Assembly (NCBI GenBank): GCA_900473795.1 | Contig: UCMT01000027.1 | Span: forward strand, 124,001-188,000 | DNA: 64,000 nt | From: Hyphomicrobiales bacterium | Lineage (GTDB): Bacteria > Pseudomonadota > Alphaproteobacteria > Rhizobiales > Rhizobiaceae | Direction of reading: 5' to 3' | Shown: piece after piece, positions 1 to 64,000 of the stretch | Position numbering within the stretch: position 1 is the first letter of the stretch | How the letters are laid out: the number at the start of each line of letters is the position of its first letter | The notes under the pieces: generated by a model | Databases searched by the model: none | Told to the model about the DNA's origin: nothing | The model's input: only the letters and a program-made list of their open reading frames with translations | Made by a program: the position numbers and the translations under genes

Positions 1-516
1 ATAGAGGCGGTGTTTTCCGTCAACGGCGGCGCGATCCGTGTCTGCTCGATCTATCTGCCGAACGGCAATCCGGTCGGAACCGAAAAATTTCCCTATAAAT
101 TGTCCTGGATGGATCGTCTCAGCGCCTTAGCGGAAAGTCGCCTCGCGCTGGAAGAGCCACTCATTCTCGCAGGCGACTACAATGTCATCGCCGAGCCGCA
201 CGACTGCTGGGACGTCAAGGTCTGGCAGAACGATGCACTGTTTCAGCCGCAGACCCGCCAGGCGTTTCGCCGCCTGGAAAATCTCGGCTTTACCGACGCC
301 GTCCGGGCGACGACGGACGCAGCGCCCCTCTATACATTCTGGGATTATCAGGCCGGATGCTGGCAGAAGAATTTCGGCATCCGCATCGATCACCTGATGC
401 TATCGCCGGAGGCGGCTGACAGGCTGGTTTCGACGGAAATCGAAAAGCATGTGCGCGCCTGGGAAAAGCCGTCGGACCATGTGCCGGTTGCGGCGGCATT
501 CAACTTCGCGGCCTGA
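1..516 (+). CDS. xthA: Exodeoxyribonuclease III, C-terminal part (5' end outside window)
   Basis: AP endonuclease/3'-5' exonuclease of the EEP (exonuclease-endonuclease-phosphatase) superfamily, used in base-excision repair. The frame is open from the first base, so the N-terminal third, including the first catalytic Glu, lies upstream of the window; about 171 residues are visible. Recognisable elements are the YLPNGNP strand, the GDYNV motif (catalytic Asp and Asn), the GIRIDH segment and the terminal SDHVPV motif (catalytic Asp-His pair). The stop is at 514-516, and the convergent exoR gene ends 16 bases further on. Identification is firm; which of the two rhizobial xth paralogues this is cannot be told. 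Confidence 0.93.
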   Translation: MEAVFSVNGGAIRVCSIYLPNGNPVGTEKFPYKLSWMDRLSALAESRLALEEPLILAGDYNVIAEPHDCWDVKVWQNDALFQPQTRQAFRRLENLGFTDAVRATTDAAPLYTFWDYQAGCWQKNFGIRIDHLMLSPEAADRLVSTEIEKHVRAWEKPSDHVPVAAAFNFAA

Positions 517-532
517 ACTTGGCTACCTGCGC

Positions 533-1330
533 TCAATCGCTGTCGAGATGAATGCTGTGAGACATGGCGATCGCGGTGCGGCGATCGTCTTCACCGGCGA
601 GTGAAAAGGCCTGCTCCTGAAGGGTTTGCAGCCAAGGCCGGTCCTTCGGCGAACACTGGTCGAGCGCGGCGGTCATATAGGCCAGTCCGCGTGCCGTCTG
701 GCCTTCCTGGAAAATCACATTGCCGAAAACGCCCATTGCGCCGGCATGGCCGTTCTTGCGGGCGCGATTCAGCCATTTCTTTGCCTGCTGGACGTTAACG
801 CTGCCGCCATCACCGGCAAGAAGCATCTTTGCCAGCTGGAACTGCGCCTCGGCGACACCGAAGGTCGAGGCAGCCTGGAAATAGAGCTGGCGGGCCTGAC
901 TGAGATCACTCTTGATCGGACTGTCCGGAATGCCACGACGGTAGTAACCGGCAAGCGAAATCAGCGCGTTGACGAAGTAGCCGGTATCCTCGGACCCCGG
1001 TTCGACACCCTTTTCGGCAATTTCGCTGTAAATCTTGAAGGCTTCGAGGTCATTTTCCGCCACGCCGTCGCCATAGGCATACATGTTGGCCAAGGCCCAG
1101 CGGGAGCCGGTATGACCTTTTTCGGCGGCATAACGATAGGCTTCGACCGCCTCATCCTTGCGGCCGTTCTTGTAAGCGGAGAAACCGAATTTGAAGAGTG
1201 CGAACGGACCGGATTCCTTGGTGACACCGGCATTCGGATCAAAGGCGTAGGCCGCGCGGCCTTGTGCGGTCAGCGCGAGCGCAACACTCAAAACAAGAAA
1301 CGTCAACGACCGGTAACCGCGTATCAGCAT
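533..1330 (-). CDS. exoR: ExoR, periplasmic Sel1-repeat regulator of exopolysaccharide and motility
   Basis: 265-residue exported protein. A hydrophobic signal sequence covers about residues 6-28 (cleavage near AAYA-FDP), followed by tandem Sel1-like TPR repeats (for example the GHTGSRWALANMYAYGDG and AEAQFQLAKMLLAGDGG stretches). Sequence and length match rhizobial ExoR. In S. meliloti and Agrobacterium, ExoR binds the sensor ChvG/ExoS in the periplasm and holds the ChvG-ChvI system off; acid-triggered proteolysis of ExoR releases it, raising succinoglycan and lowering motility (family knowledge). It is convergent with xthA and stands alone, with a 640-base upstream region. The ATG at 1330 is the only sensible start because the signal peptide begins there. 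Confidence 0.93.
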   Translation of the reverse strand: MLIRGYRSLTFLVLSVALALTAQGRAAYAFDPNAGVTKESGPFALFKFGFSAYKNGRKDEAVEAYRYAAEKGHTGSRWALANMYAYGDGVAENDLEAFKIYSEIAEKGVEPGSEDTGYFVNALISLAGYYRRGIPDSPIKSDLSQARQLYFQAASTFGVAEAQFQLAKMLLAGDGGSVNVQQAKKWLNRARKNGHAGAMGVFGNVIFQEGQTARGLAYMTAALDQCSPKDRPWLQTLQEQAFSLAGEDDRRTAIAMSHSIHLDSD

Positions 1331-1969
1331 GATAGTCTATATCTTCCGTTCAATCCCAAGAGCTGGCCAAAGCCAGTCCGAACGAGATCCCTGTCGCCAA
1401 CGCTGCGACAGACGGCGGCATTTCGCCCATTGCCAATCTGTCCATTCATCCCGGCAGTTTCCCAACTGTAGTCAGCGTTTCCGGCAAGAGTACGGCTTGC
1501 CCCCCGCAACCTCCAGGCGCTCGCACCGCCACGCCCGTCGAACGGCCTGAGGGGCCGTGTCGAAGCCATGTAACGTCACGGGAAGCCTGGAATTTTTCGA
1601 AAACGCGATGACTCATCTTACCTCAAACGCCGCATGCTCAAAACTTCTTTGCAGGTTTGTCAAGCTCATCGGTGCTCCCTGTTTGTGGCGGGAAATAGAC
1701 ACAATCGCCCCTCGCCCGATTGCCGCAAACTATAGAAAAAATGTGTTGCTGAATCGTCACAATTCCCGAGGCGGGAAATGGAAAAAATTCAAGGCGCACC
1801 GGTGAAATTCTTTGGAGGTGGAAACACAGGACGCGGAAAAACAATCACTCGGCCCGGAACGCGACAGTAGAGGTGCCCGTTGCAGAGACGTAGGTGCGCT
1901 CCAATTCGTACGGAGCGCAAACAAAAAGGCCCGATGCGAACACCGGGCCTTTCTGCTGTTCCTGGATGG
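1331..1969. other. Intergenic region upstream of exoR
   Basis: About 640 bases between the exoR start and the 3' end of the porin gene. It should hold the exoR promoter and leader. The only structure I can point to is the porin terminator at its right end. A 30-codon frame on the plus strand (ATG 1778-1780, stop by about 1870) is open, but I see no strong ribosome site or family resemblance, so it is not called as a gene. Confidence 0.5.
1923..1952 (-). terminator. Rho-independent terminator of the FadL-type porin gene
   Basis: Inverted repeat of nine bases, 1925-1933 (AAAGGCCCG) against 1944-1952 (CGGGCCTTT), with a 10-base loop. The run of A on the plus strand at 1923-1927 gives a U tract on the minus-strand transcript, so it terminates leftward transcription about 18 bases after the porin stop codon. 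Confidence 0.8.
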
Positions 1970-3196
1970 TCAGAACTTGACCTTCAGCGATGTGGAAATG
2001 GCACTGACGAGGTCGGTGTCGAAATCATACTTCACTTCGTCGCCGACCGAGCTGCCGCTCGTCAGGACGCCGATGGCGCCAGCGAGCCTCAGCTCGACAT
2101 TTTCGGTCGGGTTGTAGGATACGCCGGTTCCGAGCGTCCATGTGTCGGTCTGGTTGCCGTAGCCGTGGCTGGTACCACGATCCCAGGTCAGGCTCGCAGC
2201 AGCACTCCATTGGTCGTTGAACTTGTGGCCAACACCGCCCGAAACGGTCCAGCCGTCACGATAGAGAAGCGTCAGGCTCGTCGGAAGGTTACGTGGATCC
2301 AGCGTGCTGTCCGGCGTGATACCGACGACCTGCAACTGGCTCCAGTCCGTCCACTTGACCGAACCGAAGACGAGCCAGTCGGGGGCGACACCGGTCTGAA
2401 CCTTGAGCTCCAGGGAGTCCGGCATTGAAGCGAAGCTGGATACGTCATACTTGGTGCCCGGAACAAAGCCACCAACCCCGTTCGGAAGGAGAACCTTGGT
2501 CAGGTCGATCGTTCCGCCCAGATTGTCGAGATCCACGGCGCTATTGTAGACGAGGCTCGCACGGAATGCATATTCCGGAATTTCGTAGGCTGCGCCAGCG
2601 CGCCAACCCCAGCCGCTGCCTTCCAGGTCGAGGCGGCCAACGCCGTCAAAGCCCGGAGCCAGGATCGGGGTTACGAGGCGTTCCTTGAAGCCGCTGACTT
2701 CCTGGTAGAAGCCACCGCCGATGATGCGGAACTGACCCCTGCCGGCATCCCACTTGTACGAGCAGGTTGCGGCGTAGTTGTCGCTCTCGATCTTCGTTTC
2801 GATATTGTCGTTGGCGCCCGCCCAGTTTGCGCCGGGATTGGTGTGCGCACCCCAGGGCTGCGAATAATCGGCCATGCAGTCCACGCTGTCGCCGAGCGCA
2901 GCCTTGAATCCGATCCGCGGTACCCAATAGCCCTCTGTCTCGCCCACGCCGTTGGTCTGGCCGCCGCCAATACCATCTGAACCAACGCCATTTGCGAGAT
3001 TGGTATCCACGACATTGTTGAGTTCGCGCTGCGGGTTGACGTAGGTTGCCGCAGCCTCAGCGGCATAGGTCGACGGATCGAACAGCAGGTCGATATTGTA
3101 GCCGCCCCGCTCGAGACCGCTGGCGCTCGCCGCCGTTGTGCTAAGCAAGACGACGACCGCCGCCGTCATCGCCGCCTTGATTTTGTTGTGAGCCAT
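1970..3196 (-). CDS. FadL/OmpP1-family outer-membrane transport protein
   Basis: 408-residue predicted outer-membrane beta-barrel of the FadL (OmpP1/TodX) family, which takes up long-chain fatty acids and other hydrophobic compounds. A signal peptide of about 25 residues (VVVLLSTTAASA) precedes a mature N-terminus beginning SGLERGGYNIDLLFDPS. Aromatic/glycine-rich alternating strands follow, and the chain ends in ...LKVKF with the terminal Phe typical of barrel proteins. The ATG at 3196 is preferred over an in-frame start at 3241 because a good ribosome site (GGGGAGGAA) sits just upstream. It is a single gene with its own terminator and an AT-rich upstream region. The substrate cannot be read from sequence. 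Confidence 0.85.
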   Translation of the reverse strand: MAHNKIKAAMTAAVVVLLSTTAASASGLERGGYNIDLLFDPSTYAAEAAATYVNPQRELNNVVDTNLANGVGSDGIGGGQTNGVGETEGYWVPRIGFKAALGDSVDCMADYSQPWGAHTNPGANWAGANDNIETKIESDNYAATCSYKWDAGRGQFRIIGGGFYQEVSGFKERLVTPILAPGFDGVGRLDLEGSGWGWRAGAAYEIPEYAFRASLVYNSAVDLDNLGGTIDLTKVLLPNGVGGFVPGTKYDVSSFASMPDSLELKVQTGVAPDWLVFGSVKWTDWSQLQVVGITPDSTLDPRNLPTSLTLLYRDGWTVSGGVGHKFNDQWSAAASLTWDRGTSHGYGNQTDTWTLGTGVSYNPTENVELRLAGAIGVLTSGSSVGDEVKYDFDTDLVSAISTSLKVKF

Positions 3197-3633
3197 CCGT
3201 TCCTCCCCTGAACACAAATCAGTGGTCGGCGCGCACGCCAACCGCTCGAAAACGAGTATCGACTGCGAACGCTTAATGGCAAATACCCAGGTTTCGGGGC
3301 CGGAGGGCAGGAAATCACGAAAAATTTACGTAAGAAAATCTGCAATGCGGAAAAATTGACAAAAATCAGGATAAAATTTCTCCAGGTTTCTAATCATAGA
3401 TATTTTTTGGAATAATTTTTCATAAATGTAACCGAGTGTCACATCGACACAACAATGCCGCTTTTTGACTCCGTGGCGCCTTGATAACGAAATATGTGAC
3501 ACGAAAGGTCGCTAGCCGCCCCGACAAGGGTATCATCGCGCACTTTGCTTCGCATAAAGAGAATCAAACAGTCGTGAAAAAGGCGGCAAATGCCGCCTTT
3601 TTCAATCCAAAGAAGTCCGTATGACCTTGATCG
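3197..3633. other. AT-rich intergenic region between the FadL porin and valS
   Basis: 437 bases. The part from about 3320 to 3440 is markedly AT-rich with several A/T runs, unlike surrounding DNA, and probably holds the leftward porin promoter. The right end contains the valS terminator. No open reading frame of note. Confidence 0.5.
3577..3604 (-). terminator. Rho-independent terminator of valS
   Basis: Perfect hairpin AAAAAGGCGGC - AAAT - GCCGCCTTTTT just downstream of the valS stop. The leading A run gives a U tract on the minus strand. The symmetrical A/T runs mean it could act in both directions. Confidence 0.85.
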
Positions 3634-6474
3634 TCAGCTGGCGTCCGATACCCGTGCCAGTGCCACACCAAGCGACGCCTTCTGCACATCAAGCTCAGCC
3701 AGGCGCTCTCGCTCCGCCTCAACGACATCGGGCCGAGCATTGGCGACGAACTTTTCGTTCGACAGCTTGCCAAGGATGCGTTCGCGTTCCTGATCGACTT
3801 TGCCGATCGCCTTTTCAAGCCGGGACTTCTCGGCGCCAAGGTCGATGAGGCTGCCGAGCGGCAGGCAGACCGTCGCCTCGCCGACAACGATTTGGGCGCT
3901 GCCCTTCGGCGCTGTTGCCGCAAGGTCAATTGCGTCGACGCGCGCAAGCCGGCGGATAGCAGCCGCATGGCTCTGCAGGCGCTCTTTGGTCAAAAAGCTG
4001 GCTCCGACGACGACGAGGGGTGCGATCGCGGCCGGCGGGACGTTCATCTCCGAGCGCACCGAACGGATGCCCGATACCAGGTCGATCAGCCAGTTGATTT
4101 CGCCTGCTGCGGCATCATCCGCGTAGGACGCGGCCGGCCATTCGGCATGGCAAAGAAGTCCGTCGCGCGTCTTGCCCTCACCTGCAGTCTGTGCCCAAAG
4201 CTCCTCAGTCATGAACGGCATGAATGGATGCAGAAGCTTGTACGTCTCGTCGAGGACATAGGCGACACAGGCCTGTGATTCCGCCTTTGCAGCCTCGTCC
4301 TCGCCACCAAAGACGGGCTTCAGCAGCTCGAGATACCAATCGCAGAACTGATTCCAGACAAAGCGGTAGAGGCTGCCTGCCGCCTCGTTGAAGCGGTAGC
4401 TTTCGATCGCCTCGGTGACATCGCGGATGGTGCGCGACAGTTCGGTCAGGATCCAGCGGTTGATCGTCAGGGAGCAGGTTTCCGGAACGAACTTCGGATC
4501 GTTGGCAACGCCGTTCATGCCGGCAAAGCGCGTCGCATTCCAAAGCTTCGTGCCGAAATTGCGGTAGCCGGCGATGCGGGCCGGATCGAGCTTCACGTCG
4601 CGCCCCTGCGCCGCCATGATCGCCAGCGTGAAGCGCAGCGAGTCGGCGCCGTATTCGTCGATGAGCTCCAACGGGTCGATGACGTTGCCCTTGGACTTCG
4701 ACATCTTCTGGCCGTTCTTGTCGCGGACCAGCGCATGCACATAGACGGTGTGGAAAGGCTCGACGGGGGTACCGTCCGCATCCTTCATGAAATGCAAGCC
4801 CATCATCATCATGCGGGCGACCCAGAAGAAGATGATGTCAAAACCCGTCACCAGAACGTCGGTCTGATAGTATTTGCCGAGTTCCGGAGTCTTGTCAGGC
4901 CAGCCGAGCGTCGAAAAAGGCCAGAGCGCCGAGGAGAACCAGGTGTCGAGCACATCCTCATCCCGGGTGAGAATTTCGCCCGGACGGAAGTTCTCGAGCA
5001 GATCCTCGACATAGGCCTTCATCGGGCCTTCATGCGAGAGATAATGCTGGATTGCGGCATGAAGCGCTTCTTCCTCCGTCTTTTCGACGAAGACCTGACC
5101 GTCCGGTCCGTACCAGGCCGGAATCTGGTGCCCCCACCAGAGCTGACGGGAAACGCACCAAGGCTGGATGTTTTCCATCCATTCGAAATAGGTCTTTTCC
5201 CAGTTCTTCGGGACGAAGTTCGTGCGGCCTTCGCGCACAGACGCGATCGCGGGCTTGGCGAGCGTCTTGGCATCGACATACCACTGCTCCGTCAGCCGCG
5301 GCTCGATCGGAACGCCGCCGCGGTCGCCATGCGGGATCGTATGCTTGTGCGGCTCGATCTTGTCGAGCAGCCCCCGCTCTTCGAACATCGTAACGATCAT
5401 CTTGCGCGCAGCAAAACGCTCCACGCCGTCAAGCTTGGAAATCAGAGCTTCGAGATCATGGCCCGACGGCAATTCGTGGAGGAAATCCTCATTGCCGGCC
5501 AACGTCAAATGACCATCAATGGTCAGGATGTTGACCTGCCGGAGGTGGTGGCGCTTGCCGACATCGAAGTCGTTGAAGTCATGCGCCGGCGTCATCTTGA
5601 CCGCACCGGTGCCTGCCGTCGGGTCCGGATACTCGTCGGCAACGATCGGAATCCGCCGTCCGATGAGCGGCAGAACGACATGCTTGCCGATAATGGACTT
5701 GTAGCGCTCGTCGCTCGGATGGACCGCAACGCCGGTATCGCCGAGCATGGTTTCCGGCCGCGTCGTCGCGACGACCAGATAGTCGCGCGCTTCCCAATCG
5801 GTCGGCTTGCCATCCTCGTCAAAGGCGATGGGATGCTGGTAGGTGACGCCGTCTTCCAGCGGGTAGCGCAAGTGCCAGAGGCTGCCGGTGACTTCGACCT
5901 GCTCGACCTCGAGGTCGGAAATCGCCGTCAGAAGCTTCGGATCCCAATTGACCAGCCGCTTGTCCTTGTAGATCAGGCCGTCCTTGTAGAGAGAAACGAA
6001 GACTTCGAGAACAGCCTTCGACAGGCCCTCATCCATCGTGAAGCGTTCACGAGACCAGTCGCAAGAGGCGCCAAGCCGCTTTAGCTGGTTGAAGATCAGA
6101 CCGCCCGATTCGGCCTTCCATTCCCAAACCTTGTCGATGAAGGCCTCGCGGCCCATCTCGCGGCGGTGCTGTTGCCGTTCCATCAGTTGCCGCTCGACGA
6201 CCATCTGGGTGGCGATGCCGGCATGATCCATGCCCGGTTGCCAAAGCACATCCCTGCCGCGCATGCGCTCGAAGCGCACCATGATGTCCTGCAGCGTATT
6301 GTTCAGCGCGTGGCCCATGTGCAGCGAGCCGGTAACGTTCGGCGGCGGAATGACGATGCAGAAAGTCTCGGCACCCGGTTTTGCACCCGCGCCGGCGCGG
6401 AAGGCGTCCTCGTCATCCCAGATCTTGGCGATGCGGGGTTCGACAGCGGCGGAATCATAGGTTTTTTCAAGCAT
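3634..6474 (-). CDS. valS: Valyl-tRNA synthetase
   Basis: 946-residue class I aminoacyl-tRNA synthetase that charges tRNA-Val and edits mischarged Thr. The HIGH motif is HMGH at residues 52-55 within [13 protein letters not shown]. The KMSKS loop is at residues 590-594. An editing (CP1) domain lies between them, an anticodon-binding domain follows, and a C-terminal coiled-coil tRNA-binding arm is visible in the last 70 or so residues (rich in Glu, Lys and Arg). Length matches the bacterial family. It lies downstream of popZ on the same strand, as in other alphaproteobacteria. Long open frames on the opposite strand are shadows of GC-rich coding. Confidence 0.97.
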
Positions 6475-6548
6475 TCTGAAGCCAAACTTGCTGATTGATA
6501 TGGGTGGTTTGTAAATCCGAACGAGGCATTGGTGTCAACAATAACAGC

Positions 6549-6581
6549 AAAAAAGCCGCCAGTGCGATTGCTGGCGGCTTG
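6549..6581 (-). terminator. Rho-independent terminator of popZ
   Basis: GCCGCCAG (6555-6562) pairs with CTGGCGGC (6571-6578) across an 8-base loop. Six A residues at 6549-6554 on the plus strand give the U tract of the minus-strand transcript. Confidence 0.85.
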
Positions 6582-6602
6582 GCGTCGGAAACTTTCTGTG
6601 TT

Positions 6603-7472
6603 TTAGCGCCGCGGACCGCGCGCGACGCGCTCGATTTCTTCACGCACGAGACGCTCCACGAGCGTCGGCAGGTTGTCGTCGAGCCATTCCTGCAGCATCG
6701 GCCGCAGCATATCCTCGGCGATTTCGTCGAAGGAACGGCGGGCACTGCTATCGATGGCGAGGGCCAAATCCCCAAAGGACCGGGCGACCTGTTCGCCGAC
6801 GGCTGGTGAAACGAGGGCGGCAACCTCCCTTTCAGCGACAACGGCAAGCGGCTGGCTTTGCACGGCCGGCTCCGAAACAGCCGGCGACTGCGCCTTGGTG
6901 TCCCGAACATCGCGCTTTTCTTCCGCTGCCGCCGCGGGCTGTGGGAAAACCACGGCGGGCGTCACCGCGGCAGTTTCTGCGTCCGACGCACCAGTTGCAG
7001 GTTGGGATGCAACGACCGGCGCCATGCGTGACGTCACAAGCGGGCTGTCCAACTTTACCGCTGCATTGCCTGCAGCCTCCGGCGCCCGAAGCGGCGCGGC
7101 ATGTCGCTCGGATGCCGCGCGGACACGCGCTGCGACATCGGCAAGAGATTGCGGTGGCGTCGCGACGGAAACGGCAGGCATTGCACTGTCCCGCTGTGGC
7201 TCCTGCGATTGATGCTCCGCGGGCGCCGAAGGCCGTTGTACCTCCGCCTCGAATTCCGCAACCAGCACTCCGTCGTCGATCGTCAGGTGAATGTCTTCGA
7301 CACTGTCGTCGTCATAGGTGACATCGGAACGATAGCCTTCGTCAGAGGCGGGACCGAGGTCGTTGGCGGGAAACCCGGGTATGCCCGGTTCATTGCTTTC
7401 GATGATCTTTCGAATGGACGCGAGAATCTCGTCCATCGAAGGTTCACGCGCTACATTGGGTTGTGCCATCAT
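6603..7472 (-). CDS. popZ: PopZ-like pole-organising protein (DUF2497)
   Basis: About 289 residues. The N-terminal EPSMDEILASIRKIIE motif and the C-terminal helical block (SFDEIAEDMLRPMLQEWLDD... followed by VERLVREEIERVARG) are the conserved ends of the PopZ/DUF2497 family. The 150-odd residues between are low-complexity, rich in Pro, Ala, Glu and Val, as expected for the disordered linker. PopZ self-assembles into a polar matrix; in Agrobacterium it marks the growing pole and is needed for division (family knowledge). Its position immediately upstream of valS matches Caulobacter and Agrobacterium. The start is one of two adjacent ATGs (7472 or 7469) behind GGGGAT; upstream in-frame extension looks non-coding. 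Confidence 0.88.
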   Translation of the reverse strand: MMAQPNVAREPSMDEILASIRKIIESNEPGIPGFPANDLGPASDEGYRSDVTYDDDSVEDIHLTIDDGVLVAEFEAEVQRPSAPAEHQSQEPQRDSAMPAVSVATPPQSLADVAARVRAASERHAAPLRAPEAAGNAAVKLDSPLVTSRMAPVVASQPATGASDAETAAVTPAVVFPQPAAAAEEKRDVRDTKAQSPAVSEPAVQSQPLAVVAEREVAALVSPAVGEQVARSFGDLALAIDSSARRSFDEIAEDMLRPMLQEWLDDNLPTLVERLVREEIERVARGPRR

Positions 7473-7629
7473 TATCCCCGTGTTCTGCGGTCGCGTTTGA
7501 TCGAAACATTGCCGCGCAGTCGTTGACGCGAACTGTATGCGAGTCCGGCGCCGAAAAAAACGACGCGAATCATCAAGTTGGATTCTTGCACAGATTTGTT
7601 CGCAGCGGCACCCGCTGCCAATGAACAGG

Positions 7630-7662
7630 AAAGCCGCGCGTCCAATTCTGGCGCGCGGCTTT
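7630..7662 (-). terminator. Hairpin downstream of tolC
   Basis: Eleven-base stem AAAGCCGCGCG (7630-7640) with CGCGCGGCTTT (7652-7662) and an 11-base loop, located 35 bases after the tolC stop. The U tract is short on the minus strand, so termination is likely but not as clear as for neighbouring hairpins. Confidence 0.65.
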
Positions 7663-7697
7663 CGCAAAATTTACAACGGCTGAGTCAGGCGTGCGGA

Positions 7698-9071
7698 TCA
7701 GCGGCCGTCGACGGTTCGCAATCCGAACCACTTGTCCTTGACGGCCTCGTAATGTTCCTCAGCGCGATATTCGGCAACCTGCAGGCCCTGGCTCTTGATC
7801 GTAAGCCGTCCCATCGCAGCCAGAAGGGAATAGCTGGCGACAACGGCGTTGCGCTGCGACGATACCAGGCTTTCCTCTGCGGCCAACACGCTCTGCTGGG
7901 CATCGAGCACGTCGAGCGTCGTGCGTTGGCCCACCTTGCGCTCTTCGATGACGCCGTCCAAGGCCATGTTTGCAGCATTCACCTGCGACCGGTTGGCGGA
8001 AATGTTTGCCAGTGCCGCCTCGAGTTGTGCATGGGCGCTGACGATTGTCTGCTGAACGTCCGCACGGGCGGAATCGACGAGGATACGCTGCTGACCCAGC
8101 CGTTCCTTGGCCTGGCGGATCTGACCATATTCCGCGCCACCCTGGTAGAGCGGGATTTCGAGCCGGGCGGTGACGCTGGCTGTGGTGCTGTCGAGATTCG
8201 AGCCGGGCTCGTTGCCAGTGCTGCGCGTGAGAGCACCTTGAACGACGACCCCCGGCAACATCGTGCCTTCGGCAGATTTCACTCTATAGCCCGCCGCATC
8301 GACGTTGTACTGGGCAGCAGCGATGGACGGATGCTCGCGCAGACCGGTGGCCACCGCCTGGTCCAGGCTTTTCGGCAGGGCCTTCGACGCGGGCGACGGC
8401 TGCTTGATTCCCTTCGGCGCATCGCCGACGATCTGTACATAAACCGCTTCGCTCTCTTTCAGCTGGGCCACTGCGTTGACGAGCAGGGCCTGCGCATTGG
8501 CCAGTTCGGCTTGCGCCTGACTGACGTCCGTTCGCGTGCCCTCGCCGACATCCAGCCGCGCCTCGGCGGCATTCAACTGCTCCTTGAGGAAGGCCAGATT
8601 CTGTTTGCGGATGGACACGATCCGCTGATCGCGCGCAATATTCGCGTAGGATTGCGCGGCCGCCAGCAGGATGGAAATCTCGTTAGCCTTGAGCGTTTCG
8701 CGGCTGGAGAAGACGGTCGCTTCGGCAGCCCTGACATTGTTCAAGGTCTGAAAACCATCGAAAACCTGTTGCGTAATGGTGATGCCGGCCGAGCCGTCAT
8801 GAAAATCCAGCGGTCGCGGAATAAATTCCTGATCAAGCCGCGTCAATGTTCCGGTAGCCGTTGCCGCTATCCGCGGCCGATAGCCGGCCTTGGCGATCGG
8901 CACACCTTCATCGGTGGCGCGAAGCCCGGCACGAACGGCATTCAGGTCCGGGTTGTTCTGATAGGCTTTCTCCATCGCGCCATAGATGGTTTCGGCGGAA
9001 ACGGCATACGGCAGGAGCGACAAGGCGGTGGACAGGGCTGCTGCCGCAGCTGTTCTATGGAAAATCGACAC
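7698..9071 (-). CDS. tolC: TolC-family outer-membrane efflux/secretion channel
   Basis: 457-residue TolC family protein, the trimeric outer-membrane duct used by type I secretion systems and RND pumps. A GTG start at 9071 is preferred (GGAG nine bases upstream) and gives a clean signal peptide ending VSAETIYGAMEKAY. Two internally similar OEP repeats follow, with the typical NNPDLNAVRAGL, LKANEISILLAAAQSYANI, VGEGTRTDVSQAQAELANAQ and VGQRTTLDVLDAQQSVLAAEE helical hairpin segments. No pump or ABC partner is adjacent, so it is probably shared by several exporters, as in S. meliloti. The RTX protease later in this window would need such a channel. Confidence 0.93.
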   Translation of the reverse strand: MSIFHRTAAAAALSTALSLLPYAVSAETIYGAMEKAYQNNPDLNAVRAGLRATDEGVPIAKAGYRPRIAATATGTLTRLDQEFIPRPLDFHDGSAGITITQQVFDGFQTLNNVRAAEATVFSSRETLKANEISILLAAAQSYANIARDQRIVSIRKQNLAFLKEQLNAAEARLDVGEGTRTDVSQAQAELANAQALLVNAVAQLKESEAVYVQIVGDAPKGIKQPSPASKALPKSLDQAVATGLREHPSIAAAQYNVDAAGYRVKSAEGTMLPGVVVQGALTRSTGNEPGSNLDSTTASVTARLEIPLYQGGAEYGQIRQAKERLGQQRILVDSARADVQQTIVSAHAQLEAALANISANRSQVNAANMALDGVIEERKVGQRTTLDVLDAQQSVLAAEESLVSSQRNAVVASYSLLAAMGRLTIKSQGLQVAEYRAEEHYEAVKDKWFGLRTVDGR

Positions 9072-9378
9072 AATCTCTACTCCGGTAAGGAAGCTGGTGT
9101 ACCAGACCTTCCCAGTTTGGCAAAGCGACGGCATCCCGGACTGCCCGGAAAGCCTAACGTCCTGCATTCGACCGACGGAGGCTTCCACAAGCGACCGACC
9201 GCTCCCGCTCTTATCATCCCCGAGCAACTTTTAGAAACCCCTAATTTGACGTATCGACAACCGCCCCCTCCCTCTCCAACGGCACACATTGAAGAGAAAC
9301 GGACATCACGTTGCCAAATCGCAACATTGCAATTTGCGGGTTCACAATCAGATGTTGAGGCCCCTCAGCAAGAGGCTA
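9072..9378. other. Intergenic region between tolC and the PCMT-family gene
   Basis: 307 bases. Expected to hold the leftward tolC promoter. I see no gene and no convincing terminator for the methyltransferase gene whose 3' end is at its right border. Confidence 0.4.
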
Positions 9379-10044
9379 TCAAAAGACGAATTCGCGGACA
9401 AGCCGGAAGCCCGGCAGTGGCTTCACCGCTGTATTGAAGGCCAGCCGCTCCGAGGTGATCCCATTTTCATGGAGGAAGACTTTGGCTCGAGAGGCATTGC
9501 CGGAGCCGACCACGGCGACAAGGCGGCCGCCGTCACTCAACTGCGCGAAGAGGGAATCAGGGACCGTCTCGACGGCGCCGTGGACGAAGATCACATCATA
9601 TGGCGCGGCGGCCGCATGGCCCTTTTCAAGATCATCCGTGGCGATCGAGACGTTCAGGTAGCCGAGACGGGCAAGCGTTTCGGTCGCCTCGGAGGCAAGT
9701 GCGGCATCACTTTCGAGCGCCACGACCGAAGCGGCAAGCGTCGAAAGGATCGCCGACGCGTAACCCGTACCACAGCCTATTTCGAGAACCTTGTCGGTCT
9801 TGGTAACCGAAGCCAACTGCAGGAGCTTTGCCAGCGGCGATGGCTCCATCAGGTAGCGCCGTTCGGACGCGCCGCTTGCCGGCAGCTCGATATCTGTGTC
9901 GATATAGGCGAGCGGCTTCATCGCGGCAGGTACGAACTCTTCCCGCGGGACCGATAGAAATGCCGAGAGAACGGCATGCGACGTCACATCCGTGGTGCGG
10001 ATCTGGTTATCGACCATCTTGATGCGTGCTGCTTCGAAATTCAT
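9379..10044 (-). CDS. Protein-L-isoaspartate O-methyltransferase family protein
   Basis: 221-residue SAM-dependent methyltransferase of the PCMT family. It starts MNFEAARIKMVDNQIRTTDV, followed by the PREEFVP block and a SAM-binding loop VLEIGCGTGYAS around residues 86-97. The later segment PYDVIFVHGAVETVPDSL fits motif II. True PCMT repairs isoaspartyl residues in aged proteins; the rhizobial members next to tolC are a divergent subgroup, so the substrate is uncertain. The ATG at 10044 follows AGGCAGG; an alternative ATG lies 15 bases upstream. Confidence 0.82.
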   Translation of the reverse strand: MNFEAARIKMVDNQIRTTDVTSHAVLSAFLSVPREEFVPAAMKPLAYIDTDIELPASGASERRYLMEPSPLAKLLQLASVTKTDKVLEIGCGTGYASAILSTLAASVVALESDAALASEATETLARLGYLNVSIATDDLEKGHAAAAPYDVIFVHGAVETVPDSLFAQLSDGGRLVAVVGSGNASRAKVFLHENGITSERLAFNTAVKPLPGFRLVREFVF

Positions 10045-10354
10045 CCTGCCTGCCCTCATGATCCGGATCGTCTTCCGGCGTTTGCGTGCTCTTTGCTCGC
10101 GCAGATAAAACAACCGGCAGCGCTCAGCCGACCGGGATTGGTCACGCTCATAAATCCGCGCCCCCGCCGTTTCAAGCTATGGAACGCAGTTCTTGCAAAA
10201 AAGCAAGCTTGGCGAAAGCGGGCAGTCATAATCTGACTTCCCGGCAAGAGGGAATCTGACTTCCCGGCAAGAGGGAAAATGTGCAGATTCTCAACATGCA
10301 CCCGAATCATGGGGACGGGGGATAGAAGTGCAGACGAATTTTGGAAAATGACGC
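10045..10354. other. Intergenic region with tandem duplication
   Basis: Divergent promoter region between the PCMT-family gene and the PagL-like gene. Apart from the 23-bp tandem repeat annotated separately, I see no gene in it. Confidence 0.5.
10230..10275. repeat. Perfect 23-bp tandem duplication
   Basis: Two back-to-back identical copies of a 23-base unit, 10230-10252 and 10253-10275, each running from AATCTGACTTCC to CAAGAGGG. It lies in the leader of the PagL-like gene, about 85 bases before its putative start. The unit length is not a multiple of three and the stretch is non-coding. It looks like a recent slippage or duplication event that could alter promoter spacing. Confidence 0.9.
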
Positions 10355-10390
10355 CTGCCCAATGCAAAGTTTGGGTTTCTTTCAGCCGCT

Positions 10391-10915
10391 TTGTTTTCTT
10401 CTTTCATAGTTCATCACGATGTATTCGCCGCCGACGCAATTTTCGACGAGCTGCGTTTTGGAACCAGTGCCTCGATCAATGGCAGCGGTACGCATGAGTC
10501 CGGTATCTTTCCCTCCACCACGATCTACTTTGATCCCCTGTTGAGCGGCAGCGCCGTGACGTGGCATCAATCACTTTTGGAGCCGAGGATCTATCTCGGC
10601 GCCTCGGTGGGAACCGGTGACGGCGTCGATCAGGTCTATGGCGGCCTCGCATGGACCGCAAATGTCACCAACAAGCTCTTCGTCGAACTCGGACTCGGCG
10701 GCACCGTCCACAATGGTGATTTGAACGACGACGGCACGAAGAGTCCGAAGCTCGGATGCCGGCTCCTGTTTCGCGAACAGGTCGCGGTCGGTTATCGGAT
10801 AACGGACAGTTGGCAAATTCTCGCCACCGCCGACCATTCGTCGCATGCCAGTCGCTGCGACGGCCCCAATGATGGCCTCAGCCATGCCGGCTTGGCCATC
10901 GGCTACAAATTCTAA
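10391..10915 (+). CDS. PagL-like acyloxyacyl hydrolase / lipid A deacylase family protein; 5' end damaged or non-ATG
   Basis: Small predicted outer-membrane beta-barrel of the acyloxyacyl hydrolase (PagL-like) family, which removes an ester-linked acyl chain from lipid A. The C-terminus shows the family pattern: a DHSSHAS segment (candidate catalytic His and Ser), then PNDGLSHAG and a terminal GYKF barrel signature. The frame is open upstream to 10352 and reads through a plausible signal peptide (KFGFLSAALFSSF ... FAADA) but contains no ATG; a TTG at 10391 and a CTG at 10355 are the only in-frame options. An ATG at 10362-10364 sits exactly one base out of frame. The acidic residue of the PagL triad is not obvious. 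Function is therefore tentative. Confidence 0.6.
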   Translation: MFSSFIVHHDVFAADAIFDELRFGTSASINGSGTHESGIFPSTTIYFDPLLSGSAVTWHQSLLEPRIYLGASVGTGDGVDQVYGGLAWTANVTNKLFVELGLGGTVHNGDLNDDGTKSPKLGCRLLFREQVAVGYRITDSWQILATADHSSHASRCDGPNDGLSHAGLAIGYKF

Positions 10916-10924
10916 CGCGCGCCC

Positions 10925-11350
10925 TCAGCCAGCCGGCGCAGCTTCCAGACCGACCAGTCCGATTTTGGTATAGCCCGCCCTCTGAATGAGGTTCATCACC
11001 GCCATCAGTTCACCGTAGTCGACGGCCTTGTCGGCGCGCAGCAGGATACGCGTCTGCGTGTTGCCCTCAGTGATACGGCTAAGCTCTGCGACGAAGTTGT
11101 CGCGACCCGTTTCCTCATTGCCGAGCGCCAGGGAGAGATCGGCCTTCAGGGTTACGAAAACGGGCTTGTCGTCGCGCTTGGCCGGCTGTGCCGCTGATTG
11201 CGGCAGATCGACCTTCATATCGACGGTGGCGAGCGGCGCCGCCACCATGAAAATGATCAGCAGCACGAGCATCACGTCGATAAAGGGCGTGACGTTGATC
11301 TCGCTGTTTTCCTCGAGGTCGCCGGCGACTTCGCTGATTTTGCTGGCCAT
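10925..11350 (-). CDS. exbD: ExbD, TonB-system energy transducer
   Basis: 141-residue inner-membrane protein with one transmembrane helix near residues 22-42 (FIDVMLVLLIIFMVAAPL), which carries the conserved Asp of the proton channel, and a periplasmic domain ending in the IQRAGYTKIGLVG block of ExbD/TolR proteins. With ExbB it uses the proton motive force to drive TonB. The ATG at 11350 has GGATAAG upstream and begins four bases after the exbB stop, indicating an exbB-exbD operon. No tonB gene is adjacent. Confidence 0.92.
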   Translation of the reverse strand: MASKISEVAGDLEENSEINVTPFIDVMLVLLIIFMVAAPLATVDMKVDLPQSAAQPAKRDDKPVFVTLKADLSLALGNEETGRDNFVAELSRITEGNTQTRILLRADKAVDYGELMAVMNLIQRAGYTKIGLVGLEAAPAG

Positions 11351-11354
11351 GATC

Positions 11355-12335
11355 TTATCCGATCCGTGCGATGCCGGCGTCCGAATGCAGATGGCTTTCG
11401 GCCTTGCGCGGCATGAGACGGCGTGCCTGGCGGAAATCGAGGTCGCGGCTGACGAGCCGCTCGACCGCGGCGGAGGCATCGGCAAGGATCAGGCGGTAGC
11501 CGCTGATCGAACGGGCGAAATAGTTGTAGATGACCACCGCCGGGATGGCGGCGACAAGGCCGACGGCTGTTGCCAGCAGCGCTTCGGCAATACCCGGCGC
11601 AACGATCGCCAGATTGGTCGTCTGCGCCTGGCTGATGCCGATGAACGAATTCATGATGCCCCAGACCGTGCCGAAAAGCCCAACGAATGGCGAGATCGAG
11701 CCGATCGTTGCAAGAATGCCGGTGCCGCCGGCGATGCGCTTTCCGGCGCCAGCCTCGATGCGGGTGAGCTGTGAGGCCACGCGCTCCTTGACGCCCTGCG
11801 CCGATACCAGATCGAGAACCGCTTCCGATTTCGATAGTTCGTCATTTGCGGCAGCGACCATGCGGCCTGCCAGGCCTGACCTGCCAGACAGACTTTCGCC
11901 GACATCACGCAGAACCACCGCATCCGTCAGGACGCGAACCGCCCGCTTGACGCTTCGCTTGGCGGCGGCCAGTTCGAACATCTTGACGAGCAGGATCGCC
12001 CATGTGGCAACCGATGCCAGCGCGAGCGCACCCATCACGCCTTTAACGACGATATCCGCAGCAAGGAACATGCCGAACGGCGACAGGTCATGCGGCAGCA
12101 CTGGGTTGGCGGATGTTGCCGTGTGCTCCTGGCTCTGCGGCATAGTGTCTGCATTGTCGGTTCGATCGACCGGCGCAACCTGGCTGACTTCGCCCGCAGG
12201 CGTTGCTTCAGCCGGCTGATGCGTCTCGGTCGCAACGGGAGCCGGGTTGTCCTGCGCGCGAAGCGGTCCAGCATTCGAGAACGCCAGCAGTACGGCCGCC
12301 AGCATCATCCATTTCGGCATTGCCCGGTTCGGCAT
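11355..12335 (-). CDS. exbB: ExbB, TonB-system proton channel subunit
   Basis: 326 residues. A signal peptide (about 1-27) is followed by a periplasmic Pro/Ala/Glu-rich segment of about 70 residues, typical of the long alphaproteobacterial ExbB. The MotA/TolQ/ExbB domain follows with three membrane spans: DIVVKGVMGALALASVATWAIL, GILATIGSISPFVGLFGTVWGIM and AIVAPGIAEALLATAVGLVAAI. The FVGLFGTVWGIMNSF block is the family hallmark. ATG at 12335 with GGATAGG upstream. The 232-base region before it is the likely site of iron-dependent control, but I could not identify a specific operator. Confidence 0.93.
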   Translation of the reverse strand: MPNRAMPKWMMLAAVLLAFSNAGPLRAQDNPAPVATETHQPAEATPAGEVSQVAPVDRTDNADTMPQSQEHTATSANPVLPHDLSPFGMFLAADIVVKGVMGALALASVATWAILLVKMFELAAAKRSVKRAVRVLTDAVVLRDVGESLSGRSGLAGRMVAAANDELSKSEAVLDLVSAQGVKERVASQLTRIEAGAGKRIAGGTGILATIGSISPFVGLFGTVWGIMNSFIGISQAQTTNLAIVAPGIAEALLATAVGLVAAIPAVVIYNYFARSISGYRLILADASAAVERLVSRDLDFRQARRLMPRKAESHLHSDAGIARIG

Positions 12336-12568
12336 GACCTATCCTTACCTTGTTCAATCGCCCTGCCACCCCACAGGAAAGAGATGGGAACGCAAATCCT
12401 GACGAAGGCGGAACGCCAGCGTCGTTCGCGGCTTCATACGACAGACTATGACGGAAACGCAAGAATTTGTGGAGTGTTTTAATCAAGAATAAGCACTCAT
12501 TTATATATCGCGTAGGTACCGTGCGCTCGACGGTCGCGCCGTGCTCGGGCAGGCGCTCTCCAACACAC

Positions 12569-15049
12569 TCAGGGAGCGTTGAACTCGCCGGTTCGCCAAT
12601 CATAGGTCCTGTGGCGAACCCAGGGACGCTGGAGTTGATCCAAGGCAGTCACAACGCGCATCCCGGCCTTGCCATTCTGCAGGCCGGCATCGTCCGCGGA
12701 GACAGCAAAAATCTCGACGGCACCTGTTCGCCTCAGGCTTTGACCGCTGAGCAACATCGCGCCGGACCGGCAGTCGCGAAACTGCAGCATGAGCGATGTG
12801 ACGATGATGTCGGCCTCATCGCAGGCTATGCCGACAAAGCGCGCATCTTCCACCGTGACGATTCGCCATCCCGCGCGCGCGGTTGCCGCACACCATTGTT
12901 TCGGCACGCAGGCGAAACGTCCCGGCGTGGTCTCTGCCAGCAGCTTGCGGATAGCCGCTCGCGCAGTGCCCTTGTCGATCGGTGACTTGTTTTTCGGTCC
13001 CTCAGCGGTTCCTGCCCTTTCGCGCGGCGCATCAGCGTCCTTGAGCGCGAGGTCGACGCGCTGCTGCGGCTTTTGATGCGCGTCCAGACGCAAGGCGCGC
13101 TGCCATTGCGAAAACACGAAGTCAGCCGGTTTGGTGCGGTTACTCGCCGCCTCGCCCTGTTCGATCATTGCGACCAGACGGCCATCTTCGGCGATCACGA
13201 GGTCCGGCCGCGGGCTCGTGCCACCCCATCCGGCCAGGAGCCCCGCGGCGATCACTACCATTCCCGACAAAGCGAGCCGTGTCCGCAACAGACAGGCGAG
13301 AATACCTCCGATCGCAATCAGCATGAAGGCGCTGTCCGGCACCCGGCCGGTCGTCACTTCGCCGCCCCAGGACGACACCATGTTGGCGATGGAAATCACC
13401 CAGTCCAACCCCTGCCCCATGACAAGCAACGGATAGCGATCCAGGCCGAAAGGCATCAGCAGCATGGCAAGCAGCGCGAACGGCATCACCAGAACGCTGA
13501 TCACGGGCATGGCAAGGATGTTGCCGACCAGACCATAGGCCGCAAGACGATGGAAGTGCCCCGCGGAGTAGATCATTGTCGAGAGGCCGCCGATGAAGGA
13601 ACTGAGCAGCAACCCGGCGAAAAATCCGCCGGCAGCTTTGAGAGGTCCGGCCGTGTGGTTGCCGGACACCGCTTCGCGGCCCGGCCGCTCCCGCCAATGT
13701 CCATAACCCGCCACCAGGCCCAACGTTGCGGCAAAGGACATCTGGAATCCCGGCCCCGTCACCGCCGACGGCGTGATCATCAAAATGATCAGCGCCGACA
13801 TCGCCACGTTGCGCAGGCTGATCGATGGCCGGTCGAAGAAGACGGCAACCAGCATGATCGAAATCATGATCCACGATCGCACCGCCGAAACGGCACCGCC
13901 GGAGATAAGAATATAGACAAACACCATGATCAGGGCACCAGCAGCCGCCAGCTTCTTGATCGGAAACCGGTGTGCAAGCCCGGGGATAAGGCTCAGAAAC
14001 GTTCGCGCGCCGATCAGAAACGTGCCGGCCGCCAGCACCATGTTCAGGCCGGAAATGGCGAGCACATGTGCCAGCCCCGCCTCCCGCAACGCCTCGATCG
14101 TCGGACGACTGATCGCGCGCTCTTCCGCCGTCACCAAGGCCGCGGCGATTGCCCCTGCATCGCCCCCGATCGTGCTGCGGATGCGCGCACCGACCGTTTC
14201 GCGCATTCGCGCGATCGCCTCCTGCGCGAGAACCGGCCAAGTCGCGATCTGGCCTCGGGCGATTCTTTCCGGCATAGCCGCGACCGCTGCCGGTTTGCCG
14301 TAGAAATATCCGACCGCGCCAATGCCCTTGAAATAGCTGTCGAAGGCAAAATCGTTGAGACCGGGAAGAACCGGACCGGATGGCGGAGAAAGCCGCGCCT
14401 TGCCCTCGATCCCGCCACCGATTTCGACCGGCGTTGCGCGGCTTCGAGAGAGGAGCGTCACCATGGCGGGCGCCCGCTTCAAAGCGGGATGCGAGGTTTG
14501 GGCTACATTGACAGTATAGCGCCAGTACCCTTGGTCGGTGGTCTCTCGGGCAGTGATCGTGCCGCGAACGACGGTCGTAACCGGCGTGTCCAGCAACAGC
14601 GTGTTCTTCCGGACCGTCTCGCCCGCCGCCAGAACCATGCCGGCAAGAAACAGGGTGGCAAGAAGGGCGACGATGCGCCAAACACTCGGCCGAAGCAGGA
14701 ACGCTGCCATGCCAAAAATGCACATCAGCAGTGCAGTTTTGAGAAAGCCCGGCGTTTGAGCGAAGGAAAACCACGCTAGCGCGCCCAGACCGAGAAACAC
14801 CGGCGCAAACAGGAAGACATGGCCAAAGGCCTGCTCTTCCTCCACCGCACGCCGAAACGCGGCGCGCCATTTCGTTCGCCGGAACCGGACGCGTATAGCC
14901 AAGGGAAGGGAGACATGGAGCTCGTGACCACCGGTTTTCAGCGGTTCGTGAATTATTTCAGGAACTTGCGTGGTGGTTTCGAGCGCGCCGGCTTGAGCGC
15001 CGCGAAATCGCGTACGCGATGCCACAATCGGCCCCTGTCCTTCACCCAT
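12569..15049 (-). CDS. comEC: ComEC/Rec2-family competence protein
   Basis: About 826 residues. ComEC forms the inner-membrane DNA channel in natural transformation. N-terminal membrane spans are followed by an OB-like DUF4131 region (TTVVRGTITARETTDQGYW, then IEGKARLSPP). The polytopic Competence domain follows, with the diagnostic GLAHVLAISGLNMVLAAG segment. The C-terminal part (from about LVIAEDGRLVAMIEQG) lacks the HxHxDH metal motif of the metallo-beta-lactamase domain in B. subtilis ComEC, so no nuclease activity can be predicted from it. Start uncertain: ATG 15049 is used; an in-frame GTG at 15142 behind TTGAGG is an alternative. Whether the organism is competent is unknown. Confidence 0.85.
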   Translation of the reverse strand: MGEGQGPIVASRTRFRGAQAGALETTTQVPEIIHEPLKTGGHELHVSLPLAIRVRFRRTKWRAAFRRAVEEEQAFGHVFLFAPVFLGLGALAWFSFAQTPGFLKTALLMCIFGMAAFLLRPSVWRIVALLATLFLAGMVLAAGETVRKNTLLLDTPVTTVVRGTITARETTDQGYWRYTVNVAQTSHPALKRAPAMVTLLSRSRATPVEIGGGIEGKARLSPPSGPVLPGLNDFAFDSYFKGIGAVGYFYGKPAAVAAMPERIARGQIATWPVLAQEAIARMRETVGARIRSTIGGDAGAIAAALVTAEERAISRPTIEALREAGLAHVLAISGLNMVLAAGTFLIGARTFLSLIPGLAHRFPIKKLAAAGALIMVFVYILISGGAVSAVRSWIMISIMLVAVFFDRPSISLRNVAMSALIILMITPSAVTGPGFQMSFAATLGLVAGYGHWRERPGREAVSGNHTAGPLKAAGGFFAGLLLSSFIGGLSTMIYSAGHFHRLAAYGLVGNILAMPVISVLVMPFALLAMLLMPFGLDRYPLLVMGQGLDWVISIANMVSSWGGEVTTGRVPDSAFMLIAIGGILACLLRTRLALSGMVVIAAGLLAGWGGTSPRPDLVIAEDGRLVAMIEQGEAASNRTKPADFVFSQWQRALRLDAHQKPQQRVDLALKDADAPRERAGTAEGPKNKSPIDKGTARAAIRKLLAETTPGRFACVPKQWCAATARAGWRIVTVEDARFVGIACDEADIIVTSLMLQFRDCRSGAMLLSGQSLRRTGAVEIFAVSADDAGLQNGKAGMRVVTALDQLQRPWVRHRTYDWRTGEFNAP

Positions 15050-15360
15050 GGACGCTATTCCATCCGCGTCAGCCCGATTTTCACTGTGCAACCGCGGACG
15101 TTGAAATGCAACCTTTGAGATTTTCGCACAAAAAACAGGCACAGCCTCAATGCCGTTTGAAACGGTTATTTTTCAGGGCCATTATCTCATTGGACATATT
15201 GGCGGAACATGTAATTATTGCGTCGCCATATGCCTATTTTTGCATCGCACAATTTGCCTTTCGTTCAACTTGGCAGCCGTGTGTAAATCGGGTAGCACAT
15301 GGTCGGCGTTAATATCTGCGGCATAATTGTGTGCCAATTTGCTGCAAACGGAGGATCCCC
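15050..15360. other. Divergent intergenic region comEC-gltA
   Basis: About 310 bases that should hold both leftward comEC and rightward gltA promoters. The stretch around 15170-15270 is relatively AT-rich. If comEC starts at the alternative GTG the region shrinks to 218 bases. No further gene is seen. Confidence 0.4.
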
Positions 15361-16650
15361 ATGACAGGAAAAAGCGCAGTCGTCACAGTCGACAACAAAA
15401 CGGTAGAGTTACCGGTGCGATCGGGGTCGATAGGTCCGGATGTGGTCGATATCGGCACGCTCTACAAGCAGACCGGTCAGTTCACCTACGATCCCGGTTT
15501 CACCTCGACGGCATCGTGTGAATCGAAGATCACCTATATTGACGGGGATCAGGGCGTCCTCCTGCATCGCGGCTATCCGATCGAACAGCTCGCCGAACAC
15601 GGCGATTTCCTCGAAGTCTGCTACCTGCTGCTCTACGGTGAATTGCCGACGGCCGCCCAGAAGAAGGACTTCGATTATCGGGTTACGCACCACACCATGG
15701 TGCATGAGCAGATGTCCCGCTTCTTCACCGGCTTCCGCCGCGACGCCCACCCGATGGCCGTCATGTGCGGCTGTGTCGGAGCCCTGTCGGCGTTCTATCA
15801 TGACTCGACCGACATTACCGATCCGCATCAGCGCATGGTCGCCAGCCTGCGCATGATCGCCAAGATGCCGACGCTTGCTGCGATGGCCTACAAGTACCAT
15901 ATCGGCCAGCCCTTCGTTTATCCGAAGAACGACCTCGATTATGCGTCGAACTTCCTGCGCATGTGCTTTGCCGTGCCGTGCGAAGATTATGTCGTCAATC
16001 CGGTGCTGTCACGCGCCATGGACCGCATCTTCATCCTGCATGCCGACCACGAGCAGAACGCCTCGACCTCGACGGTTCGCCTCGCCGGCTCGTCGGGCGC
16101 CAATCCGTTCGCCTGCATTGCGGCCGGCATCGCGTGCCTCTGGGGTCCGGCCCACGGCGGCGCCAACGAAGCGGCGCTCAACATGCTGTCGGAAATCGGC
16201 ACGGTCGACCGTATTCCGGAATTCGTCGCCCGCGCCAAGGACAAGAACGATCCGTTCCGCCTGATGGGCTTCGGCCACCGCGTCTACAAGAACTATGACC
16301 CGCGCGCCAAGATCATGCAGAAGACGACGCATGAGGTCCTGGCCGAGCTTGGTCACAAGGACGATCCGCTGCTCGAAGTGGCGATGGAACTCGAGCGTAT
16401 CGCTCTGACGGACAGCTACTTCATCGAGAAGAAGCTCTATCCGAACATCGACTTCTACTCGGGCATCACGCTGAAGGCGCTGGGCTTCCCCACGACCATG
16501 TTCACCGTGCTGTTCGCGCTTGCCCGCACGGTCGGCTGGATCGCCCAGTGGAACGAGATGATCGAGGACCCGGAACAGCGCATCGGCCGTCCGCGCCAGC
16601 TCTATATCGGCGCGCCGGAGCGCGACTATGTCCCGGTATCCAAGCGCTGA
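15361..16650 (+). CDS. gltA: Citrate synthase (type II)
   Basis: 429-residue citrate synthase, condensing acetyl-CoA and oxaloacetate at the entry of the TCA cycle. The catalytic residues line up with those of the E. coli enzyme: His265 in [12 protein letters not shown], His306 in [17 protein letters not shown] and Asp364 in PNIDFYSGI. Length is that of the hexameric Gram-negative form. The start at 15361 follows a strong GGAGG; the ten codons upstream that remain open are not needed. Monocistronic, with its own terminator. Confidence 0.98.
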
Positions 16651-16673
16651 GCTGCAGCAAACCGACTATGAAG

Positions 16674-16705
16674 AAGGCCCGGTCAGAAATGGCCGGGCCT
16701 TTTTG
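16674..16705 (+). terminator. gltA terminator, overlapping the end of lpxB
   Basis: AAGGCCCGG (16674-16682) pairs with CCGGGCCTT (16693-16701) followed by a T run, 24 bases after the gltA stop. The convergent lpxB stop codon is at 16683-16685, inside the loop, so the left arm lies in the lpxB 3' flank and the right arm in its last codons. It can serve both genes. Confidence 0.85.
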
Positions 16706-17867
16706 TGTGTAGAACTTCGAGAACGATCCGGGCGGCGGACTCACCGGGTGGCTTTTCTGTCGCCATACGCTGCCAGACCGTTCGGTAGCCGGACAGCATG
16801 GCCTCGCGTTCCGGCGTGGCGGTGGTCAGGCGTTCCATCCAACGCGCCAAGGCGCCAGGCCGGATGGCTTCGTTCAGATATTCCGGAACGACCGGATAAT
16901 CCGCCACGAGATTGGGAATGGCGGCCGTCCATATCTTGATTCGCTTGTGCATCAGCCGAATGATCCAGTCAGCCTTATAGGCCGAAATCACCGGTATGCC
17001 GGCCAGCGCCAGTTCAAGAATGACGGTGCCGGAAGCCGCGATTGCTGCGTCGGCCTCAGCGAAAGCCTGCCACTTGGCGGCCGGCCCGACGGTGATTTCC
17101 GGCTTGAAGGCCCACGACGCCGTAATCTGCCGCACCAAACCTTCCTGTTTCGGAACGGTCGGCAGCAGGAACTGCATGTCCGGATGACGGCTGCGAAGCT
17201 CCTTGGCCGTCTCGCCGAAATCGGGCAGCAGGCGGGTAATCTCACTGGCGCGCGACCCCGGCAGCAAGAGGCAAGTTGCGGGCGCCATCCCCGCTTTTGC
17301 GTCGTGTTTCTCCACCTGTCGCGCTCGAACCTGCAGGACATTCGCGTCGCTTGCCAGCCGGTGACCGACATAGGTCGTCGGCGGTCCCCCGAGGCTCCGC
17401 ATGACCTCGGGCTCGAACGGAAGCACGGCAAGCACATGGTCGACGTAAGGCCGCATGCTGACAGCGCGCTCGGATTTCCATGCCCAGACGCTCGGGCAGA
17501 CATAGTTGACAATCGGCAGGTCCGGCAAAGATTTACGGACAATTCTTGCCACGCGGTGGGTGAAATCCGGGCTGTCGATGATAACGAGGATATCGGGTTC
17601 TGAGGCAATGATCGCCTGTGCCGTCTGGCGAATGCGCAAAATGAGCTTCGGCAATTTCGCCAGCACCTGCGAAATGCCCATGATAGAAAGCTCGGAATAG
17701 TCGAACAGCGATTTCAGGCCTTCCGCTTCCAACCCCTCGCCGCCAACACCGACAACGGACAGATCGCCGCCAACGAGGGGGCGTAACGCCTTGACCAGAT
17801 CAGCCCCAAGCAGGTCGCCGGAAACCTCACCGGCAATAACAGCAAGCTTGAGATCGCCGTTGCTCAT
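16683..17867 (-). CDS. lpxB: Lipid-A-disaccharide synthase
   Basis: 394-residue GT19 family glycosyltransferase that joins UDP-2,3-diacylglucosamine and lipid X to form the lipid A disaccharide at the inner-membrane face. The N-terminus has the VIAGEVSGDLLGADLVKAL block; the C-terminal half shows LLLPGSRASEITRLLP and the ASGTVILELALAGIPVI donor-binding region. It overlaps the lpxI stop by four bases (ATGA), showing translational coupling at the end of the lpx cluster. Confidence 0.96.
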   Translation of the reverse strand: MSNGDLKLAVIAGEVSGDLLGADLVKALRPLVGGDLSVVGVGGEGLEAEGLKSLFDYSELSIMGISQVLAKLPKLILRIRQTAQAIIASEPDILVIIDSPDFTHRVARIVRKSLPDLPIVNYVCPSVWAWKSERAVSMRPYVDHVLAVLPFEPEVMRSLGGPPTTYVGHRLASDANVLQVRARQVEKHDAKAGMAPATCLLLPGSRASEITRLLPDFGETAKELRSRHPDMQFLLPTVPKQEGLVRQITASWAFKPEITVGPAAKWQAFAEADAAIAASGTVILELALAGIPVISAYKADWIIRLMHKRIKIWTAAIPNLVADYPVVPEYLNEAIRPGALARWMERLTTATPEREAMLSGYRTVWQRMATEKPPGESAARIVLEVLHTKRPGHF

Positions 17868-18748
17868 CGCGAGTCTCGCAGAAATGCGCGATCGATTCCG
17901 GTGACGAAGATGTCGGCCTCGTTCGCCTGTGAAATCGTCGCCAATCGCTCGAGCACCAGCGCACGCCCCGCCTCGATGGCAATGCCGGCAAGCCCGGCAG
18001 CCCGGGCCCCTTCGATCGTCGATGCGCCGATCGAAGGCAGATCGGCGCGCAGATCCTGCTGCGGCTTGCAGAGCTTGACCAGAACACCGCGCCGGCGGGT
18101 CGAAATCCGTCCCTCGGTCCTCAGTGCCGCAACACGGGCAAGCATCGCATCCGTTCCCTCCGGCCCCTCGAGAGCAACCACGCGCCCGCCGACAGCGACC
18201 GCGCCCTGCCCGACATCAAGCCTGCCGAGCGCGACCGCGGCGGCGGCGGCAACTTCGATATCCTTCCAATCGTCCTGGTCCGGTTCGATTGCGCCGAGCG
18301 GCCCGGTTTCCGCCAGCAGTTCCGGAATGATGTCCTGCACGCCGATGACGCGGGCGCCGCTTGCCTCGATGAGTTCAATGGCCATTTTCAACACCGCATC
18401 ATCGCCGCCGGACAGCAGTGTTTTCAGCACACCCGGCACCTTGGCGAGCGTCTTGAATGTGGGCTTGATGTCACGCCATTCCGGGCGACGGCGAACGGCA
18501 CCGGACAGGACGACACGGTCGATCCCCTCGGTGCGGAAGACCGCGCTGATCGCCTTGAAATTGCCGATCCCCAGGAACTGGTGATCGAAATCAGACCAGT
18601 CCAGTCCTGTCTCGTTGCTGAGCGCGATGATGTACGGATTTTCGCCTCTCGCCTGCGCGGCTTCGGCCACATGATGGGGCAGCATGCCGCCACCGGCGAT
18701 GATGGCCAGCCTTCCGCGAGTTTCCGGCCGGCTGTCGATAGCCATCAC
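17864..18748 (-). CDS. lpxI: UDP-2,3-diacylglucosamine pyrophosphatase LpxI
   Basis: 294-residue LpxI (DUF1009) protein, hydrolysing UDP-2,3-diacylglucosamine to lipid X and UMP. This is the alphaproteobacterial replacement for LpxH. Family landmarks are the N-terminal LAIIAGGGMLPHHVAEAA segment, the VLSGAVRRRPEWRDI stretch and the C-terminal RADLPSIGASTIEGARAAGL followed by GIDRAFL. It lies between lpxA (two bases upstream) and lpxB (four-base overlap). The start could be either of the first two ATGs. Confidence 0.94.
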   Translation of the reverse strand: MMAIDSRPETRGRLAIIAGGGMLPHHVAEAAQARGENPYIIALSNETGLDWSDFDHQFLGIGNFKAISAVFRTEGIDRVVLSGAVRRRPEWRDIKPTFKTLAKVPGVLKTLLSGGDDAVLKMAIELIEASGARVIGVQDIIPELLAETGPLGAIEPDQDDWKDIEVAAAAAVALGRLDVGQGAVAVGGRVVALEGPEGTDAMLARVAALRTEGRISTRRRGVLVKLCKPQQDLRADLPSIGASTIEGARAAGLAGIAIEAGRALVLERLATISQANEADIFVTGIDRAFLRDSR

Positions 18749-18750
18749 GC

Positions 18751-19563
18751 TCAGCCTTTTTTACCCCGGCTTGGCGATGACAGAGCACGGTCGCTCTCGA
18801 CCGCGATGAAATCGAGAATTTCCATGGCCGGCGCGCAATCGGCGTAGTCCGCGCGAATGGCTGCAGCATTGGCACGAATGGATTCAGGGCCTTCGAAAAT
18901 CTGCTTGTAGGCGCGGCGAACCTCGTGGATCTTCGCCTTCTCGATGCCGGCCCGCGTCATTCCGACGACGTTCAGACCGCTTAGAACACCGGGATTTCCG
19001 TTGAGCATGCCATAGGGGATGAGATCGTAGCTGACGGCCGAGAGACCGCCGACAAAGGCTTGCCGTCCAATACGGGTGAACTGGTGGACTGCCGAACCGC
19101 CGCCAAGAATGACGCGGTCTTCGACCGTCACATGCCCTGCCAGCATGACATTGTTGGACAGGATGATGTTGTTGCCCAAACGGCAGTCATGCGCGACATG
19201 CGCATAGGCAAGGAAAAGGTTGTTGTCGCCGATGATCGTCGCACCACCATGCTCGACGGTGCCGGTATTCATCGTCACGCCTTCGCGGATCGTGCAGTTT
19301 TCACCGACCGTCAGCGTCGTGTCGACGGCGCTGTGGTGCACGCTCTGCGAATCGCCGCCGATCACAGCGGACGGAAAGATTTTCGATCCCTTGCCGACCG
19401 TCGTGCGCCCAAGCACGACCACGTGGCTGATCAGTTCGACGTTGTCTGCGAGCACGACCTTCGGGCCGACATGGCAGAATGGCCCGACAACGACGTTGTC
19501 GCCGATCACCGCTCCGTCTTCGACAACCGAGAGCGGATGGATCTTCGCAGTGGCTGCAATCAT
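18751..19563 (-). CDS. lpxA: UDP-N-acetylglucosamine acyltransferase
   Basis: 270-residue left-handed beta-helix enzyme that transfers a 3-hydroxyacyl chain from ACP to UDP-GlcNAc, the first step of lipid A synthesis. Hexapeptide repeats begin at [16 protein letters not shown]. Other family features are [28 protein letters not shown] (catalytic His) and the helical C-terminal domain [19 protein letters not shown]. It starts three bases after the fabZ stop and is part of the tightly packed lpxD-fabZ-lpxA-lpxI-lpxB run. Confidence 0.97.
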
Positions 19564-19565
19564 GG

Positions 19566-20033
19566 TCAGGCGTCTTCCTTGCTGATAATCATCGCGCCGA
19601 TATCAGCTTCCGCGACAAGTTGCCCGTCAACTTTTGCATCACAATGAAATTTCCAGATATTGCCGCGCTGCTTCTGCTTGACGACATGGAACTCGACGCG
19701 ATCGCCCGGCACGACCGGCTTGCGGAAGCGGGCATTGTCGATCGTCATGAAGTAAACCAGATTGCTGCCGTCGCCGGTCTTGCGGGCACAGATGGCGCCG
19801 GCCGTCTGGGCCATCCCTTCGATAAGCAGGACGCCCGGCATGATCGGCTGTTCGGGGAAATGGCCTGTGAAGTGCGGCTCATTGGCCGTCACGTTCTTGA
19901 TACCGATCGCCGAATTGTCGCCGTCGATCTCGATTATGCGGTCAACCAGCAGGAACGGATAGCGATGAGGAAGCAGCTTCAAGATTTCCCGGATATCGGC
20001 CGTACCGAGAACGGTCGTTCCTGCTTCACTCAT
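19566..20033 (-). CDS. fabZ: 3-hydroxyacyl-ACP dehydratase FabZ
   Basis: 155-residue hot-dog fold dehydratase of fatty-acid elongation. The [14 protein letters not shown] opening and the active-site region [20 protein letters not shown] (catalytic His and Glu) are intact. The ATG at 20033 has GGGAGG upstream and overlaps the lpxD end by eight bases. Its placement within lpx genes links the shared 3-hydroxyacyl-ACP pool to lipid A synthesis. Confidence 0.97.
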
Positions 20034-21090
20034 TGTTGCCTCCCGATTTCTTTTGTCTGTTGTGCACCCGTGCCGTGATCTCAGCGACGTCGCGAAGGAA
20101 ATCGCGCATAGGGCGCGCTGGTATCCCGCCGTAACGCTCATTTGGGGGAACATCCGAGGCGACGCCGCTCATGGCGGCAATCTGGGCCCGGTCACCGATT
20201 TTGATATGGCCATTCACAGCTGCTGCACCGCCGATCATCACCCCATCACCAACGATGGTACTGCCGGCGATGCCGACCTGGCTGACGATGCCGCAATGCC
20301 GGCCGATGCGGACATTGTGGCCGATCTGAACCTGGTTATCGATCTTGGTGCCTTCGCCGATGACGGTGTCGTCCATCGTGCCACGATCGATCGTCGTGTT
20401 CGCGCCAATCTCGACATTGTCCTGGATGATGACGCGGCCGATCTGGACGATCTTGATCATTCCGCCTTTCGGGCCCGGCGCATAGCCGAAACCGTCCTGG
20501 CCAATGCGGGCGCCGGGATGGATGATGACGTTGTTTCCAACGAGCGCACACAGGATGCTCGCGCCGGCGGAAATCGTACAGTCCCGTCCGATTCGCACGC
20601 CAGGTCCGATCACGACCCCTGCGCCGATCCGCGTCCCCTCACCGATTTCGGCGCCTGCACCGATCACGGCCATCGGCTCGACCTCGACATTCGGCTCCAG
20701 CCGCGCCTGCGGATCGATAACCGCCGCAGCGGAAATTCCGGCCTGCGAAAGGTTGCGCGACGGACGCATTGCCGTTTCATGCAGATAGGTCCCCGCTAAA
20801 GCGAAAGCCGTGTGCGGATGCGCGGTCAGCAAAACCGGGATATGAGGGGGAACGAGTGGTGCGATGGTCTTGTCGCAGACGATTGCGGTCGCCTGGCAGG
20901 TTTCCAGTTCATCGCGGCTCTTGCGGGACAACATATAGCAAATGTCGCCCTCCTTTGCCCGATAGACGGGAGCAACCGACCGGGCAAGCCGGTCGGCAGA
21001 ACTCTTGTCTTCAAGGGTCGCGCCGATTTGGTCCGCCAGATCGCTCAGGCGAACCCCCTCATGCGGTGGGAAGAACCAGTTATATTCCAT
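20026..21090 (-). CDS. lpxD: UDP-3-O-acylglucosamine N-acyltransferase
   Basis: 354-residue LpxD, adding the N-linked 3-hydroxyacyl chain in lipid A synthesis. An N-terminal uridine-binding domain ([13 protein letters not shown]) precedes a long hexapeptide beta-helix ([20 protein letters not shown] onwards) and the [10 protein letters not shown]-like segment seen here as [19 protein letters not shown] with the catalytic His. The ATG at 21090 sits eight bases after GGAG; it is 48 bases downstream of bamA. No skp gene separates them, in contrast to enterobacteria. Confidence 0.96.
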
Positions 21091-21138
21091 GGCCAACACT
21101 CCAGAACAGTTTTGGCAGGCAGTTCTGGACTGCAAGGA

Positions 21139-23469
21139 TCAGAAGGAGGACGAGATACCGAACTTGAGGTTCTGAACCCTGTCGAAATCTTCCTTGGCAA
21201 CCGGGATTGCGTAGTCGATGCGCAGCGGACCGAAGGGCGATGCCCAGAGCAAACCGAGACCAACGGACGCCCGAAGCGAGCTTTCGGTACCGCGAACCCC
21301 GTCGGCTGCGGTCACGTCCACATCGTTGCCGTAAAGCGTACCGGCATCGGCGAACACAGCACCGCGGAAGCCTGCGTCGCGTGCAACGAACGGCAGCGGG
21401 AAGGTCGCCTCGGCAGAGGCTGTGAAGTAGGTCGTTCCGCCGATGGCATCGCCATTCGCCGCCCGCGGGCCGACACCGTTGCGTTCGAAGCCGCGGATAT
21501 CGTTGCTGCCCAACTGGAACTGGTCGAACACTTCCATCTTGCCACCGGTGTTGAACATATGGCCGGCACCCCCAGCCAACGACGCGATGATATCGGCGTC
21601 GTCGTTCACCGTGTAGTACCACTTGAACTTGCCGGTCAGCTTGTAGAAATCAGACGTTCCGCCGAGGCCCGCATATTCCTGCGTGGCCGAAGCCAGGATG
21701 CCTTCATGCGCCTGCTGCGCATCATCGAGTGAGTTATACGTCAGCGTCTGCGAAACCGAAGACCGCGTCCAGGGCGAGCCATTGACGGCACGATCGTACG
21801 GGCTCGAAAGATCATCCGTATCGCCGTGATAATCCATCTGCGTAAAGTTGTAGCGCAGCGTCGTCGACAGCCTTTCCGTAATCGGCGCAGTTACGCGCAG
21901 GCTGAAACCGCTGTCCTCATAGCTGTAGTTGTCGTCGTCATAGTCGTTTTCGTTCTGGAAGACATCGAAACCAGCGGCCAGACGATAACCGAGGAAGTAA
22001 GGCTCGGTGAACGAGACGTTGTAGGTCCGACTGTCCTCACCACGCCCGGCGGCCAAGCGAATATATTGGCCGCGGCCGAGGAAGTTCTTTTCTTCGATCG
22101 AGGCTTCGACGAGGAAGCCGCCGCCGCTGCCGGCCGAATAGCCCGCACCGATGCCGAACGAACCGGTCGACTGGTCCTGCACGTCAACGACGATGACGAC
22201 ACGGTCGGCCGCACTACCCGGCTGCGTGCTGATGTTGACGGAGGAGAAATAACCGAGCGCGTCAAGGCGGCGCTTGGCGGTCGCAATCATCTCCTGATTG
22301 AACGCGTCGCCTTCACTCACGTCGAATTCCCGACGGATGACGTAGTCGCGCGTACGGGTGTTGCCGCGGATTTCGATGCGTTCGATATAGGCACGCTCGC
22401 CCTGATCGACCAGATAATCGACGGCGATCGTCCGGTTGCCGAAATCACGGTTGCCGCGCGGGGTTACGCGCGCGAACGGATAGCCTTGCGCCGCGACACG
22501 CTTGGAAATCGCAGAAATGCTTTCCTGAACGTCCTTGGCCTTATAGACCGAACCTTCCGAGGTCTGCACCAGACCCTTCAATTCTTCCGCATTCACGCCT
22601 TCGACGGTCGATTCGACATTGACCGGTCCGAAATCGTAGCGCTCGCCCTCTTCGACGGTGATCGTCACCGTGTATTCATTGCTGGATTCATCCAGCGACG
22701 CGTCCGAGGAAACGACGCGGAAATCCGCATAGCCGCGATTGTAGTAGAACTGGCGCAGCAGTTCCTCATCCGCGCGCAACTTGTCGGCGTTGTAGACATC
22801 CTTGCGGTTCAGGAAGGAGAAGATACCCGACTCCTTCGTCGCGATCACCGCCTGAAGACGACCGTCGCCGTAGGCGTTGTTGCCGACGAAATTGATCTGC
22901 TTGATCTTGGTGCGATCGCCTTCGTTGATGACGAAAGCGAGATTGACGCGACCTTCCGCGATCGGAACAACCTGCGTTGTCACCGTGACGTCGTTACGGC
23001 CCATGGCCGCATAGGCATCCTTGATGGCCTGAATATCGGATTCCGCCGTTGCCTCGCTGTACGGGCCGAGCGACCGCGTACGAACGACAGCCTGCAGCTT
23101 TTCGTCCTTGATCTTGCGGTTACCGTTGAAAACAACCTGATTGACGAGCTGGTTTTCGCTCACGGTGACAACAAGCGTGCCGCCGGAGATATTGATGCTG
23201 ACGTCGGAGAAATAGCCGGTTGAATAGAGCCGCTTCACGGAAGAATCGATATCAGCATTGCTGAAGCTCTTGCCGGGAACGATGGTAATGTTTGCGCGGA
23301 CGGTCTCCGGGCTGACGCGAGTGGCGCCGCGGACTTCCACGCGGCTGATCGTTGCGGCTTCTGCGACAGATGCACTTGCAAGCGTTACAATGCCAGTCCC
23401 CGATGCGACAATCCCAGTAGACAGCGCAACCGCCGACACCGCGTTCAAAAATCTTGAACCAGCTTTCAT
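21139..23469 (-). CDS. bamA: BamA, outer-membrane protein assembly factor
   Basis: 776-residue Omp85 protein, central component of the BAM complex. The signal peptide runs to about residue 40 (SVAEA-ATISRVEV). Five POTRA domains follow, including GYFSDVSINISGGTLVVTV and QGYPFARVTPRGNRDF. The 16-stranded barrel starts near GSFGIGAGYSAGSG; the conserved lid loop region is FGPLRIDYAIPV, and the protein ends in GISSSF with the C-terminal Phe. The ATG at 23469 follows AAGG and begins the signal peptide; 27 further in-frame codons upstream are unlikely to be translated. Confidence 0.96.
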   Translation of the reverse strand: MKAGSRFLNAVSAVALSTGIVASGTGIVTLASASVAEAATISRVEVRGATRVSPETVRANITIVPGKSFSNADIDSSVKRLYSTGYFSDVSINISGGTLVVTVSENQLVNQVVFNGNRKIKDEKLQAVVRTRSLGPYSEATAESDIQAIKDAYAAMGRNDVTVTTQVVPIAEGRVNLAFVINEGDRTKIKQINFVGNNAYGDGRLQAVIATKESGIFSFLNRKDVYNADKLRADEELLRQFYYNRGYADFRVVSSDASLDESSNEYTVTITVEEGERYDFGPVNVESTVEGVNAEELKGLVQTSEGSVYKAKDVQESISAISKRVAAQGYPFARVTPRGNRDFGNRTIAVDYLVDQGERAYIERIEIRGNTRTRDYVIRREFDVSEGDAFNQEMIATAKRRLDALGYFSSVNISTQPGSAADRVVIVVDVQDQSTGSFGIGAGYSAGSGGGFLVEASIEEKNFLGRGQYIRLAAGRGEDSRTYNVSFTEPYFLGYRLAAGFDVFQNENDYDDDNYSYEDSGFSLRVTAPITERLSTTLRYNFTQMDYHGDTDDLSSPYDRAVNGSPWTRSSVSQTLTYNSLDDAQQAHEGILASATQEYAGLGGTSDFYKLTGKFKWYYTVNDDADIIASLAGGAGHMFNTGGKMEVFDQFQLGSNDIRGFERNGVGPRAANGDAIGGTTYFTASAEATFPLPFVARDAGFRGAVFADAGTLYGNDVDVTAADGVRGTESSLRASVGLGLLWASPFGPLRIDYAIPVAKEDFDRVQNLKFGISSSF

Positions 23470-23717
23470 AAACCTTACCTTCTTCCCAATGCCCCGCAGC
23501 GAACTCGTACCGACTCCGGTCACGGTTGCCGTTTTAACCGCTTTTCCCATACAAGCAAGGGAGCTCGTTAATTTCTATTTACTTCAATTGAAACCGTGTC
23601 CTAACGGCCACTACGGAATTGCTTTATCGTAAACAATTCCTTTCAATCAACCCATTGAATTCCCACTGACGTTAAACGCCCCTCGAATGGCCGCAGGTCC
23701 GCGCGAGCCTCGAATTC

Positions 23718-24851
23718 CTAACCAAGAAGCGAGCTTATGTCGTTCCACGTGGCGAAAACCATCAGCATCAGAACCATGGCAAACCCGATGCGGAAAGCGA
23801 TGTCCTGCGCCCCCGGTCCGACAGGTTTTCCACGGACGGCTTCCACCGCATAAAACATCAGATGGCCGCCATCAAGTACGGGAACGGGCATAAGATTGAG
23901 AAGTCCAATGGAAACTGAAAGTACTGCCGCCAGCTGCAGGACGGCAGCGACGCCGATGGTCGCCATCTGGCCGGAGGCCTGCGCAACCCGGATCGGCCCA
24001 CCAAGCTGGTCGGCCTTCATCCGGCCGGTAACGAGATTGGCCAGATAATTGAAGGTGCCGGTGACGATGTGCCAGCTCTCGATCACCCCCTGCCCGACGG
24101 CCTCGATCGGGCCGAAGTGTTGCAGGCGGAAATTGCCGGTTTCCTGGTTCGTCAGGATACCGATGATTCCCAGCTCCATCTTGTTGCCGAACTGATCGGT
24201 AATCTCGGTGCGCTGGGGCACCATCGGCAGATCCAGCAGCTCGCCCTTGCGCTTGATCTGGATGGTGATCGGCGTTTCCGGGCGGACGCTGACATAGCGG
24301 CGCACGTCGTCGAAGGTCGTTACCGGCGTGCCGTCGATGGAGACGAGCAGGTCGCCGGGCAGCACACCAGCCTGGGCGGCTGCACTGTTTTCCTTGACTT
24401 CCGCCACGACCGGATCTGCTACAGGCTTGCCGTAGATGGAGAAAAGCACGGCGAATATCGCGATCGCCAGGATGAAGTTGGCAATTGGGCCCGCGGCGAC
24501 AGTGACAGCGCGTTTCCAAAGCCTGGCACCCAGAAAGGTCCGATTCCGATCCTCGGTCGAGTATTGGTCAAGGCGGCTGTAGTCCGGAACGCTCGCAGCA
24601 TCCTCATCGCCGAAGAACTTCACATAACCGCCGAGTGGAATGGCACAAACCTTCCAGCGGGTTCCGTGTTTGTCGGTATAGCCGAGCAGTTCCGGGCCGA
24701 AACCGACGGAAAAGGCGAGGATACGGATACCGGACCACCGACCGGCGAGATAGTGGCCCATCTCGTGCACGAAGACGATCAGCGTCAAAACCAGCAGGAA
24801 CGGCACGATATAGCCGAGAATAAAGTGAAGCACATCGGCCAAGTAAGCCAT
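23718..24851 (-). CDS. rseP: RseP-type site-2 intramembrane zinc metalloprotease
   Basis: 377-residue S2P protease of the inner membrane. The zinc motif HEMGH is at residues 29-33 in the first membrane span, followed by the conserved FSVGFGPEL segment. A PDZ domain covers about residues 125-205 (AAQAGVLPGDLLVSIDGTPV), and the second catalytic motif is the NLMPVPVLDGGHL segment near residue 320. RseP homologues cleave anti-sigma factors and remnant signal peptides. It sits between cdsA and bamA, the usual order in this cluster. Confidence 0.95.
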   Translation of the reverse strand: MAYLADVLHFILGYIVPFLLVLTLIVFVHEMGHYLAGRWSGIRILAFSVGFGPELLGYTDKHGTRWKVCAIPLGGYVKFFGDEDAASVPDYSRLDQYSTEDRNRTFLGARLWKRAVTVAAGPIANFILAIAIFAVLFSIYGKPVADPVVAEVKENSAAAQAGVLPGDLLVSIDGTPVTTFDDVRRYVSVRPETPITIQIKRKGELLDLPMVPQRTEITDQFGNKMELGIIGILTNQETGNFRLQHFGPIEAVGQGVIESWHIVTGTFNYLANLVTGRMKADQLGGPIRVAQASGQMATIGVAAVLQLAAVLSVSIGLLNLMPVPVLDGGHLMFYAVEAVRGKPVGPGAQDIAFRIGFAMVLMLMVFATWNDISSLLG

Positions 24852-24881
24852 GTCATCCCCCGATCAGGTATGCGGCGCCAC

Positions 24882-25715
24882 TCAAGGCCCCAGCAGGATT
24901 GCCCCCATGGGCGCATTTTGTCCACCGGCAGTCATGACTTGCACCAAGACAAATAGAAGCGCGGCAAAACAGGCAAAAACAAGTCCGTCGACACGATCCA
25001 TGACGCCGCCATGACCGGGAATGAGCCTGCTCGAATCCTTCACACCGAATCGGCGCTTGATATAGGATTCAAAGAGATCGCCCATCTGGCTGGCGACGGA
25101 CAGGGCGAGCGCCAGCAACGGAATACGGGCGTCGTCCAGAGAAAAATGGCTGAGGAACACCGCGACACCCGCTATCACGCCGGAAACCGCCCCTCCGATC
25201 GCACCCGACCAGGTCTTTCCGGGCGAAATGCGCGGCGCGAGCTTTGGACCGCCGATCGCCCGGCCGGTGAAATAGGCGAGAATATCCGTCGCCCAGACGA
25301 CCGCGAAAATGAAGATCATCGCGACAAGGCCGATATCACTGTCGCCCCGGATCGCCGAGAGCGAGATGCCGGTAAGACCGGAATAGATGATGCCGCCCGG
25401 CAGCCACCAGCTGCCGCCGCGCAGAGCGACCCAAATGGCGCCTGCAACGGCAAAGGCTGCCAGAGCAAGCAACGTCAGTTGCGCATTGTCGAACAGGATG
25501 AGAGCGGCGATCGCCACCTGCGAAAGCCAGCCGAAGGCATTGCCCTGAAAATCGCGCTCGGCAAGCCGGGTGATCGTCGACCATTCATAATAAACGAGGA
25601 GCGCGATGGTGACGGAGAGCAATTGGAAGACGGTTCCACCGGCCCAGGTGGCGCCAAGCGTCACAGCAGCCAGGACAATGCCGGAAACGATGCGCAGTTG
25701 CAGCTCTTTTTGCAT
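24882..25715 (-). CDS. cdsA: Phosphatidate cytidylyltransferase
   Basis: 277-residue polytopic membrane enzyme producing CDP-diacylglycerol from CTP and phosphatidate. About eight hydrophobic spans are visible. The family signature lies near residues 210-245: SYIKRRFGVKDSSRLIPGHG followed by GVMDRVDG. Its ATG overlaps the uppS stop by one base (TGATG), so the two are co-translated. Confidence 0.95.
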   Translation of the reverse strand: MQKELQLRIVSGIVLAAVTLGATWAGGTVFQLLSVTIALLVYYEWSTITRLAERDFQGNAFGWLSQVAIAALILFDNAQLTLLALAAFAVAGAIWVALRGGSWWLPGGIIYSGLTGISLSAIRGDSDIGLVAMIFIFAVVWATDILAYFTGRAIGGPKLAPRISPGKTWSGAIGGAVSGVIAGVAVFLSHFSLDDARIPLLALALSVASQMGDLFESYIKRRFGVKDSSRLIPGHGGVMDRVDGLVFACFAALLFVLVQVMTAGGQNAPMGAILLGP

Positions 25716-26458
25716 CAGGAGCCAACTGCCAACGTCGGCTGCGACAGTCCGCCAAAGCGTCTTTCCCGGCCGGCATAGGCCTTCAGCGCATCCAGGAAAA
25801 CCTCGCGGCTGAAATCCGGCCAGAGTTCGGGAATGAACAGAAGTTCGGAATAGGCCGCCTGCCAGAGCAGGAAGTTCGACAGACGCTCTTCGCCACTGGT
25901 GCGCAAGATAAGGTCCGGATCAGGGATGCCGGCCGTGTCGAGTCTGCTCGCGATGCGCTCCGGCGTGATCTGGTCGGCCGTCAGCCGTCCTTGCGCGACA
26001 TCGACCGCCAGAGCCTGCATGGCACGGGTCATTTCATCGCGAGAACCGTAATTGAACGCGATGACGAGCGTGATGCCGGTATTGTTGCGCGTCGTATCCT
26101 CGGCCTCGATCAGCAACGGCAGAATATCACCACGAAGATTGGTCTTGTCGCCGATCACCCGGATGCGAACGTTCTGCCGGTGCAGATCCGCAAGATCGCG
26201 CCGGATGAAGGCCTTCAGCAGTCCCATCAGGTCCGAGACCTCCGCCTCCGGCCGGCTCCAGTTTTCAGATGAGAAGGCAAACAGTGTCAGATAACGGACG
26301 CCCACCTCGCCAGCGGTCCGCACCGCCTCACGGACGGCTTCTACACCCTTGCGATGCCCCATCGTGCGGGGAAGCCCCCGTGAATTGGCCCACCGTCCGT
26401 TGCCATCCATGATGATGGCAACGTGCGTGGGAACATTTCTAATCAATGGGTTCGACAT
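25715..26458 (-). CDS. uppS: Isoprenyl (undecaprenyl) diphosphate synthase
   Basis: 247-residue cis-prenyltransferase that makes the C55 carrier lipid for peptidoglycan and O-antigen. The catalytic Asp is in [10 protein letters not shown] (residues 15-24), followed by [13 protein letters not shown], the LFAFSSENW motif and the C-terminal [20 protein letters not shown] region. Lies 38 bases after frr and is coupled to cdsA. Confidence 0.96.
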
Positions 26459-26496
26459 CGGCAGCCCGGAAAAACAGAGACTCGGAAAAGGGCAGT

Positions 26497-27057
26497 CTAG
26501 ACTTGCATGATTTCCTTTTCCTTGTCGGCGAGCAAGCGGTCGATGTCGGAAATCATCTCGTCGGTTATTTTCTGGACCTTTTCCGACTGGCTGCGGCTCA
26601 CGTCCTGGCCGATGTCGCCATCCTTTTCGGCTTTTTTCAAGCTGTCCATGCCGTCGCGACGAACGTTACGCACCGCGATCTTCGCCTTCTCGCTGTAATC
26701 ATGCGCCACTTTCACCAGAGACTTGCGGCGCTCTTCATTGAGCTCCGGCAAGGGAATGCGCAAATTCTGCCCGTCAACGATCGGATTGAGGCCGAGATTC
26801 GATTCCCGGATCGCACGATCAACAGCGCCGACCATCGACTTGTCCCAGATCGAAACGCCGAGCATACGCGCTTCCGGAACAGTGATGTTGGCGACCTGGT
26901 TCAGCGGAACGCGCGAACCATAGGCTTCAACCATAACCGGATCGAGAACATTGGCGGATGCACGACCGGTGCGCAGCGATGCAATGTCGTGCTTGAAAGC
27001 AGCGATGGCACCGTCCATGCGGCGCTTCAGATCACTCAGGTCAATACCTTCACTCAT
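26497..27057 (-). CDS. frr: Ribosome recycling factor
   Basis: 186-residue RRF, which with EF-G splits the post-termination ribosome. The three-helix bundle is recognisable from [20 protein letters not shown] and from the C-terminal [20 protein letters not shown] region. Full length, in the usual pyrH-frr-uppS order. Confidence 0.97.
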
Positions 27058-27107
27058 GGATCAAACTCCCGTTTTATCGCGGTGGCATGGCCACCACCCT
27101 GCATTGC

Positions 27108-27830
27108 TCAATTGTCTGTTACGATGGTAGCGCGACCGCCGCCCGTCAAGATTTCTGCGAAGCCGCCCTTCTCATGGATCGAGAACACGATGATCGGAAT
27201 GCTGTTTTCGCGCGCAAGCGCCACCGCTGCAACATCCATGACAGCCAAGCCTCGTTCCAGAACTTCGCTGTGCGTCAAGCGGTCGAAACGCGTCGCGGTC
27301 GGATCCTTCTTCGGGTCGGCGGTGTAGATGCCGTCAACCTGCGTTCCCTTGAAGATCGCCTCCGCCCCCATTTCGGCTGCACGCAGCGCAGCCGCAGAAT
27401 CGGTGGTGAAGAACGGATTGCCGGTGCCGCCGGCAAAGATCACCACGCGGCCGAGCGACAGATGATAAAGCGTCGCGCGCTGCGAGAAGCTTTCGCAGAT
27501 TTCCGGCATGGCAATTGCCGAGAGCACCACGGTGTCGATGTCGAGCTTGCGCAGCGACGTCGCCAGGGCCAGCGCGTTGATCACCGTTGCCAGCATGCCC
27601 ATATGGTCGCCGGTTACCCGGTCGCCGCCCTTGGATGCCACGGCGACCCCACGAAAAATGTTGCCGCCGCCAACGACGACGCCCACTTCCACTCCCATGG
27701 CGCGCGCTTGCGCAATGTCCGAGGCGATCCGATCGGCAACGGCGACATCGATGCCGAAGCCCTGGTTCCCCATGAGCGCTTCGCCCGAAGCTTTCAGCAG
27801 CACGCGTTTGAAGAGAGGTTTGGCCGACAT
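27108..27830 (-). CDS. pyrH: UMP kinase
   Basis: 240-residue hexameric amino-acid-kinase-fold enzyme phosphorylating UMP to UDP. It begins PLFKRVLLKASGEALMG with the nucleotide-binding Lys, has the VVGGGNIFRG loop, the FAGGTGNPFFTTDSAAALRA block and the VDGIYTADPKKDP motif. The ATG at 27830 follows AGGAGTGACG; a long in-frame extension upstream is spurious. 190 bases separate it from tsf. Confidence 0.97.
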   Translation of the reverse strand: MSAKPLFKRVLLKASGEALMGNQGFGIDVAVADRIASDIAQARAMGVEVGVVVGGGNIFRGVAVASKGGDRVTGDHMGMLATVINALALATSLRKLDIDTVVLSAIAMPEICESFSQRATLYHLSLGRVVIFAGGTGNPFFTTDSAAALRAAEMGAEAIFKGTQVDGIYTADPKKDPTATRFDRLTHSEVLERGLAVMDVAAVALARENSIPIIVFSIHEKGGFAEILTGGGRATIVTDN

Positions 27831-28020
27831 CGTCACTCCTGTCCAAGAAGGCACACCCATGCGAGATGGTGCGTAAAACTGATCTTTCACCCCCGCGCGG
27901 CCGATATCACCCCGGATGATTCCGAGGGAGCCTGCGCCAATGGGATGATGATGCCGGATACACGAAGGGCACCGCGTTGTCACGCGATGCCCCCCGGTTT
28001 TCCCAATCAGGATGAAGAAA

Positions 28021-28944
28021 TCAACCCTTGGCGACGGCTGCCACTTCAGCGGCGAAGTCGCTTTCTTCCTTCTCGACGCCTTCGCCGAGAAGAAGACGGG
28101 CCATGCCGACAACTTCGATCGGTGCGCCAACGGCCTTTTCAGCTTCCTTGACGGCGGCTTCGACGGTCAGGTCGGGGTTCATGACGAAAGCCTGCGAGAG
28201 AAGAGCGACTTCTTCGAAGAACTTGCGCATGCGGCCTTCAACCATCTTTTCGATGATGTTGTCCGGCTTGCCGGAAGCTCGGGACTGCTCGATGAAGATC
28301 GCGCGCTCGCGGTCGGCAACGGTCGCATCGACCTCGGTCGAACGGATGGCCAGCGGGTTGGTGGCGGCGATGTGCATGGCAACCTGGCGGCCGATGGCGT
28401 TCAGCGCGTCCTTGTCGCCGGTCGACTTCAGCGCGACGAGAACGCCGAGCTTGCCGAGGCCGTCTGCAACGGAGTTGTGAACGTAGGTGGCGACGACACC
28501 GTCCTCGACCGACAGCAAAGCAGAACGGCGCAGCGCCATGTTTTCGCCGATCGTGGCGATTGCATCGGTGATGCTTTCAGCAACGGACTTGCCGGTCGCC
28601 GGATAGTTGGCAGCGGAAATCGCCTCGACCGAGCCATCGGTCCCGACGGCGACGCCGGCAACGCCGCGGACGAGGTCCTGGAAGGCATCGTTGCGGGCAA
28701 CGAAGTCGGTTTCCGAGTTGAGTTCGATGACGACGGCCTTGGTGCCGTTGCTGGCAATGCCGATCAAGCCTTCGGCAGCTGCACGGCCGGACTTCTTGTC
28801 GGCCTTGGCAATGCCCTTGGCGCGCAGCCAGTCGATCGCGGCTTCCATGTCGCCATTGGTTTCGCCGAGTGCCTTCTTGCAATCCATCATGCCTGCGCCG
28901 GTCTTTTCGCGCAGTTCCTTCACCATTGCTGCAGTAATGCTCAT
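28021..28944 (-). CDS. tsf: Elongation factor Ts
   Basis: 307-residue EF-Ts, the nucleotide exchange factor for EF-Tu. N-terminal UBA-like domain ([20 protein letters not shown]), then the [17 protein letters not shown] signature of the core and a dimerisation domain. The ATG at 28944 is preceded by GAGG. It follows rpsB on the same strand, with a hairpin between them. Confidence 0.97.
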
Positions 28945-29110
28945 CTTTTTTGCCTCTTCGTTTGTTCGGCTGGTCCGCAAGCCAGAATGCCGGCGCGATA
29001 CCAGGAGGATGTGGCAGGGCATGACCCCTGAATGTGACATCGTGATGAAAGCTTCATCCCGATGATGCGCATCATAAAAGCCAGTGTCCTTGGGGTTGGC
29101 CCGATGCAAA

Positions 29111-29150
29111 AGAACAAGGCCGTTCACTTCTTCAGTCGTAAACGGCCTTG
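29111..29150 (-). terminator. Hairpin between rpsB and tsf (terminator or attenuator)
   Basis: CAAGGCCGTT (29115-29124) and AACGGCCTTG (29141-29150) form a perfect ten-base stem with a 16-base loop, followed on the minus strand by a T-rich run (TTCTTTT). It sits in the 256-base rpsB-tsf gap and could reduce read-through from rpsB into tsf. Confidence 0.75.
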
Positions 29151-29200
29151 CCCTGATTTTATCTAGAGGAGCGGCGGGAAGATCCCACCGTCCGGCCCGA

Positions 29201-29968
29201 TCAGGCTTCGGCGGCTTCTTCGAGAGCCGGCTCGATCGGCAGTTCGGCGGAGGCGCCAAGGTCGCGACCGGACGAGCTCTGCTGACGGGCGATCCCATCA
29301 AGAGCAGCACGGGAGATCAGATCGCAATAGAGCGAGATCGCACGCGAAGCGTCGTCGTTGCCGGGGATCGGGAAATCGATCTGGTCCGGGTCGCAGTTCG
29401 AATCGATGATAGCGACAACCGGGATGCCAAGGCGCTTGGCTTCGTCGATGGCGATCGATTCCTTGTTGGTGTCGATGATGAACATCAGATCCGGCACACC
29501 GCCCATGTCGCGGATACCGCCGAGGGCGCGGTTCAGCTTTTCGCGTTCGCGCTCAAGGTTCAGACGTTCCTTCTTGGTGAAGCCAGAAGCTTCCGAGCTG
29601 AGGATTTCGTCGAGCTTGCGCAGGCGCTGGATCGAGTTCGAAATCGTCTTCCAGTTGGTCATCATGCCGCCGAGCCAGCGGGCGTTGACGTAGTACTGGG
29701 CCGAACGCTTGGCAGCGTCAGCGATGATTTCGGACGCCTGGCGCTTGGTGCCGACGAACAGAACGCGGCCGCCCTTGGCAACCGTGTCGCTGACGACCTG
29801 CAGGGCGCGCGACAGCATCGGCACGGTCTGTGCAAGGTCGATGATGTGAACGTTCGAACGATCGCCGAAGATGTACGGCTTCATTTTCGGGTTCCAGCGA
29901 TGAGTCTGGTGACCGAAGTGAACACCAGCTTCCAGAAGCTGGCGCATGCTGAAATCAGGCAATGCCAT
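29201..29968 (-). CDS. rpsB: 30S ribosomal protein S2
   Basis: 255-residue S2. Diagnostic blocks are [20 protein letters not shown] near the start, [20 protein letters not shown]-like text in the second half (seen as [20 protein letters not shown]) and [12 protein letters not shown]. The ATG at 29968 has a purine-rich GGAGAAAAAGG site upstream. First gene of the long leftward cluster. Confidence 0.98.
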
Positions 29969-30162
29969 GCCTTTTTCTCCTTTTCCGGTTGAACCTCCGC
30001 AAGGCAAACAGCACCTTCTTCGAAGGCGCCACCGGGTGGAACTGCCCGGATTTCTCCCGGACGGTCCCAAACCTCACGTGTGGAATGCGGTGGCCTTACC
30101 CCCTGCTGCCCGATAAATCAAGGGTAAAGGCGTAAAATATCGGAGGGCAGCATGTCAGGGCT

Positions 30163-30990
30163 CTATTTGCAGTCACCCTGTTTGAAGACTTCGAGATCGG
30201 CCAGTTTGCCGGTCAGCACGAAGTCGCCATAGTCCATCGTCAGATCGCGGGTGATGCCGTTTTCATAGAGCTTGAACTCCATGCGGTAGATCGGCAGCGC
30301 GTCACCGGTCATGTCGTCATTGAAATAGGAGATGGTCACCGGCCAATAGGGCTTGGAAGCCATGGCGCCGGCTTTACCGGCGTCGCCGTCATCGGCAACC
30401 GGGTTTCGCTGTTTGCCCACCATTGTGGTGGTGATCAGCGTCTTGTCGCCCGAGTCGGAACCGTCGAAGATGCGGGATTCGAACAGGGTATCCCCCTTCT
30501 TTGCCCGATCGATGACCTCCAGCATGTGCTCGGTCGGAAACAGGCTCTGGGCGAGATCGACCTGACGCTTGTCCGGCGAAGTCAGATCGACCTTCACGCC
30601 TTGGTCAGCCTCGTGGGCGGAGCCGCGCACTTCCTTGTCCAGCTTCTCGTCGGTAAACGAACGCGTCAGGAAACGGAAATTACCGTTCTTCAGGTCCTCG
30701 TAGGTCGTCGTCTGCTGGTCTGTCAGCCTGACTTCCTCGCCGGTATCGACCTTGGTGACGAAACGGAAACTGACGGTATATCCCTCGCAGGCGGAGCCGT
30801 TGAATTCATAGACCATCCGGCCGTACATTCCGGAAATTCCGGAGCGCTCGGATGCGTCTTTCAGTTCCAGATCATACACGGCACGATGAGGCACCAGGAT
30901 ATTGGCGGAAGCTGCAGAAGCGCCGCCGACCGTCACGCCTGAGAAACACGCCCATGCCAGAATGGCAGAGGCAAAGCCTGAACGAAACAT
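30163..30990 (-). CDS. eipB: EipB-family periplasmic envelope integrity protein (DUF1849)
   Basis: 275-residue exported protein. A signal peptide of about 27 residues (ending GGASAASA) is followed by a beta-rich domain beginning LVPHRAVYDLELKD, typical of EipB/DUF1849. In Brucella abortus, EipB is a periplasmic beta-spiral protein needed for envelope integrity and carries a conserved disulfide. Two cysteines survive in the mature part here, one in GSACEGYTV and one at the extreme C-terminus (QGDCK), consistent with that disulfide. The ATG at 30990 has GAGGAAACGG upstream. It is divergent from ridA. Confidence 0.85.
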   Translation of the reverse strand: MFRSGFASAILAWACFSGVTVGGASAASANILVPHRAVYDLELKDASERSGISGMYGRMVYEFNGSACEGYTVSFRFVTKVDTGEEVRLTDQQTTTYEDLKNGNFRFLTRSFTDEKLDKEVRGSAHEADQGVKVDLTSPDKRQVDLAQSLFPTEHMLEVIDRAKKGDTLFESRIFDGSDSGDKTLITTTMVGKQRNPVADDGDAGKAGAMASKPYWPVTISYFNDDMTGDALPIYRMEFKLYENGITRDLTMDYGDFVLTGKLADLEVFKQGDCK

Positions 30991-31137
30991 CCGTTTCCTC
31001 CTGTTGGACTCGCCGCCAATGCTATAAGAACACATCCGGCGAAAGCGAGGCATAGATGATCGCGAAGCGGTATTTTATCACTTCATGAATCACGCTTTGC
31101 ATGCAGCATTTGGTGACAAAACACAACGGAGTTATCC

Positions 31138-31605
31138 ATGTCCGCAGAAATCGAAGCACGCATTAAGGAACTGGGAATCACCCTGCCGCAGGCCGCAGCT
31201 CCTGCCGCAAACTACGTCCCCTTCGTCATCAGCGGATCGCATCTTTATATCTCCGGCCAACTGCCGATGGAGAACGGCAAGGTTGCCATCACCGGACATC
31301 TCGGTGACGGCGTCGACGTCGCGACAGGTCAGCGCGCAGCCGAACTCTGCGCCATCAACATTCTCGCCCAGGCCAAGGCAGCACTCGGCGGCGATCTCTC
31401 GCGCATCCGCCGCATCGTCAAGCTCAACGGCTTCATCGCCTCCACCGCGACATTTATCGAACAGCATCTGGTCATGAATGGGGCATCCAACCTGATCGCC
31501 AAGGTTCTCGGCGACGCCGGAATTCACGCCCGCGCAGCCGTCGGCATGGCCGCCCTGCCCTTCAATGCCGCCGTCGAGATCGACGCCGTCATCGAAATCG
31601 CATAA
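31138..31605 (+). CDS. RidA/YjgF-family protein
   Basis: 155-residue member of the YjgF/YER057c/UK114 superfamily, the longer subgroup. It contains YLYISGQLP-type sequence (here SHLYISGQLPMENGKVAITG), an ILAQAKAALGGDLSRIRRIV helix and the closing AAVGMAALPFNAAVEIDAV strand. RidA proteins hydrolyse reactive enamine/imine intermediates; the exact substrate of this subgroup is not known. It starts a rightward run with the glycerophosphodiesterase 15 bases downstream. Confidence 0.88.
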   Translation: MSAEIEARIKELGITLPQAAAPAANYVPFVISGSHLYISGQLPMENGKVAITGHLGDGVDVATGQRAAELCAINILAQAKAALGGDLSRIRRIVKLNGFIASTATFIEQHLVMNGASNLIAKVLGDAGIHARAAVGMAALPFNAAVEIDAVIEIA

Positions 31606-31619
31606 CGGAATCCCGCCCC

Positions 31620-32345
31620 ATGAAAGACCTCTCCTGGCTGACCGCGCAACCGATCGCGCATCGCGGTTATCACGACATGAACCATGCCATCTGGGAAAAC
31701 ACGCTGTCTGCCTTTTCCCGGGCGGCGGAACATGGCTTCGCCATTGAATGCGACCTGCAATATACGGCAGACAGCGTGCCCGTGGTCTTCCACGATGACG
31801 ACATGCAGCGGCTGTGCGGCATCAAGGGTGACATCCGCGAAAAGACCGCCGGTGAACTGGCACTCGTCGCGATTGGCGGCACCGCCGACAAGGTGCCGAC
31901 GCTCGGTCAGCTTCTACGGCTTGTGAAAGGCCGCGTGCCGCTGATCCTAGAACTGAAAGGACGCAAGGGCGACGACGAGGGCTTTGCCGACGCGGTGCTG
32001 GAAACGCTGGAAGGTTACGAGGGCCATGTTGCCCTGATGAGCTTCGACCATTGGCTGCTCAAGGACCTGAAGGCGCTCGACCCGCCCTATCCTTTGGGAC
32101 TGACGGCGGGTGGCAACCAGCCGGAGTCCTTCTTCGTTCACGAAGAAGCGATGCAGCTCGGTCTTGATTTTATTTCCTATTTCTATGGTGATTTGCCAAA
32201 TTCGTTCATCACCAGGGAACGCACCCTTGGACGACCGGTTCTGACCTGGACCGTGAGGGATCAGGCTGGCGCGGATCACACGTTCAGTCATGCGGACCAG
32301 ATGACGTTCGAAGGCTTTGATCCGAACGAAAGGCTTATCGCTTAG
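31620..32345 (+). CDS. Glycerophosphodiester phosphodiesterase family protein
   Basis: 241-residue TIM-barrel GDPD enzyme releasing glycerol-3-phosphate from deacylated phospholipids. The catalytic HRG motif is in PIAHRGYHD (near residue 13), followed by NTLSAFSRAAEHGFAIECDL and the VVFHDDDMQRLCG metal-binding segment. No signal peptide, so it is probably cytoplasmic like UgpQ. It is separated by only three bases from the next gene, suggesting an operon. Confidence 0.9.
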   Translation: MKDLSWLTAQPIAHRGYHDMNHAIWENTLSAFSRAAEHGFAIECDLQYTADSVPVVFHDDDMQRLCGIKGDIREKTAGELALVAIGGTADKVPTLGQLLRLVKGRVPLILELKGRKGDDEGFADAVLETLEGYEGHVALMSFDHWLLKDLKALDPPYPLGLTAGGNQPESFFVHEEAMQLGLDFISYFYGDLPNSFITRERTLGRPVLTWTVRDQAGADHTFSHADQMTFEGFDPNERLIA

Positions 32346-32348
32346 AGA

Positions 32349-33542
32349 ATGACAGGCGAAGTGAAAATCCGCATCGAAACCTCCTTTCAGGATATTTCGA
32401 AGGAAAGCTGGGACGGATTGTCCGGGGCCGCCAAAGAACAGCCCGGCGGCCACTACAATCCGTTCGTTTCGCACGCCTATCTCTCGTCGCTGGAGGAATC
32501 CGGCTCCGCCACCGCGGATACCGGCTGGCTTGGCCAGCACCTGTTGATGGAGGCCAGCGACGGCCGCCTCGCAGGCGGCCTCGTCTGCTATCTGAAAAAC
32601 CACAGCCAGGGCGAATATGTCTTCGATCATGGCTGGGCCGATGCGCTCGAGCGGGCCGGCGGACGCTACTATCCAAAACTGCAATGCTCGGTCCCTTTCA
32701 CACCGGCGACAGGGCCGCGGCTTTTGAGTGCGACGAATGCCGATACGGGCGCGGTTCGCCAGTCACTGGCTGCCGGGTTGCAGGAACTGGCGCGCCGCCA
32801 CAACGTGTCGTCGGCACACGTGACCTTCGTGCCGGAAGAGGAAATGCCGACATTCGAAAACGCCGGTTTCCTGCATCGGACTGACCAGCAGTTTCATTTC
32901 CTCAATGACGGCTACACATCCCACAACGATTTCCTGGAAACACTCGCCTCCCGGAAACGAAAGGCGCTCAAGAAGGAGCGCCGGACAGCGCTTGAGCACG
33001 GCATCAGCATCGATTGGCTGACCGGCGGGGATCTGACGGAAGGCGTCTGGGACCAGTTCTTCGCTTTCTACATGGATACCGGCAGCCGCAAATGGGGCCG
33101 CCCTTATCTTACCCGCAAATTCTATTCGCTGATCGGCGAGCGGATGGCAGACGACATCCTGCTGGTCATGGCCAAGCGTAACGGCCGCTATATAGCCGGC
33201 GCGATCAATTTCATCGGCAGCGACGCGCTTTACGGCCGCCATTGGGGGGCCATCGAAGACCATCCCTTCCTGCATTTCGAGGTCTGCTATCATCAGGCGA
33301 TCGATTTTGCGATTTCCAGAGGACTGAAGCGCGTAGAGGCCGGCGCCCAGGGTGAACACAAGCTGGCGCGTGGGTATCTGCCGGTGACGACCCATTCGGC
33401 ACATTTCATCGCGCATCCCGGATTGAAACGCGCTGTCGCGGATTATCTCGACCGCGAGCGGCGGGAAGTCGAGCAGATCGGCGATATTCTTGCCGATCAC
33501 AGCCCGTTCCGCAAAGGCGCGCGGCAGGATCTGGACGACTGA
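32349..33542 (+). CDS. GNAT/FemAB-like family protein (DUF482, peptidogalycan biosynthesis/recognition)
   Basis: 397-residue protein of the DUF482 family, related to GNAT and FemAB acyltransferases. The N-terminal QEPGGHYNPFVSHAYL-like start (here QPGGHYNPFVSHAYLSSLEE), the LASRKRKALKKERRTALEHG helix and the GLKRVEAGAQGEHKLARGY block are family hallmarks. The biochemical activity has not been defined as far as I know; a role in transferring amino acids or acyl groups to the envelope is only inferred. Probably co-transcribed with ridA and the phosphodiesterase. Confidence 0.82.
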   Translation: MTGEVKIRIETSFQDISKESWDGLSGAAKEQPGGHYNPFVSHAYLSSLEESGSATADTGWLGQHLLMEASDGRLAGGLVCYLKNHSQGEYVFDHGWADALERAGGRYYPKLQCSVPFTPATGPRLLSATNADTGAVRQSLAAGLQELARRHNVSSAHVTFVPEEEMPTFENAGFLHRTDQQFHFLNDGYTSHNDFLETLASRKRKALKKERRTALEHGISIDWLTGGDLTEGVWDQFFAFYMDTGSRKWGRPYLTRKFYSLIGERMADDILLVMAKRNGRYIAGAINFIGSDALYGRHWGAIEDHPFLHFEVCYHQAIDFAISRGLKRVEAGAQGEHKLARGYLPVTTHSAHFIAHPGLKRAVADYLDRERREVEQIGDILADHSPFRKGARQDLDD

Positions 33543-33587
33543 ACACGGCAACCATTTGAAAGACATTATTCAGAAGGAAAGAGGCAG

Positions 33588-34019
33588 ATGAACAGCGGCG
33601 CCTACGACAGCGACAATATTTTTGCCAAGATCCTGCGCGGCGAGATTCCCGCGCAGAAGGTCTATGAAGACAACAGCACCCTCGTCATCATGGATGTCAT
33701 GCCACAGGCGGAAGGCCACGTCCTGGTCATGCCAAAAGCAGCATCGCGCAATATTCTCGACGCCGATCCTGGAACGCTCGGCCCGTTGATTGCGGTCGTC
33801 CAGAAAATCGCCATCGCGGCGCAGGAAGCCTTCGATGCCGATGGCGTGACGATCATGCAGTTCAATGAAGCGCCGGCAGGCCAATCGGTGTTCCACCTGC
33901 ATTTCCACGTCATCCCCCGTCGCGAGGGCGTCCCGCTGCGGCCGCATTCCGGCAAGATGGAGGATGGGTCGGTTCTTGCGGCAAATGCCGCGAAAATCAA
34001 GGAAGCCCTTGCCGGCTGA
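33588..34019 (+). CDS. HIT-family protein (HinT-like)
   Basis: 143-residue histidine-triad nucleotide hydrolase. The triad HLHFHVIP near residues 103-110 supplies the catalytic His, and the N-terminal NIFAKILRGEIPAQKVYED block is typical of bacterial HinT. These hydrolyse adenosine phosphoramidates. Preceded by a GGAAAGAGGC ribosome site; last gene of the rightward run, convergent with the Azl pair. Confidence 0.93.
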   Translation: MNSGAYDSDNIFAKILRGEIPAQKVYEDNSTLVIMDVMPQAEGHVLVMPKAASRNILDADPGTLGPLIAVVQKIAIAAQEAFDADGVTIMQFNEAPAGQSVFHLHFHVIPRREGVPLRPHSGKMEDGSVLAANAAKIKEALAG

Positions 34020-34025
34020 GGCTGC

Positions 34026-34370
34026 TCAGAATCCGAGCGCGTACAATCCCACGGCCAGGACACCGATGGCCGTGGCGATACCGATCGCGGGTTTCTGGCG
34101 CGCGGCGAAAAAGGCGGTCGCGCCAGCGACAACAGATCCGAGGCGAAGCCAGAGCGGCGATTGTTCCAGCACGCCGGTCGGGTAGAGAATGAGCTTGGCG
34201 ATGACCGCCGCCACCAGAGCGGTGGCAACCGCCCTCACCCAGTTCAATGCTTCGGAATCCTCCCGCAGCCGGTTGCCCGTCAGCACCCCCAGCCAGCGCC
34301 AGATATCCGTCGCAAGCCAGCCAGCGATCGCGATGAAGACATAGGCCCACCAGCCCTCGAGTATCGTCAT
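34026..34370 (-). CDS. AzlD-family branched-chain amino acid export subunit
   Basis: 114-residue small membrane protein with four hydrophobic spans and the RWLGVLTGNRL motif of the AzlD domain. AzlD works with AzlC to export branched-chain amino acids or analogues. Its start overlaps the upstream azlC-type stop by four bases (ATGA). Confidence 0.85.
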   Translation of the reverse strand: MTILEGWWAYVFIAIAGWLATDIWRWLGVLTGNRLREDSEALNWVRAVATALVAAVIAKLILYPTGVLEQSPLWLRLGSVVAGATAFFAARQKPAIGIATAIGVLAVGLYALGF

Positions 34371-35104
34371 GCGCGCGCCTCCTTGCGTTGACGCCAGCTA
34401 CGCTCGGCCAGCCAGGCGGCCGTTCCGCCGCCGACGCCAGCCAGCAGGATGTCGAACTCCGGCGCGATCCAGTAGAACACCGGACCGGCGACGAGGCCGA
34501 CGGCGAGCGCCACATAAATCACCGGATGGCGCGCCGAACTCCAGATCGACGTAAGAAAATAGACGGGCGTCAGGAAGAACAGGCAGCCGGCGACTATGGG
34601 CGGAAACTCCGTCACGAACTGGTAGACGACCCCCACGAGTATCATGTTGGCCAGCACGAGCGTGATGCCGAACCCGGCGAAAAAGACGATCCGCCGCTCG
34701 CGCGGCACGGATTGCACCCGCTCCATCGCAAACACCCATGCGGTGATCGCCACGAAATGCGAGAGGAACAGCAGCAGCCAGGTCGGAGTCCGCTCCGTGC
34801 GGATTTCCGGCACGAGGGCCGCTACCATCGGCATCAGCCGGATGGAGGACAGGGTCACCGCGATAAAGGCCGTCAGGATGTTGGCACCACCGAGGATCGA
34901 ACTGACGAGGATGACCTTGGCGGGCAGTGCCCAGACGGCGCCGACCATGAATACGACTTGCTCCACGGGGATACCGGCCTGCGCGGTGAAGGCACAAAAG
35001 CCGACGAAGGACAGCATCAGGATGGTCGCCGGCAGGCTGAAGATGCCCATCATGCCGGCCAGGAACCAATGCCGCGCAGAGCCGGCCGTTTCGCCATTTT
35101 TCAT
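34367..35104 (-). CDS. AzlC-family permease
   Basis: 245-residue polytopic membrane protein of the AzlC family. Landmarks are FVGFCAFTAQAGIPVEQVVF, the LPAKVILVSSILGGANILTA segment and LSSIRLMPMVAALVPEIR, which corresponds to the conserved N-x-R region. Together with the overlapping AzlD gene it forms a two-gene exporter. The ATG at 35104 is favoured over an upstream GTG-type start because the protein then opens at the expected KNGETAGS N-terminus. Confidence 0.85.
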   Translation of the reverse strand: MKNGETAGSARHWFLAGMMGIFSLPATILMLSFVGFCAFTAQAGIPVEQVVFMVGAVWALPAKVILVSSILGGANILTAFIAVTLSSIRLMPMVAALVPEIRTERTPTWLLLFLSHFVAITAWVFAMERVQSVPRERRIVFFAGFGITLVLANMILVGVVYQFVTEFPPIVAGCLFFLTPVYFLTSIWSSARHPVIYVALAVGLVAGPVFYWIAPEFDILLAGVGGGTAAWLAERSWRQRKEARA

Positions 35105-35129
35105 CAAAACATCCGCTGGTTCATGCCAC

Positions 35130-35165
35130 AAAAAAACAGTGCCGGACCATTCCGCCCGGCACTGT
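35130..35165 (-). terminator. Rho-independent terminator of clpA
   Basis: ACAGTGCCGG (35136-35145) pairs with CCGGCACTGT (35156-35165) across a ten-base loop; the A run at 35130-35136 gives the minus-strand U tract. 20 bases after the clpA stop. Confidence 0.85.
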
Positions 35166-35184
35166 ATCTGTATGTTGCAGCCGT

Positions 35185-37707
35185 TTACTTCTTGCGCGGC
35201 ACCTTGGGTACAGTGCGTCCCTTGCGGGGCGCTGCCGGAGCAACCGCGCTTCCCGGCTCCTCGGTTTTGGCGGTTGCCTTCGCAGCCTTCTTCGGCTTGG
35301 CGCTGCCTTCCGGATCAGCACCGACAGTTTCCATTTCCTTCGGCTTTGCCGCCTTGGCTGACTTCCGCACCGGGGCGACGACCTCGGCCTTCGGTTTGAT
35401 CCGCGCCGTCTCCGGCACGGAATCGAGGATCAGACCCTTGGTGCCATCGGCCTTGATGCCGACGGTCACCTTGACGACACCGCCCTTCTTCAGCTTGCCG
35501 AAGAGGATTTCGTCGGCCAGCGGCTTCTTGACGCTTTCCTGAATGACACGCGCCAGCGGCCGTGCGCCCATCTTCTCGTCGTAGCCCTTGTCTGCGAGCC
35601 AGGCGATCGCATCCGGATGCAGGTCGAAGGTCACGTTGCGTTCGGCAAGCTGCGTTTCAAGCTGCATGACGAACTTCTGCACCACCTGGTGGATGACCGG
35701 CGTCGGCAGCGAGCCGAACGGGATAACCGCATCGAGACGGTTGCGGAATTCGGGCGTGAACAGCCGGTTCAGCGCCTCCACGTCCTCGCCTTCGCGCTTC
35801 GACGAGCCGAAGCCGATCGCGGCCTTGGCCATGTCGGACGCGCCGGCATTCGTCGTCATGATCAGGATGACGTTGCGGAAGTCGATCTTCTTGCCGTTGT
35901 GATCCGTCAGCGAGCCATGGTCCATGACCTGCAGCAGGATGTTGAACAGGTCCGGATGGGCCTTCTCGATCTCGTCGAGCAGCAACACCGAATGCGGGTG
36001 CTGGTCGATGCTATCGGTCAAGAGCCCGCCCTGGTCGAAGCCGACATAGCCGGGAGGCGCTCCGAGCAGGCGCGAGACCGTATGGCGCTCCATATATTCC
36101 GACATGTCGAAGCGGATCAGTTCCACGCCGAGCGAGACTGCGAGCTGCTTGGCGACTTCCGTCTTGCCGACGCCAGTCGGACCGGAGAAGACATAGGAGC
36201 CGATCGGCTTGTTCGGTTCGCGAAGGCCGGCCCGCGCCAGCTTGATCGCCGAAGCCAAAGCCTCGATCGCCAGATCCTGACCGTAGACGACCGACCGCAG
36301 TTCCTTTTCCAGATTGGCGAGAACGGTCTCGTCGTCCTTGGAAACGGTCTTCGGCGGAATACGGGCCATCGTCGCGATCGTCGCTTCGATCTCCTTCTCG
36401 GTGATCAGCTTGCGCCGCTTGTTCTGCGGCAGCAACATCTGCGCGGCACCAGTCTCGTCGATCACGTCGATCGCCTTGTCCGGCAGCTTGCGATCGTTGA
36501 TGTAGCGGGCCGAAAGTTCGACGGCAGACTTGATCGCCTCATTCGAGTATTTCAGCTTGTGATAATCCTCGAAATAGGGCTTCAGGCCCTTCATGATCTC
36601 AATGGTATCGGGGATCGTCGGTTCGTTGACGTCGATCTTCTGGAAGCGGCGGACGAGTGCCCGGTCCTTCTCGAAGAACTGGCGATACTCCTTGTAGGTC
36701 GTCGAGCCAATGCAGCGGATCGACCCGGAGGACAGAGCCGGCTTCAACAGGTTGGAGGCATCCATGGCGCCGCCCGAGGTCGCCCCGGCACCGATTACGG
36801 TGTGAATCTCGTCGATGAACAGGACAGCACCCGGATAGTCTTCCAGTTCCTTGACGACCTGCTTCAGACGCTCTTCGAAGTCGCCGCGATACCGCGTGCC
36901 AGCCAACAGCGTGCCCATGTCGAGCGAGAAGATCGTCGCGTCCTGCAACGCTTCCGGCACCTTCTTCTCGACGATACGCTTGGCGAGGCCTTCGGCGATC
37001 GCCGTCTTGCCGACGCCGGGGTCGCCGACGTAGAGCGGGTTGTTCTTCGAACGGCGGCACAAGATCTGGATGGTGCGATTGACCTCCGAGTGGCGGCCGA
37101 TCAGCGGATCGATCTTGCCGCCCTTGGCCTTCTCGTTGAGGTTAACGCAATAGGCGGTCAGCGCATCCTGCTGCTTCTTCGGTCCAGCTTCGTCCTGCTC
37201 GCGCGAAGGCTTCTGTTCGGATTCCGGTTCATCAGCCCCACGCGGGGTACGTGTCTCTGACGAGCCAGGCCGCTTGCCGATGCCGTGCGAGATGAAATTG
37301 ACCGCGTCGTAGCGGGTCATCTCCTGCTCCTGCAGGAAATAGGCGGCATGGCTCTCACGTTCGGCGAAGATGGCAACAAGAACGTTGGCCCCCGTCACCT
37401 CCTCGCGACCCGACGATTGAACATGAATGACCGCCCGCTGGATAACCCGTTGAAAGCCCGCCGTCGGCTTGGAATCCTCGTCATAACCGGTGACGAGGTT
37501 ACCGAGTTCATTGTCGACATAGTCGGACACGGTCTTGCGAAGGCTGTCGAGATTGACGTTGCACGCACCCATGACCGCCGACGCATCGGCATCGTCGATC
37601 AGTGCCAGCAGCAAATGCTCCAGCGTGGCATATTCGTGATGGCGCTCGTTTGCCAGCGTCAGGGCCTGGTGCAGCGCCTTTTCAAGGCTGGTTGAAAATG
37701 TTGGCAC
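35185..37707 (-). CDS. clpA: ClpA, ATPase subunit of the ClpAP protease
   Basis: 840-residue AAA+ unfoldase. The N-domain (1-145) binds ClpS. The first AAA module has Walker A GDPGVGKT at 228-235 and Walker B VLFIDEIH; the second has GPTGVGKT near residue 505 and [12 protein letters not shown]. The IGFG-type ClpP-docking loop is present as [12 protein letters not shown]. It is about 80 residues longer than E. coli ClpA, due to a Lys/Ala/Pro-rich tail after the D2 small domain (from about residue 765) that looks disordered. Lies nine bases downstream of clpS, as an operon. Confidence 0.95.
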
Positions 37708-37716
37708 GTCAGTTCC

Positions 37717-38070
37717 TCATTTCTTTTCCATGACGCATTGCAGCGGGTGCTGATGCTGGCGGGCGAAATCCATCACTTGCGTCACTTTGGTTTCGGCAAC
37801 TTCGTAGGTGAATACACCGCATTCACCCACGCCGTGGTTGTGAACGTGCAGCATGATCAGTGTTGCCGCTTCGCGATCCTTCTGGAAAAACCGCTCCAGG
37901 ATATGGATCACGAATTCCATTGGCGTGTAGTCGTCATTCAAAAGCAGTACGCGGTACAGGCTCGGCTTCTTGGTCTTCGGCTTTGTCCGAGTGATGACAG
38001 ACGTGCCGCGGTTGGCATTGCCCCCATCCCCGTCGCTGTCTTTTTGCATCCAGACCGGCATGGCGATCAT
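37717..38070 (-). CDS. clpS: ClpS adaptor of the N-end rule pathway
   Basis: 117-residue ClpS. The conserved core [20 protein letters not shown] carries the N-degron pocket residues (NDD and Met), followed by [21 protein letters not shown]. The first 35 residues are a flexible Lys/Thr-rich arm of the kind that enters ClpA. Start may be any of the first three Met codons (38070, 38061, 38049). Directly upstream of clpA, its partner. Confidence 0.95.
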
Positions 38071-38258
38071 TCTACTTCATTCCCTTGTCCGGCCGCAAAT
38101 GCTTGGGAGGTATTCACGGCCTGTTCGTGACACATAATCTAGTGGTTCTTTTCCGGATTTTAAGGCTGTTCTCCTGCACTGCAATCATATTTGCGTCACA
38201 GAGCCCAAGATTGACCAACTTTCTTGGCCCTCCGGTCGCCCCCGCCTGATGCGGGCAA

Positions 38259-38293
38259 CAAAAAACCGGCCGCGCGATGCGCAGCCGGTTTTT
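38259..38293 (-). terminator. Rho-independent terminator of the phasin gene
   Basis: AAAAACCGGC (38261-38270) and GCCGGTTTTT (38284-38293) form a ten-base stem with a GC-rich 13-base loop, 33 bases after the phasin stop. A/T symmetry allows both directions. Confidence 0.85.
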
Positions 38294-38325
38294 CAAGAGC
38301 TGATATGGAGTCGTGGATCGTTACG

Positions 38326-38685
38326 TTACGCTGCGGCAGCGGTCGCGGACTTGACGGCAGCCGTCGCCTTGGCGATCGGGGCTTCGTACGGCTTGTAGGC
38401 ATCCTTGGCGAGGTCGGCATACATTTCGCCGATCTTCGTGGCTTCAGCCACATAGTTTTCATAGGCCGATTTCAAGTAGTTGGTCTGCAGTTCGAAAGCA
38501 GCGTCGACGCTCTTGACGGTGCTGATCTTTTCAAGGTGCGCAACGCTATCCTCAAAAGACTTCTTCGAATAGTCGGCGGCTTCGGTGGCGATCGCCTGAA
38601 AAGCCTTGGTCAGCGTGGCATAGCTCTTCAAGATCGTATCAATCGTTTCTTTGCTTTTCTTGTTTGCATCTTCGATATTGAACAT
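38326..38685 (-). CDS. Phasin-family protein
   Basis: 119-residue amphipathic helical protein. It begins MFNIEDANKKSKETIDTILK and contains the KSFEDSVAHLEKISTVKS block of Phasin_2 proteins, ending in an Ala/Lys-rich tail like that of PhaP. Phasins coat polyhydroxyalkanoate granules. The ATG at 38685 follows GAGGAGCAGCCCG. Its upstream region carries TGC/GCA-rich elements resembling operators of the PHA regulator PhaR (annotated separately). Confidence 0.87.
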   Translation of the reverse strand: MFNIEDANKKSKETIDTILKSYATLTKAFQAIATEAADYSKKSFEDSVAHLEKISTVKSVDAAFELQTNYLKSAYENYVAEATKIGEMYADLAKDAYKPYEAPIAKATAAVKSATAAAA

Positions 38686-38729
38686 CGGGCTGCTCCTCTT
38701 TTTGACGCTCACGACAACAGCAATTTATG

Positions 38730-38786
38730 TGCGCTGCACAATAAAGTCAATGTATACGTGCAATGCAATAAAATACTGTCATTGCA
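38730..38786 (-). promoter_or_regulatory. TGC/GCA-rich repeats upstream of phasin, candidate PhaR operators
   Basis: Three similar elements occur within 57 bases in the phasin upstream region: TGCGCTGCACAA at 38730-38741, TGCAATGCAATA at 38759-38770 and CATTGCA at 38780-38786 (the reverse of TGCAATG). PhaR repressors of Paracoccus and Rhodobacter bind TGC-rich sites in front of phasin genes (established). Assigning these boxes to PhaR is inference from sequence resemblance and location. Confidence 0.5.
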
Positions 38787-38854
38787 ACAGCTTGATGAAA
38801 AACGGTGGAATCGGAGCGATTTTTTTCAAAAAAATAAATGAATAATATGACTTA

Positions 38855-38886
38855 TGAAAAAACCCGGCCTGAAATCAGAGCCGGGT
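38855..38886 (-). terminator. Rho-independent terminator of the DUF3126 gene
   Basis: AACCCGGC (38861-38868) against GCCGGGT (38880-38886), with an A run at 38857-38862 giving the minus-strand U tract. Confidence 0.8.
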
Positions 38887-38917
38887 CAAAAAGGATCAAC
38901 TCAACTGCAACGAGCGA

Positions 38918-39121
38918 TCAGAGGTCGATGTCAAGAATGGCCATCGAAAAATTGTAGGACAGCTCGCCATCTTCCTCATCGCGGAAGACAACGCCCAGAA
39001 ACTCATCGCCGAGGTAGACTTCGGCGGACTCGTCCTTCTTCGGACGCGCCTTGATGACCATCGACTGGTTGAAAGTGCGCTTGAAATAGGCTTCGAGTTT
39101 TCTGATTTCTTCGGGCTTCAA
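38918..39121 (-). CDS. DUF3126-family small protein, TTG start
   Basis: 67-residue protein of unknown function, conserved across Rhizobiales as DUF3126. The core reads EIRKLEAYFKRTFNQSMVIK, then AEVYLGDEFLGVVFRDEEDG and a terminal FSMAILDIDL. No in-frame ATG lies near the family's normal N-terminus. The TTG at 39121, eight bases after GGAG, gives the expected length, whereas the longer open frame to 39373 reads as Arg/Gly-rich non-coding sequence that overlaps cysE. Confidence 0.8.
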   Translation of the reverse strand: MKPEEIRKLEAYFKRTFNQSMVIKARPKKDESAEVYLGDEFLGVVFRDEEDGELSYNFSMAILDIDL

Positions 39122-39222
39122 GTCTTTTCTCCATGGCGGGTTTGATTTGCGCCGCTTCTTGCACGGCCCCTCAAGCGGTGTAAACCCCTTGGCTCCGCCG
39201 CCAGCCGACAAATCGCTGCAAA

Positions 39223-40050
39223 TCAGATCTCGAACGAAACCAGCAACTGGTCCATGGAACGCGACGGCTCGGAGCAGCCGGCCTCGCCCACGACCCGCGC
39301 CGGCACGCCGGCCACCGTGGTTTTCGGCGGAACCTCCTTGAGCACGACGGAACCCGCAGCCACACGCGAGCAATTGCCGATGTGGATGTTACCCAAGATC
39401 TTTGCCCCGGCACCGATCAGCACGCCATTGCCGATCTTCGGATGACGGTCGCTGCCCTCCTTGCCGGTGCCGCCAAGCGTCACGCCATGCAGGATGGAGA
39501 CATTGTCGCCGATTACCGCCGTCTCGCCGACGACGAGCCCCGTTGCGTGATCAAGGAAGATGCCCTTGCCGACGCGTGCCGCGGGATTGATGTCCGTCTG
39601 GAAGACGGAGGAAGACCGGCTCTGAAGGTAGAGGGCGAAATCGCGACGGCCACGGTTCAGCAGCCAATGCGCCAGCCGATGGGTCTGGATCGCATGGAAC
39701 CCCTTGAAATAGAGGATCGCCTCCAGGAACCGCGTGCAGGCGGGGTCGCGGTCGTAGACGGCCTGGATGTCGACGCGCAGGATGGCGCCCCATTCCGGCC
39801 AGTCTTCCAGCATTTCCGCGAAGGTCTGGCGCAACAGATTGGCTTGCAGGTCGGGGTGATCGAGCCGCTCGCAGATGCGATAGATGACGCTGTCTTCCAG
39901 CGAATGCTGGTTGATGATGGTCGAATAGAGAAACGCCGCAAGCAAAGGATCCTGCTGGGCGGCAGCGCGTGCCTCCTCCTGCAGGGCGTCCCAGATCGGA
40001 TCCATGATCTTCACGGTCTCGGTCGGGCGTATGTCAGTTCTGGCGACCAT
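39223..40050 (-). CDS. cysE: Serine O-acetyltransferase
   Basis: 275-residue enzyme making O-acetylserine, the first committed step of cysteine synthesis. An N-terminal helical SATase domain (PIWDALQEEARAAAQQDPLL) precedes the hexapeptide beta-helix with the active-site stretch FLDHATGLVVGETAVIGDNV and SILHGVTLGGTGKEGSDRHP. The ATG at 40050 is spaced correctly from AAGGAGA; a GTG two codons earlier is too close to it. It fits with the sulfite reductase genes at the right end of the window. Confidence 0.96.
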   Translation of the reverse strand: MVARTDIRPTETVKIMDPIWDALQEEARAAAQQDPLLAAFLYSTIINQHSLEDSVIYRICERLDHPDLQANLLRQTFAEMLEDWPEWGAILRVDIQAVYDRDPACTRFLEAILYFKGFHAIQTHRLAHWLLNRGRRDFALYLQSRSSSVFQTDINPAARVGKGIFLDHATGLVVGETAVIGDNVSILHGVTLGGTGKEGSDRHPKIGNGVLIGAGAKILGNIHIGNCSRVAAGSVVLKEVPPKTTVAGVPARVVGEAGCSEPSRSMDQLLVSFEI

Positions 40051-40153
40051 CGCCACTCTCCTTCGTAGTCCGTCGTCCGATGATGATATAGGCCAAATCG
40101 AGCCGGATATAAATGGCTGGCCCGAAAATGAGCGTTAAAACCCTTCGGATGCT

Positions 40154-40939
40154 TCACGCCTCCCCGACCCTCGCCAAGAACTCAAGCGCGGCTTTCTTGA
40201 AGACCCGGTCACCGACGGCCAGCATATGATCCCGGCCGGGAATATCGAGCGCCAGCGCGTGCGGCATGAGCGTGGCGAGCTCTTGCGGCGAGCCGGCGAT
40301 ATCGTCCTTCGTACCCACAGCAACCAGCACCGGCACATCGATCCGCCCCATGTCCTCGACGGAAAGAAGGTCGCGCGACGTCGAGATGCAGGCCGCCAGC
40401 GCCTGGCGGTCGCTTTTCGTCTGGTCGGCAAAGGCGCGGAACATCCGGCCGCGCGCATGGGTCACCACATCGAGGGACGGCGCGGCGAGCGCTTCGGCAA
40501 TGGGATCCCATTCGCCAACCCCGGTCACCATACCGATGCCGAGCCCGCCGAGAATGAGCGAGCGGACGCGATGGGGATTGGCGAGCGTCAGGAAGGCGGA
40601 AATGCGCGCGCCCATGGAATAGCCCATCACATGCGCCTCGGCGATGCCGAGATGGTCGAGCAGCGCGATCGCGTCGCCGGCCATTGCCGGGGGGTGGTAA
40701 ACGGTCGGATCATGCGGCTTGTCGCTGGCACCATGGCCGCGATTGTCGAGTGCAATCACCCGATATCCGGCATCGCCGAGCGTCTTCAGCCAACCCGGGA
40801 AGACCCAGTTCACATTGGCGCTGGACGCGAAACCGTGGATCAACAGGATCGGATCGCCCGACGGGTCGCCCTCGTCGAAATAGGCGATCTTCAGCCCGTC
40901 ATGGGAAAATGTCGAAAAAGGCGGGGGATTCAAATCCAT
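40154..40939 (-). CDS. Alpha/beta-fold hydrolase
   Basis: 261-residue hydrolase. The oxyanion region is LLIHGFASS (residues 32-40), the nucleophile elbow GYSMGA puts Ser at position 108, and a catalytic His is likely in the GRDHMLAVGD segment near the C-terminus. The IALDNRGHGASDKP block is typical of the epoxide-hydrolase/haloperoxidase-like group. Substrate unknown. Start at 40939; the upstream in-frame extension lacks a plausible ribosome site. Confidence 0.88.
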   Translation of the reverse strand: MDLNPPPFSTFSHDGLKIAYFDEGDPSGDPILLIHGFASSANVNWVFPGWLKTLGDAGYRVIALDNRGHGASDKPHDPTVYHPPAMAGDAIALLDHLGIAEAHVMGYSMGARISAFLTLANPHRVRSLILGGLGIGMVTGVGEWDPIAEALAAPSLDVVTHARGRMFRAFADQTKSDRQALAACISTSRDLLSVEDMGRIDVPVLVAVGTKDDIAGSPQELATLMPHALALDIPGRDHMLAVGDRVFKKAALEFLARVGEA

Positions 40940-41110
40940 GGGAACGTCCTGTTTTTCGCCGAACCTATGATACCGGCTCGATGGGGAAAACCCCAGGGAC
41001 GGCAAAAAACGCGCAGCCGCGGCATCTTTGCCGCTACACTTTTTGCGCAAAGCTTTCTATGGTGCCGCCGAATTCGACTATTCTTCCAGACGACGCAAGT
41101 GGAGCATCAC

Positions 41111-41356
41111 ATGGCCGGGCACGGTATCCCTCACTTTCAGAACGACGGCGGCCACGCGGTGATCGAGATCGGCGTCAAGGAATTCATGTGCACTGGCGCC
41201 TCCGTTCCGTTTGATCACCCCCACATCTATATCGACATGGGCGACGACAACGAGAAGGTCTGTTCCTACTGTTCGACATTGTACCGCTACAATGCCAAGC
41301 TTCACGCGGACCAGACGGTGCCGGATGGCTGCACCTTCAATGCGAAGGCCGCCTGA
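41111..41356 (+). CDS. Zinc-finger domain protein (NDUFS6-like CHCC family)
   Basis: 81-residue protein matching the zf-CHCC family, the bacterial relatives of the mitochondrial complex I subunit NDUFS6. Candidate zinc ligands are Cys27, a His at 36 or 38, Cys51 and Cys54 (motif CSYC). In alphaproteobacteria such proteins associate with or assist complex I (family inference). GGAG lies six bases before the ATG. It is followed after 24 bases by the monooxygenase gene on the same strand. Confidence 0.87.
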   Translation: MAGHGIPHFQNDGGHAVIEIGVKEFMCTGASVPFDHPHIYIDMGDDNEKVCSYCSTLYRYNAKLHADQTVPDGCTFNAKAA

Positions 41357-41380
41357 GACCTTTCGGCGAAAGTTTCTTCC

Positions 41381-42541
41381 ATGACACAGGGTGGGTCGGT
41401 TGCGATCGTGGGAGCCGGCATCGCCGGCCTCACGGCAGCGTTGTGCCTTGCTCGCAAGGGCATCGCGAGCGATATCCTCGAGCAGACTTCGGTCCTGAGC
41501 GAGACGGGCGCCGGATTGCAGCTCTCCCCCAACGCCACCCGCATCCTCGACACACTCGGGCTTACCCCGCAGCTTGAGCAGGTGTGGAGCGAACCGGTGG
41601 AAATCCGCCTTGTCGACGGAACCACGTTTCGAACAACTGCGTCGGTGCCGTCCGGATCCTTCGCGCGGAACCGCTGGAAAGCACCCTACGGCGTCCTGCA
41701 CAGGGCAGACCTTCAGAAGGTCCTGCTTGCCGCGGTCGAGGCCGAGCCGCTGTGCCACTTGCATCTTGGCGTGCGGATCGATGACGTATCGCGCGCTTCC
41801 GTGGCTCGCATCACGGCGAAAGAACCGGGTCTCATTATCGGCGCCGACGGCGTCTGGTCCAAGGTTAGGAACCATATCCAAGGGTCTGGGAAAGCACGGT
41901 TTTCCGGAAATATCGCGTGGCGATTGACGCTCGGTCAGGCAAACGCCCCGGCGATTTTCGATGCGACGACAGTGTCAGCATTTCTCGGCAGAGGCGCGCA
42001 CCTCGTCGTCTATCCACTACCGCGGCTGCGCAGCTTCAATGTGGTCGCGATCGCCGGCGGACACGATCCGCAGGAAACGCCCGGTCGCGCCCTGCCCCGT
42101 GACGATTCGCGAAAACAGCTGCTAGCCGCCTTTTCCGGCTGGCATCCTGAAATTGTCAACATGCTACGGAACGCGCCGGAGGCGACGATCTGGCCGCTTT
42201 ACGACGTAAGCGATGGTGCCTGGCACCACGGCGAAGAAACCGTTCTGATCGGTGACGCCGCCCATGCGATGATGCCGTTTGCTGCCCAGGGGGCTGCGAT
42301 GGCAATTGAAGACGCTTTCGAACTTGCCGCCTTCGTCGCCGGCGGGCAGTCTCTCGCAGCCTTTGCCGATCACAGGAAACGCCGTGTCGCGCGGGTACGC
42401 TCCCGCGGCGCCTTCAACCGGTTCGCCTATCACGCCCGTGGCCCCGTCCGGCTCGGGCGTGATCTGGTATTGTCGATGCGGCGGCCGGAAAGCCTGGCCG
42501 CCGATTTCGACTGGCTCTACGGATACGAACCGCGCGACTGA
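41381..42541 (+). CDS. FAD-dependent monooxygenase (salicylate hydroxylase-like)
   Basis: 386-residue class A flavoprotein monooxygenase. The dinucleotide-binding GAGIAG is at residues 11-16, the DG-type motif appears in LIIGADGVWSKVRN, and the second FAD motif in VLIGDAAHAMMPFAAQGAAM. These enzymes hydroxylate aromatic rings using NAD(P)H and oxygen. The substrate cannot be deduced; pairing with an NDUFS6-like gene could hint at quinone metabolism, but that is weak. Convergent with metC three bases apart. Confidence 0.85.
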   Translation: MTQGGSVAIVGAGIAGLTAALCLARKGIASDILEQTSVLSETGAGLQLSPNATRILDTLGLTPQLEQVWSEPVEIRLVDGTTFRTTASVPSGSFARNRWKAPYGVLHRADLQKVLLAAVEAEPLCHLHLGVRIDDVSRASVARITAKEPGLIIGADGVWSKVRNHIQGSGKARFSGNIAWRLTLGQANAPAIFDATTVSAFLGRGAHLVVYPLPRLRSFNVVAIAGGHDPQETPGRALPRDDSRKQLLAAFSGWHPEIVNMLRNAPEATIWPLYDVSDGAWHHGEETVLIGDAAHAMMPFAAQGAAMAIEDAFELAAFVAGGQSLAAFADHRKRRVARVRSRGAFNRFAYHARGPVRLGRDLVLSMRRPESLAADFDWLYGYEPRD

Positions 42542-42544
42542 CGA

Positions 42545-43735
42545 TCAGACGGCTTCTGCCGCTGCGAGACCAGCCTCGATATCCTTGCGGATATCCGCCA
42601 CGTCCTCCAGGCCGATCTGCAGACGAAGAACCGGACCTTCACTCGGCGCCTTGCAGACCTTCCGATCCGACAGGCCGACATGGAGGGCGAGGCTTTCGAA
42701 GCCGCCCCAGGAATAACCGAGCCCGAACAGCGACAATGCGTCAAGGAAGGCATGCGCCTTGGCCTTGAAACGGTCCGGGCTCTCGGTCTTCAGGACGAAG
42801 GAAAAGATGCCGCTGGATCCGGTAAAATCCCGCTTCCAGAGTTCGTGGCCCGGAAAACTCGGCAGCGCCGGATGCAGCACGCGGGCAACGTCCCCGCGCT
42901 CTTCCAGCCAGCGGGCGATATTCAACGTGCTTTCCTGATGTCTGTCGAGACGAACGCCCATGGTGCGCAGACCGCGCAGGATCTGGTAGCTGTCATCCGG
43001 AGAGACGCAGATGCCGAGCGTGATATTGACTTCCTTCAACTGCTCCCAATGCGCGGCATTGGCCGATACGGTGCCGAGCAGGATATCGGAATGACCGGAG
43101 GGATATTTGGTCGACGCATGGATCGAGATATCGACGCCGTGGTCGAGCGGCTTGAAATAAAGCGGCGTCGCCCAGGTATTGTCCATGGTCACGACGCAGC
43201 CGTGGCGATGGGCGACGGCCGAAATTGCGCTGATATCCTGCATTTCGAACGTGTTCGAGCCCGGTGCTTCGGTGTGTACGAGCTTCGTGTTGGGCTTGAT
43301 CAGGCTTTCGATGCCGGCGCCGATCATCGGATCGTAGTAGTCAACACTCACTCCGAGCCTCTTCAGCATCGTGTCGCAGAAATGCCGGGTCGGGAAATAG
43401 ACCGAATCGACGATCAGCGCATGGTCGCCGGCCGCGAGGAACGCCAGAAACGGAACAGTGACGGCGGCAAGCCCCGAAGGAACGAGGATGGTGCCGGCCG
43501 AGCCTTCCAGTTCGTCGATCGCCTCGCACAATGCGTCTGTGGTCGGCGTCCCGCGCGTGCCATAGGTGTATTTCTGCGCCCGGGTCTCCATGGTCTTTGC
43601 ATTGGGAAACAGGACGGTCGACGCATGCACGACAGGCGGGTTCACGAAACCATGGTAATCTGAAGGATCATTGCCGATGTGAGCCAGCCGAGTATTTGCA
43701 CCCGCGCCGGCGAGAAAGCTCTTCTTATCATTCAT
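42545..43735 (-). CDS. metC: Cystathionine beta-lyase (trans-sulfuration PLP enzyme)
   Basis: 396-residue Cys/Met metabolism PLP-dependent enzyme. The PLP-binding Lys is K210 in ISIHASTKYPSGHSD; YTYGTRGTPTTDALCEAI and VPSGLAAVTVPFLAFLAAG are the usual substrate- and cofactor-binding blocks. The sequence resembles rhizobial MetC, which splits cystathionine to homocysteine, but members of this fold cannot be assigned to a single reaction with certainty. Start at 43735; the ribosome site is weak. Confidence 0.87.
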   Translation of the reverse strand: MNDKKSFLAGAGANTRLAHIGNDPSDYHGFVNPPVVHASTVLFPNAKTMETRAQKYTYGTRGTPTTDALCEAIDELEGSAGTILVPSGLAAVTVPFLAFLAAGDHALIVDSVYFPTRHFCDTMLKRLGVSVDYYDPMIGAGIESLIKPNTKLVHTEAPGSNTFEMQDISAISAVAHRHGCVVTMDNTWATPLYFKPLDHGVDISIHASTKYPSGHSDILLGTVSANAAHWEQLKEVNITLGICVSPDDSYQILRGLRTMGVRLDRHQESTLNIARWLEERGDVARVLHPALPSFPGHELWKRDFTGSSGIFSFVLKTESPDRFKAKAHAFLDALSLFGLGYSWGGFESLALHVGLSDRKVCKAPSEGPVLRLQIGLEDVADIRKDIEAGLAAAEAV

Positions 43736-44102
43736 GGGAGAATCCGTCCGAGGTCTATCGTGTTGCCGCACTTGTCGACCCGCTCTCCGGATGGGTCAAG
43801 AGACTTTGCTGCGAACGGCTATCCAATTGATGGAAAAATCGATTCTGATGACAAAAATTTGGATTCTGGCGGTTTTTTATACAAAAAAATGCTTTCAACA
43901 GCTAAAAATTGCCCAAACATGCGGCTCCAGCAACGATTCTCCCCGTGTGACCGAGAAAAACGGCAACGTGTCCTTGACCCTGCGCGGTTTTGGGAATGAG
44001 ATAGAGAACTCGCGCCAGGAGGGTGGCGGGGGCCGTGCTTGCGCTCGACCGCGAGCAGCGAGTGTCGGACAAGAACAAAGACAACAGAAAAAGGTTCTAA
44101 AA
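43736..44102. other. Divergent intergenic/leader region metC-aapJ
   Basis: 367 bases containing the leftward metC promoter and a long leader for aapJ. The part 43830-43910 is AT-rich with several A runs and probably carries the aap promoter. No SAM-riboswitch-like fold was recognised by eye for metC. Confidence 0.4.
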
Positions 44103-45128
44103 ATGGCAAAAAGAATTCTGACAGCGCTTATCGGCGCTGCCGTCATGGGGATTGGCGCTCACGGCGCATCGGCATCGACGCTTGGCGACGTCAAGGCAAA
44201 GGGCTTCCTGCAGTGCGGCGTCAACAGCGGGCTTGCAGGCTTCGCGGCGCCGGACGCGCAGGGCAACTGGGCCGGCTTCGACGTCGACTATTGCAAGGCC
44301 ATTGCCGCTGCCATTTTCGGCGACGTCACGAAGGTGAAATACACGCCAACCTCCGCCAAGGACCGTTTCCCCGCGCTTCAGTCGGGCGAAGTCGATGTGC
44401 TTGCCCGCAACACGACCTGGACAATCAACCGCGACACCGCGCTCGGTTTCAACTTCCGCCCCGTCAACTACTATGACGGCCAGGGCTTCATGGTCCGCAA
44501 GAGCCTTAACGTGAAGTCGGCGCTCGAACTTTCCGGCGCCGCCGTCTGCGTCCAGACCGGCACCACCACCGAGCTGAACCTCGCCGACTACTTCAAGACC
44601 AACAACCTGCAGTACAATCCGGTCGTCTTCGAGAAACTCGACGAGGTGAACGCCGCCTATGACGCGGGCCGCTGCGACGTCTACACGACGGACCAATCCG
44701 GTCTTTACGCGACCCGCCTGATCCTGTCGGCTCCGGACGATCACATGGTTCTGCCTGAGATCATCTCCAAGGAGCCGCTCGGCCCGGCCGTTCGTCAGGG
44801 CGACGACCAGTGGTTCGATATCGTCAGCTGGGTGCACTACGCCCTGATCAACGCTGAAGATTTCGGTATCACCCAGGCCAATGTCGAAGAGATGAAGAAG
44901 TCTCAGAACCCGGACATCCAGCGCTTCCTCGGCGTTGAAGCCGATACCAAGATCGGTACCGATCTCGGCCTTGAAAACGACTGGGCCGTGAAGGTCATCA
45001 AGGGCGTCGGCAACTACGGCGAAGTCTTTGAGCGCAACATCGGTGCCGGCAGCCCGCTCAAGATCGAACGCGGCTTGAACGCGCTGTGGAGCAAGGGCGG
45101 CATCCAGTACGCACCGCCGGTCCGCTAA
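44103..45128 (+). CDS. aapJ: General L-amino acid ABC transporter, periplasmic binding protein AapJ
   Basis: 341-residue solute-binding protein of the polar amino acid family. Signal peptide of about 24 residues (MGIGAHGASAS), mature start TLGDVKAKGFLQCGVNSGLA, then the GFDVDYCKAIAAAIFGD and DVLARNTTWTINRDTALGF stretches characteristic of AapJ. The Aap system takes up a broad range of L-amino acids in rhizobia and matters in nodules (established for R. leguminosarum). First gene of aapJQMP; a hairpin follows it. Confidence 0.95.
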   Translation: MAKRILTALIGAAVMGIGAHGASASTLGDVKAKGFLQCGVNSGLAGFAAPDAQGNWAGFDVDYCKAIAAAIFGDVTKVKYTPTSAKDRFPALQSGEVDVLARNTTWTINRDTALGFNFRPVNYYDGQGFMVRKSLNVKSALELSGAAVCVQTGTTTELNLADYFKTNNLQYNPVVFEKLDEVNAAYDAGRCDVYTTDQSGLYATRLILSAPDDHMVLPEIISKEPLGPAVRQGDDQWFDIVSWVHYALINAEDFGITQANVEEMKKSQNPDIQRFLGVEADTKIGTDLGLENDWAVKVIKGVGNYGEVFERNIGAGSPLKIERGLNALWSKGGIQYAPPVR

Positions 45129-45145
45129 GCACGTGCAATGATTCG

Positions 45146-45171
45146 AGAAAGCGGCTCCGGCCGCTTTCTCC
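45146..45171 (+). terminator. Intercistronic hairpin between aapJ and aapQ
   Basis: GAGAAAGCGGC (45146-45156) and GCCGCTTTCTC (45161-45171) make a perfect 11-base stem with a four-base loop, without a long U tract. Such hairpins after binding-protein genes usually stabilise or partly terminate the message so the binding protein exceeds the permease subunits. Confidence 0.75.
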
Positions 45172-45225
45172 TCCAATAATAAGAATCGCTCGCAACAGGG
45201 CGAATAGGGGATAAAGAGGCTCTGA

Positions 45226-46419
45226 ATGACAGTGGACGTCACGATTCCGCCCGGCAAAAACCGGCAAACAAGCTCATTTTTGAACGACCCCAAAGTTCGG
45301 GGCTACCTTTACCAGGCAATCACGATTCTTGTCCTGGCAATCGCGGTTATTTGGATCACTCAAAACACCATTGAGAATCTCAAGCGCGCCAATATCGCCT
45401 CCGGTTACGGTTTTCTGAGCGGGCGCGCGGGCTTCGACGTTGGCCAGTCGCTGATCGCCTACACCAGCGATTCGACCTATGGACGTGCACTGGTCGTCGG
45501 TTTCTTCAATACGTTGCTTGTCGCCGTAACCGGCATCTTCACCGCAACCATCATTGGTTTCATAGTCGGCATCGGCCGATTGTCGAAGAACTGGCTGATC
45601 GCGAAGCTGTCGATGGTCTATGTCGAGGTTTTCCGCAACATTCCGCCGCTGCTCGTCATCTTCTTCTGGTATTCGGGCGTTCTCGCCGTCTTGCCGCTGC
45701 CGCGCGACTCGCTGGCGCTGCCGCTCGACATGTACGTCAACAATCGCGGCCTTGCCTTTCCCCGGCCTGTCTTCGACAACGGCGCGCAGTTCACGTTTTA
45801 CGCCTTTGTCCTTGCGGTGATCGCCAGCATTGCCTTTGTGCGATACGCGAACAAAAAGCAGATGGAGACAGGCAAGCGTCCGCCGGTCCTTTGGGTGGTG
45901 CTCGGCATGGTGATCGGCCTGCCGCTTCTGACCTTCCTCGTCACCGGCATGCCGATCTCGTTCGACGTTCCGATCGCCGGAAAATTCAACCTGACGGGTG
46001 GATCGGTTGTCGGGCCGGAATTCCTGTCGCTGTTCCTGGCCCTGTCATTCTACACGGCAGCCTTCATCGCGGAAATCGTTCGCGCCGGTATCCGCGGCGT
46101 CAGCCATGGCCAGTCTGAGGCGGCGCACGCGCTCGGCATTCGGCCAGGCCTGACCACTCGCCTGGTTGTCGTGCCGCAGGCGATGCGGATCATTATTCCA
46201 CCGCTGACCAGCCAATATCTCAACCTGACGAAAAACTCGTCGCTGGCCATTGCAGTCGGTTACGCCGATCTCGTCGCCGTTGGCGGCACAATCCTCAACC
46301 AGACGGGCCAGTCGGTCGAGGTGGTCAGCATCTGGCTCGTCGTCTATCTCACGCTCAGCCTTTCGACATCGCTGTTCATGAACTGGTTTAACGCCAAGAT
46401 GGCACTGGTGGAGAGATAA
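45226..46419 (+). CDS. aapQ: General L-amino acid ABC transporter permease AapQ
   Basis: 397-residue inner-membrane permease of the HisMQ type. The first span is near residues 30-50, an N-terminal permease segment is visible ([35 protein letters not shown]), and the EAA loop in the C-terminal half reads [20 protein letters not shown]. The long central insertion is typical of AapQ. Separated from aapM by four bases. Confidence 0.95.
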
Positions 46420-46423
46420 GTCG

Positions 46424-47581
46424 ATGAGCGCGCAACAAGCCAACTTCGTCCGGAGCGAGATGATCGCACCCACGACCCCACCGTTGCTTGAAAAAGGCTG
46501 GATTGCCTGGTTCCGCAAAAACCTGTTCGCCACGCCGAAGGACACGGTGTTGTCGATCGTTGCCCTCCTGCTTCTGGCCTGGTTCCTGCCGCCGGTAATC
46601 CGCTGGCTGTTCATCGACGCCGCCTGGACGGGTGGAGGCCGCGGCGTCTGCGCCACGGTCGCCCAGGGCGGTTCGCAGCCGGAAGGCTGGAGCGGCGCCT
46701 GCTGGGCGTTCGTCGGCGCCAAATTCGACCAGTTCATCTATGGCCGCTATCCGGTCGATGAGCGCTGGCGACCTATGCTGGTCGGCATCCTCTTCGTGCT
46801 ACTGCTCGTGCCGATGCTGATTCCGAAGATTCCCTACAAGGGAATTAACGCAGTCCTGCTTTTCGGCGTCCTACCCGTGGTTTCCTACTTCCTGCTGCTT
46901 GGCGGGGTTTTCGGGCTGGAATATGTCGAGACGGCGCTCTGGGGCGGCCTGATGGTCACCCTCATCCTATCCTTCGTCGGCATCGTCGTCTCTCTTCCGT
47001 TTGGAATTATCCTGGCGCTTGGACGACGGTCGAAAATGCCGGTCATCCGAATGATTTGCACCATCTTCATCGAAATCGTTCGCGGCATTCCGCTGATCAC
47101 CGTGCTTTTCATGGCAAGCGTCATGCTGCCTCTGTTCATGCCGCCGGGAATGACCGTCGACAAGTTTTTGCGCGCCCTGATCGGGGTGTCGTTCTTTGCT
47201 TCCGCCTATATGGCCGAAGTGGTGCGCGGTGGTCTCCAGGCTATCCCGAAAGGCCAGTTCGAAGGAGCCGATTCACTCGGTCTCGGTTATTGGCAGAAAA
47301 TGCGTCTCATCATCCTGCCACAGGCACTGAAACTGGTTATCCCAGGGATCGTCAACACCTTCATCGGCATGTTCAAGGATACGTCGCTTGTCTCCATCAT
47401 CTCGATGTTCGACCTGCTCGGGATCGTTCGTCAGAACTTCTCGGACGCAAACTGGGCTTCGCCTGTGACGCCGCTGACCGGCCTGATCTTCGCCGGTTTT
47501 ACTTTCTGGCTTTTCTGCTTCGGCATGTCACGCTATTCAGGGTTCATGGAAAGAAGGCTCGACAAGGGCCACAAAAGATAA
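46424..47581 (+). CDS. aapM: General L-amino acid ABC transporter permease AapM
   Basis: 385-residue permease partner of AapQ, with about eight hydrophobic spans. The conserved [20 protein letters not shown] segment and the EAA motif ([20 protein letters not shown]) identify it. The N-terminal cytoplasmic tail and periplasmic Trp-rich loop ([20 protein letters not shown]) are usual for this subunit. Part of the aap operon. Confidence 0.95.
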
Positions 47582-47600
47582 CAATTGAGGGGAAAACGTC

Positions 47601-48377
47601 ATGGCAAATGAAGCTTTGGCATCGAAACTGACGATCTCGTCCACGGACGTCGCCATTGAAATCGTCGGCATGAACAAATGGTACGGGGACTTCCACGTTC
47701 TGCGCGACATCAATCTCAAGGTCATGCGCGGCGAGCGCATCGTCATCGCCGGCCCGTCTGGTTCCGGCAAATCGACGATGATCCGCTGCATCAACCGGCT
47801 GGAAGAGCATCAGAAGGGCAAGATCGTCGTCGACGGCATCGAACTGACGAATGATCTGAAGAAGATCGATGAAGTGCGCCGCGAAGTCGGCATGGTGTTC
47901 CAGCACTTCAACCTCTTCCCGCATCTGACGATCCTGGAAAACTGCACCCTGGCGCCCATCTGGGTGCGCAAGATGCCGAAGAAGCAGGCGGAAGAAGTCG
48001 CCATGCACTTCCTCAAGCGCGTCAAGATTCCGGAACAGGCCAACAAATATCCCGGCCAGCTCTCCGGTGGTCAGCAGCAGCGTGTGGCGATTGCCCGTTC
48101 GCTGTGCATGAACCCGCGCGTCATGCTGTTCGACGAGCCGACCTCGGCGCTCGACCCGGAAATGATCAAGGAAGTGCTCGACACCATGGTCGGACTTGCC
48201 GAGGAAGGCATGACGATGCTGTGCGTTACCCACGAAATGGGCTTCGCCCGCCAGGTCGCCAACCGCGTGATCTTCATGGACCAGGGCCAGATCGTCGAGC
48301 AGAACTCGCCGGCCGAGTTCTTCGACAATCCGCAGCACGAGCGCACCAAACTCTTCCTCAGCCAGATCCTGCATTAG
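47601..48377 (+). CDS. aapP: General L-amino acid ABC transporter ATPase AapP
   Basis: 258-residue ABC ATPase. Walker A is GPSGSGKST near residues 53-61, the Q-loop lies in [15 protein letters not shown], the signature is [15 protein letters not shown] and Walker B is [14 protein letters not shown], followed by the switch His in [15 protein letters not shown] ribosome site lies in the 19-base gap after aapM. Last gene of aapJQMP and the left border of the accessory region described in the summary. Confidence 0.97.
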
Positions 48378-48406
48378 ATCTGTCGCGATCCAACGATGCG
48401 CACTGC

Positions 48407-48438
48407 AGAAAGCCCGCGACGACCGTCGCGGGCTTTCT
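48407..48438 (+). terminator. Strong bidirectional terminator after aapP
   Basis: Perfect 14-base stem AGAAAGCCCGCGAC (48407-48420) with GTCGCGGGCTTTCT (48425-48438) and a four-base loop. It closes the aap operon and lies 20 bases from the stop of the convergent caspase gene, so it may serve both. Confidence 0.85.
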
Positions 48439-48457
48439 GGCTTGAAGGCGTGCGATC

Positions 48458-50014
48458 CTATTCTATCGTGTATTTCAGCGTTCCGAGCGACCAGCGCAGG
48501 CCGCGATTTTCGGTATCGCCCGTCCAGGTCTTTCCAAGCTTGGCGACGATCTCGCTCACGCGCTTTCGCGCATCGAGCTCGGTATTGAGCCCCTGCGCTG
48601 CCGGCGCGACATCCTTCAAATCCAGATCGTCGGTGACGACGATTGCCACCAGCATGTTCTCGCCGCTGCCGTCCGCCTCGAAATCGAAGCCGTAATAGTC
48701 GTCCGGGATGGTCAGCGTCGAGCCCGCCGAGAGCGGCGTTATCTTCTGCGCCATCTCATTCGGGAAAATCTGCGTCGCAACGCCCTCACCGTTCACGTCG
48801 AGCAATATCAGATGGCCGTCATACTTGCTGGTGACGGAAATCTTGAAAGGTTGGCCTTTTTTCAGTGCCGGACCGGTATCAAGCGAGACCGTCACATCGC
48901 CCGTATCCGCCTTGCCAATGATATCACCAATGGCTGCCACCGGGTTTGCGTCGACGTAAGCCGTCGCCGCTCCGGCGTCGACCTTCGCCTCTTGGTACAC
49001 CGGCTCTGGTTTGCCCTGCTGCTGGTCCGTCGCCGTTGCAGTCTGTTCCGTTTTGTACGGTTCCGGCTTGGCAACACTTGTTCCGAGCGCATCGGCCACG
49101 CTTTCCAGCTGTGGATCGAGATTGTCACAGTTTTCCTGGGCCGAACAGTATTCCTTGGACTTTGTCGTCACATACTGGAAGAGCTCGGCATTGCTCACCA
49201 GACCGTTGGCGTTTCCATCCGATTCCGAAGGTTTGTAGCCGGCTACATAAGCAGAGGTAAAAACACCGTGACGGTCCTCGATAGGCAACCGCACATCGTC
49301 CCAGGCGACCTGATAGGGGGCAGCCGCACTCCAGGCGGTGACGCCGCCGGCCGTCAGTTCCGCCGGCTTGTCGACGACGCCCAGATCGATCCGCAGGCCG
49401 CGCGTCACCTTGTCCTTCGATGCCTGGGCGAAGGGGCGCGGCAGGTAGCGTGCACCGCTCATGCCGGAAAGCTTTTCGGTCGAGAGAGCGCGGGAGATCG
49501 TGCCGGAATGGCAGGCGTCGATCACCAGCGTCACCGCCCTGCCCTTCATCTTTTCCAAGAGCGCCTCGAGGTCGTCATCGAGGATGACATTCGTCCAGTC
49601 CGCTTCGCCGGCCTTGATGTCGTAGGTGGACAATGCCTCGTCCATCCCGTCCTCCTCGTCCTTGCTGACGTCCTTCACCTGCAGGCCATGTCCGGAAAAG
49701 TAGAAGTAGATCCGGTCGCCGGGCGCCGTTCCGGCAACCAGCCACTCATCGACCGAGGACAGGATCGCCGCGCGGCTGGCCTTGTCGTCGGTCAAGACGC
49801 GAATGGCTTCCGGCTTGAAGGACAGCGTACCGGTCAACAGACCCTCGATCGCCTTCACGTCGTTCTTCGGCCCATGCAGATACATGTCCTCCGGAAGGTT
49901 TTCATAGGTACCGATGCCGACCAGCAGCGCCCGATCCTCTGCCTTTGCCGCAGGCGATTGCGCCAGCAGCAACGATGCACCGAGCAATCCTGCGACAGTT
50001 CGTAGCGCGGCCAT
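48458..50014 (-). CDS. Exported caspase-family (C14) protease with C-terminal DUF4384 module
   Basis: 518 residues. Signal peptide 1-25 (cleavage after AAKA). The caspase-fold p20 domain covers about 27-260; the catalytic dyad is His109 in YFSGHG and Cys168 in VIDACHSG. An EF-hand-like loop lies at 266-277 (Asp266, Asn268, Asn270, Ser274, Glu277). A Gln/Pro/Ala linker of about 70 residues leads to a DUF4384-type domain around 374-460 (ALKKGQPFKISVTSKYDGHL). Caspase-like peptidases cleave after basic or acidic residues; the specificity here is unknown. Its start shares one base with the stop of the preceding caspase gene (TGATG), so the pair is translationally coupled. It is the last gene of a leftward five-gene run. 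Confidence 0.88.
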   Translation of the reverse strand: MAALRTVAGLLGASLLLAQSPAAKAEDRALLVGIGTYENLPEDMYLHGPKNDVKAIEGLLTGTLSFKPEAIRVLTDDKASRAAILSSVDEWLVAGTAPGDRIYFYFSGHGLQVKDVSKDEEDGMDEALSTYDIKAGEADWTNVILDDDLEALLEKMKGRAVTLVIDACHSGTISRALSTEKLSGMSGARYLPRPFAQASKDKVTRGLRIDLGVVDKPAELTAGGVTAWSAAAPYQVAWDDVRLPIEDRHGVFTSAYVAGYKPSESDGNANGLVSNAELFQYVTTKSKEYCSAQENCDNLDPQLESVADALGTSVAKPEPYKTEQTATATDQQQGKPEPVYQEAKVDAGAATAYVDANPVAAIGDIIGKADTGDVTVSLDTGPALKKGQPFKISVTSKYDGHLILLDVNGEGVATQIFPNEMAQKITPLSAGSTLTIPDDYYGFDFEADGSGENMLVAIVVTDDLDLKDVAPAAQGLNTELDARKRVSEIVAKLGKTWTGDTENRGLRWSLGTLKYTIE

Positions 50015-51555
50015 CAGAGTTTTTCCCGGGTGTAGAGCGGCTGGATCGCGACGCTCGTATCGGTACCGTCAATCCGCGTCATCAGCAGTTGCAGCAGCGT
50101 CGAGGCATCGACATTCTTGCTCGCCAGCGCAGCGCCGATGGCATCGATCGGCTCATTGGTTGAAATGGCGATGAGGTGATCGGCGCCGAAAGGTTCGACC
50201 ACCTGCAGGTCGGTCAGCTTGAACTCGTGGCTTTCAGTCCCCTCCGCCTGCACGTCCAGCAATTGTACCTCGCCGGTATTGGCGAGGTTGAAGACGATCA
50301 TGTTCTTGTATCCGGAGGCGGGCGCGTCGAATGCAAGGCGGTCACCGGCCCCATAGATATCCTTTTGCGGTTTCAACGATACCGTGCCGGGGTTCTGGCT
50401 CGCCATCGCTTTCAGAAAATCGAGCAGAATGAACTTGTTGACAACGACCTGGACATTGCTTTCGTTGACGTTTTCGCCGGCCACGTCCCCATTCGGCGTA
50501 TAGAAGACGCCGCCCGCCGCATCCCAGCGGTAGGGCACGCCGCTGCCGCCGGTATTTTCCGGGACCATCTGCGAGCCGCTGACCGTCAGCGCCAACTTAC
50601 CATCCCAGCCCCTTTCTCTCACAGGCTTATGCGTTTTCGTTTTCTGAGCACTTGGATCGGCCGCTACTGCTACGCTGCGGGTCAGCGGCATGACCACCTC
50701 ATCCTCGGAGCGCGGCACCTGTGGCGTGAAGTTCGGGATCTGCAAGGCCTCGGACTGGTGCTTCACATTGGCAAAGACATAGTCCTCGAGTTCGATCCGG
50801 GAGATGCGGCCATCCTCATTCCGATCCGCCGATCCCTCGACCGCGCGGGCAAAACTCCAGCTCAGGGCTCCGCGCGCCTCGCCGCCGATGATCACTTCGG
50901 GCGACGGCTGGCTTTCCAGCGAAGCGGCAAGCACCGTCACCTGGCGGAACTGCGCCTCCTTGACCTGAGCGCCCGAGACCGCCTCCTCCGAAGGTGGCGG
51001 CAGTTTGACGGTGACCGCCTGGGCAAGGCGCGTCTTGCCGGAAAAGGCGCGACTCATGCCGCCGGAATGGCAGCTGTCGGATACGAACAGCACATGCACG
51101 CCCTTGACCTCGGCTTCGGAAAACCAGGCATTCAACTCGTTGTCGACGATGATCTCGTGATCAGTCTCCTCGGCACGATTGCGGTCGAAGCCCGGCAATT
51201 GCAGGAATTCGTCGAGGCCATCCGCCTCGTCACCGGCGACGAGCTCCGGCATCTGCGCCCCGTGGCCGGCATAGGTGAAGATGATCGTATCGCCCTCACC
51301 CGCTGCATCGACAAAGCCCGTCCACGCGGCGCGGATATCGTCCTTGCGCGCGGCCGCATCGAAAAAGGTCGCCATCTGGTCTATGCCCGCCCGCCGCAGC
51401 GCGCCTTCGACGTCGGTCGCATCCTTCACCGCACCATCAAGGCTCACCTCATAGGGATAGGCATCAACGCCGACCACCAAGGCATAGGTTTTCGCATAAG
51501 CGGCACCGAGCGGCGCGGCGGAGACCAAAAGGGAAAGCAGCAGGGCGCGCAGCAT
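50014..51555 (-). CDS. Second exported caspase-family (C14) protease with DUF4384-like C-terminus
   Basis: 513 residues. Signal peptide 1-21 (AAYA-KTYALVVGVDAYPY). The caspase domain has dyad residues His98 in TYAGHGAQ and Cys162 in VSDSCHSGG. A complete 12-residue EF-hand loop is at 244-255 (Asp244, Asn246, Asp248, Gly249, Ser252, Glu255), hinting at calcium control as in metacaspases. The C-terminal 120 residues contain a DUF4384-like stretch (IYGAGDRLAFDAP through QLLDVQAEG). It is only distantly similar to the downstream caspase, so not a recent duplicate. The start is ATG 51555, or GTG 51558 immediately before; the gene begins within three bases of the OmpA-type stop. Confidence 0.88.
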   Translation of the reverse strand: MLRALLLSLLVSAAPLGAAYAKTYALVVGVDAYPYEVSLDGAVKDATDVEGALRRAGIDQMATFFDAAARKDDIRAAWTGFVDAAGEGDTIIFTYAGHGAQMPELVAGDEADGLDEFLQLPGFDRNRAEETDHEIIVDNELNAWFSEAEVKGVHVLFVSDSCHSGGMSRAFSGKTRLAQAVTVKLPPPSEEAVSGAQVKEAQFRQVTVLAASLESQPSPEVIIGGEARGALSWSFARAVEGSADRNEDGRISRIELEDYVFANVKHQSEALQIPNFTPQVPRSEDEVVMPLTRSVAVAADPSAQKTKTHKPVRERGWDGKLALTVSGSQMVPENTGGSGVPYRWDAAGGVFYTPNGDVAGENVNESNVQVVVNKFILLDFLKAMASQNPGTVSLKPQKDIYGAGDRLAFDAPASGYKNMIVFNLANTGEVQLLDVQAEGTESHEFKLTDLQVVEPFGADHLIAISTNEPIDAIGAALASKNVDASTLLQLLMTRIDGTDTSVAIQPLYTREKL

Positions 51556-51558
51556 CAC

Positions 51559-52449
51559 TCAGTTCTCCACATCGACTTCGACGCGCCGGTGCATCTGGTT
51601 CAGCGTCTCCTCGTCATAGGCGCTGGCGTCGTCCGCCTTGAAGGGCTCGTCCTCGCCCTTTCCCACGGTTTTCCATTCTCCGGCATAGCCTTCGGCAGCG
51701 AGGTATTGCCCCAAAGCCTCCGCGCGCGCCAGCGACAGCGCGCGGTTGGCCCCGGCACCTCCAATCGGGTCCGTATGACCGATCAGAGTGATCGCTTTCG
51801 GTTTCACGGACTTGAGGCACTCGGAGAGGTCCTTGGCCGATTCCAGCCCCTCCGGCGTGAATTCGGCGGTGCCGAAAACGTATCGCACCGGCGTCGATTT
51901 CTTCTTCAGCGAAACGCCGCGATAGCTGATCTTGCAGGCGCCGCGCATGGCAAGTTTCACGGGCCGCGGCGCCGCCAGCCGCATTTCGGTCGCCATGCGA
52001 TCGAGCCGGGCAATGTATTTTGCGTCCGGGGCCATCCAGTCGGGCGTCAGCACCTCGTTCGACGCGTCCTCCAGCGCCAGCTGGTAGTAACGCGCTGCGG
52101 TCTCGTAGTTCCGGCGATCGCGGTTGATGTCGCCGAGCGCATCGAAGACCTGCCAGGGTGCTGCATTGCTCGTGCGGATCGTTTCGAGTTCCGGCTCGAA
52201 ATCAGCGAGATTGGCGCCCTGCCCGACGGCACCGACGATCCGGTTGAACGACGCGAGCGCCGCCACGCGATTGATCATCGCCTTGTCATCCGCCGTACAG
52301 TCCGGCGCCTGGCCGCCGGCAATCTGCTGGGCCAGGGCCTCGTTTCCGGCATTGGTCGCCTCGGCAACCTGCGTCAGCGCATCGCAAGCCGCAAAGGCCG
52401 GGCCAGCGGCGAACAATGCCAATAGCGACGTCACAACCACGATCTTCAT
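51559..52449 (-). CDS. OmpA-domain periplasmic/outer-membrane protein of the caspase cluster
   Basis: 296 residues. Signal peptide 1-20 (GPAFA-ACDALTQVAEA). A helical middle part contains a TPR-like stretch (FDALGDINRDRRNYETAARY). The C-terminal OmpA peptidoglycan-binding domain (about 180-296) has the TLIGHTDPIGGAGANRALSL motif and ends MHRRVEVDVEN. It probably tethers the operon products to peptidoglycan (inference). It lies 73 bases after the multiheme gene and almost touches the first caspase gene, so it is part of the same operon. Confidence 0.87.
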   Translation of the reverse strand: MKIVVVTSLLALFAAGPAFAACDALTQVAEATNAGNEALAQQIAGGQAPDCTADDKAMINRVAALASFNRIVGAVGQGANLADFEPELETIRTSNAAPWQVFDALGDINRDRRNYETAARYYQLALEDASNEVLTPDWMAPDAKYIARLDRMATEMRLAAPRPVKLAMRGACKISYRGVSLKKKSTPVRYVFGTAEFTPEGLESAKDLSECLKSVKPKAITLIGHTDPIGGAGANRALSLARAEALGQYLAAEGYAGEWKTVGKGEDEPFKADDASAYDEETLNQMHRRVEVDVEN

Positions 52450-52522
52450 GGCGCTGTCTTCTCCATGCCATTCCCTGTTGTTTCGAACATCGCCCGGCCG
52501 CCGTTGGCAGCCGGGCGATCTG

Positions 52523-55500
52523 TCATTGCTTGATTTCGAACGTCACGACCTGCAAGCCGCTTGCGCCCTTGTCGTCTTCGGCTTTCTTCGCCAGGTTGAT
52601 GGCGAGCCCGCGCGTCGGCGGCAGATGCGATTCTGCCACCAGCTGTCGCGCCCGTTCCACCGTGAGCTTCTGGTCGCCGAGGCCTCCTTCACGGCAATAG
52701 GCGATCATCGTCTCGGCCGGTGCCGGCGTATCGAAGGTCAGGTTTCCGGTGCCCGGCTGTGGAATCAGGCGCTTCTCGCCGGCCTGCAGGGTTGTGTTGC
52801 CGATCATCGCGTCCGGTATGACTTCGACATTGCCGGTCTCCTCGACATAGAGCACCTGCAGTTCGCAGGCCTTGTTGGAGCTCAGTTCGAACGAGAGCTG
52901 ATCGCCGACCTTGGCCGTCGTAGAAGCAACCTGGAGTGCGAGTTCCAGTTTTCCTTCGGCCGGTTTCTCCTGGCGATAGGCCGGTGTTGCCTGGGCGATC
53001 GTCTCCGCCTTGACGGGCGTCTGCTGGGCCGTCTGTCCGGCGACCTCCTGGGTCTGGGCCGTCGCCGCAACCTTCACCGTCGTCGTATCGAGCGCCTTCA
53101 ACTGCATCAGCGGCGACAGAAGCAGCGGGAATTGCTGCTCGACCTCGGCGCGCGGGATCGTGCCGCCCGCCTCCAGCGTCGTTACCCAATCGAGCCCCAG
53201 CCGCAGGACATCGACATCCTCGACCCGCTTGATCGTCGCAGAGAACTCGTCCGGCTTCATGTCGAATTCCGCCGCCAGGGCTTCGAAGTCGAGTTCGTCC
53301 TCGTACTTATCGCCGAAATAGGTGACGAGTTCCGCATTCCCCGGCGCCAGCATGCTTTGCGCGCTGCCGTCCGGCGTCGGCTCGGTCACGCCCAGCTTCA
53401 CGAGAGCCTCCACGAAACGCTGGCGGTCCTTGTTATACGCGGCGTCGAGTTCTTCCTGTGGCACGTACATGTCGAGTAGGATCGCCTGCTGATCCTTGCT
53501 GAACAGCGTCGAGGTCTCGATATGCTCGCGCAACTGGTCGCGTTTCGACAGGATGCCGTTGGCATGGCAATCGAAGCAGGATCGGGCGTTGGTGATTTCG
53601 ACCCCCTTGCCGATCGGCCGCTCGCGGAACGAAACGATGCTGGTCGGGCCGACATCGAGCTGCTTTCCTTCCGCGTTCGACAGGTAGTATCCCTGCAGGC
53701 CGTTGGGCAGCGAGAAGATCATTTCGCCGCCGTCATGCTGGAAGGCGGTCAGGCCGGCATCGAGCGGCTCGATCTCCTTCGGGCCGTGCGGGAAGCGCTT
53801 CAACACCTGCTTGCCGACATCGCCGCCGAAATCATAGGATTTCCAGTAGTAGCCGCCGAACGGCATGTCATGGCGCTCCAGCATGCGGTTGTGATCCGAC
53901 ACGCCGGACGAACCATCGGCAAAGCCGGCTCTGAGCACCTGGCGACGGCGGATGTTTTCGTCCACATTGATCTGGAAACGCTTCTCGAGTTCGCGGATTT
54001 GGGTCGGCAGTTTCATCAACTGATTGTAGATCTTCGGCTTGGCGGCATTGGCCATGAACCAGTCGATGCGCATGATCGGCAGGACGGTATCCGTCTCCTT
54101 GGTCAAGGCCAGCAGCGAGGCGTCGCTCGCCGGGTCGACGCCATAGAAATACTGCGAGATCAGGAAGTTATAGTCCTCGGCCGACCATTGCAGGTCGCGA
54201 AGGTCGACGCGCACCATCAGGCCGTTGGTCCCCTCGACTTCCTGCGGCAGCACCAGCTTCGGTCCAAAGGACAGCGAGTTCAGGAGCTTCTTGAAGCCGC
54301 CGGCCAGCACGTCCATGCGCTTCATGAAGGTCTTGTCCGCCTCGCAACCCATCATGCCGTTGTACTGGTTGCGATAGGAGAAGTAGCGCATGAATTTCCG
54401 GTCGAGTTCCCCAACGCTGGAAATGTCCTTCAACCCGGCTTCGATGAAATCTCGATAGGACAGCATCGGCCGGGTGCGGTCCGGCTTCGTCGCCGCCGTC
54501 TGCGGCAGGTTCGACTGATTGAGCGAATTGATCCAGTCTTCGAGGCTCTTGACCTCCTCGGCGGTCGGGCGCTTGCCAAGCGGCATGCGGCCACTGGTGA
54601 CGGACGTGAACAGCCGGGACTTCGAAGCGTCGCCGGGAACGACGAAGGCCGCGTCTGCGGCGATCGACTTCAGGTCGCCGGCCGAATAGCTGCCTTGCGA
54701 GCTTTCGCCCGGCCCATGGCAATTGCGGCAATATTTGCCGATGAAGGCATCGGCCTGCACCGCAAGGGCTGCATTGTCCCCTGACAGCGCGGATTCCGGC
54801 GTGCTTTCCTTGCAGACCGCGGTCGTCGATTGTGCAACCGGCTCCGGCGGCTTGACCTCGCGGTCGGACAGGAAGGCGTAGATGGCCGTTCTATCCTTCT
54901 CCGTCAGCGCCGAAAGCCCGTGCGCGATCTCGCGCATGACGGGATCGGTCAGGGGCGAGCCGGACAGTTTCTTGCCTTCGTCGATCAGGCCGACGGTGAA
55001 GACCTCGGGAGAGGCAAGGCTTGCCATACGCGCCTTGGTGATATCGGGCGCAACCGCACCGGTCAGGCCTTTTTCGCCGGCATAGGCGTTCTCGACATCG
55101 AGGCCGTAGGTGGTGGTGCGCGGCGTGTGACAATCGCCACAGCCGCCGACGTTCTCGACGAGATAGCGGCCGCGCTCCATCTGCGTTTCTTCGCGCGACT
55201 GATATTCGGGAACGTTGAAATGGCTGCGCTTCCACAGCGTGATCGTCGTCTGGCGGCTATAGGGGAAGGCGATCTCATGTTCCTTCGACACAGCGTCGGA
55301 TTGGACCAGCGTGTCGATATAGGCCTTGATGTCGAGGACGTCCTCCGGCTTCATGCCGCCATAGGAGGTATAGGGCATGACCGGATAGAGATGGTTGCCG
55401 TCACGATCGATGCCTTGCATCACCGCGTTGAGGAACTGCGCATTGGTCCAGCCGCCGATGCCGTTGGTGTGCGGCGAAATGTTCGGCGCATAGAACTTGC

Positions 55501-55768
55501 CGATCGCCGTATCCATCTCCATGCCGCCGGAAAGCAGTTGTGTATTGCTGCCGGACCCATGGCAGGCGCCGCAGCCCGCAGCGCTGAACAGATATTTGCC
55601 GTTGTCCACATTTGCCTTGTAAGTCGTATAGGCATCATCGGCAAAAGCGTCGCGCGCGGAGGCTGTCCCGGGACAGTGGGCAATCGCCAGGACGGCAGCC
55701 GCCATCGCCAGCATGTGCCGCCGCAGGCTGCGGATCATTTTCCCGGGCAGTTGATCGAACATGCGCAT
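52523..55768 (-). CDS. Tetraheme c-type cytochrome-like protein with DUF4384 module
   Basis: 1081 residues from ATG 55768 (AAGGGGAA upstream; an in-frame ATG-type start 24 bases earlier is possible). After a signal peptide (about 15-40) there are four CxxCH heme motifs: CGACH at 66-70, CGDCH at 210-214, CRNCH at 347-351 and CFDCH at 731-735. The first two sit in cytochrome-c domains with ISPH and Met-containing C-terminal parts, and the third in another single-domain cytochrome ending in PLGKRPTAEEVKSLEDWI. Residues 430-730 are an unassigned domain. The last 150 residues contain a DUF4384-type domain (AKVGDQLSFELSSNKACELQ). A periplasmic electron carrier or sensor is likely; the substrate is unknown. 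Confidence 0.85.
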   Translation of the reverse strand: MRMFDQLPGKMIRSLRRHMLAMAAAVLAIAHCPGTASARDAFADDAYTTYKANVDNGKYLFSAAGCGACHGSGSNTQLLSGGMEMDTAIGKFYAPNISPHTNGIGGWTNAQFLNAVMQGIDRDGNHLYPVMPYTSYGGMKPEDVLDIKAYIDTLVQSDAVSKEHEIAFPYSRQTTITLWKRSHFNVPEYQSREETQMERGRYLVENVGGCGDCHTPRTTTYGLDVENAYAGEKGLTGAVAPDITKARMASLASPEVFTVGLIDEGKKLSGSPLTDPVMREIAHGLSALTEKDRTAIYAFLSDREVKPPEPVAQSTTAVCKESTPESALSGDNAALAVQADAFIGKYCRNCHGPGESSQGSYSAGDLKSIAADAAFVVPGDASKSRLFTSVTSGRMPLGKRPTAEEVKSLEDWINSLNQSNLPQTAATKPDRTRPMLSYRDFIEAGLKDISSVGELDRKFMRYFSYRNQYNGMMGCEADKTFMKRMDVLAGGFKKLLNSLSFGPKLVLPQEVEGTNGLMVRVDLRDLQWSAEDYNFLISQYFYGVDPASDASLLALTKETDTVLPIMRIDWFMANAAKPKIYNQLMKLPTQIRELEKRFQINVDENIRRRQVLRAGFADGSSGVSDHNRMLERHDMPFGGYYWKSYDFGGDVGKQVLKRFPHGPKEIEPLDAGLTAFQHDGGEMIFSLPNGLQGYYLSNAEGKQLDVGPTSIVSFRERPIGKGVEITNARSCFDCHANGILSKRDQLREHIETSTLFSKDQQAILLDMYVPQEELDAAYNKDRQRFVEALVKLGVTEPTPDGSAQSMLAPGNAELVTYFGDKYEDELDFEALAAEFDMKPDEFSATIKRVEDVDVLRLGLDWVTTLEAGGTIPRAEVEQQFPLLLSPLMQLKALDTTTVKVAATAQTQEVAGQTAQQTPVKAETIAQATPAYRQEKPAEGKLELALQVASTTAKVGDQLSFELSSNKACELQVLYVEETGNVEVIPDAMIGNTTLQAGEKRLIPQPGTGNLTFDTPAPAETMIAYCREGGLGDQKLTVERARQLVAESHLPPTRGLAINLAKKAEDDKGASGLQVVTFEIKQ

Positions 55769-55815
55769 GGCTTGTTCCCCTTGCTTTCTCAAACGATAAA
55801 ATATGCGATGCGGTA

Positions 55816-57075
55816 TCAGCGGAACTCGAACAGTTCGAACTCGACCCGTCCGGGCTTTTTCCCAAGTTCTTTCAGTCCTTTTTCAATGGCCTTTCGCAGA
55901 GGCGGCGGACCGCAGAACCAGAGGTCTGCCCCCGCCGGGTCGACTGCGCTCGCTGCCGCGAGTTTCGCCGCATCGAGACGTCCGTCGGTTTTGGAATCAT
56001 GCAAAGTAAAGCTGAAATTCGGAAGTTTTTCTGCCTGCGCCTCGAACGTCTCGAGACCGATCGCCTCGGCACGGTCGCGCACGCAATATATCATATGAAT
56101 GTCCTGGCCCTCATCCCCCTTGAGACGCCCCGCCATGGCGAGGAAAGGCGTGACACCGATGCCGCCGGCGAGCCAGATCTGCTTCTTGCCGCCGCGGCGA
56201 TGATTGAACCGTCCATAACCACCTTCGAGCTTCAGCCGGTCGCCGACGGCAATGTTTTCACGCAGCGCCTTGGTGTAGTCGCCGAGCGGCTTGATCGCGA
56301 AACCGACAATGCCGCCCTCCTCCATGCCGGCGATCGTGAACGGATGCGGCTCGCGCAGCCCTGGCTTGTTGACCCGGAAAAACCCGAACTGGCCGGGTTT
56401 CGCCTTGAGCGGTCGCCCGGTCGGACGCGCCGAAATGATCGTCGCACCATCGTGGCGCATCACATCGAAGACCTCGTAAGCCCGCGTGCGCAGCCACGGG
56501 AAGAGCTGGGTATAGATGTAACTGGCAGTGCCGATCATCGCGATGATGTTGAGATAGGTCGCCAGCATCGCAGTGCCGTCATAGGGCCTCTTGATGAAGG
56601 TCTGGTGGAAGGCCACCATGACGAACAGCAGCCCGATGAAGCGATGCGTCAGTCGCCAATAGTGATAGGGGATTTCGATTTTGGTCTTGGGAACGAACTT
56701 GAAGATGCTCAAGAGCAGCAAGACGACGAAACCGTAAAACGCATATTCCCCCATCGACGCCGCCAGCTTGTTCAAACCGCTGGTCAGCGACAGGCCCTTG
56801 AAATCCGGCGTGATGAAATAGTGCGCGAGAATCAGGATGAGAACCGCAATGCCGACCCGCCGATGGGTCCGATAGATCCGGTCGAGGCCGCCGAAAAGGC
56901 GCTCCACCAGCGGTGGGCGCGTCGCCAGGAACTGCGCGATCCCCATGCCGGTGAAAGCCATGGACGACGCCATCAGCGAGAAGGTCGTGCCGGCATTGGT
57001 GTGACTGACCGCGGGAACGGCCAGAAGCCCCGCGAAGCCTATCAACGACCAGACAAGAACAGCAACCGCGCTCAC
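55816..57075 (-). CDS. NOX/ferric-reductase-like membrane flavocytochrome
   Basis: 419 residues. Six or so membrane spans occupy 1-195 (ferric-reductase-like domain). Histidines spaced as in NADPH oxidases are His71/His85 and His144/His157, able to ligate two b hemes. The cytoplasmic part has the FAD motif HPFTIAG (244-250) and NAD(P)H motifs GGIGVTPF (304-311) and WFCGPPPLRKAI near the end. Such proteins move electrons from NAD(P)H across the membrane to oxygen, ferric iron or a periplasmic acceptor. The multiheme cytochrome gene starts 47 bases downstream, making it the obvious partner (inference). Start at the ATG of MSAVAVLVWS. Confidence 0.88.
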   Translation of the reverse strand: MSAVAVLVWSLIGFAGLLAVPAVSHTNAGTTFSLMASSMAFTGMGIAQFLATRPPLVERLFGGLDRIYRTHRRVGIAVLILILAHYFITPDFKGLSLTSGLNKLAASMGEYAFYGFVVLLLLSIFKFVPKTKIEIPYHYWRLTHRFIGLLFVMVAFHQTFIKRPYDGTAMLATYLNIIAMIGTASYIYTQLFPWLRTRAYEVFDVMRHDGATIISARPTGRPLKAKPGQFGFFRVNKPGLREPHPFTIAGMEEGGIVGFAIKPLGDYTKALRENIAVGDRLKLEGGYGRFNHRRGGKKQIWLAGGIGVTPFLAMAGRLKGDEGQDIHMIYCVRDRAEAIGLETFEAQAEKLPNFSFTLHDSKTDGRLDAAKLAAASAVDPAGADLWFCGPPPLRKAIEKGLKELGKKPGRVEFELFEFR

Positions 57076-57263
57076 AGAATATCCCTCACAATTCCTGCAG
57101 CTGCCGGAATCCCCGAAGCAAGACTGGCAAGCCCCTCAAGCTTCGTCAACAGCTATTGTAGACCATACGATTTTCGCTCGGGCTTTATTCGGCATGCTCA
57201 AGTTTTTGTGTTTGCGGGCAAATCCCGCTTTGCGCAAAAGCGACGAGGCGAGACAATCTCAGG

Positions 57264-57533
57264 TTACTTCAGGTCGCCCTTTGCAAGCGCTTCGCGGGCT
57301 TTTTCGACCAGCGGGTGATCCGGATGGCGGCGAATGAAGCGCTTATAGGCCTCGCGCGTGCCTTGGGCTTGGACGCGCGCATATTCGGATTGGACGGCGG
57401 CTTCTATGTCCGGCGGAGGAAGCATGTCCTGTCCTTGTGTCGATATCTGCGCGTGGGCACGAGGGTCGGGCGCCGCTCCCAGGATGGCAAGAGCAATGCC
57501 CGCGGACATGAAAAGAAATTGTTTCAGAGACAT
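57264..57533 (-). CDS. Small exported helical protein upstream of the flavocytochrome
   Basis: About 89 residues, with a signal peptide (SLKQFLFMSAGIALAILG) and cleavage near AHA-QIS. The mature part is a short helical unit, DIEAAVQSEYARVQAQGTRE then YKRFIRRHPDHPLVEKAREA, resembling a single TPR-like repeat. I do not recognise a family. It is on the same strand as the flavocytochrome but 188 bases upstream, so co-transcription is possible but not certain. Start is ATG 57533 or GTG 57548. Confidence 0.65.
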   Translation of the reverse strand: MSLKQFLFMSAGIALAILGAAPDPRAHAQISTQGQDMLPPPDIEAAVQSEYARVQAQGTREAYKRFIRRHPDHPLVEKAREALAKGDLK

Positions 57534-57681
57534 CCTGAATTTTACCACGGGTCACTTCGTCTTTTAACAATACGCTTACAATTTTTGATATCCATTGCCC
57601 CTAGATTCGCCTCGCATGTTTGGCATAAGGCCAAGCGTCATACTATACCCAAGAGGCACAGGGCGTTAGCAGGAGATACGT

Positions 57682-64000: not shown

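Follow-up and report, generated by a model that had tools for sequence, protein, structure and literature searches.

A conserved cluster of genes for a NOX-type flavocytochrome, a four-heme cytochrome, an OmpA-domain protein and two exported caspase-fold proteins in a Hyphomicrobiales bacterium: a possible periplasmic redox-protease module

Analysis of a 64,000-nucleotide stretch of contig UCMT01000027.1 from a Hyphomicrobiales bacterium (hereafter the window) revealed a compact cluster of five minus-strand genes (window positions 48458–57075) encoding a NOX-type transmembrane flavocytochrome b, an exported four-heme cytochrome, an exported OmpA-domain protein and two exported caspase-fold proteins. 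Among the best 80 of the named cytochrome relatives, 46 carry the full set of genes in a single order and on a single strand (four of these with broken frames), and caspases are found at the NOX-cytochrome pair far above background; thus, we regard the five genes as a conserved and almost certainly functional unit. That the arrangement recurs in many genera with conserved catalytic and heme residues indicates that the cluster reflects more than chance. A periplasmic redox-protease module is, in our view, the best explanation of this unit, with a probability of roughly 0.35.

The layout proposed in the first-pass annotation was reproduced in full, including all four junctions. The NOX gene (P0005, 55816–57075) is followed by the cytochrome gene (P0004, 52523–55792) at a distance of 47 bases from the probable start ATG 55768, which has AAGGGG just 5' of it (read by eye), or of 23 bases from TTG 55792. 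A gap of 73 bases separates the latter gene from the OmpA-domain gene (P0003, 51559–52449), whose stop (51561–51559) directly precedes the GTG start (51558) of the first caspase gene (casp1, P0002, 50014–51558), and this gene in turn overlaps the second (casp2, P0001, 48458–50014) by one base (50014). A possible sixth member on the same strand (57264–57548) encodes a small exported protein of 94 amino acids or slightly less, which matched no Pfam family and has a counterpart upstream of NOX in 25 of the 80 named loci. Promoter and terminator scans returned sites no commoner than in shuffles, an RNA-element search of the window gave a single match (rpsB sRNA, distant from the cluster), and a tRNA search of the window found none. 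A perfect inverted repeat with 16-base arms and 2 bases between them (48406–48439, no strand), shaped like a two-way terminator and without an entry in the terminator scan, lies between the cluster and a converging ABC-transporter gene. A plasmid origin was considered and rejected, with no near DNA match among 72,556 plasmids and eight records matched in a protein search, a single one of them covering most of the protein (40% identity).

The neighborhood is well conserved in the loci of these 80 named relatives: 79 contain an OmpA-domain gene, which in 78 lies no more than 2 kb from that of the cytochrome, 73 contain NOX, and 66 have one or more caspases. Of the 40 caspase domains in a sample of seven related genomes, 20 lie no farther than 20 kb from the NOX-cytochrome pair, against an expectation of 0.37; these include 7/7 in one genome and 4/4 in another. 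These co-occurrence data contradict the possibility, raised at first pass, that the genes would rarely be neighbors elsewhere. The conserved gene set occurs in soil and marine bacteria, and in Neorhizobium petrolearium the caspase, OmpA, NOX and cytochrome genes are present in shuffled order. The system is nevertheless narrow, as a profile of the heme domain matched only 4 of 398 genomes in a phylum search, one of these matches being weak and incomplete, and 2 of 385 in a class search.

Assignments of the individual proteins rest on Pfam, alignments and motifs, which bore out the His/Cys dyads, four CxxCH motifs, NOX-type His pairs and FAD/NADPH motifs noted earlier. P0005 contains Ferric_reduct, FAD and NAD domains, and its heme-ligand pairs H71/H85 and H144/H157 are invariant in 39 aligned rows. 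All 72 cluster NOX proteins carry two His-X12/14-His pairs in the membrane part, the FAD motif H[PSA]F[TS][LIMV] (HPFTI in P0005) and the NADPH motif (GIGVTP in P0005); at least three membrane helices are predicted by a simple hydropathy count in 69 of the 72 (three in P0005), and the complete set of sequence criteria for NOX (PMC5676040) was found in 69/72. By these published criteria, P0005 classifies as a bacterial NOX. It resembles SpNOX (PMC5676040; PDB 8qt6) over 390 residues (E 6.5e-43), sharing the HPFT and GIGVTP motifs, His pairs spaced by 13 and 12 residues and an F-x-FR end that is invariant in the 39 rows. A difference from SpNOX is the location of the cluster NOX within a conserved cluster together with an exported multiheme cytochrome, its likely specific acceptor. 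The proposed electron flow to the multiheme protein is plausible: direct reduction of cytochrome c by SpNOX under argon is described in the available part of PMC5676040, a precedent for the NOX-to-cytochrome transfer, which we hold to be likely.

The cytochrome (Pfam: Cytochrom_C, PSCyt1 and DUF4384; alignment A2) is built of a region with hemes 1–3, a conserved domain of ~450 residues holding heme 4 and a C-terminal DUF4384; the heme 4 domain gave neither a Pfam match over cut-off nor a PDB match by sequence profile. Residues 50–369 align with the three-heme cytochrome subunit of a fructose/alcohol dehydrogenase (PDB 7w2j, E 1.3e-39), with hemes 1–3 in register through heme 3. However, P0004 has ~720 additional residues (heme 4, the domain without known relatives and DUF4384), and the adjoining gene, in the window as in 73/80 loci, is NOX rather than a dehydrogenase partner. 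We therefore rejected membership of the whole protein in the dehydrogenase cytochrome family, given that its dehydrogenase partner is missing and that the greater part of P0004 bears no relation to this family.

Both caspase-fold proteins match Peptidase_C14 (PF00656; casp2 at 3e-19, casp1 at 2e-12) with 70.1 and 47.5 bits against a cut-off of 21.4. Their dyads (H99/C163 in casp1, H109/C168 in casp2) are invariant in the respective alignments A3 and A4, as is an Asp two positions before the Cys, the residue examined with regard to a basic P1 specificity. The casp1 dyad is intact in 36/36 aligned rows and its catalytic Cys in 64/65 of a wider count, and this protein is, as far as its sequence can tell, very probably a peptidase; of ten rows examined for casp2, five are without the dyad. 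The same fold, dyad and Asp characterize prokaryotic metacaspases and orthocaspases (PMC3501461, PMC6426788; PDB 4f6o). A 2012 metacaspase survey, in its available part, lists 14 metacaspase operons with OmpA as well as alphaproteobacterial operons with several caspases, and its main text uses the word “cytochrome” 0 times. The present proteins differ from these metacaspases in being an exported pair linked to NOX and a multiheme cytochrome, and in the above-mentioned loss of the dyad by one partner.

The assignment of DUF4384 (PF14326, cut-off 27 bits) held for casp2 (51.8 bits, E 9e-14) and for the cytochrome (29.2 bits), which are the only two genes with this domain genome-wide at E 0.001. 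It did not hold for casp1, where Pfam gave no match and hhalign against the casp2 domain yielded E 0.007 with a probability of 6%; the C-terminal part of casp1 is weakly DUF4384-like at most. P0003 has a C-terminal OmpA domain of the peptidoglycan-binding type (PF00691, residues 190–276, 44.7 bits, 2e-11). Export signals of the cluster products were judged by eye and by a crude rule, which accepted 42 of 47 relatives of the OmpA protein vs. 83 of 226 ORFs of a mixed set that includes cluster genes and, given the latter figure, is too loose to be used alone.

Conserved neighbors, intact residues and export signals, all obtained by comparison, may be combined into the following scheme. The NOX-type protein would take NAD(P)H electrons in the cytoplasm and, by way of FAD and a pair of b hemes, deliver them at the periplasmic face, where the exported cytochrome would accept them through its three-heme front for onward relay to heme 4 within the domain that lacks known relatives; both steps are likely by family knowledge. 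The cytochrome and casp2 would probably dock via their common DUF4384, a guess suggested by the absence of this domain elsewhere in the genome and weakened by the lack of a recognizable copy in casp1, while the OmpA-domain protein may tie the assembly to peptidoglycan. In this assembly, casp1 would act as the working cysteine peptidase and casp2 as a partner whose active site was lost in some lineages. In the last step, put forward tentatively and at the same odds as the module itself, the heme chain would, through its electron or ligand state, act as an on/off switch for the cleavage of envelope proteins.

Loci that depart from the five-gene form are informative for weighing this scheme. Fourteen of the 80 named loci have no caspase, and four of these 14 encode CHAT-domain proteins (L118 and L129 by Pfam, L119 and L123 by profile), all with a Cys motif of the SAC-x-T type. 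The peptidase is thus exchanged between lineages, for CHAT or for caspases with SH3, Sel1, LprI or WD40 parts, while NOX, cytochrome and OmpA stay constant. Such exchange fits a loose link and speaks for an ungated form of envelope damage control, where NOX and cytochrome would handle oxygen species or another periplasmic oxidant and the peptidases would clear damaged envelope proteins in parallel, both being co-expressed under the same stress; production of superoxide by NOX proteins, as stated in the available part of PMC5676040, is also consistent with it. This explanation appears rather unlikely: the restriction of DUF4384 to cytochrome and casp2, as well as the occurrence of casp1/casp2 next to the heme protein on either side of the tree, suggest contact over mere co-expression.

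The same loci bear on a second alternative, namely two separate units sharing a neighborhood and one stress regulon, a respiratory or electron-sink unit of NOX, cytochrome and OmpA and a peptidase unit. NOX, cytochrome and OmpA occur without close casp1/casp2 in 19 loci (e.g., L116, L118 and L129), five of which have neither caspase nor CHAT gene; loci with NOX where no such gene was found are L110, L113, L116, L117 and L139 (L113 and L139 being 6 kb contigs). Conversely, casp1/casp2, a two-heme protein and OmpA also exist without NOX adjoining, and in one genome (G113) a NOX-like gene lies ~9 kb from the caspase pair with other genes in between. Further observations count against the redox-protease module itself: one genome with the two-heme form (G598) has its four caspases elsewhere, and several two-heme genomes are caspase-rich (up to 24), with most caspases away from the two-heme locus. 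In one genus-level group (L142–L146), the four-heme protein is kept, with an OmpA-domain gene in 4/5 loci and neither NOX nor caspase in the locus; five genomes of this group have 5 to 10 caspases each, and NOX is absent from the four of its genomes searched. Neither is thus required for the heme protein to function. Against two units stand the other 14 of the 19 loci, which hold unrelated caspases (10) or CHAT (4), and the single gene order maintained across distant genera, and we consider this alternative unlikely.

Quite improbable is a third alternative, supply of reductant, by which the chain would keep the catalytic cysteine or the casp2 pair C290/C296 reduced in the oxidising periplasm. 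Exported cysteine peptidases require a free thiol, and conserved Cys pairs are indeed found in casp2 (56/57 relatives, including five rows with the dyad lost) and in the DUF4384 of the cytochrome (C976 in 59/59 and C1033 in 58/59 relatives); however, Cys pairs in the periplasm are mostly structural, and those noted here may be plain structural disulfides. A precedent is provided by MsrQ, a membrane b-heme protein of the ferric-reductase superfamily that feeds the periplasmic repair enzyme MsrP (PMC5676040, available part), from which the present system differs in a fused flavin/NAD domain, a multiheme cytochrome as the partner and the presence of peptidases. Further arguments against reductant supply are that c hemes move one electron, that no thiol-reducing domain was matched by Pfam in the six cluster proteins and that the catalytic Cys of casp1 is its sole cysteine. 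Least probable of all is a device for programmed death or defence (caspase execution in the envelope accompanied by an oxidative burst), since the roles of caspase and CHAT proteins in death and defence elsewhere and the match of both caspases to the PADLOC caspase model (1.3e-23 and 4.6e-16) are outweighed by export of the products, inheritance of the gene set by descent in several genera and window neighbors unlike a defence island (amino-acid transport and sulfite/nitrite reductase-like genes, from translations read by eye).

Returning to the redox-protease module, one reading of the tree would place a caspase pair, a two-heme DUF4384 protein and OmpA at its origin, with heme modules then fused, NOX joining once and the protease exchanged several times since. 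Taken jointly with this scenario, the module would represent an exported clan CD protease wired, independently of animals, to a NOX-to-cytochrome-c chain, in which the redox state of a multiheme protein anchored to the cell wall would gate envelope proteolysis by a caspase (by CHAT in sister lineages); we hold this combined picture to be speculative and somewhat doubtful. Any similarity to apoptosis is, as anticipated at first pass, superficial: no Apaf-type, NB-ARC or CARD family was matched by Pfam among the six cluster proteins. Likewise in line with the first-pass annotation, our literature searches found no description of a partnership between NOX, a four-heme cytochrome, OmpA and exported caspases.

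What bacterial caspases and bacterial NOX proteins do is largely an open question according to the 2012 and 2017 papers, each for its own set. Here, a conserved and portable module present in culturable rhizobia links the two with each other and with a defined periplasmic cytochrome, and the large heme domain without known relatives provides a further target. The NOX-to-cytochrome step alone, if true, would reveal a natural electron acceptor other than oxygen for a bacterial NOX, and redox gating, if true, would provide a bacterial case of NOX and cytochrome c controlling caspase-fold proteolysis.

The five genes at 48458–57075 of the window, all on the minus strand, run leftward from the NOX-type flavocytochrome (P0005) through the four-heme cytochrome (P0004) and the OmpA-domain protein (P0003) to the exported caspase-fold proteins casp1 (P0002) and casp2 (P0001), with the tight spacing described in the first-pass annotation (47 bases, 73 bases, near-contact and an overlap of one base); the first gap shrinks to 23 bases with the alternative cytochrome start codon. 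Downstream, at 48406–48439, lies an inverted repeat that is perfect over its 16-base arms, and a small exported protein is encoded upstream of the NOX gene (57264–57548), with an equivalent at this position in 25 of 80 named loci. A divergently starting gene beside the cluster (57682–59193, plus strand) encodes an M10 metallopeptidase of the serralysin type that bears RTX repeats (PF08548, PF00353), and a match to the Rfam rpsB sRNA family (47.5 bits; gathering threshold 40) is found at 29970–30082 on the minus strand.

Conservation was assessed in the best 80 named of 389 stretches encoding a relative (heme-domain profile), a set in which Rhizobiaceae are over-weighted; among these, Rhizobium giardinii and R. 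herbae come closest at the cluster locus (heme protein 98–99%). The proposed grouping recurs across genomes, the five genes being regular neighbours: all of them keep identical order and strand in 46/80 loci (frames broken in L072, L099, L109 and L141), and one further locus, L069, is interrupted by a contig end. The remaining arrangements include NOX-cytochrome-OmpA-casp1 (8/80), NOX-cytochrome without close casp1/casp2 (19/80) and cytochrome alone (6/80, the cut locus L122 among them). Neorhizobium petrolearium has the order caspase-OmpA-NOX-cytochrome. By profile searches, an OmpA-domain gene is present in 79/80 loci (in L145, the remaining one, the cut falls at that gene), NOX in 73/80 (L069 and L122 are cut; L142–L146 have none) and at least one caspase in 66/80.

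Background frequency was estimated in seven sampled genomes with the NOX-cytochrome pair (G000, the 6.39 Mb genome carrying the window, and G058, G215, G235, G197, G277 and G368; genome sizes rounded). Within 20 kb of the pair we found 20 of 40 Peptidase_C14 domains vs. 0.37 expected, with at least one nearby in 7/7 genomes; these genomes are related by descent, and the combined probability is therefore not a true P value. Among 297 genomes of the order, judged by eye among the matches listed, at least 12 besides G000 match most of the fused protein and at least 18 match the C-terminal part (including G274, at 29% identity); a contig end truncates one additional match, in G214. In the class and phylum samples the counts were at least 2/385 (G000 and G368) and at least 4/398 genomes (G000, G368, G598 and one weak partial match), which are lower bounds because at most three candidates per genome were scored.

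P0005 matches PDB 8qt6 (E 6.5e-43), whose database entry names only an FAD-binding protein and which we take to be SpNOX of Streptococcus pneumoniae. The NOX-type His pairs and FAD/NADPH motifs reported for P0005 are all present; by the bacterial NOX criteria of PMC5676040, the FAD motif, the NADPH motif and two His pairs occur in 72/72 cluster members and the expected helix count in 69/72. The same paper describes direct cytochrome c reduction by a NOX, with activity under argon, and its authors suggest other acceptors; they also name flavin-driven reduction in detergent as a possible route.

P0004 (1089 residues) contains the four CxxCH motifs attributed to it. Its residues 50–369, the third CxxCH included, align with the fructose dehydrogenase subunit that is a three-heme cytochrome; beyond heme 3 follow a conserved domain, about 450 residues long and containing heme 4, and then DUF4384. 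The heme 4 domain gave no Pfam match over a cut-off, and a PDB profile search gave none past profile position 99. At E 0.001, the whole G000 genome holds two DUF4384 copies, in P0001 and P0004.

Both caspases carry the His-Cys dyads ascribed to them, and their nearest solved structures by sequence-profile search are metacaspases. All 36 casp1 and all 29 casp2 proteins in the alignments have the dyad; in a wider count including two-heme lineages, the catalytic Cys is kept in 64/65 and 50/57, respectively. Within the two-heme lineages the dyad is lost in 5/9 casp2 but 0/8 casp1 sequences. The catalytic cysteine is the only one in casp1, whereas casp2 has an extra pair, C290/C296, kept in 56/57 sequences, including five two-heme-lineage sequences without the dyad. 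In L051, L055, L057, L058 and L064 the casp2 His and Cys are replaced (Gln/Ser, Leu/Gly, Glu/Ser) beside an intact casp1, making these relatives candidate pseudo-caspase partners of casp1. Because the dyad is lost while the Cys pair is retained, the alignments suggest a regulatory role for casp2; alternatively, the conserved Cys pairs could be plain disulfides.

Peptidases are also exchanged. Other caspases occur in 10 of the 19 NOX-cytochrome loci without close casp1/casp2, and the forms in these and the related L157 carry Sel1 and peptidoglycan-binding, SH3, WD40, F5/8-type or LprI parts; in 4 of the 19 (L118, L119, L123, L129), CHAT-domain proteins of 1432–1656 residues stand in place of caspases, and L124 has both. 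G368, from outside the order of the window, has NOX-cytochrome-OmpA-casp1 followed by three more caspases, and none of its 7 genomic caspase domains is more than 20 kb from the NOX-cytochrome pair. In L130–L132, L114 and L152, three to five caspase genes are arrayed around a single such pair. Downstream of the Neorhizobium cluster, L157 encodes a row of three exported proteins (13499–17072; one tested, no Pfam family); by eye, an N-terminal Y/F-RN motif is common to at least two of them and the CHAT proteins of L119, L123 and L129.

A quick, midpoint-rooted tree of 79 heme domains, several of whose branches are long, separates the two-heme form, which has no adjoining NOX and in many cases has casp1 and casp2, from the fused four-heme form, within which the NOX-less L142–L146 group branches earliest. 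NOX changes once on this tree, gain vs. loss depending on the root; peptidase type changes many times (the count of 14 is an overestimate). The presence of casp1 and casp2 on both sides is consistent with an ancestral set of caspase pair, heme protein and OmpA, after which the heme modules would have fused and NOX would have come last. Several relatives have other neighbours. L049, L052, L060 and L061 have a gene of cytochrome c' type (cluster c13; for PF01322, L049 alone was tested) adjacent or close to that of the two-heme DUF4384-type protein. In one genus-level group (L041–L046, L048, L066), where the contig reaches, the four-heme protein adjoins a divergent OmpA-domain gene together with glutamate-synthase-like, hydrolase and HNH genes; in six of these loci a gene of 86–101 residues lies directly downstream (one tested, no Pfam family).

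PMC3501461 reports OmpA in 14/217 metacaspase operons and Alphaproteobacteria with multi-metacaspase operons, and PMC6426788 reports Rhizobiales pseudo-orthocaspases, one clade with DUF4384; an association of caspases with OmpA, and inactive caspases, thus have precedents. The word cytochrome is absent from the main text of PMC3501461, and neither the tie of caspases to NOX and a multiheme cytochrome nor the exchange for CHAT was found described in the searched literature (titles and abstract starts, among the matches listed; subscription journals outside scope).

Several loci speak against coupling. In L142–L146 the heme protein is retained and 4/5 loci have an OmpA-domain gene, but NOX and caspase are both absent from the locus; NOX occurs with no caspase or CHAT found in 5 of the 19 loci (L110, L113, L116, L117, L139; L113 and L139 are 6 kb contigs); and the caspases of G598 are elsewhere in the genome, away from its heme-protein locus. 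Overall, the most likely reading is a periplasmic chain in which the NOX-type protein would hand NAD(P)H electrons to the four-heme protein, the whole being in physical contact with the caspases and anchored at the cell wall. We infer that the redox state of the hemes may also control or accompany proteolysis, as the first-pass annotation had proposed.
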